NCBI GenBank assembly: GCA_015039365.1
Contig: WION01000234.1
Coordinates: 19,271 to 83,270 of the forward strand
Length of the DNA stretch: 64,000 bases
From: Amanita rubescens
Taxonomy: Eukaryota > Basidiomycota > Agaricomycetes > Agaricales > Amanitaceae
Reading direction: 5' to 3'
In this document: piece after piece, positions 1 through 64,000 of the stretch
Layout of the letters: every line of letters starts with the position of its first letter
Position numbering within the stretch: position 1 is the first letter of the stretch
Position numbers and translations under genes: made by a program
Notes under the pieces: generated by a model
Database searches by the model: none
What the model saw: the letters and a program-made list of their open reading frames with translations, nothing else
Told to the model about the DNA's origin: nothing

Positions 1-90
1 GACAATTCTCGCAGGCATTGCACGGCAGAATGTGAAAGGACATCATTGATCAGAGTCTTACCCTGAGCCTCGTTGCTTCCGTCGCTCGAC

Positions 91-1593
91 ATGACTTGTA
101 TCGATGACAATCCGCTGTCTCTCGTATTTCAAGGTCACTGTCGCCCTATTAACTGCGCCAAGTTCTCTCCTGACTGCAGTCTGATTGCCACAGGAGGTAA
201 GCGATTGCCCGATATGCCTTGAATAATGCTGAAATTTTTCTCGAAGGCGACGATGGGGACATATATGTCTGGTCATTGGCGAGACGGGAGTTAGACTGCA
301 GAATAAGCGCAGACCAAGGGCCTATTGCCACACTGGATTGGATCAACAACCCCTGCGCTTTCGGCAGGCACTACCTTATCTCGGCAGGGGCAGACGGAGC
401 ACTGAAATTATGGATAAAGGGAGAGAGTCGCGTGCGGTTTCCATCCTGTATCCTCCCAGTGGTTCAAGCTGATCCGGCATGTTTTGCAGGTAAAAGGCTT
501 TGCATTCGTAGCATCGCACCAGTTGTTCGATGGGCAAGTAGAGAGCATTGATTTGCACCGAAATCTTTTGGCTGCGGTCGGCAGTGGAAGGGTTGCCCTG
601 CTTGAGCTTGTTCTAGATGCTCTACGTGAGTAGCTACTTATGATAAATAGAATATTTATGTTAATTCAATCCACAGCGCCGTTCAGACATGTTATCACGG
701 ATCCCGAATTTCAACCGGGGACTTCGAGGATGCCGGCCCTTGCTAGAAGTGTCCACTTTTTTCAAGATGGGCAATCGGTCATGGTCAATTACCTGGACGC
801 GAGGGTTATGTTAGTTTGAAAGTCACATTGGGCACATACTCACAGCAGTCACAGCGCGGCATGGAATATTGCTCCCTGGAGATTGATGTGGAAGTATCGC
901 ATAGCGACGCGCATGTAAGCATTTTTGGCCTGAATCATAAAACGATGTTCAATGACTTGTGCAGCGGGAATACAGCATGGGACGACGAAACTCGAACACT
1001 TCTAGTTTGGAATCTAAATGATGGAATCAGTGTGTACCGCATCGATGATGGCCCACCAGTTCTCATTACAAAGCTTGAGATGACGATACGCAGGAACTTC
1101 CCAGTCCAAGTCACGTTTGGACCAAACGCATGCTTAGCCATCTCAGGGAGCGACAATGGGCATATTTATACATGGGACCTACACACTCGCAAGCTGGTGC
1201 AAGTTCTGCAACACTGTGAGGATGAGGTGGCCGTCCAGACTATCTCAGTAAGCAATTTGAATTCGATCGATGATGAACGAAATTGCTCACCAGTGACTAA
1301 ACTGCAAATCTTGCAGTTTGCTTGTGCAGGATATGGCCGCTATTTGATTGCAAGTGCCTCATCTGAGCACAATGGAAAGGAACAGACGATAGTTATCTGG
1401 ACTTCTGTGCGACCCATTGTCCCCTGATTCATGGATGAGTCTGATTGCAGCTTAGTCTTACCGGCAACCTTCGGAAGAAAACAGAAGTACGACAAGCGTC
1501 AATCTCTCCTATTCACGATTTCTACAAATCATCATTGTTTGCTTACTGGCGGGTAGCTTGCTCACAGTGATCGTTTACTACCGATATTTTTAA
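91..1593 (+). CDS. WD40-repeat protein with C-terminal membrane anchor
   Basis: Eight exons can be joined in one frame (91-196, 247-431, 490-625, 677-809, 846-914, 965-1247, 1317-1406, 1456-1593), giving 379 residues; all introns are GT-AG and 35-70 nt. The first exon opens with a WD40 blade (GHCRPINCAKFSPD), followed by DDGDIYVW, ADGALKLW, a SVHFFQDGQSVMVNY segment, GSDNGHIYTWDL and ASSEHNGKEQTIVIW. The last exon ends in about 18 hydrophobic residues (FLQIIIVCLLAGSLLTVIV) and a short YYRYF tail, a likely single membrane span with the propeller on one face. Such proteins recur as lineage-expanded families in Agaricomycetes; their partners are unknown. The start is the first ATG with open frame into blade 1. 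The total exon length divides by three, which supports the model. Confidence 0.8.
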
Positions 1594-2094
1594 ATGAAAT
1601 AAACTCGATTTGGAGATGCGTGCGCCGTGCGAGACATTCTATAATTCTAATGACTACACACCACCTAAGGACAGAGTCGACTTGAAGGGCCATCATGGGC
1701 GGAGCGAATTCACCGAAACGGTGCGGCCGTAGCCTAGTTAGTCGCAGAATCTCTGACCTATTGAGAATCTTCGTGATTACGGCTGATTGTGCATTACATA
1801 ATCTAGTTTCCTGCTGCTCCCGCCGCTCGATGCTCACCGTGGGTGGGACGCTAACCGGATCCACAGCCTCCTTGTCCAGATGCTATGTCGTGGCCACTGG
1901 TGGTGAGGGTGTTGAATCCAAAACAACGGTGGCCGCTCAACGGTCAAAACCAGGCAAGTCATCCGACTTAACAGCCTAACCTAATTGTCTTCTATTTCTC
2001 TAACAGCGGATCCCATTCAATTTGGAAAACAAAATGACTTGTTCGGATGGACGGCGTTTCGTCCTGTACTCTCATCTCACTCCCATCTAATACT
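1594..2094. other. Intergenic spacer
   Basis: Short ORFs occur on both strands but none shows a protein pattern or joins sensibly across splice sites. I see no RNA gene or repeat of note. It holds the 3' flank of the WD40 gene and the presumed promoter of the next gene. Confidence 0.5.
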
Positions 2095-3494
2095 ATGCCT
2101 CCCTACGCACCGGTGGGTAATCCGATTCATTTGTTGACATCGATGGTAACGCTGGTATAGCTTGAAACCGCGTCAGAATCCGGATTCCAAACCGACGACC
2201 AGGTTGATGAACTAGCCTCGGATGGAGAGGAATGCCAGCAATCGGACCATGAACAATCGACTTCCCCAACTCACGAAAGATCCTTCTCCATCGAATCTCG
2301 TCTGCCCGAACATATTGAACGAGTTGTGGAGGCAACACTCTCTAACATGGATGCTGTCCTCCAGTCTGCTGCCGGCAAGACGGACCTACCAGCAGAGTAT
2401 TTCATCTGGAAGTGGAACGCACAGATGGCAGCGCGCTTGGTTGAAGGAAAAGATGGAGGCCATGGTGTGTCTCTTGCATCGTTCTCTGGCGGTGGCGGGT
2501 ACTGACTAGTCGGGTGGCGGATCGCAGGAATCGCCGGTGTTGCCAACAGTCTGAAAACACGCAAGACCCCAAGGCGCAGCTCTTGAAGAGTTAGTGAGTC
2601 CCTGTCCTGAGAGCTACAATCCAGATGTCTGGCTAACTATGTCCATCAAGCTCTTGCTACACCGATAACGCCAAGACGACAAGGAACTCGCGATAGCAAC
2701 CTGGAAGCGGAGCTTCGCGCCCTTCTCATTAAACGTGCTAGTGAGTATTTGCCACTGCCATTATTATTTACCTAATCCTACATAGACGAAGCCGCCATAC
2801 CAGCATGCGAGAGCAGGGGTTTCCAGTGGTCCAAATTACTCGATATCTTGGCGGGAAATGGGTATTATCTCGACAACTATCCATATATCGCTCTTCCAGG
2901 AGCCACCGGCAAGAAGATGGGAATTCGAGGGCTATCAGCCAAAGAGATGCATACGCTCCTTGATGCGCTGCGGTCCTCAAATCATCGATGCGAGTTCAAA
3001 CCATACAAGTCACAATCCCTCCGAGACATCGAGGGTGCGGACAATCATCCTGACATTATATTTATGCTAATCTACAGCAGAACTTGTCGAAAGCGATGTC
3101 CCTGTGCTCATCCGCGCACCTCCCAAGGATAGCTCCCGAAGAAGCGAAAGGTTTTACCTCGATGGTTCGAAGGATTTTGAAGGTCACGAGATGTGCATGG
3201 AGCATCGAGAGTGTAGAGATGAACAGAGTATCACTGAGCCAGAGGTGAGCGAAATTGCTAACAAATCACGGCCATTGAACGAGATTTGCCATTACACAGG
3301 ATGAGAAACAAGCTGGAACAAGCCGAAACCGCTGGTCTTTGGCATCACCCGAACTGCCGCGGCCGCGATTGTCGCAGGAGGAATTAGGTGATGTGCCGAT
3401 GGGGCCAATGCCTAAAACCTTGAGCGCCGATGGGGAGCATAGCGAAGGAAATATAAGCCCTGTCGCAAAGCGCCAAAAGACCAAGCTTAAGTGA
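2095..3494 (+). CDS. Unknown multi-exon protein, basic C-terminus
   Basis: Seven exons fit one frame: 2095-2112, 2161-2466, 2550-2589, 2651-2740, 2786-3034, 3081-3244 and 3300-3494, giving 353 residues. The N-terminal half is acidic and polar, with a stretch ending AARLVEGKDGGHG. Then comes a compact segment with LRALLIKRA and, around residues 160-215, WSKLLDILAGNGYYLDNYP followed by GIRGLSAKEMHTLLDAL, which reads like a small helical domain. The C-terminus is polar and ends in a lysine/arginine cluster (VAKRQKTKLK) that could be a nuclear localisation signal. I do not recognise the family. The first exon codes only six residues; the ATG was chosen because it splices in phase into the second exon. 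The third exon, 40 nt, is the least certain part. Confidence 0.6.
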
Positions 3495-4840
3495 ATGTCG
3501 CGAAGAGAACATTATAAGCAAATGTGTTCGAATTCACAAGTTTACGTAGTGCATGAAAAGTAGTGTACCCTTATCACGAATATGCATTATGCAATCCACA
3601 CACGTTCTTCTTTTTTTCTTTCTTTTTCTTGAGAAATGCCGTTTTCTCAATAGTAGCAATTGCTGGCTTGTGTTGCGCAATCCGTACAGCTGACACTGGA
3701 TGGTGGTGTAACGTTTAACCGGTAACCTAGTATGAAACTGGATAGGATAACCCTCGTGATTACCACCGATTATGGATTATGTACATTATACAAAATATTT
3801 ATATCCTTATCATAGCCGCGTAGTCAGCTTAGTAATCACATTCACATTCCTCCCGGGCCAGTCATGGTCGCAAACCGATATCGCAGACTGGCCTGGCAAT
3901 CGCAGTCATCGAAATAGGGTGAGATGACCCAGCAGCTTGTGAGTATTTTATTCTCCGATGTATTGGACATAATCAGAGTCGTCGTTTCAACAGCTCGTTC
4001 GTGTGTTTGGCGGGTTCTTATTTTCTTCTGTTCCCCTTGCAGATTATATGCACAACCATGGTTCTGCAGACTGCAAGAATCATAAACTGCTTCGACAAAT
4101 TTTCGTCAAGCGGTCTCCTGAGCCTACCTAGCGAGATATGCAACATGTAGCCACCACGTCACCCCCCCGCTGGTGGAGATATATGTCTGCACCTATCCCC
4201 AGGTATGCGTCGATGGAATCGCAACTCATTTTCGTTGGGGTTTGCATACATATCAAATCAACGACAATTTCGGGACAACCATGATCGTCATCAAGTGGGA
4301 ACTCCCATCTTCGATCCATCCGCTCTCGCGGCTAGAGTGGAGGGCTCAAAGGCATTTGCAAAAGATTTCATGGCAAGGCATTTGCTCGATTCCACGTCTT
4401 TGGTTCCTCGTAATTCGACGATGCTGTCAACAGTTGCGATCATCCTGTTGTCCTAAAGGTCAGCGGCTTGGCTGCATTCTCATCTTTTACGACATAGCTG
4501 AGGCCTCGTAATTGATATGCGTGTGCGAGGCGTTCGGAAAGACGAGATTGTAATATGGGTAAGAAGGTGTATTGGATAATAGCATTGATTAATGGACAAA
4601 TAGGTCAATAGTATGCCGGTTATATTCTACAAGTCCCAAGATATGTCCAAGATGCCAATAATGCCCCGAAGGCCATAAGTCCCACCCGCAACCCAACGTT
4701 CATTATTCAGCGCGTCTCCGCCTTCCCTATTTGCCCATCCCCTAGCGCCACCCTCCCTTCCAGTTTTGTCACCGTTATCTTGTCCAGAACCTCCTCGTCA
4801 CCCCTATCGCCTCTCTCCATTTCTTGCCGGCCCCATACCC
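3495..4840. other. Spacer with possible gene debris
   Basis: No gene could be built. A short plus-strand frame at 4205-4456 contains a protein-like stretch (GTPIFDPSALAARVEG) but has no recognisable family, start or partner exons, so it may be a relic. There is a pyrimidine tract near 3608-3630. Confidence 0.4.
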
Positions 4841-5527
4841 CTACCACGACCATGTTCCCTCGAACTGTTGCAGCCTGTAGCATTCCCGGTGCACGCGAAG
4901 TACTTTTCTGCGCCAACGTTTACCCCCATTAGCCCAAAACCGGGCTTGTCGGCCGTCTGGATATACGTGGAATGTCATTTTAGCGCGCCTGTTGCAGAAT
5001 CCCCGAACCGTCCAATGAGCGACAGAGTCCGATCGCCAGTCACTACGGTGACACGGATCCCTTTCGGTGCCGTTCATGAGGGGCTCAAGAAAGAGTATCT
5101 TAGGGACTCACATAACGACCCAGTCAACCACCGTACCGTCGCGAACTACTTCCCTGATTTTGAAAGCATAGTCCTCCACTGCGAGCCGTGAAATCCATTC
5201 TACTGCCAACTCCTGCGATTGGTCAAGTGCCCTCTCGGGGCATCGTGCGCGCATTGCATAAATGTTGGGCATGACGATAAAGAATCGATGGTATTGTTGC
5301 GGGTGCGAGCGTCGGGGTGCGCGCGTCGGTAGTGTCACCAGTGTCACCGGGCACAGCGACGATGGTGAGGGAGTGACAATTTCCCTTTCTGCCACGAAGC
5401 CGTTACCGACAATGGCAGGGATGTTTGCAATCCATCGCATTTGCGCGCTTGTGTTTGCACAGTATAACCAAACGCGTTCTTGTCGTCTCAACCTCTCTAT
5501 CACTAACCACCTCATCATCGTCTTCAC
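4841..5527 (-). CDS. Hypothetical protein, two exons
   Basis: The minus frame from 5527 runs through ALDQSQELAVEWISRLAVED and KIREVVRDGTVVDWVV. A GTGAGT donor near 5117 and a TAG acceptor near 5050 then lead in phase into DWRSDSVAHWTVRGF and on to GRQARFWANGGKRWRRKVLR before a stop near 4844. The amino-acid mix and the in-phase junction look protein-coding, but I recognise no domain. Other ORFs overlap on both strands, so the gene may be fragmentary or extend further. The copia element begins about 115 bp upstream of the start used here, in what would be its promoter. Confidence 0.4.
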
Positions 5528-5636
5528 TGTTCTTATTTCTGATGTCTAAAGTACCTCAGCTCGGCGCTTTAACGTGACTACGATGCAATCGCAAGGATGT
5601 CGCAACGACGATTCCGGTAATTTCAAGACGCCGGAC

Positions 5637-5641
5637 GGAAC
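5637..5641 (+). repeat. Target-site duplication GGAAC, left copy
   Basis: GGAAC directly precedes the 5' LTR; the same five bases directly follow the 3' LTR at 17032-17036. Five-base duplications are usual for Ty1/copia integrases. Confidence 0.9.
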
Positions 5642-5742
5642 TGTTAAATATAGAATTATATTTATAGAATGATTAACTACTGATTGACTACAATCAATGT
5701 TACTCATATCGCTCGCGTCATCCTTTATGTATGACATAGAGA

Positions 5743-5805
5743 TGACATCATAATGACTTCATTATGATATCATGGTGACATCATGATAGACTCATGATCA
5801 CATCT
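5743..5805 (+). promoter_or_regulatory. Cluster of TGACATCAT-like motifs in LTR U3
   Basis: About 60 bp hold repeated and partly palindromic ATGACATCAT, TGACTTCATTATGA, GTGACATCATGA and GACTCATGATCAC motifs. They resemble bZIP (CRE/ATF-type) sites. They are present in both LTRs and could drive stress-responsive transcription; binding is inferred only. Confidence 0.45.
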
Positions 5806-5886
5806 TATGGTGTGCTTAGCACGCCATATCTTCTCATCTATACTATACACTTACACATATGTATTTACATATTTGTTCTCTCTTAG

Positions 5887-5894
5887 TATATAAA
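5887..5894 (+). promoter_or_regulatory. TATA box of the copia LTR
   Basis: TATATAAA lies in the middle of the LTR, with the same motif at 16870-16877 in the 3' LTR. It is followed about 35-45 bp later by a pyrimidine-rich stretch that could hold the start site. Confidence 0.65.
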
Positions 5895-6048
5895 CCTGTC
5901 CTGTATCGTAGAATAGGACAATCCATTCTCTTCCTCTTACTATCACTACTACGCCGAAGGGTAGTGCTAAGATCATATCGCAATAGGTAAGCTATTGCAC
6001 CTGCTCATGCTGTGGACACGCTCTCGCGTAGACCTGTCTTCTTCGTCA

Positions 6049-6060
6049 GGTTATGGGCCC
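6049..6060 (+). other. Primer-binding site, half-tRNA (initiator Met) type
   Basis: Immediately after the LTR comes GGTTATGGGCCC. This is the complement of the anticodon-stem region of initiator tRNA-Met, and the same motif primes Drosophila copia with an internally cleaved tRNA half. It is not the 3'-CCA-end complement used by most LTR elements. The same motif is kept in the inverted relative at 21378-21389. Confidence 0.8.
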
Positions 6061-6946
6061 CGCCGTCGATATTGCCAGGACCCACATCGCCGCTCGCTTG
6101 CTCGTCATCCGACATGATGTCCCACTGGTATAGTATCGCAGCGAGCCTGATATGGTCTTATCATCTTGATATTACTAAACCTTGATATGGCATATGCGCT
6201 AATGACATGCGCCCGGACCCTAGGGCTTTAGGGGGATCTCCTAGACACCCAGGGATAAGGGTACTTCCTATGTTTCTCGACGCTGGCATGGCAACGTCGG
6301 CCCCCACAGAGTTATACTTGCCCTCTGTGATGTGACTGGGGTATTCATGCACGATATAACATCATAAGCCCTTTAGAGGCTTTATAATACAATATGGCTC
6401 GTATATAGAAACTTCTAGTATAAAGGACGTGCTGACACCTCATTGTGGGTGGTACACGCAGTCTATTAAGGATGCGCCCTTAGGGACTCCTTTAGTCGGA
6501 ATGATCGATAGGATCATTCTAAGTTTGGGCTCTATGGTGATCCCATAATCCCATTTAGAAGTTTCATATTGGTTACCAGTCGTGCTTATATAATGGTCTG
6601 GGGGGTTTATGGACCAGACATTATTTCTATTTACAATCGCAACGGGTAAAACCGTGGTTCGCCCAAGAGCGCTAGAGCCAGCGATTGATTTTGCATGTCA
6701 TTTACAGCATTTAGGGATAATCCGAGCTTTCAAGACCGAGTGGACCTGTGGACCTGAGCTTTATCTAAGCTTGGCTTGTAACTAAGTTACTCAGGGTCGG
6801 TTGGTTTAACCGAATATGGACTGTACTCGTAATCGAGGAACTCTATATAGTCTGACATTCTAGTCTAAGGCACCCTGGTAACTTAATAAAGACGAATTAG
6901 ACTTCTAGCTTTAATTAAGCTTTAAGCTCATTAAATTCTCTTTTAG
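6061..6946 (+). other. Copia leader region, probably partly intronic
   Basis: No sense-strand coding frame is visible. The region is conserved in the inverted fragment at 20540-21377. The GTAAGC near 5988 and the TTTTAG acceptor ending at 6946 could define an intron of roughly 960 nt. A 63-codon frame on the opposite strand (6161-6352) recurs in the relative but looks like a by-product of nucleotide conservation. Confidence 0.45.
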
Positions 6947-7498
6947 GAAAGAAAACTGGATTCCGAAACTAGTACCCCGCTACCAGTTTACGAAGCCGAA
7001 GGAGAATCATTTCCTCCTGCCCGGAGATTACCTCCTTCTTACGACGCTCCAATCCCACCGTTTCCCTTAACCTTAGGGAACCGGACTTTTATTGATACAC
7101 CGGCACCAATTCCATCTTCGTCCAATCCTAGGACGATAGTTCGTGTTGTCAACCCTGACACCAGATTCGGTGTCACAACTCGTGGACCTGTCACAGTTCA
7201 CGATCGAAGAGATCACTTCCTAGCTGCACGACTTGAAAACGGTCGTACCTTGCAAGACGAAATAATACATCGTCGTCGACAAGAAGCTATCGAAGAAGGT
7301 GTTCCGCCCACCTTAGATCTTTGGATTCCACCCAGGGGCACTTCAGTTGCCCAACACATAGCAAATAGGCGTACACGCCGTAATCTCGAAAGAGATAACC
7401 AAGAGGTCGAAAACCTCGAAAATCAAAGAAACTTCCATTTCTTTTGGCGTCTTCTAACCGCCTATATCATAATCATCACCTCCGCCTTCCTCGTCTAA
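6947..7498 (+). CDS. Extra retrotransposon ORF upstream of gag, C-terminal membrane segment
   Basis: An open frame of 184 codons begins just after a TTTTAG acceptor and ends TAA one base before the gag ATG. It has no in-frame ATG, so a first exon must lie upstream. The product begins acidic, then is proline-rich (PPARRLPPSYDAPIPPFPL), then arginine-rich and helical (IIHRRRQEAIEEG; RRTRRNLERDNQEVENLEN). It finishes with RLLTAYIIIITSAFLV, a single hydrophobic span at the extreme C-terminus, as in tail-anchored proteins. Copia elements normally encode only gag-pol, so this is additional. It might target particles to membranes, but that is inference. I found no homology to an envelope protein. 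Confidence 0.6.
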   Translation, partial: ERKLDSETSTPLPVYEAEGESFPPARRLPPSYDAPIPPFPLTLGNRTFIDTPAPIPSSSNPRTIVRVVNPDTRFGVTTRGPVTVHDRRDHFLAARLENGRTLQDEIIHRRRQEAIEEGVPPTLDLWIPPRGTSVAQHIANRRTRRNLERDNQEVENLENQRNFHFFWRLLTAYIIIITSAFLV

Positions 7499-7499
7499 C

Positions 7500-8257
7500 A
7501 TGTCTAACGACTTGACGATTCCTAGTTCCATTCCCGTTTTGAATGGAACTAATTATAAAGAATGGGAACGCATGATGCGTTTCCTATTACAAACAAAGGG
7601 ACTGTTTCAGTACCTTAAGGATGATTATGTTCATCCTCCGCGGGTTACTCCGCTACAACAATTCTTCATTGACACAGGTGTTCGTGCAGCCATAACTGCA
7701 CAACCTGCGGTAGCAGCAGTTGCCGCGCATGGTTCACATGCAGCAATACCTGCAATTCCAGCCGTTGAGGGTCAACCGGCTATCACCCAACAAATGGTTG
7801 ATGATGCAAAGGCCGTAAAAAAGGCTTTTGAAGATTGGGTTGTCGAGGATGATCGCATCCTCGGATCCATAAATATGAAATGTTCTGCTACCATACAGCA
7901 GATCAATTCAGAAGTAAATGCCGCCAGAGTTTTATGGCGGAATTTAGCAAATCAATACGGTGTAACAACGTCTGCCGGTATCTATAATGACTTCCAATTA
8001 GCCGTTACTTGGAAGTTTCAAGATAAAAAGGATCCCACACAATCCTTAAACGACCTCCTCGCCATCATAAACCGCTTATCATCTAGCGGAATCGTATTAC
8101 CTGAAAACGTACAGGCAATGATTGTACTTTCAGCTGTCCCCCGTCATTGGGACAATTTTGCCGCTGTGGTTCTTGCCACAACAGAACCAACGGATCTTAC
8201 GATCCAAGGGATACTTCCCTTAATTCAGAATGAGTGGCGCCGAAGGCACCCTGAATC
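7500..8257 (+). pseudogene. gag: copia gag, 5' part, interrupted by nested transposon
   Basis: The ATG at 7500 follows the upstream ORF by one base. The sequence has the copia gag pattern: IPVLNGTNYKEWERMMRFLL near the N-terminus, then KAFEDWVVEDDRILGSINM and later DLLAIINRLSSSG. It forms the capsid domain that packages the RNA. The frame is intact to HPES at 8257, where a hAT-like insertion begins; coding resumes in the same frame at 11515. The insertion duplicated eight bases (CCTGAATC), so precise excision leaving one copy would restore the frame. As it stands, translation runs into the insertion and stops at 8384. Confidence 0.9.
8250..8257 (+). repeat. 8-bp target-site duplication of nested hAT-like element, left
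   Basis: CCTGAATC here and at 11507-11514 flanks the insertion exactly. Eight-base duplications are the hallmark of hAT transposases. Confidence 0.85.
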
Positions 8258-11200
8258 GAGCACTTTGCGATCCCCCCCCAATTCCGCGCGGATTCCGCGT
8301 TATTCCTCGCGGAATCCGCGGACTCATTCCGCGTTATTCCTCGCGGAATCCGCGGACTCATTCCGCGGAATCCGCACTTTTTAATGTAGTCTTTGTAGTC
8401 TAATTTGTAATACTATATTTTTGAGAGTTTTTTTTACTGATCCATTCCTCGAGGAATGATTCCACAGGTGTGGAATTGTTCCGTGGAATGAGTCCGCACT
8501 TTTTGAAGTCTTTGTAGTCTTTGTAGTCTCATTTGTAATACTACCATTTGCCAAGAGTATTATGTGACCGTGGGAAAAAAATTGAAAAATTTGTGAAAAA
8601 TGCAGAAAAATCATGTGATCAGAATGGTGTGGAAATGAACATGCCAAACAAGGCCAAACTGAAGATATTTGCAAAATACTGTTTTAAACGCTTCGTGTTG
8701 AAAAATTGAAAGGCTGCCAAAAAATCTTGAAAAATCCGCAAAAATCATGTGATCAAGGTGGTGCAAGAATTATGTTCCAAAACAAGGTCAAACTTAAGAT
8801 ATTTGCAAAATACTTGTTTAAACACTTTGGGTTGAAAATTGAAAGGCTGCCAAAAAATCTTGAAAAATCTGGAAAATTCATGTGATCAAGGTGGCACAAT
8901 AATTATGTTCCAAAACAGAGCCAAACCCAAGATATTTGCAAATACTTCTTAGGTGATAAAACAAACCAGGTGTGGGTTCAGAGAGAGACTTACATAGCAG
9001 GTGCAGGGATGACTCAAGGATGTGGTGACAATGTGATGATGGACTTACATAGTAGGATTCTGAAAACTAATCTAATATCAGAAAAACAGCTGAAAATAGA
9101 TAAGGGTATATAAAGCTTTACAACAATTGAAAAGCATATACTAATCAGGAAAATGGTGGAAAATAGATAAGGGTATATAAAGCTGTATAACAACTAAAAA
9201 GTCTATAATATATACAACTCTGATATATCAATTGATAATCTAATATAAAGGACAGTGGGGTTGGTGGATTTCACAAGGTAGCCCAGAATTGGCACTTTCA
9301 CAAGTATGGGACTATCTGACAAATGAATGTACATAAAAGGCTACAATATCATGATCAGGAAAAATAAGTATTACAATTGTGGGCAATGGCTATAAGATTT
9401 GCCAAAAGCTACCAGCTGTCTCAGGGTAGATAAGAGACAGTAGCAATGGCAGATTACATCACAGATATCAGAGTGTGACCAATGGATACTAGTAGTTACT
9501 AATATATACAGCTTTGATATGTATTGATTGATAATGTAATATGTATAAAGGATGGTAGATTTCACAAATACCTTCAAGCATGGACATGGTATTTATATGT
9601 GCTATGTATAGATGTAAGCAAGTATAAAGAACACATGGAAGACAGAATCAAATGCTTGAGAACATAATTGAAAACTTGGAAACATATGGAACATAGTAGA
9701 TTGCTAACTTGGTCTCATAGAGGAGTAGATATCATGGATTTGAAAACAACATTCAGAGCTGCAAGTGGTTTTGTGCATATAACTAGATTGTCCCAATCAA
9801 CAATTCCTACTCCACAATTACTATGTAAGCCATTATCAGGCTTTATCTACTGTTTCAAGAGTTATAATGAAAGATCAAGCAATGATAGACTACACAATAT
9901 CAGACATTACAAAGAATTACAGTTGATATATCTGAATTGTATTGAAGTATCAGCCAGTGATATTTTGCACAACAGTGTTGAAGTGATCAAGACATTATAA
10001 GGTCTTACAAAATCTGTGACAATCTGTTTGTCTGACTTTTATTTGATACCTGATATTATCAGGTCTTACAATTTCTCAAACATTCTGGCACTATATGAGC
10101 TTGAGATAGCACTGTCTTATCCACCCATTATATTGTAGCCTTTTACATTCATTTCCCAGATGGTCCCATCATCCATACTTGTGAAAGTGCAAATTCTGGA
10201 CCTACCTCAGCATGAAATCTACCAACCCTACCATCATTTATATAACATTATCAAGGTTGGCCCAGACTTACCAATTCCCTGCTCTTTGCCCTATGATACC
10301 CTACACATTTACCTCCATACACTGTGTATCTAAAGACCTATATTCATTAGAATTTGACTTACTGTTCTCCAATACCATCACCAAGGTCTTGCCTAAACAA
10401 TATTGTCCACCCTCTGTCAACAGTTGTCTCAAACCTGTTTAGTTTGCCAGACACCTCCATCATGGGGCTGAAGCTTGATAGGAAGAGACTGACATGATCA
10501 TAGCACACTGACTTCACTATGTACTACTAGTATGACAAATTACCAAGGAATCATCTAAGCCCCCTTCCTCCTTGACTTTGATGATATCACCAATCACATT
10601 TATTCATGACTTCTGACAACATGTCATAGGTGATTAGTGGTCACTGGTTGTTGCTGGCACAAGGTGAGATTGTGCAGATGGACCATGGCACACAACTAGA
10701 GCACCAGCAACTCCTGCACCGGCTACACCCCTGCACTTTGCAAATTGCAACTGGCAGCAGCAACACATTGCAAGTTTCTCACACTTGCATCCTAAAAAGT
10801 ATCTTGCAAATACAATATGTCCAGTTTGGCCTCACAATTCTTCAAATATGACCTGGATCACATGGTTTTTCTGCATTTTTCAAGAACTTTTTAAAATTTT
10901 ATTAAAAATATAAATGATGCCAAACAACCATGCATACCCATCACAAGGGTATCCAAATGTGGTATCTAACATTACATATGGCAGAATAGGACAATCCTAA
11001 TATACTAACACTAAATAACAATGCAACATCATCACATTCAAAAGGACAAGAAGTGAACATTCACTTTTATGTACAATATACATCATCCATGTTCCTTGTG
11101 ACATTCTTACAACATGCAATACAAGTACAAACAATGACAAATAAGCATCAGAGTTGAAACAAGTGAGAAAATAGCTTTCAGATGCATATACATTCATTAC

Positions 11201-11506
11201 AAACATATTTTTAGATGTGTACTACATCATACATGTACAAACAGTAGAAAATGTCATTAGTAATCATCAAAATCAAAACAAGCAAGAAGAGAGCTTTCAA
11301 ATGCCTATACAAACATGTATATTCCCTTTAAATGAGTTTTTAGGTGTGAAAACATCATAAAATTACATAATCAATATAGTAGGGGTGTTGTATACCATTA
11401 TTTGTTAAAAGTAGGGTGTTATTCCGCACAATTCTGCGTGGAATCCGCGGAATTCCGTGGATTCCATGGATTCCTCGAGGAATGGGGGGTGGACTGCAAA
11501 GTACTG
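8258..11506. mobile_element. Non-autonomous hAT-like element inside gag
   Basis: A 3249-bp insertion has ends GAGCACTTTGC on the left and, inverted, CAGTACTTTGC on the right, with imperfect inverted similarity for about 25 bp including a C-rich run. Both ends carry subterminal arrays of GGAATCCGCGG-type motifs (8283-8370 and 11430-11480), as hAT elements often do. Further in, a block repeated about three times at 8580-8945 has an inverted relative at 10770-10900. Another inverted pair lies at about 9265-9330 and 10150-10220, so the interior partly folds back. The interior is AT-rich with no transposase; ORFs such as 9668-10000 show no family pattern. It would depend on a transposase encoded elsewhere. 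Confidence 0.75.
8580..8945 (+). repeat. Subterminal tandem repeat, unit about 150 bp, three copies
   Basis: Three similar units share TTGAAAAAT, TCATGTGATCA, TATGTTCCAAAACA and AAGATATTTGCAAA(A)TACT in the same order. A diverged inverted copy lies near 10770-10900 at the other end of the element, as expected for subterminal repeats. Confidence 0.7.
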
Positions 11507-11514
11507 CCTGAATC
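11507..11514 (+). repeat. 8-bp target-site duplication of nested hAT-like element, right
   Basis: CCTGAATC again, directly before the resumed gag frame (codons for P-E-S followed by AATANTSQ). Confidence 0.85.
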
Positions 11515-14500
11515 TGCCGCGACGGCAAATACGTCGCAACAACAGCAGCAACCATGGCAACAAGTACGTGGTCGAGGACGAGGACGTGCTCGCGGACGTG
11601 GCCGCGGAGCAGGTCGTGGACGTGGGGGGAGGCCTTATTCTAGGCCTCCACAAGGCGCTCAGACACCGGCTCCTAATGCTCCTCCGGCAAATCAAAATTG
11701 GCCGGGTAAAGTTGAGGGCCAAACACGTGGTCCTAACTGGGAAAGGAACCGAGAACGCCGAAAGGCAGATGCAGCCGAGAAGAAGGCTGCCAAAGCCGCG
11801 GAACATACTATGAGTTCTGCGCATACCGTTGCCCGTATTGGGCCTTATGACATCACTGAGCCAGTTGCCGGCTCTAGCAAAGGCAAACAAAGAGAAAAGG
11901 ATGAACTGGACTTTGAGTCCTATAAATCCAATCGAGGAATGGGGATATCGTCAGACGATATCGACTATAAAAATATGGATATAGATCAGGAAGCTGAACT
12001 ATATTATGATGATTATTACTATGAAGATAACGGCGAACAATGGTATGAAACCATTAAAAAACTGGAAATGGCTAACTTTCTCTTTATAGAGGCAGCGATG
12101 AAAATGGTGTTCCCTAAATTGGGACATCATCGTCGTACTATAAATTCTTTCTTTGAACAATCTGTACTATATGATAGTATAAATTATAAAGAAAATTTAG
12201 ACGAAAACTGCCTCGTAAGAGATAAGTCGAGTGACACAGCCATTTATAAAGCAAATATGATTGAACGATCATATAATATTGGTAACATGTTTAAGAAACC
12301 TTTTACATGTTTAGCGGTCAATAAAAGAAAATTTAAGGATAAAGTACATCCGACATGCCCCTGTCCGGAATGTGTTGAGAAACGTACTGGAGATACACTA
12401 TGGATGTGTGACTCTGGTGCATCCGATCACTTTACCTTTAGTAGGAAAGACTTCTCTGAATACAGAGAATTTCCTGCAAATGAAAACCACAGTGTTAAAA
12501 CTGCTAATGGTTTAGATCGTCTTGAGGGACTTGGCACAGTTATTCTTGAACACAAGTTATCCACAGGGGAAACAACACTCGTAAAGCTCTTCCCTGTCCT
12601 CTATATGCCACGGGCAACTGCACGCTTGATTTCAAACGGCAGATTGATCCGACAAGGATTAACTTGTAAACAAGATGAAAAGATGGTAGTCTTTTCCTTT
12701 ACAGACTCGGGTAGAACATGTATCGAAGGACATTATCTTATGCCCGATGATACATTAGTTTACGCTCGAGGTAGGATTATTATAATGAATCCTACACTGG
12801 TTTCCGGTCCTGGCTTAGCCAACAGGAATTCTAAATTGATTCTTGGAAGACCGACAAAGAAACCAAACGCAGAGTCTATAGAAAAACTATTGGACTACGA
12901 GACCTGGCATAAACGTTTTGGTCATCCATCTAACGAAGTCTTCTCGAAGATACCGTTAAATGTCAATGGATGGAAAGAAGTTACACTTCCAGAAGGAAAA
13001 CTACGTTGTGAAGGTTGTCTAAAAGGCAAAATGAAGGCAAAACCTTATAAACTGTCTTCGAAGAGAGCTACTCGTCCCTTCGAGTTACTCCATATGGATC
13101 TTATGACCGTACCGGCCATATCTTACCACAAATACAAATATATTGGTGTTATCGTTGACGATTTCACCTCGTATACGTGGATTGGTTTATTAAAAACCAA
13201 AGATCAAACTCTAGAATATTTTACCGGATGGTATAATGAGTTTGTAGATCCTAAACAACCTATTTCTCACCTCCGTTCTGATCGAGGGGGGGAATTTGTA
13301 AATAAAGCCTTTGAAGAATTCCTTAAATCCAAAGGAATTAAACATCAACAGACAGCTCCTTACACCCCACAACAAAATGGTCGCGTTGAACGCATGAATC
13401 AGACTTTGTCAGACAAAGCTGAGGCTATGCGATTAGACGCAGGATGTCCGAAATCTTGGTGGGAGTTCTCGTTCAGAACGGCTGTGCATGTGTACAACCG
13501 CACTCCCCTAAAACGGACTAAATGGAAGACTCCTCTGGAAAATCTTCTTAATAAAAAGCCAGACGTATCATACTTTCGAGTATTTGGATGCGAAGCCTGG
13601 GTATTTATCCCTGATCAACGGAGACCGGATAAGCTGTCCGAAAAATCCGTTTTATGCACTTTTGTAGGATATGAATCAGGAACCAAAGGCTATAGGTTCA
13701 TGACGTCGACAAACACACTGGTCATATCCTCCCAGGCTACATTCTTTGAAAACAGGTTTCCGCGCAAAGGAAAGACTGCAGATATAATTACTGAAGATCT
13801 TGGTCCGATCTGGGAGGCGATTCCTCAAGAGGAACCTAACCGCCCTCCACAAAATTTGGATTTAGATAACTTACTCCCAGAGAACCGTAGACGTTCTCCG
13901 AGCCGAAGACGCTCACCGAGTTTGGATCGAAGGGGTGCATCTCCTGATAGACAGCAATCAGACCCTTCTGATGATTCAAACGATGATGATGACGGCGATG
14001 AATTTGCCGATCGTCGAAGAGATTTTTTGGATGATGATATCCGAAGGCAAAGGGAAGAAAGAGAACAAGAAAGACGTGACAATTATCGTAGACAACGCGA
14101 TGATTGGAAAAAGGGTCAAGGAATTGATAAACAAACTCGTTTACGAGATCAATTCAAACGTCAAATGAGTGATATGTTTAAGAAACGTAAAACTCCTGAA
14201 CCCTTTAGACGTACTCCTTCTCCACAAATCAAAGAGGAGACTCCTGTTCCTTCTAGGCCTATAACTCCGATACCATATGTATCTAGGCCACCTTCGCCTC
14301 GTAGTCCTATGGATGAAGATAATCCCTTCTCTTTAAATCAAAGAGATCGAGATGAAATAGAAAACCCATTTATGACGGATCGAGAATTTGATCAATTTGA
14401 ACAACGTCAAAGAGATCGTTTTAGAGAATTTGCTCAGAGACCTAGACCTCCTCCACCGATCATATCTGATCCAGGTCCACCCTCTGTACAAATAGGTCCT

Positions 14501-16102
14501 CGCCGTTCTGGTCGTTTTCCAGTTCCAAGGGTACAAAGAGACAATGCGTATGGAGACAAAACTCCTGCACAGATAGAAGCGGAAATTCAGCAAAAGCGAG
14601 ATGCTTTACGAGAACAGTTAAAAGATAAAACTCCGAGTTCTTCGACTCAGGATCCACCGTCAGCAGACAGGAACCCTGATAGAATGAATGAATCTGCTTC
14701 TCTACTTAAAGAAATCTTCGCTTTAAAATCTGAATTAAAATCTGCAGAACATGATCATTTAACCCGAATGATTAATGAATCTGGAAATGAATTCCTTCAT
14801 TTTCTTCTAAAAGCGGCTGTCCCCCTTGTGGATAATATTCCATATGACTATAGAGATATATCTAAAATGCGCTCCAGTAATCCTCAATTGTATAAACAAT
14901 GGAAGATTGCAATGGATGACGAATTTAAATCTCTTCAATCTAGAGATATTTGGGAGTTAGTTGATCTTCCAAAAGGACGAAACCTAATCAGATGTCGTTG
15001 GGTTTTCGACTTAAAAACCGATGGACGCAAAAAAGCTCGCGTCGTAGCTAAAGGTTTTAGTCAACGTCCCGGATTAGATTACGACGAAACATTCTCGCCT
15101 GTAGCGAGATATGAAACAATCCGAATACTTCTGGCCACATCAGTGCTTGAAAATTGGGATATACAAGCCCTAGATGTAAAAACTGCCTTCTTATATGGCG
15201 ATCTTGATGAAGATATTTACATGGCCCAGCCAGAAGGTTTCGTTGTAAAAGGACAAGAATCTAAAGTATATAGGCTGAGGAAAGCCATATATGGATTGAA
15301 ACAGGCATCATATGCCTGGAATAAACAAGCTGATAAATCGTTGAAATCGTTGCATTTCGAGCGATGCTTGTCTGATTCTGGCGTTTACGTTCGTAAAGGC
15401 AAGAATACTATCACGATATGCATATTGTATGTCGACGATATACTCTTTATGGGAAACGACGATTCCACCATCGCATCCATTAAGAAAAAATTTATGGAGA
15501 TGTGGGAATGTCGTGATCTTGGAAAGATCAAAGAGTATCTCCGAATTCAAGTCAATTACAACCGTGATTTAGGATTCTTAGTAATAGATCAAGGCCCTTA
15601 TGCCTTGAAGGTTGTTAAGCGATTTGGACTTGAAGATTGCAAGTCTGTACGCACACCGTTACCTGCTGGGTATGCTCCTATAAAAAATGAAGGAGAATGC
15701 ACACCACAGGAACGTTCTTATTATCAACAGATAATAGGATCCCTTCTATATCTCGCCTTAGGAACTAGGCCTGATATAATTTATGCAGTAATTTTGATGT
15801 CCCAATTTTCATCAAACCCGTCCCAAGAACATATCCAAAAAGCCTTGTATATAGTCAAATACATTGCTCATACCTTAAACGTCAAAATCGTTTATAGCGC
15901 CAAAGGCAATAATAAATTTAGAGCCTACGCTGACGCTGACTGGGCCGCTGATCGTAATACACGACGATCTATAAACGGTTATGTCTTAATGTTAGCTGGT
16001 GGTGCGGTAGCTTGGACGAGTAGAAAACAAAAGACTGTAGCTCTGTCTTCGACTGAAGCAGAATACATATCTTTATCAGATGCAGCACGACAAATTGCAT
16101 AG
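11515..16102 (+). pseudogene. pol: copia gag C-terminus and pol (PR-IN-RT), ends at amber codon
   Basis: After a glutamine run the gag C-terminus has an arginine/glycine-rich block (VRGRGRGRARGRGRG) rather than the CCHC zinc knuckle usual in copia. Next come the aspartic protease (DSGAS, Asp codon at 12410) and a pre-integrase zinc region (HKRFGH...CEGC). The integrase core has its three acidic residues in HMDLMT (13097), SDRGGEF (13280) and GRVERMNQT (13388). An arginine/serine-rich linker (RRSPSRRRSPSLDRR) leads to RT with RWVFDLKTDG, DVKTAFLYGDL and YVDD at 15428-15439. RNase H shows DADWAAD and STEAEYISLSDAARQIA before TAG at 16100-16102. The missing codon is almost surely tryptophan, since coding continues in the same frame beyond. 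The nested insertion also separates this part from its start. Confidence 0.92.
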
Positions 16103-16603
16103 GTTGAAAATTTATTTTACGAAATAGGTGCACCCATCAAAAGCATCTTACTTAGCGTAGACAACCAAGGCGCTATATTTTGGGCACAAAATCCTGCACA
16201 AGAACATCGCTCCAAACACATTGACATTCGCTATCATTTCGTTCGAGAGTTGATCGAGACTAAAAAGGTAGTTCTCGAATATATACCAACAAACGAGCAG
16301 AATGCGGATCTCATGACTAAGAATTTATCCTTTGAAAAGGTCAAATTCTTTAGAGAACGATTGGGACTTTCCTTAGAAGAATATCCGACTTCTACAAATG
16401 CATTAATCAAAAGACCAGATCGATTAGAGACTGAGGAAATCCGTGATCTGACGAAATTTATTCTTGATTGGCAAAATCTTGAATTAGATGAAATTGATCG
16501 TCTATCACACAAGAAGTTGATGGAACTTCTTGATGGTCTTATTGATCAACAAGAATCGGATATAGATCCCTTCTATGATGAGAATATCATAGACTTTAAA
16601 TAA
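16103..16603 (+). pseudogene. copia RNase H C-terminal part beyond amber codon
   Basis: The same frame stays open for 167 codons after the amber codon. It reads through SVDNQGAIFWAQNPAQEHRS and KHIDIRYHFVRELIE, which are the canonical end of copia RNase H, then VVLEYIPTNEQNADLMTKNL, and a charged tail. No other lesion is visible here, so the single nonsense change is the only defect in the 3' half of pol. Confidence 0.85.
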
Positions 16604-16609
16604 AGGATA

Positions 16610-16625
16610 TCTAAGCGAAGGGGTG
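16610..16625 (+). other. Polypurine tract before 3' LTR
   Basis: The sequence CTAAGCGAAGGGGTG directly abuts the 3' LTR and is the likely plus-strand primer site for reverse transcription. Confidence 0.6.
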
Positions 16626-17031
16626 TGTTAAATATAGAATTATATTTATAGAATGATTAACTACTGATTGACTACAATCAATGTTACTCATATCGCTCGC
16701 GTCATCCTTTATGTATGACATAGAGATGACATCATAATGACTTCATTATGATATCATGGTGACATCATGATAGACTCATGATCACATCTTATGGTGTGCT
16801 TAGCACGCCATATCTTCTCATCTATACTATACACTTACACATATGTATTACATATTTGTTCTCTCTTAGTATATAAACCTGTCCTGTATCGTAGAATAGG
16901 ACAATCCATTCTCTTCCTCTTACTATCACTACTACGCCGAAGGGTAGTGCTAAGATCATATCGCAATAGGTAAGCTATTGCACCTGCTCATGCTGTGGAC
17001 ACGCTCTCGCGTAGACCTGTCTTCTTCGTCA
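16626..17031 (+). repeat. 3' long terminal repeat
   Basis: This 406-bp repeat matches the 5' LTR except for one missing T. It has the same TATA box (16870-16877) and TGACATCAT cluster. The target duplication GGAAC follows at 17032-17036. Confidence 0.95.
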
Positions 17032-17036
17032 GGAAC
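17032..17036 (+). repeat. Target-site duplication GGAAC, right copy
   Basis: Matches 5637-5641 and fixes the element boundary. Confidence 0.9.
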
Positions 17037-18430
17037 CACAAATATCGCTTTCGGAGATGTTCTGGTACGTACATTTTGCAGAGGTATGAGGCGATATCCT
17101 AATTGTCCTTCTAGCTAAGTAGGAGTCCTTGCAACTGACGTCAGAAAGGTAGGTATAGTTTCATCTGCGGTCGGTTTATATTAAGACATGTACAGGCAGG
17201 TCAAGGCCGAAAATGATGTGTATAAGCATGACTATGGGAGTTCAGAAGTCATTCTTCTCGCCTGCAAGTGAGCCATCTTAACGATCGTCTGAGGAAACAT
17301 AAATAACGGTCGTTCAAAGTAAGGTGCTCGGCGGTCTCAAATCCGGTCTCGTACTAAAAGACGGTATCTTGGGCAGTGATCGGCAAAAGTTTGGAGGGAC
17401 CCGTTTGGAAAGATCCCGAGGGAGTGGCGCTCGCGTCAACCATATACTTGCACCGTTTAGACGTATTCGATAGGTGCAACTGAGCGACAATAAGATTGTT
17501 TTTACAATATAAAATAGATATAGTGCTGGTGGTACATTATATGATATTTTGTGATAGATCCTTTTGATGTTTTTAGAGGGAAATAGCAGAGCATTGTCCG
17601 GGTCGTTTTCAAGTCATTTTAAGCATCCTCCATCTCAATGTCTTCGTCGTCGCGCGCCACCACGTCTTCGTCACCATCCCCATCCTCCATCTTGACGTCC
17701 TCGTCCCCACCCTCCATCTCACTGTCTTCGTCGCGCATCTCCCCATCCACCATGTCGACGTCTTCGTCGCCCTTCGTCGCGCAGTTCCCCATCTACCATC
17801 TCCATTTTCCCCCACGTCGCCACCAAGCTCCTCTTCTCCATCTCAACGTCTTCGTCGCGGAAGCCCTAAGCCGCCATCTCAATCTCATTTGTTAGGCGGA
17901 AGAAATGACGCACCGTTTGTCGTTGGTAACCATAAAATGTTTAACTTTGGGATTGCTTAGTGGTAGATGATTAATTTGATTGGAGATTTCCATAGTAGTT
18001 TTCTGTTCTTGACGCCAGTCGGTTCCTACTAGTAGAAACTTGCAGTGTCAATTCAGATCATACCTTGACAGGCGAGATGTGAAACATACTATCGACGTCG
18101 TTCTGGAGCCGACCGTTGATGAGACCACGATTCTTGTCGAATTTGCGATTATTATCCCAACTCTTCAGGTAATCTGGCCTTTCTGCGAGTAATGGTGAAA
18201 AGGTGGCGATTCTTTATGATTCATGCAGCGCGTCGCAGGCGTTGTGATGCGCTATCGTTGCGGTGCTGGGACTCGTTGCCGATGCCGCTTAAGGGGCTGG
18301 AGCTGCCGAGCGCTGCCGGAGCTGTTTCCAGATATAGGAATGGTATTTCGGCAAGGACGAGATTGCGCCGAATTTGCGTGGGAATATTTCCTTTCAGAAG
18401 CAGATGAAAGTGAATAAGAAAGGATATATT
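17037..18430. other. Host or TE-derived segment with minus-strand coding relics
   Basis: On the minus strand two stretches look coding. One is SWDNNRKFDKNRGLINGRLQ plus NDVDSMFHISPVK at about 18175-18060, ending at a GTATGA donor. The other is an acidic tail (EDVVARDDEDIEMEDA, stop at 17619-17621) built from a degenerate repeat. I could not join them in one frame. The acidic tail resembles the accessory protein at 26755-27130, so this may be the wreck of a related transposon gene. Opposite-strand frames at 18192-18417 are also open, so strand is uncertain. Confidence 0.35.
17620..17870 (+). repeat. Degenerate short tandem repeat (TCTTCGTCGCG / CCATCTC)
   Basis: Motifs such as GTCTTCGTCGCGC and CCCATCTCCATC-like words recur irregularly. 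Read on the minus strand they give Asp/Glu/Met-rich peptide, but the frame shifts between units, so it cannot now be one continuous coding exon. Confidence 0.55.
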
Positions 18431-20053
18431 TATTTGACAATTCAGCTGTATATTAGCCAATCTGAAATAAAGACTTTCTGATGACTTTTGGAACCACAGA
18501 TAACCAACAGAAACAGAAATATTCAATGGTGCTTCAGACGCTGCTGAAGACAATGCAGAAGGAATGTTTAAAGTTGACATTCAAATATATTTCCCCACAT
18601 CAGAAATTTGGCTGTATTATGTCAGAAACATGGCTGAATCAAGTCAGAAATGTGGTTGAAAAAGATGATTTCTGCATCTTTTCTCCAACTTCTTGTATTG
18701 ACCTCAAATATTTTATTCTGTTGATATTTCGGACCTATTTTGGCCCACCCGAAATATCACGCTGCCTGCAGTGCAAAGACTACATTAAAAAAGTGCAGAT
18801 TCCAAATAGTCCAGGTTCAAATTTCTAAAAAGGAAATTGATAATGTAATGTGCACTTTAGGATCCAGTGGCGGATGTCTAAAAATGGAAATAGCGCCCTT
18901 CGGACTTGCCATTTTGGGACATATCTGCTCACTGTTGGTGGTGATGAGCAGCAAGAAATTGCAATATCTCCCTTAATACTGAATATATTTGTTGCGCGTT
19001 TTTTGGAACACATTCCTTATATGTATATGCACCTACCCACCATGTTAGAATGCAAAAAATGTGACTGGTTTCTGTCAGAATGCAACATGTCTTGCTCACT
19101 GTTGTTGACAGTGAGGAGCAACAAATGACAATATCTCCATCAATACTGGTTATTTCTGTGGCGCTTTTTTGGTATGTCCTTATTAGGCATATAGGAAGGT
19201 ATTGGGTATGTCAGAATACAAATAGTATGTACCAATCAGCCACAAATAAAATTGGTGTGCTCACTGTCTACCATGATGAGCAGCCATATCTCCACCAAAA
19301 CAAGATCTTTTTGTGGCGCTTTTTTGGATCTTGATTTCTTATGATAACAGAGTGTCATTCAGGGTGTCTGGAAGCAGATTTCCCTGCTGATTAATGTGTA
19401 ATTTTCAGTTTCATGATAAATGTCTGAACATGATACAGAAACAGTGGCTGACAAGTTGACATGTCAGGAAAAATGGGACATGCCACTTGATCTTGCCTAA
19501 GGATCCTATGTTGAGACCCTCCCAATGTTTGTGACTTTGTACAAGGGTGGATAGCAGGTGGTTGATAAGACAAACCACTGGGTGTGGGATCAGAGAAACT
19601 TACATATGAAAGCCACTGACCAAGGCTACACAATTCATTGACCCTGAAATTATGTAATCATATCCTTTTTAGGAAATTCAACCCTGAAAATCAATCAGTG
19701 AATATTTTACTTTATATATTTTGGCATCTTTTCAAATAAGAGAATTATACTTTGTTGTGTCAAAAACATGCACAAACATGTACAAACATCTCCCTTGCCT
19801 CCCAAAAATGGTAATGCTGTGGGAAAGTGGACATAAGAAAATTATACTTTGTTGTGTCAAAAACATGTACAAATATGTACAAACATCTCCCCCTGCCTCC
19901 CAAAAATGGTAATGCTGTGGGAAAGTGGACTTGGTCAAAATTTAAGTTGGGTATTTAGGGACATAATTATTGGCGGTCACAGAGAATTCAAGAACATGAG
20001 CCTTATAATACTGGGCAACGGTCATCTGTGCCCAGGCTTATAAGGCTCATATA
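18431..20053. other. AT-rich non-coding TE-like segment with tandem repeats
   Basis: There is no credible gene. Three diverged units of about 190-200 bp at 18920-19330 each begin GCTCACTGT and end near GCGCTTTTTTGG. A 97-bp direct duplication lies at 19738-19931. A stretch near 19561-19610 resembles 8951-8996 inside the hAT-like element, suggesting related non-autonomous elements. Confidence 0.5.
19738..19931 (+). repeat. Two-copy direct tandem repeat, unit 97 bp
   Basis: Both copies run from AGAATTATACTTTGTTGTG through CCTCCCAAAAATGGTAATG to GGGAAAGTGGAC with few differences, so the duplication is recent. Confidence 0.85.
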
Positions 20054-20305
20054 TTGGGCACATCAGGTGCCCGGGAAGCTGGTGAAGGTGAGGGCGAGGA
20101 GGAGCAGGCAGAACCACCATCAGGCACAGCACCAACCAATCTTGAAGATATTCCAGGTGGGGATAAAGTTGTGCACAACGATGACAACGACGACAACGAC
20201 AAGGATGAAGAGGAAACAGAGAGCGGCAGTGACGACGAAGAGGACTCCGATGAGGGGGACGAGGACGGCGAGGTGGACGACACGTCAAAATACGCCAAAC
20301 TCTAG
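20054..20305 (+). CDS. Short acidic ORF, function unknown
   Basis: An 83-codon frame is extremely acidic (clusters such as DDNDDNDKDEEETESGSDDE) and ends SKYAKL. Acidic low-complexity tails end several fungal transposon and chromatin proteins, but no upstream exon could be attached. It may be the 3' remnant of a larger gene or chance low-complexity sequence. Confidence 0.3.
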   Translation: MGTSGAREAGEGEGEEEQAEPPSGTAPTNLEDIPGGDKVVHNDDNDDNDKDEEETESGSDDEEDSDEGDEDGEVDDTSKYAKL

Positions 20306-20539
20306 GCCGTTCCAATTTCATTTCTTGCTATCGAAAACTCATACTTACTCGCTTCCAATTTACTACGGAGTCTTGGATTCTACTCATGGTACATATTGTA
20401 ATGTAGTATAATCATCATTGTGTAGTTATAATCTAGCCGGTATATGATTGTACTCGACTTGGGCTAAATCTCGTCTGATCAACCTTAATTAAAATCGCTT
20501 ATAATCCAATCATCCAATTAGATTCTCTTAACAAGACTT

Positions 20540-21645
20540 GCCAGGACGTTTTGTTGATGAGGGTGCCATAGACTAGAATGTCAGACTACATATATAGAGT
20601 TCCTCGGTTACAAGTACAGTCCATATTCGGTTAAACCAACCGACCCTGAGTAACTTAGTTACAAGCCGAGCTTAGATAAAGCTCAGGTCCACAGGTCCAC
20701 TTGGTCTTGAAAGCTCGGATAATCCCTAGATGCTGTAAATGACATGCATATGATCGAATTGCAGACTCAAGCACTCTTGGGCAAGTCACGGTGAACCGTT
20801 GCAATCGAGTAAGAATAACATCTGGTCCATAAACCCCCCAGACCATTATGTAAGCACAACCAGTAATCAATATGAAACTTCTAAATGGGATTATGGGATC
20901 ACCATAGAGCTCAAACTTAGAATGATCCTATCAATCATTCCGACTAAAGGAGTCCCTAAGGGCGCATCCTTAATCGATTGCGTGTACCACCCACAATGAG
21001 GTGTCAGCACATCGTTTATACTAGAAGTTGTTATATACGAGCCATATTGTATTCTAAAGCCTTGATAGGGCTTATGATGTTATATCGTGCATGAATACCC
21101 CAGTCACATCACAGAGGGCAAGTATAACTCTGTGGGGGCCGACGTTGCCATGCCAGCGTCGAGAAACATAGGTAGTACCCTTATCCCTGGGTGTCTAGGA
21201 GATCCCCCTAAAGCCCTAGGGTCCGGGTGCATGTCATTAGTGCATATGCCATATCAAGGATCAGTGGTATCAAGATGATAAGACCATATCAGGCTCGCTG
21301 TGATACTATACCAGTGGGACATCTTGTCGAGCAGTGAGCGACGAGCGGCGATGTGGGTCCTGGCAATATTGATGGCGGGGCCCATAACCTGATGAAGAAG
21401 ACAGGTCTACACGAGAGCGTGTCCACAGCATGAGCAGGTGCAATAGCTTACCAATTGCGATATAGTCTTAGCACTACCCTTCGGCGTAGTAGTGATAGTA
21501 AGAGGAAGAGAATGGATTGTCCTATTCTACGATACAGGACAGGTTTATATACTAAGAGGGAACAAATATGTGTCTACATATGTGTAAGCATATAGTATAG
21601 ATGGGAAAATATGACGTGCTAAGCACACCATAAGGTGCGATCATG
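20540..21645 (-). mobile_element. Truncated, inverted relative of the copia element (leader plus part of LTR)
   Basis: On the minus strand this matches the leader of the full copia (6049 to about 6880) and the last ~256 bp of its LTR (21390-21645). It includes the half-tRNA primer site at 21378-21389. The U3 start of the LTR is missing: similarity stops at GATCATG, exactly where the terminal inverted repeat of the 8.5 kb DNA transposon begins. Base differences are scattered, so this copy is older than the one at 5.6-17 kb. Confidence 0.85.
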
Positions 21646-21700
21646 CCCAACGAAAACCAGTTTCGCCATTGTGTGCCAAACTGAGCCAAATTTAGCCAAA
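21646..21700 (+). repeat. Left terminal inverted repeat of the Tnp2-type transposon
   Basis: By eye it is identical, inverted, to 30096-30150. The outer end is CCCAACGAAAACC; the inner part has the repeated word CCAAAxTxAGCC. Confidence 0.9.
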
Positions 21701-21855
21701 GTCTGCCTCACCGCCAAATCACACCGCGTCAATCCGCCAAACTACGCGAAACCTCATGTACTTACCTTCGTTTAAAATCTGAAGCAACATGCTTTAATTT
21801 TCCCTGAAAATAACGCACTTAAGCTTAAGTATAAGCGTGACGCTAACGTTATAGC

Positions 21856-24800
21856 ATGAACTTCGTCAACCGGCATGGAAAATGCAAATGCGATTGCCTC
21901 AAGTATTGCAAAGGTGGAAAACTTGTTTGTTACGAAACCCATCGAAGGCACAAGCCCTATCGAAAAGCTGATCAGGATGCAGCAATCCAGAGGGTGTTAC
22001 AGCAGATTGGCCCGCTTACAATGACGAATAGCTCGAGAGCGAGCAACGAAAAAACGGTGCGTATTATTGGATGTATACTCTACTGCTCTAAGCTAATGAT
22101 TCTCTCAGAAGGTTGCGGGGAAATATCGTGCCCCCAAGGGGCCATGTTCAACACGACGCGCTAATAAGGACTGCGAACCTACCACACATTTCGACGATCC
22201 CTCGACTCCGAGTCAAGTTGACCGCGACAAGGACTTGGACTTCCCACCTCCAGTGTCGCCATCGCGTGGAATGAGCCCCATGGATTACATTGACGAACCT
22301 ATCACTCATTTCGACGATCCCTCGAGTCTTGAGTGCGATGTGGACTCCTCTCTCATGGCCTCATCTTCACGAGCAGCAAATATTGACAATAGAGATGAAA
22401 TCATCCCGGATCTCAACCCTCCCGAGGATGGCTTACCAGGTCACAGGATGAACAATCACCAAATGGATTTCTCCGATGAGATGGACTCGGAACCACCATT
22501 TTTTCAAGAGGGCGAAGATTTTGTAACATATAATGGCAATGACGATGAGGGTCACGGGGATGGAGTAGGGGGGAATAGTGACGGCGACGGCGAGGATGAC
22601 GCAAGGGAGAATAATGGCAATGACAACGGTGAAGACGGTATAGGGGACGGCAATGATGACGACGGCGAGAATGGTGTAGGGGATGATGGCAACGACGATG
22701 AGGGCGAATCTGTTGATGATGAATACGACGTCAATGGCATGTCCACCAATATCGACGATGAAATTGAATTCGATATTCGACAAACGAGATCATCTTGCGA
22801 CAGACTGACGCGATCCCAGGAGATGATCGACGCTATCCGAGATGCCCGCTTCAAGGATGACATGGACGACGCAATGATTTCTCGAATGATGAATCCGCCC
22901 CGCTCTCAACCGAATATCACCTATTCGAAACAAATATCTATTAGGGTCTTCGACGAGCTTCGTAATGGCTCACAAGAGATGTACAATGGGATCAGGAAAA
23001 TCATGGCGGACCTCCACCCACCCATTCTCCTCGATTCTCACCACATTGTCAAGAAATCTGTGAAGGAAATTACCGGCGTCGAACACATTGAAACTGACAT
23101 GTGTCCAAATAGTTGCATAGCGTACACGGGGCCCTTCTCCACCCTAGAGGAATGCCCTTATTGTGCTGAACCACGATACACCCAACCTAGTACGTCAAGG
23201 AAACGCACCGCTCGGCGACGCTTCTCTACGATCCCGCTTGGACCACAGCTTCAAGCCATGTATAGGTCACCCGAGAGCGCCGACCGCATGAACTACCGCG
23301 CGCGAAAGACGAAAGAAATCATTGATAAGATTCAGCGGAACGGTGGCAAAATTGACATTACTGAATACGAGGATTTCGTGCATGGCCAGGACTATATTGA
23401 GGCCGTTCTAAGAGGCGACATTAAGGAGAATGATGTCGTCTGTGCGCTCTCCATCGATGGTGCGCAGCTCTATCGTGATAAAGAATCGGAGTGCTGGTTC
23501 TTTATTTGGATCATTCTCGATCTCAGCCTGGACCTACGTTATAAAAAAAAGTTCATTCTCCCCGCCGGTTTTGTCCCGGGTCCAACCAAGCCGAAGAACA
23601 TGGAATCGTTCTTGCTGCCGAGCCTTCGCCACTTCTCGGCCTTGCAGAAACACGGACTCCCTGTATGGAATGCACGGCGGGATCAAGATATCAATGTTTG
23701 TCCATTTTGGCTGTTTGGAACAGCTGATACTCCTGCCTTGCCTATTCTGAGTGGACTGGTGGGACATGGAGGACGGCTCGGATGTCGTATTTTCTGCGGG
23801 GTCCCAGGGCGGTTAAAGGGTAAAAAGTACTACCCTGCTGCGCTTAAGCCCGACAGGTACAACATCATGGGATCTTCTCATGACGATGTCGATGTTATCA
23901 ACCTACCATCTCCCAGCGTTTCTAAGTATAACAAGGCACTTGTCGAGCTCCTTCAGGCTACGGATGCAAACTACGAACAGATTCGAAAGGCGACCGGCGT
24001 CGTACGGCCAAGCATCTGCCTAGGCCTTCAACCAAATGGGATGCTGCCGGTACCACGTTGCTTCCCACTTGACATAATGCATCTTTCGTGCCTAAACGTA
24101 ACCCAACACCTTCTACAGATATGGCGAAATACTATTAACCCAAAGGTTCCGTCAGACTATGATTTTACTCCCTTAAGCTCGGAACGCGTGTGGAATGAGC
24201 ATGGAGCTCTCGTGGCATCAGCTACCCCATATCTCCCCTCCTCATTCAATCGAACCCCTCGTAATCCCGCGCTGAAATTGACTTCGGGGTACAAGGCATG
24301 GGAGTTTATGATATACATCTGGGTCCTAGGTCCCGCGGTTTTCCGGCTTGTTCTTCCGGACGATCTATGGTCCCACTTCTGCAAGCTGGTCTGCGGAATT
24401 CGGATAATCAATCAAAGACGGATCTCATCAGAACAGCTGGCACACGCTCATAAGATGATAGTAGAGTGGGAAATGGAGTTTGAATTGAACTACTATCAAA
24501 GGAAAGCAGAACTTCTTCATCTGATACGCCCAAGTACACATGCCATTCTCCACGCGGCGCGAGAAACACATCGATGCGGCCCACTGAATCTCGTAGCGCA
24601 ATGGGCGCTGGAGAATACCGTCGGAAATCTCGGCCGCGAAATACATCAACACTCCAACCCATTTTCGAACTTGTCTCAACGTGGCTTGCTACGTGCCCAA
24701 ATGAACGCACTCTACTCGATTATCCCCGCTCTCAACCCTGCCAAGAAGATATCTGAGATAGACGAACCATTAGGGGACCAGTACATCCTATTACATGCGA

Positions 24801-25451
24801 GAGAATATGTGATGCGATTGCCGCAAGTGGAGGAAGCAGCCGTGAGACGATATCTCACCAAGTGCAACCATCATCTTGCTGCAGGTACCAGTTTCACACT
24901 GCGCAAATGGGCGCGTGTACAACTCCCGAATGGTCAAATAGCGCGATCTGCATGGCAAGAGAAGGAAGAAGAGAAGAAGAAGTATTATAGGAATTCTCGT
25001 AATATCAAAGTGCGTCCCATTATTTCGCGCCGTTTTTATGCTAACCGAGTAGTAGTATAACTTAAATAATCAGGTCGACTTCGCAGAAGTACAGTATTTC
25101 TTCCAAGTGCTAGTTAACGTCAACAACAAACTGGTCAAGTTGGCAGCGGGCGCAATGATCCGAACTTATTCGGATCCTGATCCTGATCTCCTCGCCAGCT
25201 CACACGAGACCCTCCGTGTATGTAGGTTTCGAGAAGATGATTTAAGCATTATAGACATCAAGACCATCCAAACGGTTGTCGGAATGATACCTTTCCCATT
25301 AAAGACTGAAGAGGAGAAGAAGCCGGAACTCAGAGCCAAATTCCACGACTGCTTCTACGTCGCAGAGAAGCTGTTCTTCGAGCTTACCATTGAAGGAATC
25401 GGAGAATCTGGAACAGAAGAGAATGGAGGATCCAGTGACTCGGAGGCATGA
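21856..25451 (+). CDS. Tnp2-family (Plavaka-like) transposase
   Basis: Three exons (21856-22056, 22109-25009, 25074-25451) join in phase to 1159 residues. The N-terminus has a cysteine cluster (KCKCDCLKYCKGGKLVC), likely a zinc-binding DNA-recognition module. A long acidic, Asp/Gly-rich stretch follows. The core contains a zinc region (CPNSCIAYTGPFSTLEECPYC), then ALSIDGAQLY with a candidate catalytic Asp, PKNMESFLLPSL, a region around CRIFCGVPGRLKG, and CFPLDIMHLSCLNV, the position of the second conserved Asp-x-x-H in Tnp2 proteins. The C-terminus (VDFAEVQYFFQVLVNVNN; IKTIQTVVGMIPFPL) is the part usually seen in basidiomycete members. It should cut and join the element ends. The first ATG in the open frame was used. 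All frames are intact. Confidence 0.85.
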
Positions 25452-25554
25452 CGTTCATTGTACGTTTTACGTTTTTACGTCGTGCTTTTAAACTCGATCC
25501 GATACATTTACCAGCCCACTTATCCGAAACGCACATAAACATTCTACTGTGTAC

Positions 25555-26251
25555 ATGGAGCAAGGAAACACACCGAGTAGCGCAGATTCAAGATGGTCTC
25601 CCCCATCAATCCATATGACACCAATTTACGAACGTATCAGGGAGCTGAGGGCCCGTGCCGTGAGAGCACCTTCGACGCCATCGAGCTCGGTGACGGAATC
25701 TGATACAGACCCAGTGAGTTTTGATTGAGATAATGATACTACTTTAGTCAACGAGCCATTGAAACAGGAGGAAAGACCACCAGACTATAACCACCCTATC
25801 CTTACAACACCTGACATCCCTAGAAAGCATTGTCCCCACACGCGAAACAATCTTGAACCTACATTTCCAGAAATTACGAGATTTTGCTGAAGGTCATGGC
25901 CATTGGGCATTCCGGGCAGTTCTATACCGCAAATACGTCAAGTTTCTCTATCTTAAACCAGTCATGGACCCCGACGCCTTCATCTTCGTAACACGATGCC
26001 TCCTTGACCTTGCCGACGTGACCACCTTCCTCACCCTCAGCTTTTGCAACTACATGGCGTTGGGGATGAAGAAAATGACAAAATCCAACTTCACCATCAC
26101 GCATTACTTGAATAGCGTGCGTCGTCAAATTGCCAGAGCAGTCGGATTCATCGAGCGTGCTGCAGAAGAGTTGCGCGCTCATAATGAAGAGGAGCGGCAG
26201 GGAGAAACTAGTGGCGCGGACGAGCGACGTGATTTTCCAGGACAAGAGTAG
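25555..26251 (+). CDS. Transposon accessory protein B, unknown function
   Basis: Two exons (25555-25713 and 25784-26251) give 208 residues. The N-terminus is Ser/Pro-rich (MEQGNTPSSADSRWSPPS). The rest is predicted helical, with GHGHWAFRAVLYRKYVKFLY, a Leu/Phe-rich stretch (CLLDLADVTTFLTLSFCNYM) and a charged C-terminus (RAAEELRAHNEEERQGE). I recognise no domain. It lies 103 bp after the transposase stop on the same strand inside the element, which suggests a role in transposition or its control, but that is inference. Confidence 0.6.
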
Positions 26252-26754
26252 AGCTGGAACTACACTAGTAAGCCACTACTCTTGCCCTATACACAGCTTT
26301 ATTCATTCGACTTCCAGATTTTTTGATACCTGTATTACAATGCATGTGGAGAACGTTTGGACGAATTAAATTGACAATTGTGTTTGTTCTTTGCGCGCGC
26401 GCGTATCCACCAGCCACCTCGATTCCGCCTAGCTCGTTTGCATTTACTTGAAACTATCTTTGCGCGGTCTTGTTTACAATTACTCATTTGGATTCCTCGT
26501 CGAAGCTTCCCGCTGCGCGGCTTTGTTTACCAAACAGATTTGGACTTTGTCACTCAGTCCCTCCTCGCTTCAACGTCGACTTGCACTACAATCATAATAC
26601 CAGGTAAGCCTTCGAGTGACTATTCTGTAACGTTTATTCATAGATCGTCGTCACTCTTCAGCAAAGCAGTTTTACAGAATGACAACAGAATTCGAGCGGT
26701 AAGCGATTCGTTTGTATCTAACATTATATCTGAGGAACCTGTACTAGAGATCAC

Positions 26755-27130
26755 ATGCGTACGCATCTCAGCGTCGCAATGGAAGTCGACACAGTAGAGC
26801 AAAGCGTCCTCGTGATGGACGTTGACGTGGGCAAAGGCGACGACGACGACGTTGAGATGAAAGATGGTGAAGTTGAAATGAGTAATGGTGGTCATCACGG
26901 CGCCGTGGTGCGAAGCATTTGCAACACAAACGAAAGTCAAGTAACACCAGCGAATGATGGGGACGTCGAGATGAAGGAAGCGAATGTCGAGGAAACAGAA
27001 GCGATGGAGGTGGATAACGTTGACAACAATAATGGTGAGTACAGCGAGTATAGAGGGATTCGACGACATTGACGACTCTTGGGTCACGAACACAGCGGAC
27101 AGCGACGACGTTGAAATGTTGGATGGATGA
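26755..27130 (+). CDS. Transposon accessory protein C, small and highly acidic
   Basis: Exons 26755-27034 and 27096-27130 join in phase to 104 residues. The protein is dominated by variants of (D/N)xVEM: DDDDVEMKDGEVEM, DGDVEMKEANVEE, TEAMEVDNVDNNN and, in the second exon, DSDDVEMLDG. The recurrence of the motif on both sides of the intron supports the splice. Met 26755 or Met 26779 could start it. Similar acidic peptide is encoded at 17619-17800 on the minus strand. Acidic proteins of this kind often bind histones or basic partners; here that is speculation. Confidence 0.6.
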
Positions 27131-27586
27131 GTTGATTCAGACTAACCTCTCCATTCTTGGCTCGCGTACGTTTTCTCAGCCTTGACGTGACTCGGTACCC
27201 TTTCCTGACGTGAGTAATAGGCCCACAAAAGATTCACTATTTCGTTTTCCCCTGCGGTCCCCGATCCACGTACTATATTGTATCAATAGCTTGTATCTAT
27301 TCAAAATTACGCACACTATGTTACCGCCTCAAAATTTCCGAACTACCGGCGCTGAAATTTATCCCGTTCTCTCGCTCTCGCAACACCATCTACATTTCTC
27401 TTTTTTGAACACACCCTGCCCACTCTGTGATTGATATGACACAGTTCTAGCCATTTGACGAAAGATTCGGGCCAGGGTCTACTGCGGCGCCACAGAGACG
27501 ATAAACGATCGGCCGATATTGGTCTATTTTTAGTTCCGACCCACTTGTACTCGACCGCCACTTCGCCCCCACGCTCCCTTACTATT

Positions 27587-29812
27587 ATGTCGTCCTCTCT
27601 CAATAATATTTCTCTCCAGCAATTACTGAACTCAATAGAAATGTATAATACTACCAGCAGCAACACGATAGTAGGTAACGGTACCCAGCAACTTACCCAG
27701 GTGAGTTTTTCGTTTCAGTTGCATGTTCCAAGTCGTTCTCATACTTACCTCGTAAAAATTCAGTTTAATATGCCTAATACGCAAGTCGATAATGTTCACG
27801 CAATGAATCGTTTGGCTCCGGAGCCATCAACAGATGTATCAACAAACTCCGCATATAATTCGCAATTTCAAGCATTGTTCGCGCACTTACTCTTACAGTA
27901 AAATCTCGGCATATATATCATTAAATTGATCTCTCAACTGTATTACACCCTCAGGAACCAGTCTCTCATGGCGCAAATCCCCCATAATAATATTAATGTA
28001 TCAAAGTGCGCATATACTTAATATATACGCTAGTTTCAATCAATTCTGACCTTCATTAGAGTCAAATTAGAAGAAAACCTCGTTTCAAATGGGCGTACGA
28101 CACCCCAAGTGCGCACCGCGTCTGCTGCGAACAACAGCGCCGCAGATATTCTCAACAATCGCCGAATATTCTTTGCCTCACTCCTTCCACGTGCTGCAGA
28201 AGCTGACTATCATTACGAGGAATTAGATCGTGATGAATTCGACCAAGTCGAATTTTGGGATCAAGAATCATTCAACAAATGGTTTCGAGATGACGGGAAA
28301 GCCGGTGGTCCCACTGCTCGCGGAGAACTATCCAAGAAGCTTTATTTTCTAGAAAACGAGGATGGCGAACGCATTGGAAAAAATGAAATCAACTTAATGA
28401 GGAACTCTTTGAAGCGCGTATTTTCGGCAATCAAAGAACATATGCCTGATATGGCAAAGAAATGGCTCCAGATGTCTACTGAATTCCACGACATGGTTTA
28501 TCTTGAACTACGCTTACAATTTCCCGACTACTTATGTTTATGTGAAAATAACTGGAAGGCACGTGAATTTGCAAAGAACTGCATCCGCAACTGGTCACGC
28601 AATCGCTCAAAGAAAGGAAAGACGGGGTCAGACGACGAAGGTGAAAGTGACAGCGGCACTCGTGAAGACCACCGTGGCCGAGCCACCGGAAGCGTCGCAG
28701 CATCCTCGTCGAAGCGTCGCCTTGACGAAGAGAATTTGGATGAGTCAGCTTTTGCCGCGAAGAAGGCGAAGACGACGAAGGCTATAGCTGTTAAAGACCC
28801 TTTGTGCGTTTCAATGTTTCTCGATGGCTTTGCTGAAAATTTTTTTCCTCTAGCGGTACTGTGAAGATTAAACCAGTAGCTCGTTTCAAGAGTAGTAATG
28901 TAACCCCACCCAAGCCCTCTCCACCTTCCTCAGCCACGGCAGCACCTTTCTCGACCATTCCTGAGGATCCGGTGCTCGCCAACTCACCCACAGCAGGATC
29001 TTCAAATGCTCCGAGCCCTGCAACTGTGCCTTCAATGACCGCTCCGGACTCTGCTGGCGCCACCCCTTCCAGTACGGCTACGCCATCAACCATTGGCACC
29101 ACCCCGGGTCCCACGACTGCGGCTTCAACGACCACTCCGGACTTTGCTGGCACCCCCCCTTCTAGTACAGCTACGACTTCAACCACCACCCTGGGGCCTG
29201 CAACCGGGCCCTCTTCGATTACGCTCAACGCGCCCAGCTCTCCGGCAATGGAAACATCCTCGAACGGAGATGCCACCACGGAAAAAGCGCCATCCAAATC
29301 GTTCAACGATTCTCAGAAGAAGAGCGCCTCGGATTTCGACGTTGCCATTCCAGAAGATACCAGGACGATGGAGGTAGCGAAGAAGGGGAGTAGGGGAAGA
29401 GCTAAAGCGACGCCAGCAGAAGGAGGAGGTCAGACGAGCGGTCGGCGGGCGCGGGCGAACCCCAACGCAACCACGGCGCAGTGAGTTCAACGCTTCGAAA
29501 CATACATATACTAACTTCCGCGCTCGGCAGGGGTCTATGCAAGAACGATTTTTTGAAATCTCGCAAGGGAGCGACTGTCAATGAATGGGAAGTGTACTGG
29601 AAGGGCCTCAACAAGTCTGAGCGAAAGGTTTGCTCGCCCTTTTGACTTTTCATATATTCTCAGCTCACATTTTATGCTAGATATGGGAAGAGCGAAGCAC
29701 GGAAGTAATTGTATGTCCTTTTTTCATTCTATCTACTCTTACATGGACTTATTGTTTATTTTAGAATGCACGAAAATCGGGTGGAGGAGGAGGGGAAGCA
29801 GGAGCAGTATAA
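27587..29812 (+). CDS. Transposon accessory protein D, DNA/chromatin-like, unknown
   Basis: Eight exons (27587-27700, 27764-27897, 27955-28005, 28060-28803, 28854-29480, 29531-29627, 29681-29710, 29765-29812) close in phase to 576 residues. The N-terminus is Asn/Gln-rich. A charged central domain (about residues 115-280) has LDRDEFDQVEFWDQESFNKW, KNEINLMRNSLKRVFSAIKE and FAKNCIRNWSRNRSKKGK. A basic linker with possible NLS (KRRLDEENLDES; AAKKAKTTK) leads to a Ser/Thr/Pro-rich region repeating TPSSTAT. The C-terminus has a short conserved-looking motif (TVNEWEVYWKGLNKSERK, then IWEERSTEVI) and a glycine-rich tail. I do not recognise the family. The cargo position suggests a DNA-associated partner of the transposase. 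Confidence 0.6.
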
Positions 29813-30095
29813 GGAGCTGGAGAGGAGGAGGAGGAGGAGGAGGAATAGAGTGGCGGTGATTGGAGGAAATTGGCGGCGATGGGAAGAAAATGGCAGTGAT
29901 GGGAGGGGGGGGCGTGGAATGGAATGGAATGGCGGAAATGGGAAGAAAGTGGCGGAATGGGGAGGAGAGTGGCGGATATGCTTAATATGTCGTGGGTAGG
30001 CCAAATGGATTGAATTGGCGTAATCTGGCAGAAATAATTGACAAAAGCCAACTTTTTTTTGGCTGGCGAACGCCGAGATACGCCCCGTGGCTAAA
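29813..30095 (+). repeat. Purine-rich low-complexity subterminal region
   Basis: GGA/GGC-rich words (GGAGGAGG, GGAATGGAATGG, AGTGGCGG) precede the right inverted repeat. TGGCGG and TTTGGCT words recur, probably subterminal transposase-binding sequence. Confidence 0.55.
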
Positions 30096-30150
30096 TTTGG
30101 CTAAATTTGGCTCAGTTTGGCACACAATGGCGAAACTGGTTTTCGTTGGG
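30096..30150 (-). repeat. Right terminal inverted repeat of the Tnp2-type transposon
   Basis: Inverted copy of 21646-21700, ending CTGGTTTTCGTTGGG at 30150. Confidence 0.9.
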
Positions 30151-30977
30151 GCTCAAGGGACTTCAAGGTATCTACCACAGAATGGTCATGGAGATTCAAG
30201 CATTGTTGGATAGTCATGCGCAGATGCATTCACACTACCAACAACAATTGCAATTACAACAACTACAGGCTGCTCAAAGCATTTCTCCAACTTTGTTTTC
30301 GAGACCCATGAGCAGGAGGAGGTCAAATACCAATCCAGGGCCAACTCATCACCTATAAACAACTCGTGTTGAAATTCTATACCATCAATTCCAAATATTG
30401 TATTACATGAGAGTGCGCTGAGCTGTTGATTGAACTCGGTGGAAGGTCCTCGGCAGGGGCGTCTTATGGGCCTAAAATGAGCGTGTCGGCTCCGGTAGTG
30501 CAAGGAGGAAGTGACGCCAATTCTTCATTGACTCGAAGGTTGGGAAGGGAACGAGCTCAGCTATCACGCTCGCCGGGGACGAGTCGAGACCGCCTTTTCC
30601 TTTACCGGGCCAAACCAGAACCATCTCATTGTTGACTCCTTCCTGGCAATGATGTGTCCACATCAAGAATTAACTCAACGACAGATGGTCCTATTGGAAG
30701 AACTTTTGAACAGTGTGGATCCTTCATTTATCAGCAATGGAGAGGATCGTCAACCTACCCTCGCGATTCCCGAGGAATGTCCTCCAATGAGCGTGAACAA
30801 GGACTGGAAGTAGGGAGATTTATCAAACAGTATGGTTATGCTACCACCTTCCGAAAATTGCAACGGCCAGGCAGTGTCTAGACTGCCTTCTTCAGTAGTG
30901 GGAAACAAGAAGCAAAGAGCAAGCCTGTTGGGGATGGCGGATGGTCTCAGAGATCTGCTCAAGATGAGGCTCAAGTG
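30151..30977 (+). pseudogene. Decayed coding sequence right of the DNA transposon
   Basis: Two protein-like stretches read on the plus strand. One, before 30358, has MVMEIQALLDSHAQMHSHYQ, a Gln/Leu-rich run and RPMSRRRSNTNPGP. The second, from about 30575, has NQNHLIVDSFLAMMCPHQEL and TQRQMVLLEELLNSVDPSFI. It is interrupted by TAG at 30811 and continues in the same frame to LLGMADGLRDLLKMRLK with a stop at 30975-30977. The pattern suggests an abandoned gene, perhaps cargo of an older element. No family recognised. Confidence 0.45.
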
Positions 30978-31384
30978 ACATCATACAGCTCATCCTGTGA
31001 CATCCAATACTGTCATTTGGGTCTATTCAAGCATCAACTTCATTGTCTCTTAGTACAAGTGCCACCAACTCCTTGGGGGAGCAACCCATCCAAATTAACC
31101 AGGGACCACATGTGTGTAAGTGGTCCTCATTAGTCTTATCTGCGACTTTGGACGATCAGTGTTGAAGTTCCATCACATTCTAACTGAATGATCAGATTAG
31201 CAAACTCATTGCTACTAGGAAGGATTTTCTCACTCTTTTCATAATACATATATACTTAGAGACAATCATGTTAGTACCATTTCACATAGTATCAATACTA
31301 ATGATACCTGAGCTCAATCCTGAGTACCTGAATGTATCAGTAGGTCATCCTCTGAGACAATTGAGAAAGTAAGCAAGTGGTAAG

Positions 31385-31795
31385 ACCTAGTAATGTCTGA
31401 CACCCTGGTCACAGAGTGGGGATTGTTGATCACCTTCTGAAAGAGTGTCATGGAATGTATCAGTTCAATGCAATTCTGATTAGAGGGTGATAATCCCTGA
31501 TAATATTATATGCAGCAGTGGCAGACTAGGAATTATGGATTACTTCCTGCAAGAATTTCAATACATGTATCAGACAGGTATCAGGTCAAGACCTTCCAAT
31601 AAAATTCAGATAAATGGGTTGTAAGCCCTAATAATGTCTTATACAGCAGCTGCAGACAGAAATTTATTGATCACATCCTACAAGAATGACAGGTATTATA
31701 CCATTGCCTGATCCTTTGTTACAACTCTTTGATAAGTAGATAAACCCTGATAATGTCTTATCTGCTAATTGCAGCGTGGAAATTGTTGATAAGAA
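31385..31795 (+). repeat. Degenerate tandem repeat, unit about 115-125 bp, four units
   Basis: Each unit starts CCTRATAATRT (or CCTAGTAATGT), then has a CAG, then GGAAATTRTTGATCAC-like and TCCTGCAAGAAT-like words. The fourth unit is cut short at about 31795. Confidence 0.65.
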
Positions 31796-32044
31796 CTATC
31801 TAGTTATACCAGGCCCCTGCCGAAATCCTGATGTTCTCTGTCAGCCAGCAAAGGAAAGGGACAGAGGGGTCAGAAAGGAATGGAGGGGAAGGAGACTCCT
31901 GGTCCTGTTTGCTTCAAAGGAAAGGCCAAAAGGGAAGGTGGTACTCACCTTAGTTTCAATTACTAGTTTTTTCTTTTCTTTTTCATTTAAAATTTTAATT
32001 AACTTGTATTACACATATCATTACCTTCATCAAGGGGCCTAACC

Positions 32045-32175
32045 CATAAGGGTGTGGGTGTGGGTATGGAAGTGGGTGTGGGTATGGGTCAGCTTGCCAT
32101 GTACCCTGATCCAAACCCATACAGAGTGAGGGTATGGGTATGTCACAGGGTGTGGGTGTGGGTATGCATCTGGAT
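32045..32175 (+). repeat. GGGTGTGGGTATGG low-complexity tract
   Basis: Irregular repeats of GGGTGTGGGTATG are broken by a short unique stretch. It is G-rich on the plus strand. Confidence 0.7.
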
Positions 32176-32342
32176 ACCCAGGGGTTCACCCAAGCCAATC
32201 CCTAGCAGAGTCCAGACAATCACATTGCCAAATATGATGACCGTGCAGAGCACAGGTTAACTGCTAGTTTATTCCCAAAATTTCCCTGCAATTATTATTT
32301 TTGAAAGTATTGTTATTTTCATTATTTTACACTATATGATAT

Positions 32343-32971
32343 TTAATTAAATTTATTTCTTAGTTTATTTTCTTGTATTAATTCATTATCTAATTGTTTT
32401 ACCAAATTTTCTAATTCCGGATCAGATATGTGCTCGTCCGGGGTTTCAGGTATCCGGTAAAGGTTTTCGGAGAGGCTGGGTAGGTGAGTTTGGACCAGCT
32501 GTTTTGCGAGACAACCAAAATCGTGCATCTAAAGTATAGAGTTGGTAAAATTGACAAAAGAAAACGAGTGTTACGCACGTTATCAACGCCCATCGTTGTT
32601 TTTACAGTCCACGTTATCCCAACCCCGCCCAAAGCAACGAGGAGCGTTGCGATTCCAAAGGCTTTTGCGGCGAAAAGAGCCGTTGACGTGTCGGCGTGAG
32701 AGAGGGCGGTGAACAGGGATGGATGTTCAGATGAAGATTCTGTAGGTTCCGGGGCTGGAGAGGATGCAGATGTAGTAGGCGCGCGCAAGCCGCGAGCAAA
32801 GTGGACAGCAGAGAGGGCAGTGGGAGCGAGAGTCGTCTGAGTTTGATGAGCTAGTGCACGGCCACGTTGCCTTCGCAACCAGAACAGAGGGACGATAAGC
32901 GCAGCGGATGCACCTGCGATAAAGGCAAATGGTGCCCAAGGAGGGAGTTTTTTGTTCGTGGTGGTGGACAT
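32343..32971 (-). CDS. TMEM242-like mitochondrial inner-membrane protein
   Basis: Two exons (32971-32579 and 32528-32343) give 192 residues. An N-terminal hydrophobic span (WAPFAFIAGASAALIVPLFW) is followed by RRQRGRAL, a Ser/Pro-rich loop, and a second span (AFGIATLLVALGGVGITW) running into TVKTTMGVDN and MHDFG. Two spans followed by a GV-x-x-M/F-x-x-F motif is the pattern of TMEM242 (DUF1358), whose animal member helps assemble ATP synthase and complex I. The C-terminal 55 residues are polar and helical (LEDELENLVKQLDN-like). The ATG lies only 37 bp downstream of the HAP3 stop on the same strand, so its promoter must overlap HAP3. The family call is by pattern and length. Confidence 0.7.
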
Positions 32972-33008
32972 GAGACAAGTTTGATTGGCTACATAACAAA
33001 ATATATAA

Positions 33009-33492
33009 CTAATCGTCCATATCCCGCTGAGGTAGTTCCCTCGTGGAGAGCGTTGCCGCTTGAGCGGCGGTGGTGGTGCTCTGGTGTTGTCTAAGTTTTG
33101 CGAGATGAATTTTAAGGGTTTCTGAGTAATTATCAAAACCGAGGGTTGCCATGGCGTAGAGAATGTCCTCTCCGCCGATGGTCTTTCGTTTTTCGAGTTG
33201 ACATTTCTCTGCTGCTTCTGAAGTGATAAAGGATATGAATTCGGATACACATTCTTGGACGCATTCTTTTGCGTCCTTTGCGATTTTTGCGGTAGGGGGT
33301 ACGGAAGATTTCATGATACGAGAGACATTTGCGATCTAGTGGGAAGTGAGCTACTAAAAAGTCGAATATAGCTTGAGAACTAACAGGTAAAAAACGATCT
33401 TGTTCTCTATATTCACCGACCTCTTGGTCAGTGATGGGAGCAGGTTCTGGACTTTCATTTGCTTGTACTGGAGTGGAAGCGTCTGAAGCCAT
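33009..33492 (-). CDS. HAP3: CCAAT-binding factor subunit HAP3 / NF-YB
   Basis: Two exons (33492-33385, 33335-33009) give 144 residues. After an acidic N-terminus comes EQDRFLP, the intron, and [20 protein letters not shown], then [39 protein letters not shown] and [13 protein letters not shown]. This is the complete NF-YB histone fold: it pairs with HAP5 and, with HAP2, binds CCAAT boxes. The intron falls inside RFLP/IANV, a common position in fungi. It is transcribed away from the F-box gene; the two start codons are 36 bp apart. All key residues are intact. Confidence 0.95.
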
Positions 33493-33528
33493 TTTTACTT
33501 AGTAACTTCTCCCACGACGACGACGACG
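33493..33528. promoter_or_regulatory. Very short divergent promoter, HAP3 / F-box
   Basis: Only 36 bp separate the two start codons, so each promoter and 5' UTR must overlap the other or extend into the other gene. Confidence 0.6.
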
Positions 33529-35430
33529 ATGTCAGAACTTCCAGCTGAAATTTGGGGCCACGTCTTTTCAAGGATTTTAAAACCATCAGACCTTCTTCGA
33601 GCAGCGCTTGTTTGCAGAGAATTTCATTCTATTGCATTACGGTCGTTGTATCGAGATATAATTTACAGGGAACCAAAACAATTCTTGGCTAATATCGGTT
33701 ATTGGAACGACGCGCTCGCACTCGTACCAGAATCACTCGTACTCTCAATTTCTTACCTCAGTGAAACTGCTTTCTCTCGGTATGACCCATCTATAGCACT
33801 AGTCGACCCAGACGGTAACGTCGACTCGGCTCATCCAGCAGCCAACGACCCAGATGACCCACGTCCTCCTCAATTCTTCGCTTCAATTGCACTCTACACC
33901 AGAATCGCAAATCATGTCTCTCGGTTTTCTCTCCTAACAGAACTCGTCTTTCACAATGCTAACCTCCCACCTCAAGTTTACTCGATAATCAAAAACTTTC
34001 CCCTCCTCGAAAATCTCTTTTTTTACGACTGCTTCCTTCCTGTCAAATCAAAGGACCTCAATGCTCTGGACGTCCTCCCTACCTCTCCAATCAAGAGATT
34101 AGCCTTGTGGAATGTCAGGAATGAACTTGACCATTTCGCGCCCAGCGTCCGCTACGCTCTTCGCCTCGCAACCATCCCCACCATCCGCGTCCTCCACATT
34201 GACTGGAGTCACGAATCCGCATCTTATTTCAACAATCTAGCCAGGGGTGTCTTACCCCCCATCACAGATCTCTCCGTCCGTATGCCGGCCCAGTACGCTT
34301 GGCCTGCAGACCTCAACACAGCCCGTACCAGGCTTGTCGACCCTCTCATCGTCTTCCTCAATACCGTCCCCACCATAGAACGTCTCTCCGTCGCCAACCG
34401 ACTTCCGTTTTGCTCCCTCCACCCTCACGCCCTACCTCACCTCTCCATTTACTCTGGTCCGCACACCTCCATCCTCGACATTGCAACCTATCGCAACCTG
34501 ACTCACATCGAGTTTCGGGATGACGATAAAAAGTCCATTGATGTCATTACGGTTCTGCCGGATTTGAAAGAAGTCGCGCCGGGATTAGAGTCGTTGAGTC
34601 TACCGCTAAGAAAGTGGGACGAGGAGATTATGTATCCGACGACGGATTTCTTTCCAAAGTTGAGAAAGCTCAAGATTTTGTACGACGAAGGGCATCCGAG
34701 CGAGGTACGTCACCACGTTAATTCAAGGGATTTGAGTTTTTGTACTCAACTCTCCCTGCAGTATAGCATACTAAGCCTCGGAGCGAGGTTCCTTCTCAAA
34801 CTACCGGACCTACACACGTTCCAACTCTACAATCCTCTCTACAGCTATGCCTTCCCACCTCCTTCATCTCCCAAATCATCTCCTCCAGCGACGTCAACGT
34901 CACGGCCCCACTTTATCGCCGCATACGGCAACCAACCTACCTCTACCAATTTTGAAGATCTCGCTTTCCCCCCTTCACCCATCTTACACATATCTCACAA
35001 GTTGACGCGCCCCATGCCGACGTTACACACCAGAAGGTTCGTGTACGTCGGTGCTGCCGCGGGTCCTGTAGCCGCTCCAGCCAACGCCCTCCTCCAGGCA
35101 CAACAACAACAACAGCACCACCACGCCCACGCGGGCCTCCACGCTTTCCTCTCTCAACCTTCCCAGCTCGCTCCGACGTCATATAAATCTCCCCCCGGAA
35201 ATCCCGTCTTACCACCCCGGTTTGGAACCGAGTCGACGTTGGGCCCGCAAGCCGGTCCCACGCGAGAAGTCCTCGGATACCTCGCGGCGTGGAGGAAACA
35301 TTGTAAAAAACTTCGTAAAGTGCAATTTGTTAAAGATTACATGTGGAAAAGGCTTGATGAAGAATTGCCTTGGGTTGGCGTTGTCGTGGATGAAGAAAAT
35401 GCAATCAAGTTCATGCAAGGTTATATTTAA
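33529..35430 (+). CDS. F-box protein with leucine-rich C-terminal region
   Basis: The N-terminus is a clear F-box (MSELPAEIWGHVFSRILKPS, then LLRAALVCREFHSIALRSLY), which would bind Skp1 in an SCF ubiquitin ligase. LRR-like segments follow (LLTELVFHNANLPP; PLLENLFFYDCFLP; TIRVLHIDW; IERLSVANRLPF; LTHIEFRDDD), a substrate-recognition fold. A low-complexity insert with Gln/His runs (QAQQQQQHHHAHAGL) precedes a final helix. A 57-nt stretch, 34705-34761, begins GTACGT and ends TGCAG and is a likely intron. Its length is a multiple of three, so retention also keeps the frame. Spliced length is 614 residues; no substrate can be named. Confidence 0.88.
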   Translation: MSELPAEIWGHVFSRILKPSDLLRAALVCREFHSIALRSLYRDIIYREPKQFLANIGYWNDALALVPESLVLSISYLSETAFSRYDPSIALVDPDGNVDSAHPAANDPDDPRPPQFFASIALYTRIANHVSRFSLLTELVFHNANLPPQVYSIIKNFPLLENLFFYDCFLPVKSKDLNALDVLPTSPIKRLALWNVRNELDHFAPSVRYALRLATIPTIRVLHIDWSHESASYFNNLARGVLPPITDLSVRMPAQYAWPADLNTARTRLVDPLIVFLNTVPTIERLSVANRLPFCSLHPHALPHLSIYSGPHTSILDIATYRNLTHIEFRDDDKKSIDVITVLPDLKEVAPGLESLSLPLRKWDEEIMYPTTDFFPKLRKLKILYDEGHPSEVRHHVNSRDLSFCTQLSLQYSILSLGARFLLKLPDLHTFQLYNPLYSYAFPPPSSPKSSPPATSTSRPHFIAAYGNQPTSTNFEDLAFPPSPILHISHKLTRPMPTLHTRRFVYVGAAAGPVAAPANALLQAQQQQQHHHAHAGLHAFLSQPSQLAPTSYKSPPGNPVLPPRFGTESTLGPQAGPTREVLGYLAAWRKHCKKLRKVQFVKDYMWKRLDEELPWVGVVVDEENAIKFMQGYI

Positions 35431-35489
35431 TTAAATATACTCTTTAATTGTGATTCTACCTCGTCCGGCGACATTTTGATATCTAGTAG

Positions 35490-37655
35490 TTATGCATATA
35501 TAAGAGTATTTTTCTTGGTCCAATCAATGATACACATACATTTCTGAGGATCTAAAAGGAGATGTTTAGTCAATGAATCCCGGGATAAAAAACCACGCAA
35601 CTTACTCTTGCTAAACTCGCGATCCTTCATCCGTTGCACGAATCTTCTAAAAGCGGGTACGACCAATTTGCACGCTTCCTCTGCGATACCCTCTCTCCCA
35701 AGCTCAGACAACTCATCCATATCCAAAACCCGCACAACGCGATGTCGTTCCAAAACCTCCTCCAACAAGTCATAAAACCTCGTAAAACGCTCTTTCCCAG
35801 CCGTTCGTCCCTCCTTTGGGTCATCCGACAAGGCTTGCATCAAAGGCCCGAAATTTGAATCAAAGTATCCCGCTTTCGCCGTACGTTGATTGCGCGCGAG
35901 GAGATCCTGAGTCGGTTTAGCCATCATCCCAGGTAAACTCGGGTCAGAAGGCGATTGTAAAAGATGGGCGTTGAGGTAATGAATGTTGTTGATCAAAAAA
36001 GTCCCCGCCACAGCCGGTCTCCTCGAAGCTTTCGAGAGCGCAGTGATGGAAGCGATAGTCGTGGTGATCACGTCGTGAATGTAATGTTCCAGAATGGTTT
36101 GTTCGGCGTCCCCTCCTTCCCCGCCCAGTGGCAATTTGGAACCTTTCCCAACTTGAACGCCTTCTCCCATTTTCCAATTTCCGTCTCCGAGAGAAAGGAG
36201 GGCGGATCCTACGGCACCTTTGACGATGGGGAGTTTGGAGAGGTAGGTCACCGTCGATTGCGTGAAATCCGTCACGGCTCCCGTATATTCTGCCAAACCG
36301 GCATTGTTCTTTGACGTTGCGCCCGATTTGATATCCGCGATAAGTTCCGGGAAGCTCCGAAGGCAGACCGCCCTCAACGAGTTTAGACCTTCCTTGACTT
36401 CGTTGCTCCCCCCTCCTCCTTCACGTAGATTGAGGAGACTCTCCCATCTCGGTAATAGCTTGAGGAGGGCCTCGTACGTCGATAAAGCCAAAAAAGTGTG
36501 TTTATGCAACGATCGTTTGATAAGTCCAATCAACGACCCCAGCGTCGTCCCAAAGAGTCCCAAAATCGGCGAGAGCAACGCCCCGTAAGCTTGTGCGACC
36601 AATTGTCCTGACGTCAATGGAGCCAAATCGCAAAGAAGGTTATATTCGTCCTCGGCAACGGTCAAGACCAACTCGACCCATTTTCCAAACGATTTACCCG
36701 CTTCGACTCCGTCTCTTCTCGCTTTTGTCGTGGAGCTGCCGATTTCGTAGCTGCCCCCTCCTTCGTTGTAAGAGGTGGCCTCGTCTACGACGTTTTTGGC
36801 GAGGGGTGATAAACATTTTTTGGACCACGCTCCGCGCATGTCTGCGTACCCTTTTTGGGCGTCGACGAGGACAGAGCGGATCCCTTGAGCGGCGGGGTGG
36901 GTTGGGTGAGTTGCCGGTAAAGGCAAGGTCCTCAAAAACGAGACTAGAGGGCGTAGAGAGGCGAGGAGATCAGCGGGGAAGGGCAAGATGGTGAATTCGA
37001 TGGATGTTCCTCCTGGGGGAGAGCCAGAGGAGCCTTCCGCGACGAGTTTGGTATAAAGGAGGGTTAGCTTCTTGGCGCCGGTTTCGACGAGCCGCGCAGG
37101 GGCGTCGTGATGGTCTGATGATGGGGATTTGAAAGTGATGAGAGCGTTGAGACGTTCGATGGCGGATTTGTAGGTGTCGAGCTGGCCTGGTTGGGGTCTG
37201 GAGGGCTAGTGAGACAACGGGATGAAGAGGGGATGGTGGAAACTCACCCGCGTAAGATCAAGGCTTCTTCTGCGTCTAGATCTTCATTTTGGCTTCCTAC
37301 TTCGTCAATTTTCAATAGGGTCTTGTCAATGTCTGAGGAAGCGTTAGCGGTTGTTCCAATAGAGGTAGAGTCACGCCACGTACTCTGAGTTCGACGAGTG
37401 AGTACCTGAGCCGAGGTATACAGTGGTAGTATAGATTTTTCAAGTTTCGCCAGTCGGGTATCAAAGCTATCGAGAACGGCTGGCTGATCCGTTCAGCGTC
37501 GGGTGAAAACAAGAAATCGTCGTACATATCATTCGTCGTGAGATTTGGTGAGTTTTGTTAATGTTCTGTTCGAGCTGTAGGCGGTACTTTCAGAAGATGT
37601 CTAGTACGTGGACATGATTTCTCACCAACTCGATTTCGGCGCTTTCATCGTCCAT
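35490..37655 (-). CDS. EXO70: Exocyst subunit EXO70
   Basis: The start MDDESAEIEL lies at 37655; small exons then encode EQNINKTHQISRRM, VLDSFDTRLAKLEKSILPLY, VLTRRTQ/NIDKTLLKIDEV and EDLDAEEALILRG, the normal N-terminal coiled coil of fungal Exo70. A long exon (about 36990-35610) carries the rod, with SYEALLKLLPRW-like and YDLLEEVLERHRVVRVLDMD segments and VVPAFRRFVQRMKDREFSK. The final intron leads to NPQKCMCIIDWTKK, and FSKNPQK is the diagnostic Exo70 C-terminal motif. The protein tethers secretory vesicles to PI(4,5)P2 at the plasma membrane and links to Rho GTPases. The C-terminal tail is a little longer than usual. Internal exon borders near the N-terminus are approximate. Confidence 0.9.
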
Positions 37656-37723
37656 GATGACGGTAAAAGGGAGAGTTACTTATTTAGGAAACTAATATAT
37701 TATTGCTACTAATACAACTCGAA

Positions 37724-39295
37724 CTAATCTCCAACTCGTCTGCTCGACGTACCATTGCTATCGTCAGTGGAATCAAGAAGACTAGAGGGAGAGGTTAGAC
37801 TGGATGATGATAGTCAGAGTAAGACACCCACTTGTACTGTTTGACGAGGGCGCATTCACCGCCGTTGTCGAGGTCGATGTTATATAGATAAAAGTATCCT
37901 TCAGATGAAATAACCATCACCTGAGGCATAGTTCTAAAAGAGCCGTAAATTGGAGAAAAATTGTGAAAGATTGAAACATACGGGCTTAGCGCGACGATGC
38001 TTCGCGTCCCGCTGGTTGGTAACCTCAAGTATGCGAAATCCCGTACGGGCTCCCACATCTCCGTCAACGTGGGCGGTAAATACTCCCCCACCGAATGCCC
38101 GAGTGTCTTGGTCATTTGCAACGACTTTCTCCTCAAAATCGATCTATAACAACTCGTCAATTACCCAAAATTCGTTACGCGCGCTCACTGCCACTTACGA
38201 TACGCTCGTCTTCTTCTTTTCCTTTTCCAACATTGCCTCGTACCCACCCTCATACTCTTCCCGACTATCCACCGAATCCGGCGGACTCGTCGCTCCAGAA
38301 CCCGACGACGACGAGGATGGCCCGCTTCCTTTATTCACTCCCAGCTTGAATATGTGGACCGTATCATGTGCCGAGCTAACCGCTAATAGCGTCGACATGG
38401 GGTTGAAATTCATAGAATATATCACTGCTTCCCTCGTCCCCCGTCTGAATTGGTATAGTTTCTCTGCACTGGGTATGTTCCATACGCGGATGACGGTGCC
38501 TTTTTCCGAGGCTGTGGCGAGAAGGGTGCCTGTTGAGTTGATGGAAAGGAAGGATAAAGGCGTTTTGTGCGCTTGGATGGCGTTGACGACGGTTAAGGAG
38601 CGGGTTGAGAAGATGTGGACGTCGCCGTTCTGGGGTGGTGAGGTAGATGGGGGTGTTGGTGCCGAGGATGTTGCGGAGAGGGAAGTAGATGGTGAGGGAA
38701 CGGGGGAGGGGTAAACAAGATAAGAGTTGTCGGCAGACGGTGATAGAGCGCAAACAGCTAAAAGTACGATGAGAACGAGTCAGAAAGTCAGGTAGAGGAC
38801 GCTCACCGTCAGGATTTGGGGGAGTTTCGATAACGTGAAGAAGACGCATGTTGGAAATGTCATATGTATAAATTTCGGTTTCCAACACGATAACTAGAGT
38901 CTTCCTGTTCATCTTGACAGAGAGAATAGATGAAGGAAAGAGTAGCTCGCAGATGACGGATTTGCGCTTGCTGCCAATGAGTGTAATGTAAACTAGTAGG
39001 ATTTGGATGGCTCACCTTGGTATTGACGATCTGAAGCTTCCTTGGACTTGATTGAGGTTGATCTGGAGCGCCTACGAGAGCCAAAAGTGAAGTTGTAAAG
39101 AGCATTTCTACGATTCCGCGTGCACCATCGGTAGTTGAAGTGACTCTACCAAATGGGTCACAATTGATGATGGTATATCCCTTGCGAGTACCAATTGAAA
39201 TACATCTTAAAAGTTATTAGAATTATATTTGTTTGAGAGTTATAAACGTACGAAAAATCTTGATTGAAGTTTGCAAAGAGCATGTCGTTGACCAT
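37724..39295 (-). CDS. ATG18: Autophagy PROPPIN ATG18
   Basis: The start [15 protein letters not shown] is followed across an intron by [20 protein letters not shown], then [36 protein letters not shown] and [11 protein letters not shown]. The FRRG phosphoinositide-binding motif is intact ([18 protein letters not shown]), followed by [17 protein letters not shown] variable loop rich in Ser/Gly/Pro follows, then [20 protein letters not shown] and a short last exon encoding [16 protein letters not shown]. This is a complete seven-blade Atg18, which binds PI3P and recruits Atg2 to the phagophore. At least five introns are needed. The gene is divergent to TRL1, with start codons 34 bp apart, and its stop is about 70 bp from the EXO70 start. 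Confidence 0.92.
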
Positions 39296-39329
39296 GATGA
39301 GGGTCGGAGTTAGCTTGACTCACCGGTTC
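39296..39329. promoter_or_regulatory. Very short divergent promoter, ATG18 / TRL1
   Basis: 34 bp separate the two chosen start codons. An upstream in-frame ATG for TRL1 exists within the ATG18 start region, so the true TRL1 start could even overlap ATG18. Confidence 0.55.
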
Positions 39330-41974
39330 ATGTCTCGTTCTGACTCTCAACTCATCGAGGCTCTCGTCGCACTCGAAAAATGCTCTCCAAAACTCGTAAA
39401 ATCTGCAGTTTATCCAGCACCAGCAGAACCAACAACTCTAGTTCGTAGTTGGAAGATGAACGAATTCAAATATTACGATATTCCTTCTCCTTTTCCAACT
39501 TACGCTCGTGGTCTTTTTACCATCGATGACCGTATCGTCGTACGTGGATACGACAAGTTTTTCAATATCGGAGAAGTTCCTTGGACTGAGGTCAGTAATT
39601 TCGTTACTATTCATCCTTCAACTCTCACTCTACTTTTAGTGGTCTTTTCTCGAGTCTCATACTCGCTCTCCTTACATTCTCTCTCTCAAATCAAATGGAT
39701 GCATTATCTTTATCGCTGCACTCTCTTCATCAAAGCTTGTCGTTACTTCAAAACATTCCCTTGGTCCAGTCACAGGACAAAGCCAAGCTCACGCTCTGGT
39801 TGGTGATGTCTGGCTGAAACGCTATCTGGAACAAAAAGAAAAGACAGAGGCAGATCTCGCAAAGCATTTATGGGATAACAACTGGACCGCAGTTGCCGAG
39901 GTACGCGTCATCGTCGTGTTTTGTTCTTTCCAACTCATCCTTAACCCCTATAGCTCTGCGATGACTCGTTCGAAGAACACGTCCTTCCATACCCACCAGG
40001 CAAAACAGGGTTATACCTCCACGGCATCAACACCTGCACAAAAGAATTCTATACCCTCCCTCCAGAGGCCGTAGATGCTTTTGCCGACGAATGGGGATTC
40101 ATCAAGACAAAATACATCACGCTGGACTCGATCTCAAAAGTCCGCTCATTCACAGACGATATCCGCAAGACCGGAACTTGGGAAGGCGAACCACTAGAAG
40201 GATTCGTCGTCCGTACCCATATCACGGAACCTCCCGCATCCGCCTCCCGTGCCGATAAAGCCACGGCGGGCATGTTACCTTATACCCCCGGCTCAACCTT
40301 TTTCTTTAAAATCAAATTCGACGAACCCTACCTCATGTACCGCGATTGGAGGGAAGTAACAAAATCCCTCCTAACCATGAATGCGAAAAACGGGACTATG
40401 AATCCGAGTAAATTGTCAAGGTCAAAGATGGTTCGGCCAGAGACGAAAGTTTATGTGGATTGGGTTATCAAGGAAATTAAACAGAATCCGAAAGCGTTTG
40501 AGCAGTATCAGCATAACAAGGGGATTATCAAGACGAGGGAGATGTTTTTGGTGTGGCTGGCATCGAACGACGGGAAGAAAGTAACTGAGGAACCAAAAGT
40601 CGAACAACAACAACCCCAGCCTCGGTTCACGAAAACGATCATTGTTCCAATTGCTATTCCCGGGTGCGGAAAAACCGCCGTCTCAGTCGCCCTCGCTCAC
40701 ATCTTCAAATTTGGACACACTCAAAGTGACGACGTTCGCGCCAAAAAAGCCGGTCCCGCCTTTGTCAGAAACGTGATGGAGTTGTTAAAGTCTCATGATG
40801 TCGTCATTGCAGACAAGTACGTACTATATGCGTACTCTTTTAGCTAAAACTCTAACTCTCTCTGCAAAGAAACAACCACCTCCGCCAACACCGCACCGTT
40901 CTACGCGAAGAATCTTTCAACCTATTCAAAAAACAAAAGAAAAAAGCCTCCAAAGCAGGGAACGACCCAGATCCGGCTGACGAGGATACCTCCCGAGCTA
41001 GGCTCCTTGCTCTTCACTGGGATTCCTCCTCCCAACCCCCCGCTACGATCTTCACCACATGCGCTGAACGCGTCCGTTCACGAGGGACTAACCACCAAAC
41101 CCTCCGCGCACCCCCACAAGCGCGTCCCCCCTCTCCCTCTCCCTCTCTCTCTTCCAACCTATACGAAGACGTGATTTGGAGATTCATAAGAGAGTCGGAG
41201 GATCTCCTCCCTTCAGAAGTAGACGCGATCATCGACATGCCTATAAGCGAAGGGTTGGAAGAAAGCGTGCGTCGTGCCGTAAACGGTATCGTAAAAGAGC
41301 TTGGTCTGACTATGCCAAGCGAGGAAAAGGTGAAGGAGGGGATCGAGAAAGTCAAGGCTTACAAGGTTGCGGAGAAGGCTAAGAAGCCTGATCCTCCCCC
41401 CGTTGAGCCACGGTCTACTGGCACCACAGCGCGGTATTACGCCTTTTTACCGGATATCGATCTAGAGACGATGTTGGAGCCCGTGTTTGCGTCGTCCAAT
41501 GACGAGTTTTGGGCGCATTTGAAGAAGGGCCGGTTGGCGTTTAAACCTCACGTGACGATCGTACACCGTAAAGAGTTGCCGGTTTCTCAATTGTTGTGGG
41601 AGAGATGTGAGAAGCTCGTGAACGAGAATGCGGGTGCGATGTTTGGTTTGAGAGTGATGAATGTTGTGTGGGATGGGAGGGTTATGGCGCTTACTGTGGA
41701 TGGCGTCATTCCGTTTGAACTCGACGGCAAACAGGATGGAGAAGACGGGCGAGCATATAAGCTTGCGAAGGAGTTTGTGAAGGAGTTGCCAGACGAGGAA
41801 CGGGAGCGGTTACACATTACAGTTGGAACGAAGGATGCGGAGATTGTGCCTTTTGAGGCAAAGGTGCTCGTCATGGGTTGGAGGAAGGGGGAGAAGAATG
41901 AGGCGCTGAAGGTGCTGGACTTGGGTCCTAATGGAATTACAGTCAAGGCGAGGATAAGTGGGATGTGGTCTTAG
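39330..41974 (+). CDS. TRL1: Fungal tRNA ligase TRL1
   Basis: Four exons (39330-39590, 39640-39900, 39954-40816, 40870-41974) give 829 residues. The N-terminal adenylyltransferase domain has the nucleotidyl-lysine motif KSNG (LSLKSNGCIIFIAAL) and EGEPLEGFVVRTH. The central kinase has the P-loop IAIPGCGKTAVSVAL and DVVIADKNNHLRQHR split by the third intron. The C-terminal cyclic phosphodiesterase has its two H-x-T motifs (FKPHVTIVH and ERLHITVGT). The enzyme heals and seals tRNA exon halves and HAC1 mRNA. All three active sites are intact, so this is the functional copy. Fragments of the same gene occur at 43726-44020 and 54000-54605. Confidence 0.95.
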
Positions 41975-42336
41975 TGGTTGTTCATCATTGACACTCGTGT
42001 ATTCCTAGCATTTTAATACACTCAGTAACGCCGGCAGTCTTTTATGTCTCGTGAATTGCCGTGCGCTGCTTGGGTGTCTCGCGTATCGCCGTGGTCTCGG
42101 GAAACTTCGGAACAACTCCAGGCGCGTACTTGTCGAAAAGCTCTCTAAGCTCCGCTTGGGAAAGTCTAGACTAAAGCAGGGTCAGCGTTGCGTCGACCAG
42201 AAAGGCGCATACAATTTTGCATAAAATACTCGAAATCAAACACGCCCTCTTCTCGCAGATCTATTTCGTATTGGAGAAGCACGTGAGATGGATGACGCAC
42301 GGACGCAGACTTGTCACCCACATTTCAACATCCAAC
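41975..42336. other. Short spacer between TRL1 and HNH gene
   Basis: It contains the TRL1 3' UTR, part of which is copied at 43957-44010. No gene recognised. A frame open from 42217 joins the HNH gene but lacks a better start. Confidence 0.5.
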
Positions 42337-43542
42337 ATGGCCGCCATCGTTGAGCTTCAGATGCCAATCGATGGTGAATACCAGCCTGCGCTATCCATTC
42401 CTGTTGAGACGTGTCAGTGCTTCTCATTGCACCCTCTTAAGTGGTTGCGGTATGTCGGGTTTACGATCTATGGCACCAAAGGCCACATCTCCCGGTCCGC
42501 CTCTGGCCTGGCAGTGGTCCAGTATTCTGAGGTTGATATACAGGCTGGTGTTTATTACTATATACCCGACTCACAAGGCAAGTCATATTTCGGCGTCCAA
42601 GGACCCCTCAATGCTCATTCAATGTCAGATCCGTTTCTGCTTGACCCTGATTTGATGGACGACAGGACTTCATATTCATCAACTATCTCCACTCGCCAGG
42701 CTGATTTCGCACAGAGGGTGACTGCCAATCGCGACGGAACCTGTCTGATGACTGGTGTGACATCAAACTTTCAGGCGTGTCATATTTTCCCTCACGCAAA
42801 GGGAAGCCAGGTGAGTTCTGAATATTTGAATCACTCCCAGTTCTCATTCCAGGCCCAGTACATTACTGGTCTCGCCGATCATAGGAATGAAGTTTTGGAT
42901 CCACCCTTGGATGACATCAACGATCCACGTAACGGAATCCTGCTTTCCGTACAGCTACACAGGCCATTTGGGGCCTCTATCGTCGCTTTTTTGCAAGTTA
43001 GTTATTGTCTTCCATGTGGTTGAACTAATTCGTAGTAGACCCCCAATTTCGCGATGTCTGTCACTGACGTGGCCCGAGTCATGCAACCCATAGGCTTCAA
43101 TCCATCGCTCGCAGTCAGTCGCCTCACGTTTCAGCACTTCAATGCCCCTGATGTTGTCACCACGTACGTGGCACCTCACAACTCGGATGCGAGGCAACGT
43201 GTGGACCATGATGATTGGCCACCACCTCTTCTCTTCGACATCGCCTATGGTTGTGCTGCCCTCAACACCTGGGGAGTGCCTCAATTTGTGAACTTGGCCC
43301 GACAACGCACCAGGCATATTTACTATGACGGGGAGCCAGATGATGTATCGGGCGTTGATCAGAAACGTCGCCAGGCAGACTGCTTGATCGTGTTGCGCGG
43401 GCTGTCAGGCGAAGAGCAGAAAAAGAAGCAAGCGAGCAATACCAAGGCTGCGGACTCTCAGACCCCTGACATTGCTGACATTATCTTGGGGTTATGGACG
43501 TACAATGCGAAGGCAGGGTCAGCGTCCAAGCACGTGCAATGA
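42337..43542 (+). CDS. HNH-nuclease domain protein
   Basis: Three exons (42337-42810, 42853-42996, 43039-43542) give 373 residues. The N-terminal part (LKWLRYVGFTIYGTKGHISR; GVYYYIPDSQGKSYFGV) is a conserved fungal leader. The HNH fold follows: RVTANRDGTCLMTGVTSNFQ, CHIFPHAKGSQ across the intron, then NDPRNGILLSVQLHRPFG. The His of CHIF, the Asn of RNGI and the His of QLHR are the three catalytic or metal positions of the HNH_2 class. The C-terminal 165 residues are not recognised. Such genes are multi-copy in Agaricomycetes, of unknown role; DNA cleavage is inferred from the motif. The ATG has a good Kozak context (ACATGG). The gene sits between TRL1 and a copy of the TRL1 3' end. Confidence 0.82.
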
Positions 43543-43725
43543 AGGCAGAAAAGACTCGGGAGAAAGTCCGAGCATGGCTTGATTCTGCAAAAGATTAAGC
43601 ACGATTGTACAGTATCAAGTATTCAAGTTTAGGTTAGCATCAAGTCATTTCTTATTTTGCCAAGTTCATCGAGTGTAGCAGAAGACTTGAATAACAGTCA
43701 CCTGAACATCGACATTCGAGCACCT

Positions 43726-44020
43726 GGAGAGCGAGCGTACTATAAGCTTGCTGAAAAAGTTTGTGAAGGAGTTGGATGAGGAATGGGAGCGGTTACACAT
43801 TACAGTTGGAACTGAAGGATGTAGGGATTGTGCCTCTTGAGGCAAAGGTGCTCGTCATGGGTCGGAGGAAGGGGGAGAAGAACAAGGCACCGAGGGTGCT
43901 GGATCTGGGTCCTAATGGAATTACAGTCAAGGCAAGGATAAGTGGGAAGTGGGCTTAGTGGTTGTTCATCTTGAGATGCATTGACACTCATGTATCTAGC
44001 ATTAACAAGTTGGCACCCTG
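43726..44020 (+). pseudogene. Duplicated 3' end of TRL1 including 3' UTR
   Basis: This is a diverged copy of TRL1 from about 41745 to 42017. It has GCTTGC, the TTACACATTACAGTTGGAAC stretch (second phosphodiesterase motif), GGCAAAGGTGCTCGTCATGG, GGTCCTAATGGAATTACAG, and the stop followed by TGGTTGTTCATC. An extra A and other changes disrupt the frame before 43776. From there LEAKVLVMGRRKGEKN through VKARISGKWA stays open to the stop at 43958. It cannot encode an enzyme; it marks a partial duplication. Confidence 0.9.
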
Positions 44021-44811
44021 TCATGGATCCTGTACTAACATAAAATAGTAATAATTTTGTATGTTCAATAAGTATTAATGTTAAGATACATGTGTCCAGG
44101 CAGATGACTTGTCATCAAATGTAAGTGTCACCAAGAAGTGAAGTGTGTAGGGAGCATAACTGTCCTTCAAATCTAACTCAACTTGCATTCATAGTACAGC
44201 AGAGGCAATCCTGACCAGACACATGTACATAGGTCAAGAAGAATATTTCAAAATACTATACATACAGTACATCCTACTGATGTATCAAGATTTGGAGCTT
44301 GTTTCATTGGCACATGCAAACATCTGAGAGAATGTTAGGCAAGGATGGTGGGAAGTCCAGAGAGGGCAGGTGACAAGGGCTGAGAGGTTTTCCAATGGAC
44401 TTTGACTTAATGCAACAGGCACAGCATCTGCACAAATCAGGACTCGGATGCCAGCAGCTACTATTACTATGGACTCCTATAATTTCCATTAATGGCTCAT
44501 AATTATGTAGCTGCCATTCTTAATTACTTGCGTCCAACCTGTGTCCCTGCCAAATGTATTCCCAACTAACGACATATGTATATGTATGTTTACATTAAAA
44601 AGAAAAATTGAGCCAGATGCATGAATAACAAAAGAGAGGCATATGAGAAGTGATCTGTGTACAGATAAATATGATCTCAATGCAAATGCAATGCAGCCAA
44701 TAAATCACCTGAATATCCAATGCCAGGTGTTTCACCCTGCCATAAATTGTTCATAAGTAATGCATGACTATACAAAGAACCTACCATCAATGTGAGTCAC
44801 CTGCCTATAGA
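44021..44811. other. AT-rich spacer downstream of GTPase exons
   Basis: No clear gene. Minus-strand frames at 44304-44680 are open but without recognisable protein pattern; they could be 3' exons or 3' UTR of the GTPase gene. Confidence 0.4.
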
Positions 44812-47800
44812 GTAATGTGACCATATCTTGATAACCAGGGTGCAGAAATTCAGCAGTAATTTCAGTCTTCAGCTTCTGAGCATAGCAGTTTTGCTGGTAT
44901 TGATACAAGGCTTGTGTAACAGATGGCAGAAATGCTCTGTTGATCCAAAAGGATAGCTTGGCAATGACAATAATTGCTTCAAAGTTTGAGCATAAATACA
45001 GTAAATGAAAAGGAATAATTTACAAACTAAGATCTGGCAACCAGTAGGCTTGTTGCAATGGTATCAGTTGCATATCATTCAGAAAGGAAAGAATCAAATA
45101 CCATGATGGCAAAGTGCCGTTTCCTGTCTCCAAACATGGAGAAAAGTTCATCCTAGTTAGTGTGAGATTAGTGTGACAGTAAAACACCCAATGTATCATC
45201 AAACCTACACACTAGCATGCAAACTAATGTGAAAATCAATGCCTCATTAACCACCACCACTTACCTAGAAGTAATATAAATGACAACAAATTATCACATG
45301 AGGTGGAAGTGGGTGGGCTGAAGTGAAATCTTACAATCTATGATGATAATAATGTAAAAGGAAGACATGGAAAAGATATGGCAATATGCTCACTTTCTGA
45401 TATATGTAAGATTGTGATGAGGACTCCCTTTCACAAAATGTGCAACATCACTCACTTCCTGTTGGTCATAGGAAAAGCTGTGATGGGACTCCCTTTCACA
45501 AAATGTGCAACATCACTCACTTCCTGTCAGTGATAGGAAAATACATATGTGATGAGTCTGCACTTTCACAAAATGTGCAATGTCACTCACAAGCTGTTGG
45601 TCATAGGAAAAGATGTCATGAGAGTCATGAGACTGCCTTTCATATAATGTGCAATGTCACTCACTCCCTGTTGGTCATAGGAAAAATTTGATGAGACTGG
45701 CTTTCATAAATGTGCTGGTCACTCACAAGCTATTGGTCATAGGAAAAAGTTTGAATGAGACTGGCTGTCACACAATGTACATTGAATGTCACTGACTCGC
45801 TGATGGTCATAGGAATTGAAAGGATGTCATGAAACTGGCTTTCACAAAATGTGCAATGTCACTCACAAACTGTTGGTCACAGGAAAAGGATGTGATGGGT
45901 CTACCTTTCACAAAATGTGCAATGTCACTCACTCCCTGTTGGTAATAGGAAAAGATCTGATGAGACTAGGCTTCACAAACTGTGCAATGTCACTGACTCA
46001 CTGTTGATCATAGGAAAAGAGTCTGCCTTTCACACAAATGTGCTAATATTACTCACAACCTCCAAGTTGGTAGGAAAGGATGTGATGAGCCCATTGCCTT
46101 TCATAAGATGTCCAATGTCACTCACAAACTGTTAGGTCATAGGAAAAGATGTGATGAGACTGCCTTTCACATAGTATGCAATCACTCACTCCCTGTTGGT
46201 CCGATGTGATGACTGCTTTTCATAAAATGTGCAATACAACTCACCCCCTGTTCAACGGCCATAGGAAAAGATGTGATGATATGTACTGCCTTTCACAAAA
46301 TGTACAACAGCACTCACTCCCTGTTGGTCATAGTAGGAAAAGATGTGATGAGATTGTCTTTCACAAAGTATACAATTTCACTCACTCCCTGTTGATCATA
46401 GAAAAGATGTGATTAGACTGCATCCACAAAAATCTTCAATGTTGTCACTCACATCCTGTCAGGAATAGGGAAAAATACTTAGAGTAGTTTTCTAGAAATA
46501 TTTGCAATGTTACTCACATACTGTAGGTCACAGGAAGTTTTTTGAAAAGATCATCTTTGAGATCAAGCTGGCATGACACCGACCTTCTATAGGAAAAGAT
46601 GTGATTTCACTGCTTAGTACTCACAATATCACTCACAATCTGTAGAACATGAGAATGTCTCCAGAGTGTCTTGCAGCAGAGCAGCTAGCAACACTCACTT
46701 CCTTTAAGAATTAAATTAGCATAATGAGTTGGGAATACAGAAAACAATGGCACTGACTCTCTTTTGCCATAGTATTTCATATGATGAATTCAAATCTCAC
46801 AAAAGTATCACATACATCCTGTTTGTGTTGCAATAGCTTGTCAAGAGAAATTGGAAGGGGGAGATATTGATATTTACTGTCTGTTGTTTTGGGACAAGAT
46901 GTAATGTTTATAATCAGACAGAGGGAAATGTCACTTACTTCCTGTTATTAATACAATGAAGTTTGCTGAGCATTGATTTCAAATAACAGTAAGTCACCCA
47001 ACTTTCTATTGTTCATTGAATTATGTAGAACTTGGGCAACATCAATGTTGCTTACTTTCTTTAAGCAGGTCAGATGTGGTGTGAGGCAGTGTTGTGTTAC
47101 TCACTCCCTGTCCATGAAGGATTGACAAGTCTGCTTACAAAGATGGAGTAACTTACTTGCTGTTGGTCACCATAGGATCATTTACCAAAAATCAAAATTG
47201 GGTCATGTCACTCACTTCCTGTAGAGTATTGGAGATAAGACTGCTGATGGTGAAAGGACACATTGCTCACAAACTGTTGTCATGAGAAAATATATCAGAT
47301 CTATGCCAGTTCAATGCCACTCACCCACTGATATTAATGTCATCAGATCCTGCCAGCAAGAATATGGTGACAACTAACCTCTGTTTCACTTAGTTGTTGA
47401 TTAGACATCTGAGGTATGACTGGTTTTTTTTTTCATTTGAAGGCAGTGGAGTGTTACTTACCTCCTGATGAACTTTTTGCAAGTCTTTGTCATTCCATAT
47501 GAAGGCCACCTACCTCCCTGTCAACCTATTGACATTATAACTTTTCCTATACTAATGTGCAGTTTGACCAAAATGCATACCCAGAAATGTGGAAATTTTG
47601 AAAAAACTATGATGATGACATGATCCCATGTCAAATGTTGATGTTTCAGAACATGTCTGAACATTGTCAATGTTAGTAAGTGACATTGTGAATTTGACCC
47701 TCACCGAAGTGCAGATTTAACACAAAGGTCAAGATTATTCATCTGTGTTGAAATAAACAGCTGGTGCATGCTATCACTATCTATGACATCAGCAGTTGTC

Positions 47801-48890
47801 TGAGTCAATTCAGCACAATCATTCTCTGGTAAATCCAGATCTATAAAAGAACATCACTCCCATTTTCAAGAAGAAATACTCATCATTCTCACCTTCAAAC
47901 CGCACAAATGCCTTGGGAGGATAGTTCACTTCCAAAACTTTAGGAAGATAAACTTGCTGAAAAGTGATTTCAGCAATGTTCCTGGCTCTCTCCCACTTAT
48001 CTTCATCATTCAGTTTGTATCAGTCAAGTTGACAAATGCACTTGCTATTTGACCATCAAATTTGGTGAATATAACCACCAAAGGAACTAGTAAAGGAAAT
48101 ATTTACTAGTCAGTACTAGTAATTTGTGGGAAGTAGGCCAATGGAAAGGAGGTACAATAGTTAATCTCAACCAGCAAGTACAACAAGATGAGATATGAAT
48201 TCATTAGGACTTGCCTCTGCCTGTCCCTTTATTGAAGAATTCAAGTTCAGCAGGTAGAATGGGACGAGGGTCATCCATGGGTATACAGTACCTAGAGGAA
48301 GCAGGTCAGCCAGTATTGTAATGGGCATAAAGCAAGATACCAAATTGCATGCAGCTGGTTTTTCAGCTCAGTTTCTGCAGACTTCTTTTCAATGAACTTC
48401 CAAGTAATCCCCAATTCCTCAGTTGAACCAGATTCAAAACCCAGAGAGTCATGGAAGATAAAGTTACTTCCAGGGTATGTAATTTGATGCTCAATATCAT
48501 GTTTGCCTCTCTGTTATCACTGCATGTAAATGGGTACATCTACACATTGGTCTGAGTCACCTCAAGTGATGGCATGATTTGAATCTGTTGTCCAAGCTGA
48601 TTACCTGCAAGAAGCTCAACAGCCAAAGGAAGCACAAAACTCAGACCAACTTACTACCATAATATATGATGGGCCTTGTCCCCCTTGCTACACCACAAAC
48701 CTTCTCAAGGATAGTTGTCTTGCCTGCATTAGCCCTCCCCATGACAAGAATGCGAAAGTGTGGGCATAGATAGTGCTCCCTGAGCATTTGAACATATGTC
48801 TCATCCACATCTGATGGTATATGTCAAGGATCAGCCATGCTGAGAAACATAAATTGGCCTACCCGCACTAGAAGTTGCAGTTGCCATCAT
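44812..48890 (-). CDS. GTPase gene with embedded micro-exon/intron array (possibly pseudogene)
   Basis: On the minus strand, starting MMATATSSAD, spliced exons encode VDETYVQMLREHYLCPHFR and the G1 loop LVMGRANAGKTTILEK, then EVTQTN, EHQITYPGSNFIFHDSLGFE with the G3 Asp-x-x-Gly, AIW/YCIPMDDPRPILPAELEF, a GC-AG intron, and VPLVVIFTKFDGQI with the G4-like TKFD. KWERARNIAEITFQQVYLPK, ENDCAELTQTTADVIDSDSM and STQMNNLDLCVKSALR follow. This is a P-loop GTPase family expanded in Agaricomycetes. A one-base frame slip near 48020-48030 needs checking. After a 26-nt exon at 47581-47606 come about 36 intron-like repeat units, then coding resumes on the same strand: a possible exon at about 45155-45105 (FSMFGDRKRHFAIM) and a clear one at about 45000-44812 (KLSFWINRAFLPSVTQALYQ; HPGYQDMVTLLYRQ). 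End and overall frame are unresolved. Confidence 0.6.
45335..47580 (-). repeat. Tandem array of about 36 intron-like units separated by 3-nt micro-exons
   Basis: Read on the minus strand, each unit of about 57-90 bp starts with a splice donor (mostly GTGAGT or GTAAGT) and ends in an acceptor AG, often ACCAACAG. The next donor follows after exactly three bases (GGA, GAA, TTT, CTT, CAA, GAT, TGG and others). Two spacers differ (4 nt at 47514-47517, 2 nt near 47379). Units at 45390-46500 are similar to each other (shared TGACATTGCACATTTTGTG and CATCTTTTCCTATGACC); those at 46500-47580 have lost most similarity but keep donor, acceptor and 3-nt spacing. The array lies between coding exons of the GTPase gene on the same strand. 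Confidence 0.8.
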
Positions 48891-49533
48891 AATTGATGTT
48901 GTGTTAGATGGGTGTGTGAATCAAGAACTTGAAGCTGTGTGTAGGACTTGACAGAGGTAAGGAATCCCGAACTGGGCCTGGATTAAGAGGTCAGCACGGC
49001 CGGGCCCTGACTCGAAGTTCAATGACTCGGATGTGGTCCTGACCTGGTATATGAAATTGCGCGAGTCGAGATCAAAGAGATGGTGGTGCGACAGATAACC
49101 GTGCGACAAGCGACGGCTAGTTAGATTTGGTCAACCTGACTTGAGAGCGCACACGATACAGCTAAGATGCGAGCGTACTGTGTGGCACAGCGCGCACGGC
49201 GGGTACGAGCAAAATCCGTGCAAAGGGTCGAGAGCACGCAGAACTATCGAAATCGAATGGTGCGTCTAGTCAAAGAGCCGAGAGCGTGCAGGACCATAAG
49301 GCTGTACTGACCCCCAGGAACCAGGGGTGGAGTTATACATATTTGGATAACTTCTCCCGGTCCCGGCATCTCACTGGCGCCTCACACCGTCTTCCTTCCA
49401 TTCTAGCTCTTGCTCGAAACTGCGGATTCTCAGGCCTGTGATACAAGCAATAAGGACGGGCGCTCCCTTACGAAGGTTCGCTGATCTGCTTCCACACTGG
49501 GCTACAAATTGACCACGCTGTCCAACCACCATC
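48891..49533. other. Spacer upstream of GTPase gene
   Basis: Base composition changes sharply from AT-rich to GC-balanced near 48930. No gene recognised. The stretch 49260-49350 is related to 50990-51110. Confidence 0.45.
49305..49350 (+). repeat. Dispersed repeat, copy 1
   Basis: Words CCAGGAACCAG and CATATTTGGATAACTTCTCC, followed by CCCGG-rich sequence, recur in the same order at 51040-51125, and AGAGCGxGCAGGACCA precedes both. Confidence 0.6.
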
Positions 49534-49985
49534 ATGCTTCTGTCCGCGTCCGATCCGCCAATTCATCGCGACTGGTGCCAGATCGTCAACATCTGGCAAT
49601 ATGCGGCAGACAAGGCTAAGCGAGAGATCATGCGTCCCACCATTGACCAGGCAAATGATGAGATATGCTGGTCGTTCAGGCTAGTATACCGTGGCGTAAG
49701 GGTGAAAACGACAGAGACAGACAGAAGGATCCAGCACCTACGAAGGTGCGTGCATCCCTTTCTGTATATACCTTTGACTGATCCCCTTCCGCCGGCCTCA
49801 GATCTTCATCCAGGCTGCCAACACCCTTGATCCACGCCCGGCGCCCATCCACCACCCAAATGCGATCTCAACCTTTATAAACTCCACATCAGTGCCATCT
49901 CCCGATTCGATAAGTCCAGATTACAGCCTATCGACAAACGTCAGGATATCCAAGTTATTTGGAGATTCGCGATGAAAATCTAATT
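49534..49985 (+). CDS. Hypothetical short gene
   Basis: From ATG 49534 the frame encodes a Trp- and Arg-containing stretch (HRDWCQIVNIWQYAADKAKR; DEICWSFRLVYRGVRVK) up to a GTGCGT donor at about 49745. An AG acceptor near 49800 leads to frames with NTLDPRPAPIHHPNAIST and SPDYSLSTNVRISKLF, but the junction phase does not fit cleanly. No family recognised; it could be a relic. Confidence 0.3.
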
Positions 49986-52373
49986 TTACCGAGTCTTGAC
50001 ATAGCCCGGGATTCAAGTTCCGAGACCATTCGTACGTTCATGGCTGTATGAACCTTTTCTTGGAGACAAGAAGCCATATTACAGGTTTCACTGCGCGGCA
50101 GCAGTCTTGCATGGGCCGCGTCCTAGCACACAAATCGTCCACGATAGCTTTTCCACGCCATTCACGTCTCTAACTCGGCTAGTTTTTGCAAATGTGTATG
50201 ATATCTCGATGTTGCTGTCGAGCGACGCTGGCAACACCGATAAGGCAAAGTGTTGAAATCTATTGCACTGCTATCACAGTATCCTTCGTCACCTGTCAAT
50301 GTAAAGACTGGTACCGATCAAGAGCGCTTATATGTGATAGTGATCAGGATGGTCCTCGTGATTATGCATATGGCTATCACTGGCCATTCGATCCCAAGGC
50401 TGGGCCATGCATCCCTCGCATCGCACCATCGTTGCGCGCACATCCGGCAATGATGACGTTGACTGCGTCTTGGCATCACTAAGGATATTCAACTCAAAAC
50501 GCACACTTAGCCCAGGGATGGTGGGCATAGGACCAGCGCGCGACGAAATAGGTCGCATGGCTGTATATTTCCAACTACGGATGTGGTGCTGTGCATGTGC
50601 TAAAAACACGCAGTACGGTACAGATTGCAATAGATGATGGAGGAATGGAGCCAGCTGTACGAAAATATGCAGTGATTGGGTCATAACGAAGAAAATGAAA
50701 AATTAGCAACTGAAGATTCCTCAACGCTGTGCTACGTTTTTCGGCACCGTTGAATATTCCATTCGGCATCCCTAGCTTCTCTGCCTCGTCTGGATCAGGA
50801 ATAGGAACCCCGATAGACGAAAAGGGGCTACCTTTGGTAGGCAAGGTGAGGTCGTTTCTTCGCTAGCACGCCTACTACCAGGGGGGGCAGTAGTCCGACC
50901 ATAAGGCACCTACTCAGACTCTACACAGTCGCAATCTCGTCGGCGTAAGAGTCTCCTCGCCTGAGGATGTGTACTGTATGGCACGGGGACCGGGGTGCGT
51001 CAAGAGCGCGCAGGACCAATGATCAGTTGACTGACGCCTAGGAACCAGATTGATCATCTTGGCAGGCCCATTGACAACATATTTGGATAATTTCTCCATT
51101 GAGTCAGCAACGTTGGTACTCCCCGGCCCGGAATCTTAGGCAAGGCGGTGTAGGTGCTATGCGTATGAGAGTCCTCGAGATGCCAAGCTGGGCACGTCCA
51201 TTCCGCTCCTACACACGCAAGACGCGCTCAGGTCGCGATCGCTAGCTTTATCACGCCTAGTCTAGGCCAGATGATCAACTCGCTTCAGCGAGGCTGGCAA
51301 AACGTCCCTATCACTGTCACCTACTGACGTCACTTCCTGTTCATTCCATTCTGTTTATCCACCGCCTGTCCCTTCTTTTCCTGTCGTGTACAGTCACAAG
51401 GAAAGAGTAAAAGAAAACTCGGACGAAGTTGACGTCAGGACTCAGCCTTAGTCCACGACAAATTGCTGGTCCTCTCACTCTCAGGTTCTCGTGCTCTATC
51501 TAGTGAGTCGTTCATTCCTTCTTTATAACGGATGTACATCTAATCCACTACCTCAGTGATGCGTACCAGATCACATACCTCTACCACCAACCTCTTCAGC
51601 CCGGCCTACCGATCTTATTCCATGGTTCAAATCGAGGAATAACAGCCCGACGAATACCTCCTTCCTATCGGTCCCATCACTATACCAGAACCCACCCACT
51701 ATTCCCCAATGATATGTTCTGTGTATGCGCAGAACGTCAGGCTGCTACTCCTGCTCCTACCCTCAGCAGGCCCTCTCCCTCAACGCTTCAAGCGCTGTCA
51801 CCAGCAGCATAAGCAGCAATCCAGATGACTTCCTCCACTGTGCTGAGTCTATTGGCGTCAAGGGTTCTTCATCCTCCTTCACCGCGCCCCGGCTAACGAC
51901 GGTGCCCACCCAGACGACATACTCCGTGTGCCCCAGAAGGTAGAGCTGTCGGTTTCAATCCGAAGCTGGAAAAACTACCTTCGTTCAGCGGTAACGCGTT
52001 TGTAGTCGGGTTCGCTCTAGCTCTCGCTGGGAAAGAAGGGAAAGAGGAGTACAGATAGCGGACAGGTCACGCCGCCTTTGGGTTGCTTGTACCTATCGGC
52101 TTCTTCCTCTTCATCATTGACTGCTAGGACAGCGGGAGGCGCTGTGGCGGAGCTTACATGGTTACAGAGACGCAACCTGGTGGATGAAGATCCGTTGGGT
52201 GAACACGAGGGAGAGAGCAGGCGTTGGAGGTAAGCGGTCGGTTGCACGGCTAATGTAGATGAGGCTCGCATCGATCCAAGGCATGATATTTTACGTCAGA
52301 TTTTACAAGCCTGAAATTCCAATATACCACTACGAATGAAAAAATTGTAATCCTTAGAGTTATCCAACACGGA
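49986..52373. other. Gene-poor spacer with degenerate ORFs
   Basis: Several frames on both strands (for example 50328-50684 minus, 50407-50637 plus, 51725-51943 plus) are open but show no consistent protein pattern or splice support. The second copy of the dispersed repeat lies at 51040-51125. Confidence 0.4.
51040..51125 (+). repeat. Dispersed repeat, copy 2
   Basis: Diverged relative of 49305-49350: CTAGGAACCAG, then ACATATTTGGATAATTTCTCC, then CCCGGCCCGG. Confidence 0.6.
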
Positions 52374-53908
52374 CTACATCATCCACTCAACATCGGCGAT
52401 CCCCTGTAATTTATTATTTAGTGTTGTACGGAAAAGGTTTTCACGAGGAAACCTACTTGACCACTTGATATTGTCATCTTCCAAGTCCCAGCTGATATCA
52501 TCGCCTTCGATGTGCCAACAATCATAATACACGAAGTTGAAGTAGACACCATATTTTTCAGATATTTGCTGGAATACATGCGGCAGCGGTGTACGGCTGT
52601 CTGAAGACTACGATTACTTGCTGTAGCTGCTCAACGAAAGGGAGCCGTTCGATAGTGCGGGATGCTAGCATGGCCGTGAACTCCTCGATTGTCGTCAATC
52701 GAGTCATCAGGGGAAACATCGTCAATGACTTAAGTCGGGGTACGAGTGATTGGATATTGGGGCGACATGTCAGATGCTCGTAGTGGAGGTGATAGCGGTG
52801 AGGACTACGACCGGAAACTACGCATAGTTAAGGATTTGATATCTGGTGAGCGCTTCAAGATTGCGGGGAAAGCACCGGTTGGATCAGAGTGCCCGATGTA
52901 CAGGTTTTGGAGGGTGCACTTTGATCTGTCCAAGAACGACGTGCCCATTGGTTCCAATCCAAAGAGCGACATGCTATCATCTATATATAGCTGTTCAAGT
53001 GAAGGACATTGGAGAACCGATAAGATCATAGGCTCCAGAGTTCGCAAAACTCTTAGACGCGGAAACGTTGAGATCGTCAATTTGTTATAATCCTTTAAAG
53101 TTCCTTCAAGTACGGGTATAACCAACTTCTCCAAATTGCGCAATGTGGGGATAATTTCGAGAAACCAGGGCTCGAAAGTACCCGTGAGCACGAGGGTGGT
53201 TACATTTGACCAGTCAAATTGCCATTCCTGGACGGCATTCGATTTGACATACGTCAAATTGGGCACAATCTTGAAACAGTCCTGGTCCAAAAAGTTTTGC
53301 GAATTTGGAGGACTTGTGTGCCAAACCTTCAGCTCAAGGGAACGCAGGTGAGGAAGACGGTCCTTTACAGGGGAGAGAATTGAACCGCCCCATTCTTGGA
53401 GAGCCGAGATTGAGACGTCCAACCATCGCGCCGATTCTGGGATAAACACCTGGAGAATATCCGTTTCGAACGCAACCTGTATGTTGAAAGAAAACAGTTG
53501 CCCTCGATTACACTCCAGGAAAACCTTGGCCATAGCAACGATATCATTAACTGATGTGTCATATAATTTCCAGTCCTTGAATAGGTGGAACGTGCTCCAG
53601 AATTCGGTACTCATCGATCGAAACACTGTCCGCCACGCAGAGCAGATGTGACCCAGACACCACGGAAAGTTGATAGAATGACCGTTGGTGAATATGTGCA
53701 ACGGGCATGAGAAATACTTGAAAATTTCTTGGATAATATCCATGGGCGCGGACTGCCATGCTGCGATAGCACTAGTGTCTGAAGAACCTCCAAGTCTATT
53801 GTGAGTTATCAGACCATGAAAATGAAGAAGTGCTACACTCACACTCATGATGTCACAGAAAAGGGTCACGTTCAATGGTGGCTTCAGTCCCGCAGTCGTC
53901 CGTGTCAA
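52374..53908 (-). pseudogene. F-box/LRR-type gene, apparently frameshifted at the 3' end
   Basis: The minus frame from 53908 encodes an F-box of the Agaricales type (APMDIIQEIFKYFSCPLHIF; PWCLGHICSAWRTVFRSMST) followed by LRR-like segments (LRSLELKVWHTSPP; VTTLVLTGTFEPWFLEIIP; LRNLEKLVIPVLEG). A GTGAGT...AATAG intron near 53850 probably splits the N-terminus. The frame stops at SFRS near 52805. Coding clearly continues in the next frame (HRYHLHYEHLTCRPNIQSLV; IERLPFVEQLQQVIVV), and after about 52610 in a third frame (PLPHVFQQISEKYGVYFNFV; DDISWDLEDDNIKWS) to a stop at 52374. No intron explains the two shifts, so it is a probable pseudogene, or two sequencing indels. Confidence 0.7.
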
Positions 53909-53999
53909 TCATTGAAATATTGAACATAGGAACGTGGCCCTGAGAAGCTCGTTGAACGTGAACACGTAAGGCCCGCTGTTTCCGTCGCTCGTGGCTCTG

Positions 54000-54605
54000 A
54001 CTGTTGGAGTCGTAGTACGCAGACAAGTACGTATTTACTTGCTGTATGCGCGTTCGTTAGCTGACGCTCTTCGAGATGTAACCGCCTTCGCCTGTATCGC
54101 ACCGCACTACGTGAAGACTTTTAAAAAAACAGGCAAACGAAGAAAGCGAAAACAGGGAACGAGCCAGACCAAGCGAAAGTCGACGGCTCCCAGTCTTCTC
54201 GAGCTCAGCTACTCGCTCTCTACTGGGATGCCTCTCTTCAGCTTCCATCTTTAACGTCTGCGTCCTCGCCTCAAAGCCTTCATCCTCTCGGAGCTATACG
54301 ACGACGTTTATCCCCCAGGTGGAGATGGTTCATCGTGCCAGAGTCTTGAACTTCTGGGCTTTCTATGCTGAGTAAAGGGAAGGGTACAAGGCAGCGGAGA
54401 AGTTTCAGAAACCTCACTCGGTCGAACTCCCCTCTATTCAAGGGCGAAAAAGAGGAGGAGTCTGCGCGGGTATTCTGTTTTCCTCCCTGACACTCGACCT
54501 AGAGTCAGTGTTAAATCGTGTTTGCATTGCCCAACGCGGATGCTACCTTTCTGGAGAACTTGAAGAACGGGCGGGTGGTCGTCAAAACCGGTCGGACGGT
54601 GGTGG
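54000..54605 (+). pseudogene. Heavily decayed TRL1 copy (kinase to phosphodiesterase region)
   Basis: Colinear with TRL1 from about 40790 to 41540. GCAGACAAGTACGTA includes the donor of the third TRL1 intron. Then come CACCGCACTACGTGAAGA (versus CACCGTTCTACGCGAAGA), a poly-A Lys-rich stretch, CAGGGAACGA, CTCTCTACTGGGATGCC (versus CTTCACTGGGATTCC), AGCTATACGACGACG, ACAAGGCAGCGGAGAAG and GAACTTGAAGAACGGGCGG. Many indels and stops occur, and the intron is retained, so it is a genomic duplicate rather than a retrocopy. It is far more diverged than the fragment at 43.7 kb. Confidence 0.75.
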
Positions 54606-55197
54606 CATCTCCTTCTGTGAAGGGATCCTCGAAGTAACAGATGGCTTCAAGTTTGGCAAAGGCATTGGGAGATGGATTGAAACTCGCTGAGGTACATCAT
54701 TATTTGAGATCTCTTTTAGACGGGAACTGACGTGGAGCACTATAGAACGCATACAATCCTTCACGCAGCACTACTACCCTCTCATCAACTCGTTGCGTAT
54801 GCCTACCTACGGCGTTCTTCTGACAACTTTTCCTTCAAGTTTCTGTCCCACGCTCATCGAGTAGTCCACGCAAAAATATACATTTCTGGCGTAACCCTAC
54901 TTAGTACTCATCTTCCGGACCTTGATCCATTCCGATGCTTCTCTTAGCTCCTGTTGGCCACTATATATTACGGTAGCAGCAAACAATGATAAAAGTCTCC
55001 AACCCTTGCACATGAGCGACCGAGGCGAAAACTTCCAATCCTGATCGATCCTCATTCTCATTGACATTCAATGTCAGATTGAATGCTAATTAGTTCCTCA
55101 GTCCTTGTGTATCAATTACAAGACATGCCTCCTGCTGCTACGAGAGCAATATATAGTTAACTTTCAGAATGAAGGGTATATGTGCTCTAAGTGATTA
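54606..55197. other. Spacer between TRL1 relic and G-alpha gene
   Basis: No gene, RNA or repeat recognised. Confidence 0.5.
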
Positions 55198-57190
55198 TCA
55201 TAAAACCATCTCTGCATCTCTAAGATGTTCCCGAAGAATCCCGTCTTTAACTGTATGTATATATGGTCAGTCGATAGCAATTACAAACGAAAAAAGTGCG
55301 ACGTACCAGCAACTAACGTCGAGGCGGTTGCCTTCATGTCCTGTGTATAACGAACGATTCAGCTTCTTCCCGCATTCACGAGTTTAACAGAACGCGCACA
55401 ATGACAGATGTGGGATAAAAGTAGCCAGTTCTCTGCGGGATTAGGCGAGCTCTTCATGGCATCATTGAATTTACGTTTCAGGTCTAAGTATGTAATGTAA
55501 GTATCTTGACGACTTGTCAGAAGTGAATCATGTCGCACATTTGATAAACGTTGCTGCGTCGTTTGGCTTATCTCCGTAACCGGAGAGGTACATGGAAAGC
55601 TGTGCCCCGTTCTGTATCTTTTGTTTGAGTATATCGCATTTGTTCAGGAAGAGGATCAATGTTGCTTTTGTGAGCAATTTTGACTCGCAAATCGCCTTCC
55701 ACAGAAGTAAAGAGTCTTCTAGACGGTTGACCTTGACGTCCTCTGACAGCTGCTCGTCAAACGCTGAAACGGCTAGGAAAGATGTCAAGAACTATAATAA
55801 AGCGGATTCCGAAATAAGGAGCTCACGAGCAACTGTGAAAAGACGACATTTAGGACGATCCAAGAAAAGAGAGCGAACGCTTACGAAATATGATGGCGTT
55901 CACGGTGTCGAAAAAGGGTAACCAAGCATTTCTCTAAGTATAGTCGTCACTCGGTGATCGGCAAGGAAAGACGTGATAACGTACAACCGTTCTGGCGCCA
56001 CCAACATCATAGAAACACCAATCCCGTGACGTAGTCACTGTAAGGGATATGTCAGTACAGATTTATCGCAAAGGCATAGGTTGAATTACGACTTGAACCA
56101 CTCCCCATGTGTATCTTGTACTCTTGAACCCCGACCGTCCGAAGACGGGCCCGAAGAATATCATCATCTGTGGGTTCATATTCCCGCGTAGCTATCCGAT
56201 CGAGATCAGGAAGGAAACTGTCATAACGGTGAGAGAGTGATATTTCGGTATGAGCCCATCCACGTACAATCCGGCCGTGTGCTCCAAATACACCCTTTTC
56301 TTCCGCAGTAACGCTCTGACTGACTCGTCCCCCCACAACGATTTCATATCTCCCCGGAAACTTGCTATAATTTCCGTTGGCTGGTCTGGCCGGGCTGCAG
56401 CTATATCCGGGAGACGTCGTCCTTCATTAGGTGCAGGTTTTGTAACAGTTTTCAAGATGTCGTTCCATTTCCGTACGACAAACTCCTTGCGATGGGTAGT
56501 CGGAAGATCGAAAGGCGTTGCATAGAGGTTGATGATATTCTCTTCTCGAACCTCTTCCGAAGCCGCGCCAAGACGTAATTTCAACTCCGTTTCAACCGTG
56601 CGCAGCGGCCCCAGTCTCAGGAGGAGCATGCGAATGGTTTCGGAAAGTTGAACAGAACTCTGCGCAGCTGAGGGCGCGTCGGGATCCTTCTTTTGACTCT
56701 CTTAGAGATACACGATCGTTGTCCAGCTCCGCTTGGACCGTATCGACGATAATTAGCACAGATCGGATAAGGTTGAGGTGAATGACCGAACGCCACGCCG
56801 CACGTTCTTGAGTCCATTCTTGATGGGCCTACTTTACTCGTATGTCTTGCAGTAAAGCGTCATTCCTTGTGATACGATCAAAAGAGCCAAAACGCTTGCT
56901 TACTTTTCAGAGTTGTCGATTTTCCTGTGAGAAAAAAAATTGATATGGCGATAATCGTCAAGGGACTGCGGCAGTCACGCACCACTCTCGGCTTGACCGA
57001 GCAACAGTACTCTCACTATCTGCTTCTTTTTGAGAGCCGCTCGTTCCCGTTTGAGTTCCTCGTCAATCAAGTCACTGATCTTCTTCGCTTCAGTTTCTTT
57101 CTGCTCTCGAGCCAGCTTTTGCTCTATCGTCTCGTGGGGAGGCGGTAACATGAGCACACTCAAAGGGTCGACGTCTGAGAAGATGCCCAT
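55198..57190 (-). CDS. G-protein alpha subunit (fungal expanded type), possibly decaying
   Basis: The start MGIFSDVDPLSVLMLPPP is followed by a coiled stretch and LLLGQAESG/KSTTLK, the P-loop split by an intron. Then come QERAAWRSVIHLNLIRSV, LGPLRTVETELKLRLGAA, DILRARLRTVGVQEYKIHMG (switch I region), YDVGGART/RNAWLPFFDTVN (switch II, spliced), a 6-nt micro-exon (55827-55832), PVSAFDEQLSEDVKVNRLED, LILFLNKCDIL (NKxD), and ATASTLVA/VKDGILREHL near the C-terminus. It would bind GTP at the plasma membrane downstream of receptors. Two apparent lesions occur: TAG where a Tyr is expected near 56832, and a one-base slip in an A-run near 56697. The alignment after NPAENW is also unclear. N-terminal Gly2 could be myristoylated. 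Confidence 0.75.
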
Positions 57191-57863
57191 TTTGTCCGGA
57201 AACGCTTGCTAGGCCCAGGCGCCGAGGGGGACGTGTGTAATGATGATACAAGAGATGTTATTTAAACCTGAATGAGTGGAATACGGCGTCAGCTCATAGC
57301 CCAAGGCAACGGTAACGAGCATCAATATCACTATCAGAAGCCAAGCCTCGAACCCTCGTCGGCCAGGGAAAGAGGTTGTTTACATAAGAGCAAGACTTAC
57401 GATTGTTGGATAGTTTGCGGTCGAGGAAGCGAGTATGAACGTTGAAAAGAGGAACGAGGCGGAAGAATGGAGATTATCAAAATATTAGAAATGTTATGTG
57501 AAAAGAGAAGACACGTCGTCAACGGAATCTGGTCGCCCTGATTCGATGGTGGAACTTGAATTGGCAATGTTAGCCCGAGTAAGCACTCCCCGAATATAAT
57601 GTGAATGACATTGAATGTTCTGTTGTTTTGAGTTTCAGACTAAGACTAAGACTGATTGCGTGCTAGAAAGGAAAAGTACAAAGAATATGGAGCACATTTG
57701 GAGATGGGAAGTAAATGATTCTGTAGTGCTCGGACCCTGATTATTTTTGTTCGTAAGCCGTAATATTACTATATTTGTGCGCACGATAGGCTCGGATGTT
57801 TATAAGTGTCATTGACCTGAGAAACAGTGGAATATCAAGGGTCGATATGTAATGCAGGGGTTA
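57191..57863. other. Spacer between G-alpha and VPS74
   Basis: No gene recognised. It contains the presumed G-alpha promoter and the VPS74 3' flank. Confidence 0.5.
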
Positions 57864-59117
57864 TCAAAGCAAAGAATCGAGTTTTGAAAGCACCTCAAGC
57901 ACACCGGCTATCAGCTCAAACCCAACATCGTCATCACCATCCGTAGTCTCCTTCCGCACCTCCGCGATAAGACCTAGCACCGATTCACGCCCAGTCGGTT
58001 CGCCTCCTGAAGCGATACGACCGGCTGCCAACGCCTGTCTCCGCCTTGCTGTTGACGAGTTGGGGGCGTCGCCACCGCCCAAAGGCCAGCACGAGAATTC
58101 GGCAAGAATCTCGTCCGCTCTCGCGAAGGCTGCTTCCCGTTCTTCGTACCCTAGCCGGCCAAAGGCGTTATCCAACACGTTGGCCGTGTACCCGGCACAG
58201 ACTAGACAGACTGCTCTTGCAACTCTGCATTGAATGCCCTCCTTATTCAACGCAGAGGGTGGTATAGCTGACGTTGTTGATGTAAGAAGGCTGACAATTC
58301 GGTTGATAATGGCCTCCTTCGTCCGTACATCTGCAACAGGATGTGTAGCCATATCAAACAGGAGAAAATTGCGTTTTCTCTGTCCGGAGCACGCCTTTAT
58401 CAACTAGGCCTTTTGCGAGTCGTTCTCGAACTTGTTTTAGTTGGTATCCAATTTTCATGACATTCCATGTTTCTCCTGTATACAAAATAGTGAGTTGTAG
58501 GATGGTCGAGTAGGGAAGACTCACCGCTTAGAAGATCAATCCAACTGTTAATGCTGAGCTTGTCATGTTCTTGCCCTTTCATCATTCGCAACGCTTCATC
58601 CAGTATCGTTTCTCCTGTCTGTCGATCATCTACCACCTCCACCGTCCGGTCGGCCAAGGGTGTCCGCCGCCGATTCGGATCGCGCACGAGCGCAATGCGT
58701 CGCCTCAGAGCAAGTTCTATCAGTATACAGCCTCGTAAAGCATAAGATATATTATCATTCCAGAATGAAAGATATCCCTATTTCTCTGGTTAAGACACGC
58801 AGAGCGTCGGGTTAAGCGATAGGCCGCACCTGTTTGTCCTTGATGCCTATGAGTAAAACCTCCTCCATGATAGTGAGCTTAGGCATCTTTCCTCCCACTT
58901 TTGCCTCCTCTGATGCATCTTGGGTAAGGTCTCGGGGGTCGAACGCGATTCTGCTACCGCCTTCGAATGCGGAGCCGGCGTGGGTCGGTACGGAGTGGTT
59001 TGTGGGCGGTGAGTTTTTGTGGAAGCTTCCATTGCGTGAAGGAGGAGTTTGTTCGTCGTCACGGAGAGAAGAAGAGGTATTTGTGACGCGCCGTCTAGAA
59101 AGACCAGCAGAGGACAT
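57864..59117 (-). CDS. VPS74: Golgi phosphoprotein Vps74 / GOLPH3 (GPP34)
   Basis: The start [17 protein letters not shown] leads through a basic, disordered N-terminus to [20 protein letters not shown], an intron, [20 protein letters not shown] and [10 protein letters not shown], then [20 protein letters not shown] and [12 protein letters not shown]. After another intron come [29 protein letters not shown], and past a further intron [40 protein letters not shown] and a C-terminal helical part ending LSKLDSLL. This is a complete GPP34 fold. It binds PI4P at the Golgi and the tails of glycosyltransferases to hold them there. The N-terminal arginine cluster used for coatomer binding is present. 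Confidence 0.93.
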
Positions 59118-59354
59118 TTCAGTTGGAAGCGGTCGACCGCAGCCTCCGCTGTGCTAATTCTCCCACGTGGCATTCAAGCTCCTGTCATTTACATTCAAGT
59201 TCAAACGTTCAAGTTTAATATTATTACTACTCTACGAGGTCCTGGTCCCAAGTAACATATATCTGACTTCGTTCATATTCTCAATTATATCTCGCTGCGG
59301 CCGTAACTAACCAAACATATCTAACACAGCTTCACAGACTTTATTTGGCTCCGC

Positions 59355-59382
59355 TACGGAAGCCGAGAAGGACACGGTTGAA
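59355..59382 (+). repeat. Left 28-bp inverted repeat of MITE-like element
   Basis: Exact inverted match to 60331-60358. Confidence 0.9.
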
Positions 59383-60330
59383 AAAAATTAGAAAACCCTG
59401 TGTTTTCAAGGGATGGGGTCCTTGCGTAGTCACGTCACAATGTATATACGTAATTTTTCACAGGTGCTGGTGCCTGCCGCCCGTTGCCAGCTGGGGTTGG
59501 CAAGTCACGTGACCTCTGCGCGTCGAAATTTCGACGTACGTGCCCTGCTCATAGTGTGATGGCCGCGCTTGAAATGCCGCTTTCCCTTTTGGGGCAGCTT
59601 TCCACCCAATCAATGGCCGTGGTGACTGTTGAGACAAGTTTCTTGCGCTCGCGGGATAGCTCGTTGTAGGAACTTTAAATATACTACAGGTAGTCAGATT
59701 AGGTAAAAACAGAGTGGGGATGTAATCTACTCACCTCAGTCGATGCACGAGAACGACTGAGGTGTCTGTGTACTCTAAGCCACATAAAAAGAGGAACTGT
59801 ACAGTAGCGGAAGTAAGCAATATAAAGAATAAATGGACGAACCGATCTTTATGGGTACACCCGCTCTATGACTTCTATAACGGGCACCTTCTATATTTGG
59901 TAAGAAGCGCGCCGCCGTGGTAAGTCCAACGACGCGCTTGCTTTCTTCCACAGTCGCAATCGCGTGAGGGTCATAGTTGTTATTCTACTTATTTATTACA
60001 TAGCAATATAATAAGGCAGCAGAAATACGAAGGGGAGCGGAAAAGGTAGTAAAAAGGTATGGAAAGGGTTCCCCGCCCTAATATGGAAAAGCAGCTCCGA
60101 TAGTGACGCCGGCATCGTTGCGGCTGGTAATACATCTTGTATTGGGGCTGGCCAACTCGGAGCGTCACCAAGCTCGTTACCGGTACCAGACTCAATTGGG
60201 ACCCCCCGATTTACTCTATGAAGAATAGGCACTGCCACCCCGACTCAGAAATGAAGTATATAACACATTTCGGGTCACGCGGTTCCAATGACCCCTAACA
60301 CCATTCCAAAAATGGCAACTGTGTCCTTTA

Positions 60331-60358
60331 TTCAACCGTGTCCTTCTCGGCTTCCGTA
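60331..60358 (-). repeat. Right 28-bp inverted repeat of MITE-like element
   Basis: Exact inverted match to 59355-59382, followed by CTCCGC. Confidence 0.9.
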
Positions 60359-60364
60359 CTCCGC

Positions 60365-61400
60365 AGTGAACGGATCCCGACAAGTCGCTCGTCGCCGAAA
60401 TCCTTTCTCATACTAAACCATTTACAGGACGTGCAGTATGTCATTTTGCCTCGAATGTTCACCTTTGACTTGGCAGGGTCATTCAATGCGGCGTTTAAGA
60501 GACTATTTACGTTGTTGTTAGACGCAAACGGTTCCGAATCTCGACGCGAGCGAGACTCGATCGGATAGGGATAGTATGAATGTCGAGATCATCAGCATAC
60601 TTCTGATGCGCCGTTAAATGGTTTTTTTTTCGGGCAGAGCGGTAAGAAATAGACCTGCTGCTATGAAAGTTGCTGACGCGTCAATTTGAAGTTGATGGAT
60701 TTCCATGCAAGGATATGTGCCGTTCCATGCCCTGATGACTGCTCATGGGTACGAGTACATCGCATATGGCCATGCACCCAATATCTTGTACAAGCTGGAT
60801 GTGGGCAATCGAGACTTTATGGTGAGTACGCCAATTTCCTAACTTGTAACCGATCGTATTAATGTTACCAGAGCTCAAGTATTTAGACTACCCGTCAATT
60901 CTTATTCATTACATGGACGTGGCTCCAGCTAACTCGTGAACGGAATCAACGCAAAGTGGCGGTGGAATTACGCGATTCGAATTGGGCGCGATGGCTCCTA
61001 TCTTCGTAGTGTGTTGTACACGGCTATGACATAAACCCATTACATATCCTCGAAATGGGTATTTGTGCCTTGGTCAGTATAACCCAATGGTGAAAGATAA
61101 GTTTTCCAATTCAACTTGCTATTCACCCCGCTTTTAGTTATACGAGGGATCAAGAGCTCTGGCGGACTTGCGGGTTACATGGAGTCGGAATTAGCGGGCG
61201 AGTCCCTGCGATAGCGGTGCCAAAATAGAGGAAAGTCGCATGGTATCTATGGCGTTGGCGAGGCTAACTTTGATTGATGGAGGTGGTGGCCGGCACCGCT
61301 GTTGCTCCAGGTTGACTGACCTAATTTGTATCGAATATCATGATGAACCCTCGCTTCTTATTGCCACCCCTATCACCTGGTTATGCTGTACGTAGGTTCT
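60365..61400. other. Spacer with fragments related to the Cys-rich gene family
   Basis: A stretch near 61200-61300 (GTCGCATGGTATCTATGGCG) resembles 62195-62215, which lies just upstream of the Cys-rich gene, so it may be a relic of another copy. No intact gene was found. Confidence 0.4.
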
Positions 61401-61429
61401 AAATCGAGTTACTGGCTCATCAACATAGA

Positions 61430-62086
61430 GGTCATCTAACATTATTATCATACTTGAGTAAAGGCTCGTCAGTAACTTGAAAAGTTGGGCTCTGTATATC
61501 CTCTCTATTGAATAATGCATCCCAATCCCTTGCGTTTGCTGCGTAAGCTTTGAAAAATCTTTCCAAAATGGACCTTGCAATTCGTTTTGCACTGAGAATG
61601 GTAAGTAGGTAGAATCTCAGGCTGATCATACTCGTAGGGCTGGAATTTGACGCTGCCATCATGCCATTCGACGCCCCCAAAATCGCAATGATTGCAACGA
61701 TATTCGCATATAATGTTGAAGAATTCATCTGGTTTCCATTTCTTGTTCTGAATGAGATCCAGCACGTTGAGAAAGATGACATTCACACTCACGTCATCAG
61801 GCATACCCTGCGTGGCCTCCTGCGCCGCCCTAGTTTACGAGCTCCGTGATTGGGTTTTCGCAATCGCCCATACACTTTGCTTCACCTTTCCAGTCCTTGC
61901 CAGGGGGCCACTCTCTACTATGCCACATTATACCCCCACAATTAGGATTCGTGCAACGATCAAAGCAGAGCTCATAGGAGAAAGAAGCTATCTTTCATCC
62001 CCAGTCAGAGGTCGTCGTCTTGGGCTATATCAACACTGAGAGATACTTACTTCAGCTTGAGTTATTCGACGCCTCAGGATACTCAT
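61430..62086 (-). CDS. Cysteine-rich hypothetical protein
   Basis: A short first exon (MSILRRRITQAE, 62086-62051) ends at GTAAGT. The next exon encodes ASFSYELCFDRCTNPNCGGI, HSREWPPGKDWKGEAKCMGD and CENPITEL. A later exon encodes WKPDEFFNIICEYRCNHCDF, GGVEWHDGSVKFQPYEYD and HSQCKTNCKVHFGKIFQSL. The regular Cys pairs (C-x3-C-x4-C; C-x2-C; C-x3-C) suggest a metal-binding fold. I do not recognise the family. Coding upstream of the first ATG (GLAILANVARYHAAFFYVPF) is also open, so the start may be further out. Related sequence occurs at 63240-63330 and 63555-63860. Confidence 0.5.
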
Positions 62087-63554
62087 TTTGACCCGACCGG
62101 TTGCAAAGTCCAGCGCACCTTCTGTGGTATAGATAGAGAAAAGAAACAAACGAAGAGGAGGACGAGGTGAACGCCAGAAGGGCACGTAGAAGAAAGCCGC
62201 ATGGTATCTGGCAACGTTGGCAAGAATCGCAAGACCTGCTTGGATGGATATCGGGAGTGGTGACTAACACGGTCACTGCCGTTTGCTGCTGGTCGTCTGC
62301 CTAAAATATGATCGCTTCACACTAAGCCTGGGTCCATCAAGAATGTTTCGACATCCGGCAACGCTGAGGCATATAACGGATCAATGGAGCTGCGGAACCA
62401 TTTGTGCTACAACATTGACATCGCACGCCAACAACATACATGACATCTGCAAGTTGCTTGTGTGAGGGGCGACTTAATATCGTCAAGCGAGTTATGAATT
62501 GGTGTACTCATCTCGCTGAAGTCGACACAACATGTACTTCCACGATTTCCAGTTTCCAAGATCCCGCGGGTAAAGTTCCGATATGCTACGTTTGCGTCTT
62601 GTCATAGACTGAAGAGAGGGCGCCTCACCTGAAGCCGGATCATGAACATTGCGGAAGCTGTGCTAGTAGGTACCGGCATATTGCGAAATCGAGTTTACCA
62701 CCCTCGTTCCTCCAGTTACGTCGGCAAGCTAATGCTACACAGCTACTTTATGCGACATAGAATGAGCCGCCAATCAATGACCCTTGTCAAAAATTGGCCT
62801 CGAAGCCAAGCTGCTTCCGCCATTCATATTACATGCGATTGATACCATGATGGTTAGTGCGCGCACAGCAGTGCCAGTCGGACTCCTCGGAGATGTTGAC
62901 CAGTGTTGGCCGTATACGTAACAGCAACCGAGGAGAAATCTTACTATACCAACATGACCGGGACTTGGAGGACCCATGTGAGAGGAATCGGTGAGTTCGT
63001 CAAATTTTGAATATCACGTTCGAGTACAATCAGCGAAGCAGAATCAACCCTGGACTGGGTTCAAGTCTCTGTGCAAATTTACTTCCCGACTACCATTCAT
63101 TTAGTTTCGCACTGATGTAATATAATCGACATGCTCGCAAGTGTAAGAGTTGGGTTCTACTCCTCCGAATATCAACGCCCTTGTCTTTCTTTTTACCAAA
63201 CCGTCACAGGCGCTTGGGACTTTTGTGGAGGTTCTTTAACCATTCCGAACGCTCCAGCTTTTGGCCTCCTCCATGCGTAAGTTTCAAAAAATCTCGGCAA
63301 AATACGGTCCCTGCAATTAGCGTGGTAATCAAAAAAAATCGATAGGGCTTCAGCGAGATCCCACGAGGGATTAGGGTATCCTTTGCAAACTAGAGAAGGG
63401 AAAAGTAAGGAGGAAAAAAATTGATGCGGGCTGGTTCAAGTGCACGTAGAGAAGGACAATCTCGTGATATCAGGAGCGTTGTAAGGCCTGCTTGCACAGC
63501 GGTTGGAAGTGGCAGTAACAAGTGGCAGTCAGTCGTGAGTCGTCGGTTAATTGT
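62087..63554. other. Spacer with degenerate copies of the Cys-rich gene
   Basis: 63240-63330 resembles 61535-61610 (TGCGTAAG, then CAAAAAATCT-like, then CCTGCAATT), and 63430-63530 resembles 62160-62270 (GCACGTAGA, then AGGCCTGCTTG versus AGACCTGCTTG). These are parts of at least one further, broken copy on the minus strand. Confidence 0.45.
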
Positions 63555-63860
63555 TTACATTACTACATTGAAGTCGTTCGAGATTACTTCCGGCATTATG
63601 ATGTGAGGTTCTATATGATCTCTCTGAACAATGCATGACCCCTTGCCCTGTAGCTCCTCCGTGCGTAGTACGTTCTCAAGAATCTTTGCATAATGAGGCA
63701 CACAATTTTCCCTGCACCTTTCATGGTTATCAAAATTCATGACTTTATTATACTGACGAAATTGGGAGAAAAAGCCAATGGGAAATTGTTGCACCGATTG
63801 GTGCAGAGGGCACGTATCAATCCATAGGGGGCCATTCCTTTCGATTATATGAGTTCTCAA
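63555..63860 (-). pseudogene. Partial paralog of the Cys-rich gene
   Basis: A 101-codon minus frame carries NHERCRENCVPHYAKILENV and GKGSCIVQRDHIEPHIIMPE. It parallels QCKTNCKVHFGKIFQ and GLGCIIQ of the 61.4-62.1 kb gene. The N-terminal Cys-rich exon is not visible and the window ends soon after, so it is a fragment or incompletely seen gene. Confidence 0.45.
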
Positions 63861-64000
63861 TGATACTGGCCGAATACGTTAAAGGAGACCTACGCGATGG
63901 GGTAGCCGAGAATCCTTCTCGCATACTCCGCAAGCCGACTAATGCCATCTTGGTGAAATTGGCATTCGTGCATACACGAATCCACATCCGGCATCACCTC

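Follow-up and report, generated by a model that had tools for sequence, protein, structure and literature searches.

The window, a 64-kb stretch of the Amanita rubescens genome, carries on its minus strand a gene of a GTPase family in which a scan for splice junctions found an array of 34 exons of three bases each (AG|NNN|GT, 45335-47464). On the plus strand, a fungal tRNA ligase gene (Pfam RNA ligase, kinase and phosphodiesterase domains) is located at 39954-41974, and ORFs downstream of it (43633-43958) resemble a partial second copy of its C-terminal end. Between the tRNA ligase gene and the array gene, an ORF on the plus strand (42175-43023) carries an HNH_2 endonuclease domain (Pfam). A search of the 64-kb window against Rfam gave zero matches. 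The exon map of the GTPase gene was as follows.

48680..48811, minus strand: GTPase exon with the P-loop (CPHFRILVMGRANAGKTTILEKVC); Pfam MMR_HSR1 at 20.0 bits, just below the cut-off of 21.9
48340..48510, minus strand: GTPase exon RGKHDIEHQITYPG...LHAIW
48216..48290, minus strand: GTPase exon YCIPMDDPRP...
47891..48087, minus strand: GTPase exon VPLVVIFTKFDGQ... and KLNDEDKWERAR..., with an internal frameshift in the window copy
47704..47841, minus strand: GTPase exon DLDLPENDCAEL...CVKSALR
47581..47656, minus strand: final ordinary exon upstream of the array, HVLKHQHLTWDHVIIIVFSKFPHFW, ...FSKFPHFW, ending in phase 0
47514..47525, minus strand: 12-nt exon VDRE (P0002 has VDR after FPHLW)
47462..47464, minus strand: one-codon exon GAG (E)
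47379..47408, minus strand: 30-nt exon MSNQQLSETE (P0002 has TNEQLSETK before WFEKG)
46453..47327, minus strand: conserved block (introns included) of 16 exons with one codon each, W F E Q G K K E T D R E I K Y D
45456..46390, minus strand: variable block (introns included) of 15 exons with one codon each, G G G G F V stop G F R L G L E E
45998-46000, minus strand: the stop of the variable block in the window copy, TGA
45335..45396, minus strand: the two one-codon exons that close the array, AAA (K) and ATT (I)
45108..45152 (approximate ends), minus strand: probable exon DELFSMFGDRKRHFA (DELFSMFGD...) 3' of the array, resembling ELFSVFGEHSTFFSA in P0061
44789..44977, minus strand: C-terminal exon AIIVIAKLSFWINRAFLPSVTQALYQYQQ...VTHI (AIIVIAKLSFWI...)

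The first-pass annotation of this DNA had counted about 36 tandem units with micro-exons of three nucleotides. The 34 three-base exons stand, while some of the other units are probably the exons of 12 nt (47514-47525) and 30 nt (47379-47408). Its statement that coding exons of the same strand flank the array holds for the GTPase exons upstream and for the probable exon and the C-terminal exon downstream. Pfam gave just weak GTPase matches in the pieces of the window gene and in the database protein P0053, and no NACHT or NB-ARC domain with WD, ANK or TPR repeats. Since the window copy has a frameshift in its GTPase exons and one stop codon in its array, at both of which near-identical copies such as L009 are intact, it is probably a decaying member of its family.

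The acceptor of the window junctions was CAG in 26 of 34 and the donor was GTRAGT in 23 of 34. The introns measured 46 to 71 nt, with a single gap of 134 nt that holds the 30-nt exon. The strict pattern [CT]AG-N(k)-GTRAGT gave 21 matches in the array at k=3 and 0 at every other k from 0 to 9, while dinucleotide shuffles of the array gave 0.02 to 0.09 matches per k on average. Good junctions followed one another in an unbroken chain of up to 10 in the array, whereas no chain exceeded 3 in 300 shuffles or 2 elsewhere in the window. Part of this regularity is repeat identity, the proximal units forming a tandem repeat of period 65; the three-nucleotide spacing was also retained in the distal units of the window and in two distant paralogous arrays with diverged introns.

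A splice-site model with no preference for exon length, for which 95 distinct ordinary introns from genes of the family served as the training set, was run on 30 loci (near-identical copies included, but not the near-copies L004 and L010, nor L018 and L031, in which the C-terminal exon is missing). It placed 1020 of 1355 internal exons at exactly 3 nt, compared with 10 of 759 on shuffled sequence and 5 of 934 on reverse complements. Because the reverse complements gave a spurious peak of 426 exons at 8 nt, fixed spacing alone is weak evidence in repetitive arrays. A frame-aware splice model misplaced many exons at weak donors and was rejected, so the simple junction chain was used for the counts.

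Comparison of the conserved block in 24 loci (a set in which L001 replaces L009) gave the majority reading WFEQGKKETDREIKYD (W-F-E-Q-G-K-K-E-T-D-R-E-I-K-Y-D) in phase 0. Four of the 16 positions, namely W, F, E and the E of position 12, were invariant in 24 of 24 loci, and the final three were the least conserved. Identity between loci was 91.3% for the micro-exon bases and 83.0% for the aligned intron interiors, the introns being unequal in length in 2954 of 4117 pairs. The block is contiguous (WFEKGKKESDREIEYD) in P0002 and P0032, proteins of relatives from short jgi contigs that are uninterrupted where the genomic genes have introns. The sequence of P0002 (...VDRAVTNEQLSETKWFEKGKKESDREIEYD...) matched the majority residues at 13 of 16 positions and that of P0032 (...ANKQLSEAQWFEHGKKDTDKQIVYD...) at 11 of 16, in a single contiguous stretch, preceded by the VDR... 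and ...LSETK/LSEAQ that belong to the exons before the block. Judging from the absent introns, P0002, P0032 and P0053 probably derive from cDNA contigs. The best-scoring exon matches of P0002 in this genome were 79-83% identical (single exons at most 90%), and its source is a relative, since the genome has no closely matching locus. A search for more cDNA-like homologs of the segment returned only P0002 and P0032, another query returned just itself, and P0002, P0059 and P0035, used as queries in own-genome searches, led to relatives and not to the proteins' own loci.

The same comparison was made for arrays of another branch of the family. The loci L039 and L040 have 50 and 51 three-base exons chained, with one and two breaks, respectively, and encode about 50 residues with one codon per exon. 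Their introns were 74.1% alike, when random pairs are 72.2% alike, and their peptides aligned with a score of 75, the maximum of 2000 shuffles being 48. Against P0053, the peptide of L039 scored 66 (shuffle maximum 49) and that of L040 scored 94 (maximum 53) in 1000 shuffles each. Matches of L038 to the cDNA-like proteins were weak (15 of 1000 shuffles equalled its score with P0032 and 33 of 1000 that with P0002) and otherwise not significant. Apparent stop codons occur in the chains of L040 (two) and L038 (one).

Since paralogs conserve the codons at the protein level and the uninterrupted homologs have them in one contiguous run, they appear to be kept in the product, and the micro-exons are most likely included, translated exons. 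This agrees with the intron-like units and one-codon micro-exons of the first-pass annotation, and the micro-exons are in phase 0. It does not support another of its proposals, in which a ratchet removes one large intron stepwise. In such recursive splicing, the 3-nt pieces would be discarded or would be spacers of zero information. The strong donors and acceptors and the regular spacing would fit such a ratchet, but true recursive splice sites are AG|GT without a spacer, of which the strict pattern found 0 at k=0 in the window array, and the codons are conserved as protein and present in homologous proteins; we hold this explanation to be very improbable. Combinatorial splicing, in which subsets of the one-codon exons would be skipped to give many peptides per gene, would keep the frame with any subset because the exons are of 3 nt and in phase 0. 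However, the conserved block is complete in P0002 and P0032, and the variety between gene copies needs no skipping, which makes this a rather improbable account.

The window belongs to contig C151 of the 75.7-Mb genome. Long matches to the array DNA were found at 35 places in the whole genome, the window included, some of which are allelic or duplicate copies (L009 and L010 are 100% identical over 9.5 kb). A protein search of the genome with the GTPase part gave 348 exon-level matches. When 74 GTPase places were selected from longer tables, with allelic copies among them, 65 had a C-terminal match 3.1-7.7 kb downstream, whereas the coding distance based on P0053 is about 0.9 kb. Because these distances far exceed the coding distance, arrays are probably present in most members of the GTPase family. 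The database proteins P0001 and P0016 end at the exon ...CVKSALR, upstream of the array; as such gene models stop at the array or skip it, genes of this kind may be hidden in other genomes.

The commonest intron of the arrays, which we call the master intron, is 62 nt long and has 352 exact copies in the genome, with many introns of the variable blocks among them. Among the exact copies listed, those that could be placed were in genes of the GTPase family. Contigs C650 and C88 begin right with the master intron and C12 ends with it; assembly breaks thus seem to fall inside arrays, whose true lengths may be larger than assembled. These contig ends, together with the period-65 tandem repeat of the proximal part, could be taken to mean that the arrays are a meaningless satellite-like repeat or the result of consensus errors in the assembly of repeats. 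The probability of this is very small, since the anatomy persists in L039 and L040 despite their diverged introns and these two loci encode a homologous peptide, and L013, L014 and L015, on three different contigs, give mostly the same codon series. The first-pass annotation had asked for a control against a spacing that arises trivially from one repeat unit, and L039 and L040 provide it, as they keep the 3-nt spacing in diverged units whose codons encode a homologous protein.

Spacers between adjacent exact copies of the master intron were 3 nt in 134 of 148 cases and 0, 1, 2 or 4 nt in the other 14 of 148 in the loci that were fetched. The latter were located in L014, L016, L020 and L029, in which the frame is probably broken because of them. 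The column consensus of the 62-nt introns was the master intron in 18 of 23 loci and differed from it by one base in 5. In L023, L025, L034 and L036, the copies were 12-17% from their own consensus and this consensus was still the master intron or one base from it, when 7-11 consensus differences would be expected if the source had changed at an equal rate. Most derived variants were singletons. A constancy test with alignment to the master intron was invalid, since it gave back the master at 48-51 of 51 positions for ordinary and shuffled introns as well, and it was replaced by an unaligned consensus of the 62-nt introns and by a master-free alignment. The consensuses of L039 and L040 were related but different, sharing 41 and 38, respectively, of the 51 interior positions with the master, while ordinary and shuffled introns gave 27-29 of 51 and L038 gave 30 of 51.

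Changes in the introns were spread along their length except at the splice signals: position +5 was changed once in 391 introns, when the interior mean was 23.8. GT and AG were fixed by the procedure used to find the units. Interrupted junctions numbered 12 in 751 units, when about 95 in 391 would be expected without constraint. The splice signals of the array units thus appear to be under selection, as the first-pass annotation had suggested from the distal units, which do keep their spacing.

The variable block, which follows the conserved block, is a locus-specific series of 11-62 codons, and the counts given here were made with near-identical loci collapsed to 24 representatives. When pairs of units of one locus with flanks at most 2% different were compared (mean 0.4%; 1865 pairs, 1692 of them from L011, L012, L013 and L016), the micro-exon bases differed at 44%. 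The divergence profile along the pairs rose solely at the three micro-exon bases. In L011, for instance, 23 introns are the same 62 bases and the intervening codons are CGA, CTT, CAA, GGA and GAA. In L016 (G000:C13:578000-587500), a young array, almost every codon is CAA, CTA or CGA, so that variation is nearly confined to the second base, with identical introns between the codons. The variable blocks of L017, L019 and L036 have apparent exons of 6 nt with GCA as the second codon (CAAGCA, GAAGCA, CGAGCA).

Comparison of the 1447 pairs of units with identical flanks showed 1081 amino-acid-changing and 46 synonymous codon differences, while random single changes would give 27% synonymous. In the variable block, GGN was GGA in 84 of 86 cases and CGN was CGA in 108 of 113. 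The third bases were A or T in 96%, which is a possible splicing constraint that alone would lower synonymous change. TAA and TAG were absent from the 721 variable-block codons (closing codons removed), when 20.9 would be expected from base composition, ignoring the descent of codons from one another. Of 13 apparent TGA codons, 12 were mis-cut spacers and one was a real codon.

Neighbouring codons were identical in 128 of 697 cases, compared with a mean of 90.1 in shuffled series (0 of 500 shuffles as high), while codon identity at longer lags was not significant. This excess of identical adjacent codons points to duplication of whole units; L012 carries GGA GTT GTT three times over. The loci L013 and L015 are 99.75% identical over 9 kb and, in the region compared, differ by 4 substitutions in 162 micro-exon sites versus 4 in 3322 array intron sites, all four micro-exon substitutions being in two neighbouring codons and maybe one event. 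Although L012 and L029 share 98.4% identity over 3.3 kb, their codon series are unrelated. From these two comparisons, the codons appear to change faster than their surroundings. The correlation of codon variety with array age was weak (Spearman 0.35, P 0.10). The visible variety sits in the DNA, as both the codons and the lengths of the arrays differ from one gene copy to another. The window array thus belongs to a large gene family with a master intron and hypervariable codons, which goes beyond what the first-pass annotation had described.

The best explanation of these results, and one that we consider likely, is a coding array in which one-codon exons are diversified by unit turnover and selection. 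Each NNN would be a complete phase-0 exon of one codon and each gap a short spliceosomal intron, and in the mature mRNA the joined codons would encode a single peptide segment that follows the G domain and precedes the C-terminal helical domain, with the 16 conserved residues first, then the gene-specific variable segment and then K-I. Recombination between near-identical introns would gain, lose or exchange units. Because the repeat unit is an intron plus one codon, a change of unit would be a change of a single residue with the frame intact. Unit turnover would keep the introns similar to one another, selection for new amino acids would make the codons diverse, and the GTPase family may serve in non-self recognition. 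Of this model, the anatomy, the protein-level conservation of the codons, the contrast of variable codons with near-identical introns and the lack of stop codons are computed results, while splicing in A. rubescens, the contributions of recombination and selection and the recognition role are inferred. Two observations do not sit easily with this model: spacers of 0, 1, 2 and 4 nt between identical introns are not explained by selection on protein alone, and the constant intron consensus is not expected from plain unit turnover.

The constant consensus is better accounted for by an introner-like process, in which one 62-nt intron was copied, by mobility or from an RNA template, into a pre-existing segment of codons. 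The introns would then be alike as young copies of a constant source, and the codons would be older protein sequence. The 352 exact copies, the consensus that is exact in 18 of 23 loci and one base off in 5 despite copies diverged by 12-17%, and the derived variants that are mostly singletons all argue for such copying. However, independent insertions would not fill every codon boundary at exactly 3 nt, and the identical adjacent codons and the threefold GGA GTT GTT of L012 point to duplication of intron and codon together. The unrelated codon series of L012 and L029 in otherwise 98.4% identical DNA, and the position in genes of the GTPase family of those listed exact copies that could be placed, also speak against it, and as a full explanation we find it unlikely.

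The irregular spacers bear on another explanation, in which a mutagenic or junction-forming process rewrites the micro-exons when a unit is formed and selection just removes stops and frameshifts. Micro-exon divergence near saturation even between units with identical introns, and the spacers of 0, 1, 2 and 4 nt between perfectly identical introns (L014, L016, L020 and L029), would be expected of such targeted change. The fourfold-degenerate third bases are nevertheless hardly random (GGA and CGA being so strongly preferred), synonymous differences are rare, and we know of no mechanism that recognises exon ends in DNA, so we rate this process as improbable. A mixture of unit turnover with a mobile master intron is possible. 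In its boldest form, which we put forward tentatively and hold to be somewhat less than an even prospect, the coding-array model becomes a generator of diversity codon by codon. A constant 62-nt master intron would be copied repeatedly through the family, each residue of a recognition segment would have its own exon, and recombination between identical introns would rewrite the peptide residue by residue under intense selection with the frame safe.

If the coding-array model is correct, the protein would be split at every codon over 30-80 residues, which would be a gene architecture of its own and a severe test of the spliceosome on exons of 3 nt. The introns would be the recombining non-coding part of a repeat whose sole coding content is one selected codon. 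The result would bear on intron gain, through the copying and the constancy of one intron sequence, and on how fungi maintain large variable gene families. To our knowledge, a run of 34-80 exons of 3 nt has no precedent. A search of full-text literature, limited to open-licence papers, found no such architecture, which does not prove its absence from print.

Several known systems share a part of these features. Schistosome micro-exon genes have runs of tiny exons with lengths that are multiples of three and encode variable proteins; their exons are longer than those described here, their products are secreted with a signal peptide and their variety is produced by splicing. The zinc-finger array of PRDM9 resembles the arrays studied here in its near-identical tandem units with hypervariable codons, the contact codons in its case, but its units are 28 codons long and lie in one exon, without introns between them. 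Micro-exons and introner-like elements had been named as the nearest ideas in the first-pass annotation, and both are apt: the window contains 34 very short exons with conserved splice signals, and the genome contains 352 exact copies of one intron. The micro-exons of plants (PMC8831610) and Trichoderma (PMC11121469) are likewise exons of a few bases that are spliced in and missed by annotation, but they are isolated or in adjacent pairs, whereas here 30-80 stand in a row and nearly all are one codon long. Introners and introner-like elements also consist of many near-identical introns from one source that decay later, but in the accounts cited their copies are in unrelated genes, whereas the copies placed here are head to tail, 3 nt apart, in one family (PMC4457414, PMC9860276). 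Target-site duplications or terminal inverted repeats are described in about a third to two fifths of the assessable introner families (PMC9860276). In intron gain by tandem genomic duplication, a duplicated stretch becomes an intron, as here, but the events described in that source are single, whereas the units here are serial with one codon each (PMC4974935).

Fungal NLRs have near-identical repeats in which a few codons are hypervariable and under positive selection, and unit turnover by recombination together with selection is documented for their WD, ANK and TPR repeats (PMC4986451). The arrays share with the HNWD and ANK/TPR repeats their units that are near-identical both inside a gene copy and from one copy to another, their variable unit number and their hypervariable codons, but the unit described there is a whole repeat of a NOD-type protein (PMC4986451), while here it is an intron plus one codon in a GTPase gene. 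By this analogy, the arrays would be comparable to fungal NLR repeats in outcome, with the variable codon as the sole coding part of the unit.

Elsewhere in the window, two tandem repeats of an 11-nt unit (5741-5804 and 16725-16788) had the same length, score and consensus and were exactly 10984 bases apart; they are possibly the ends of a duplicated or mobile element.
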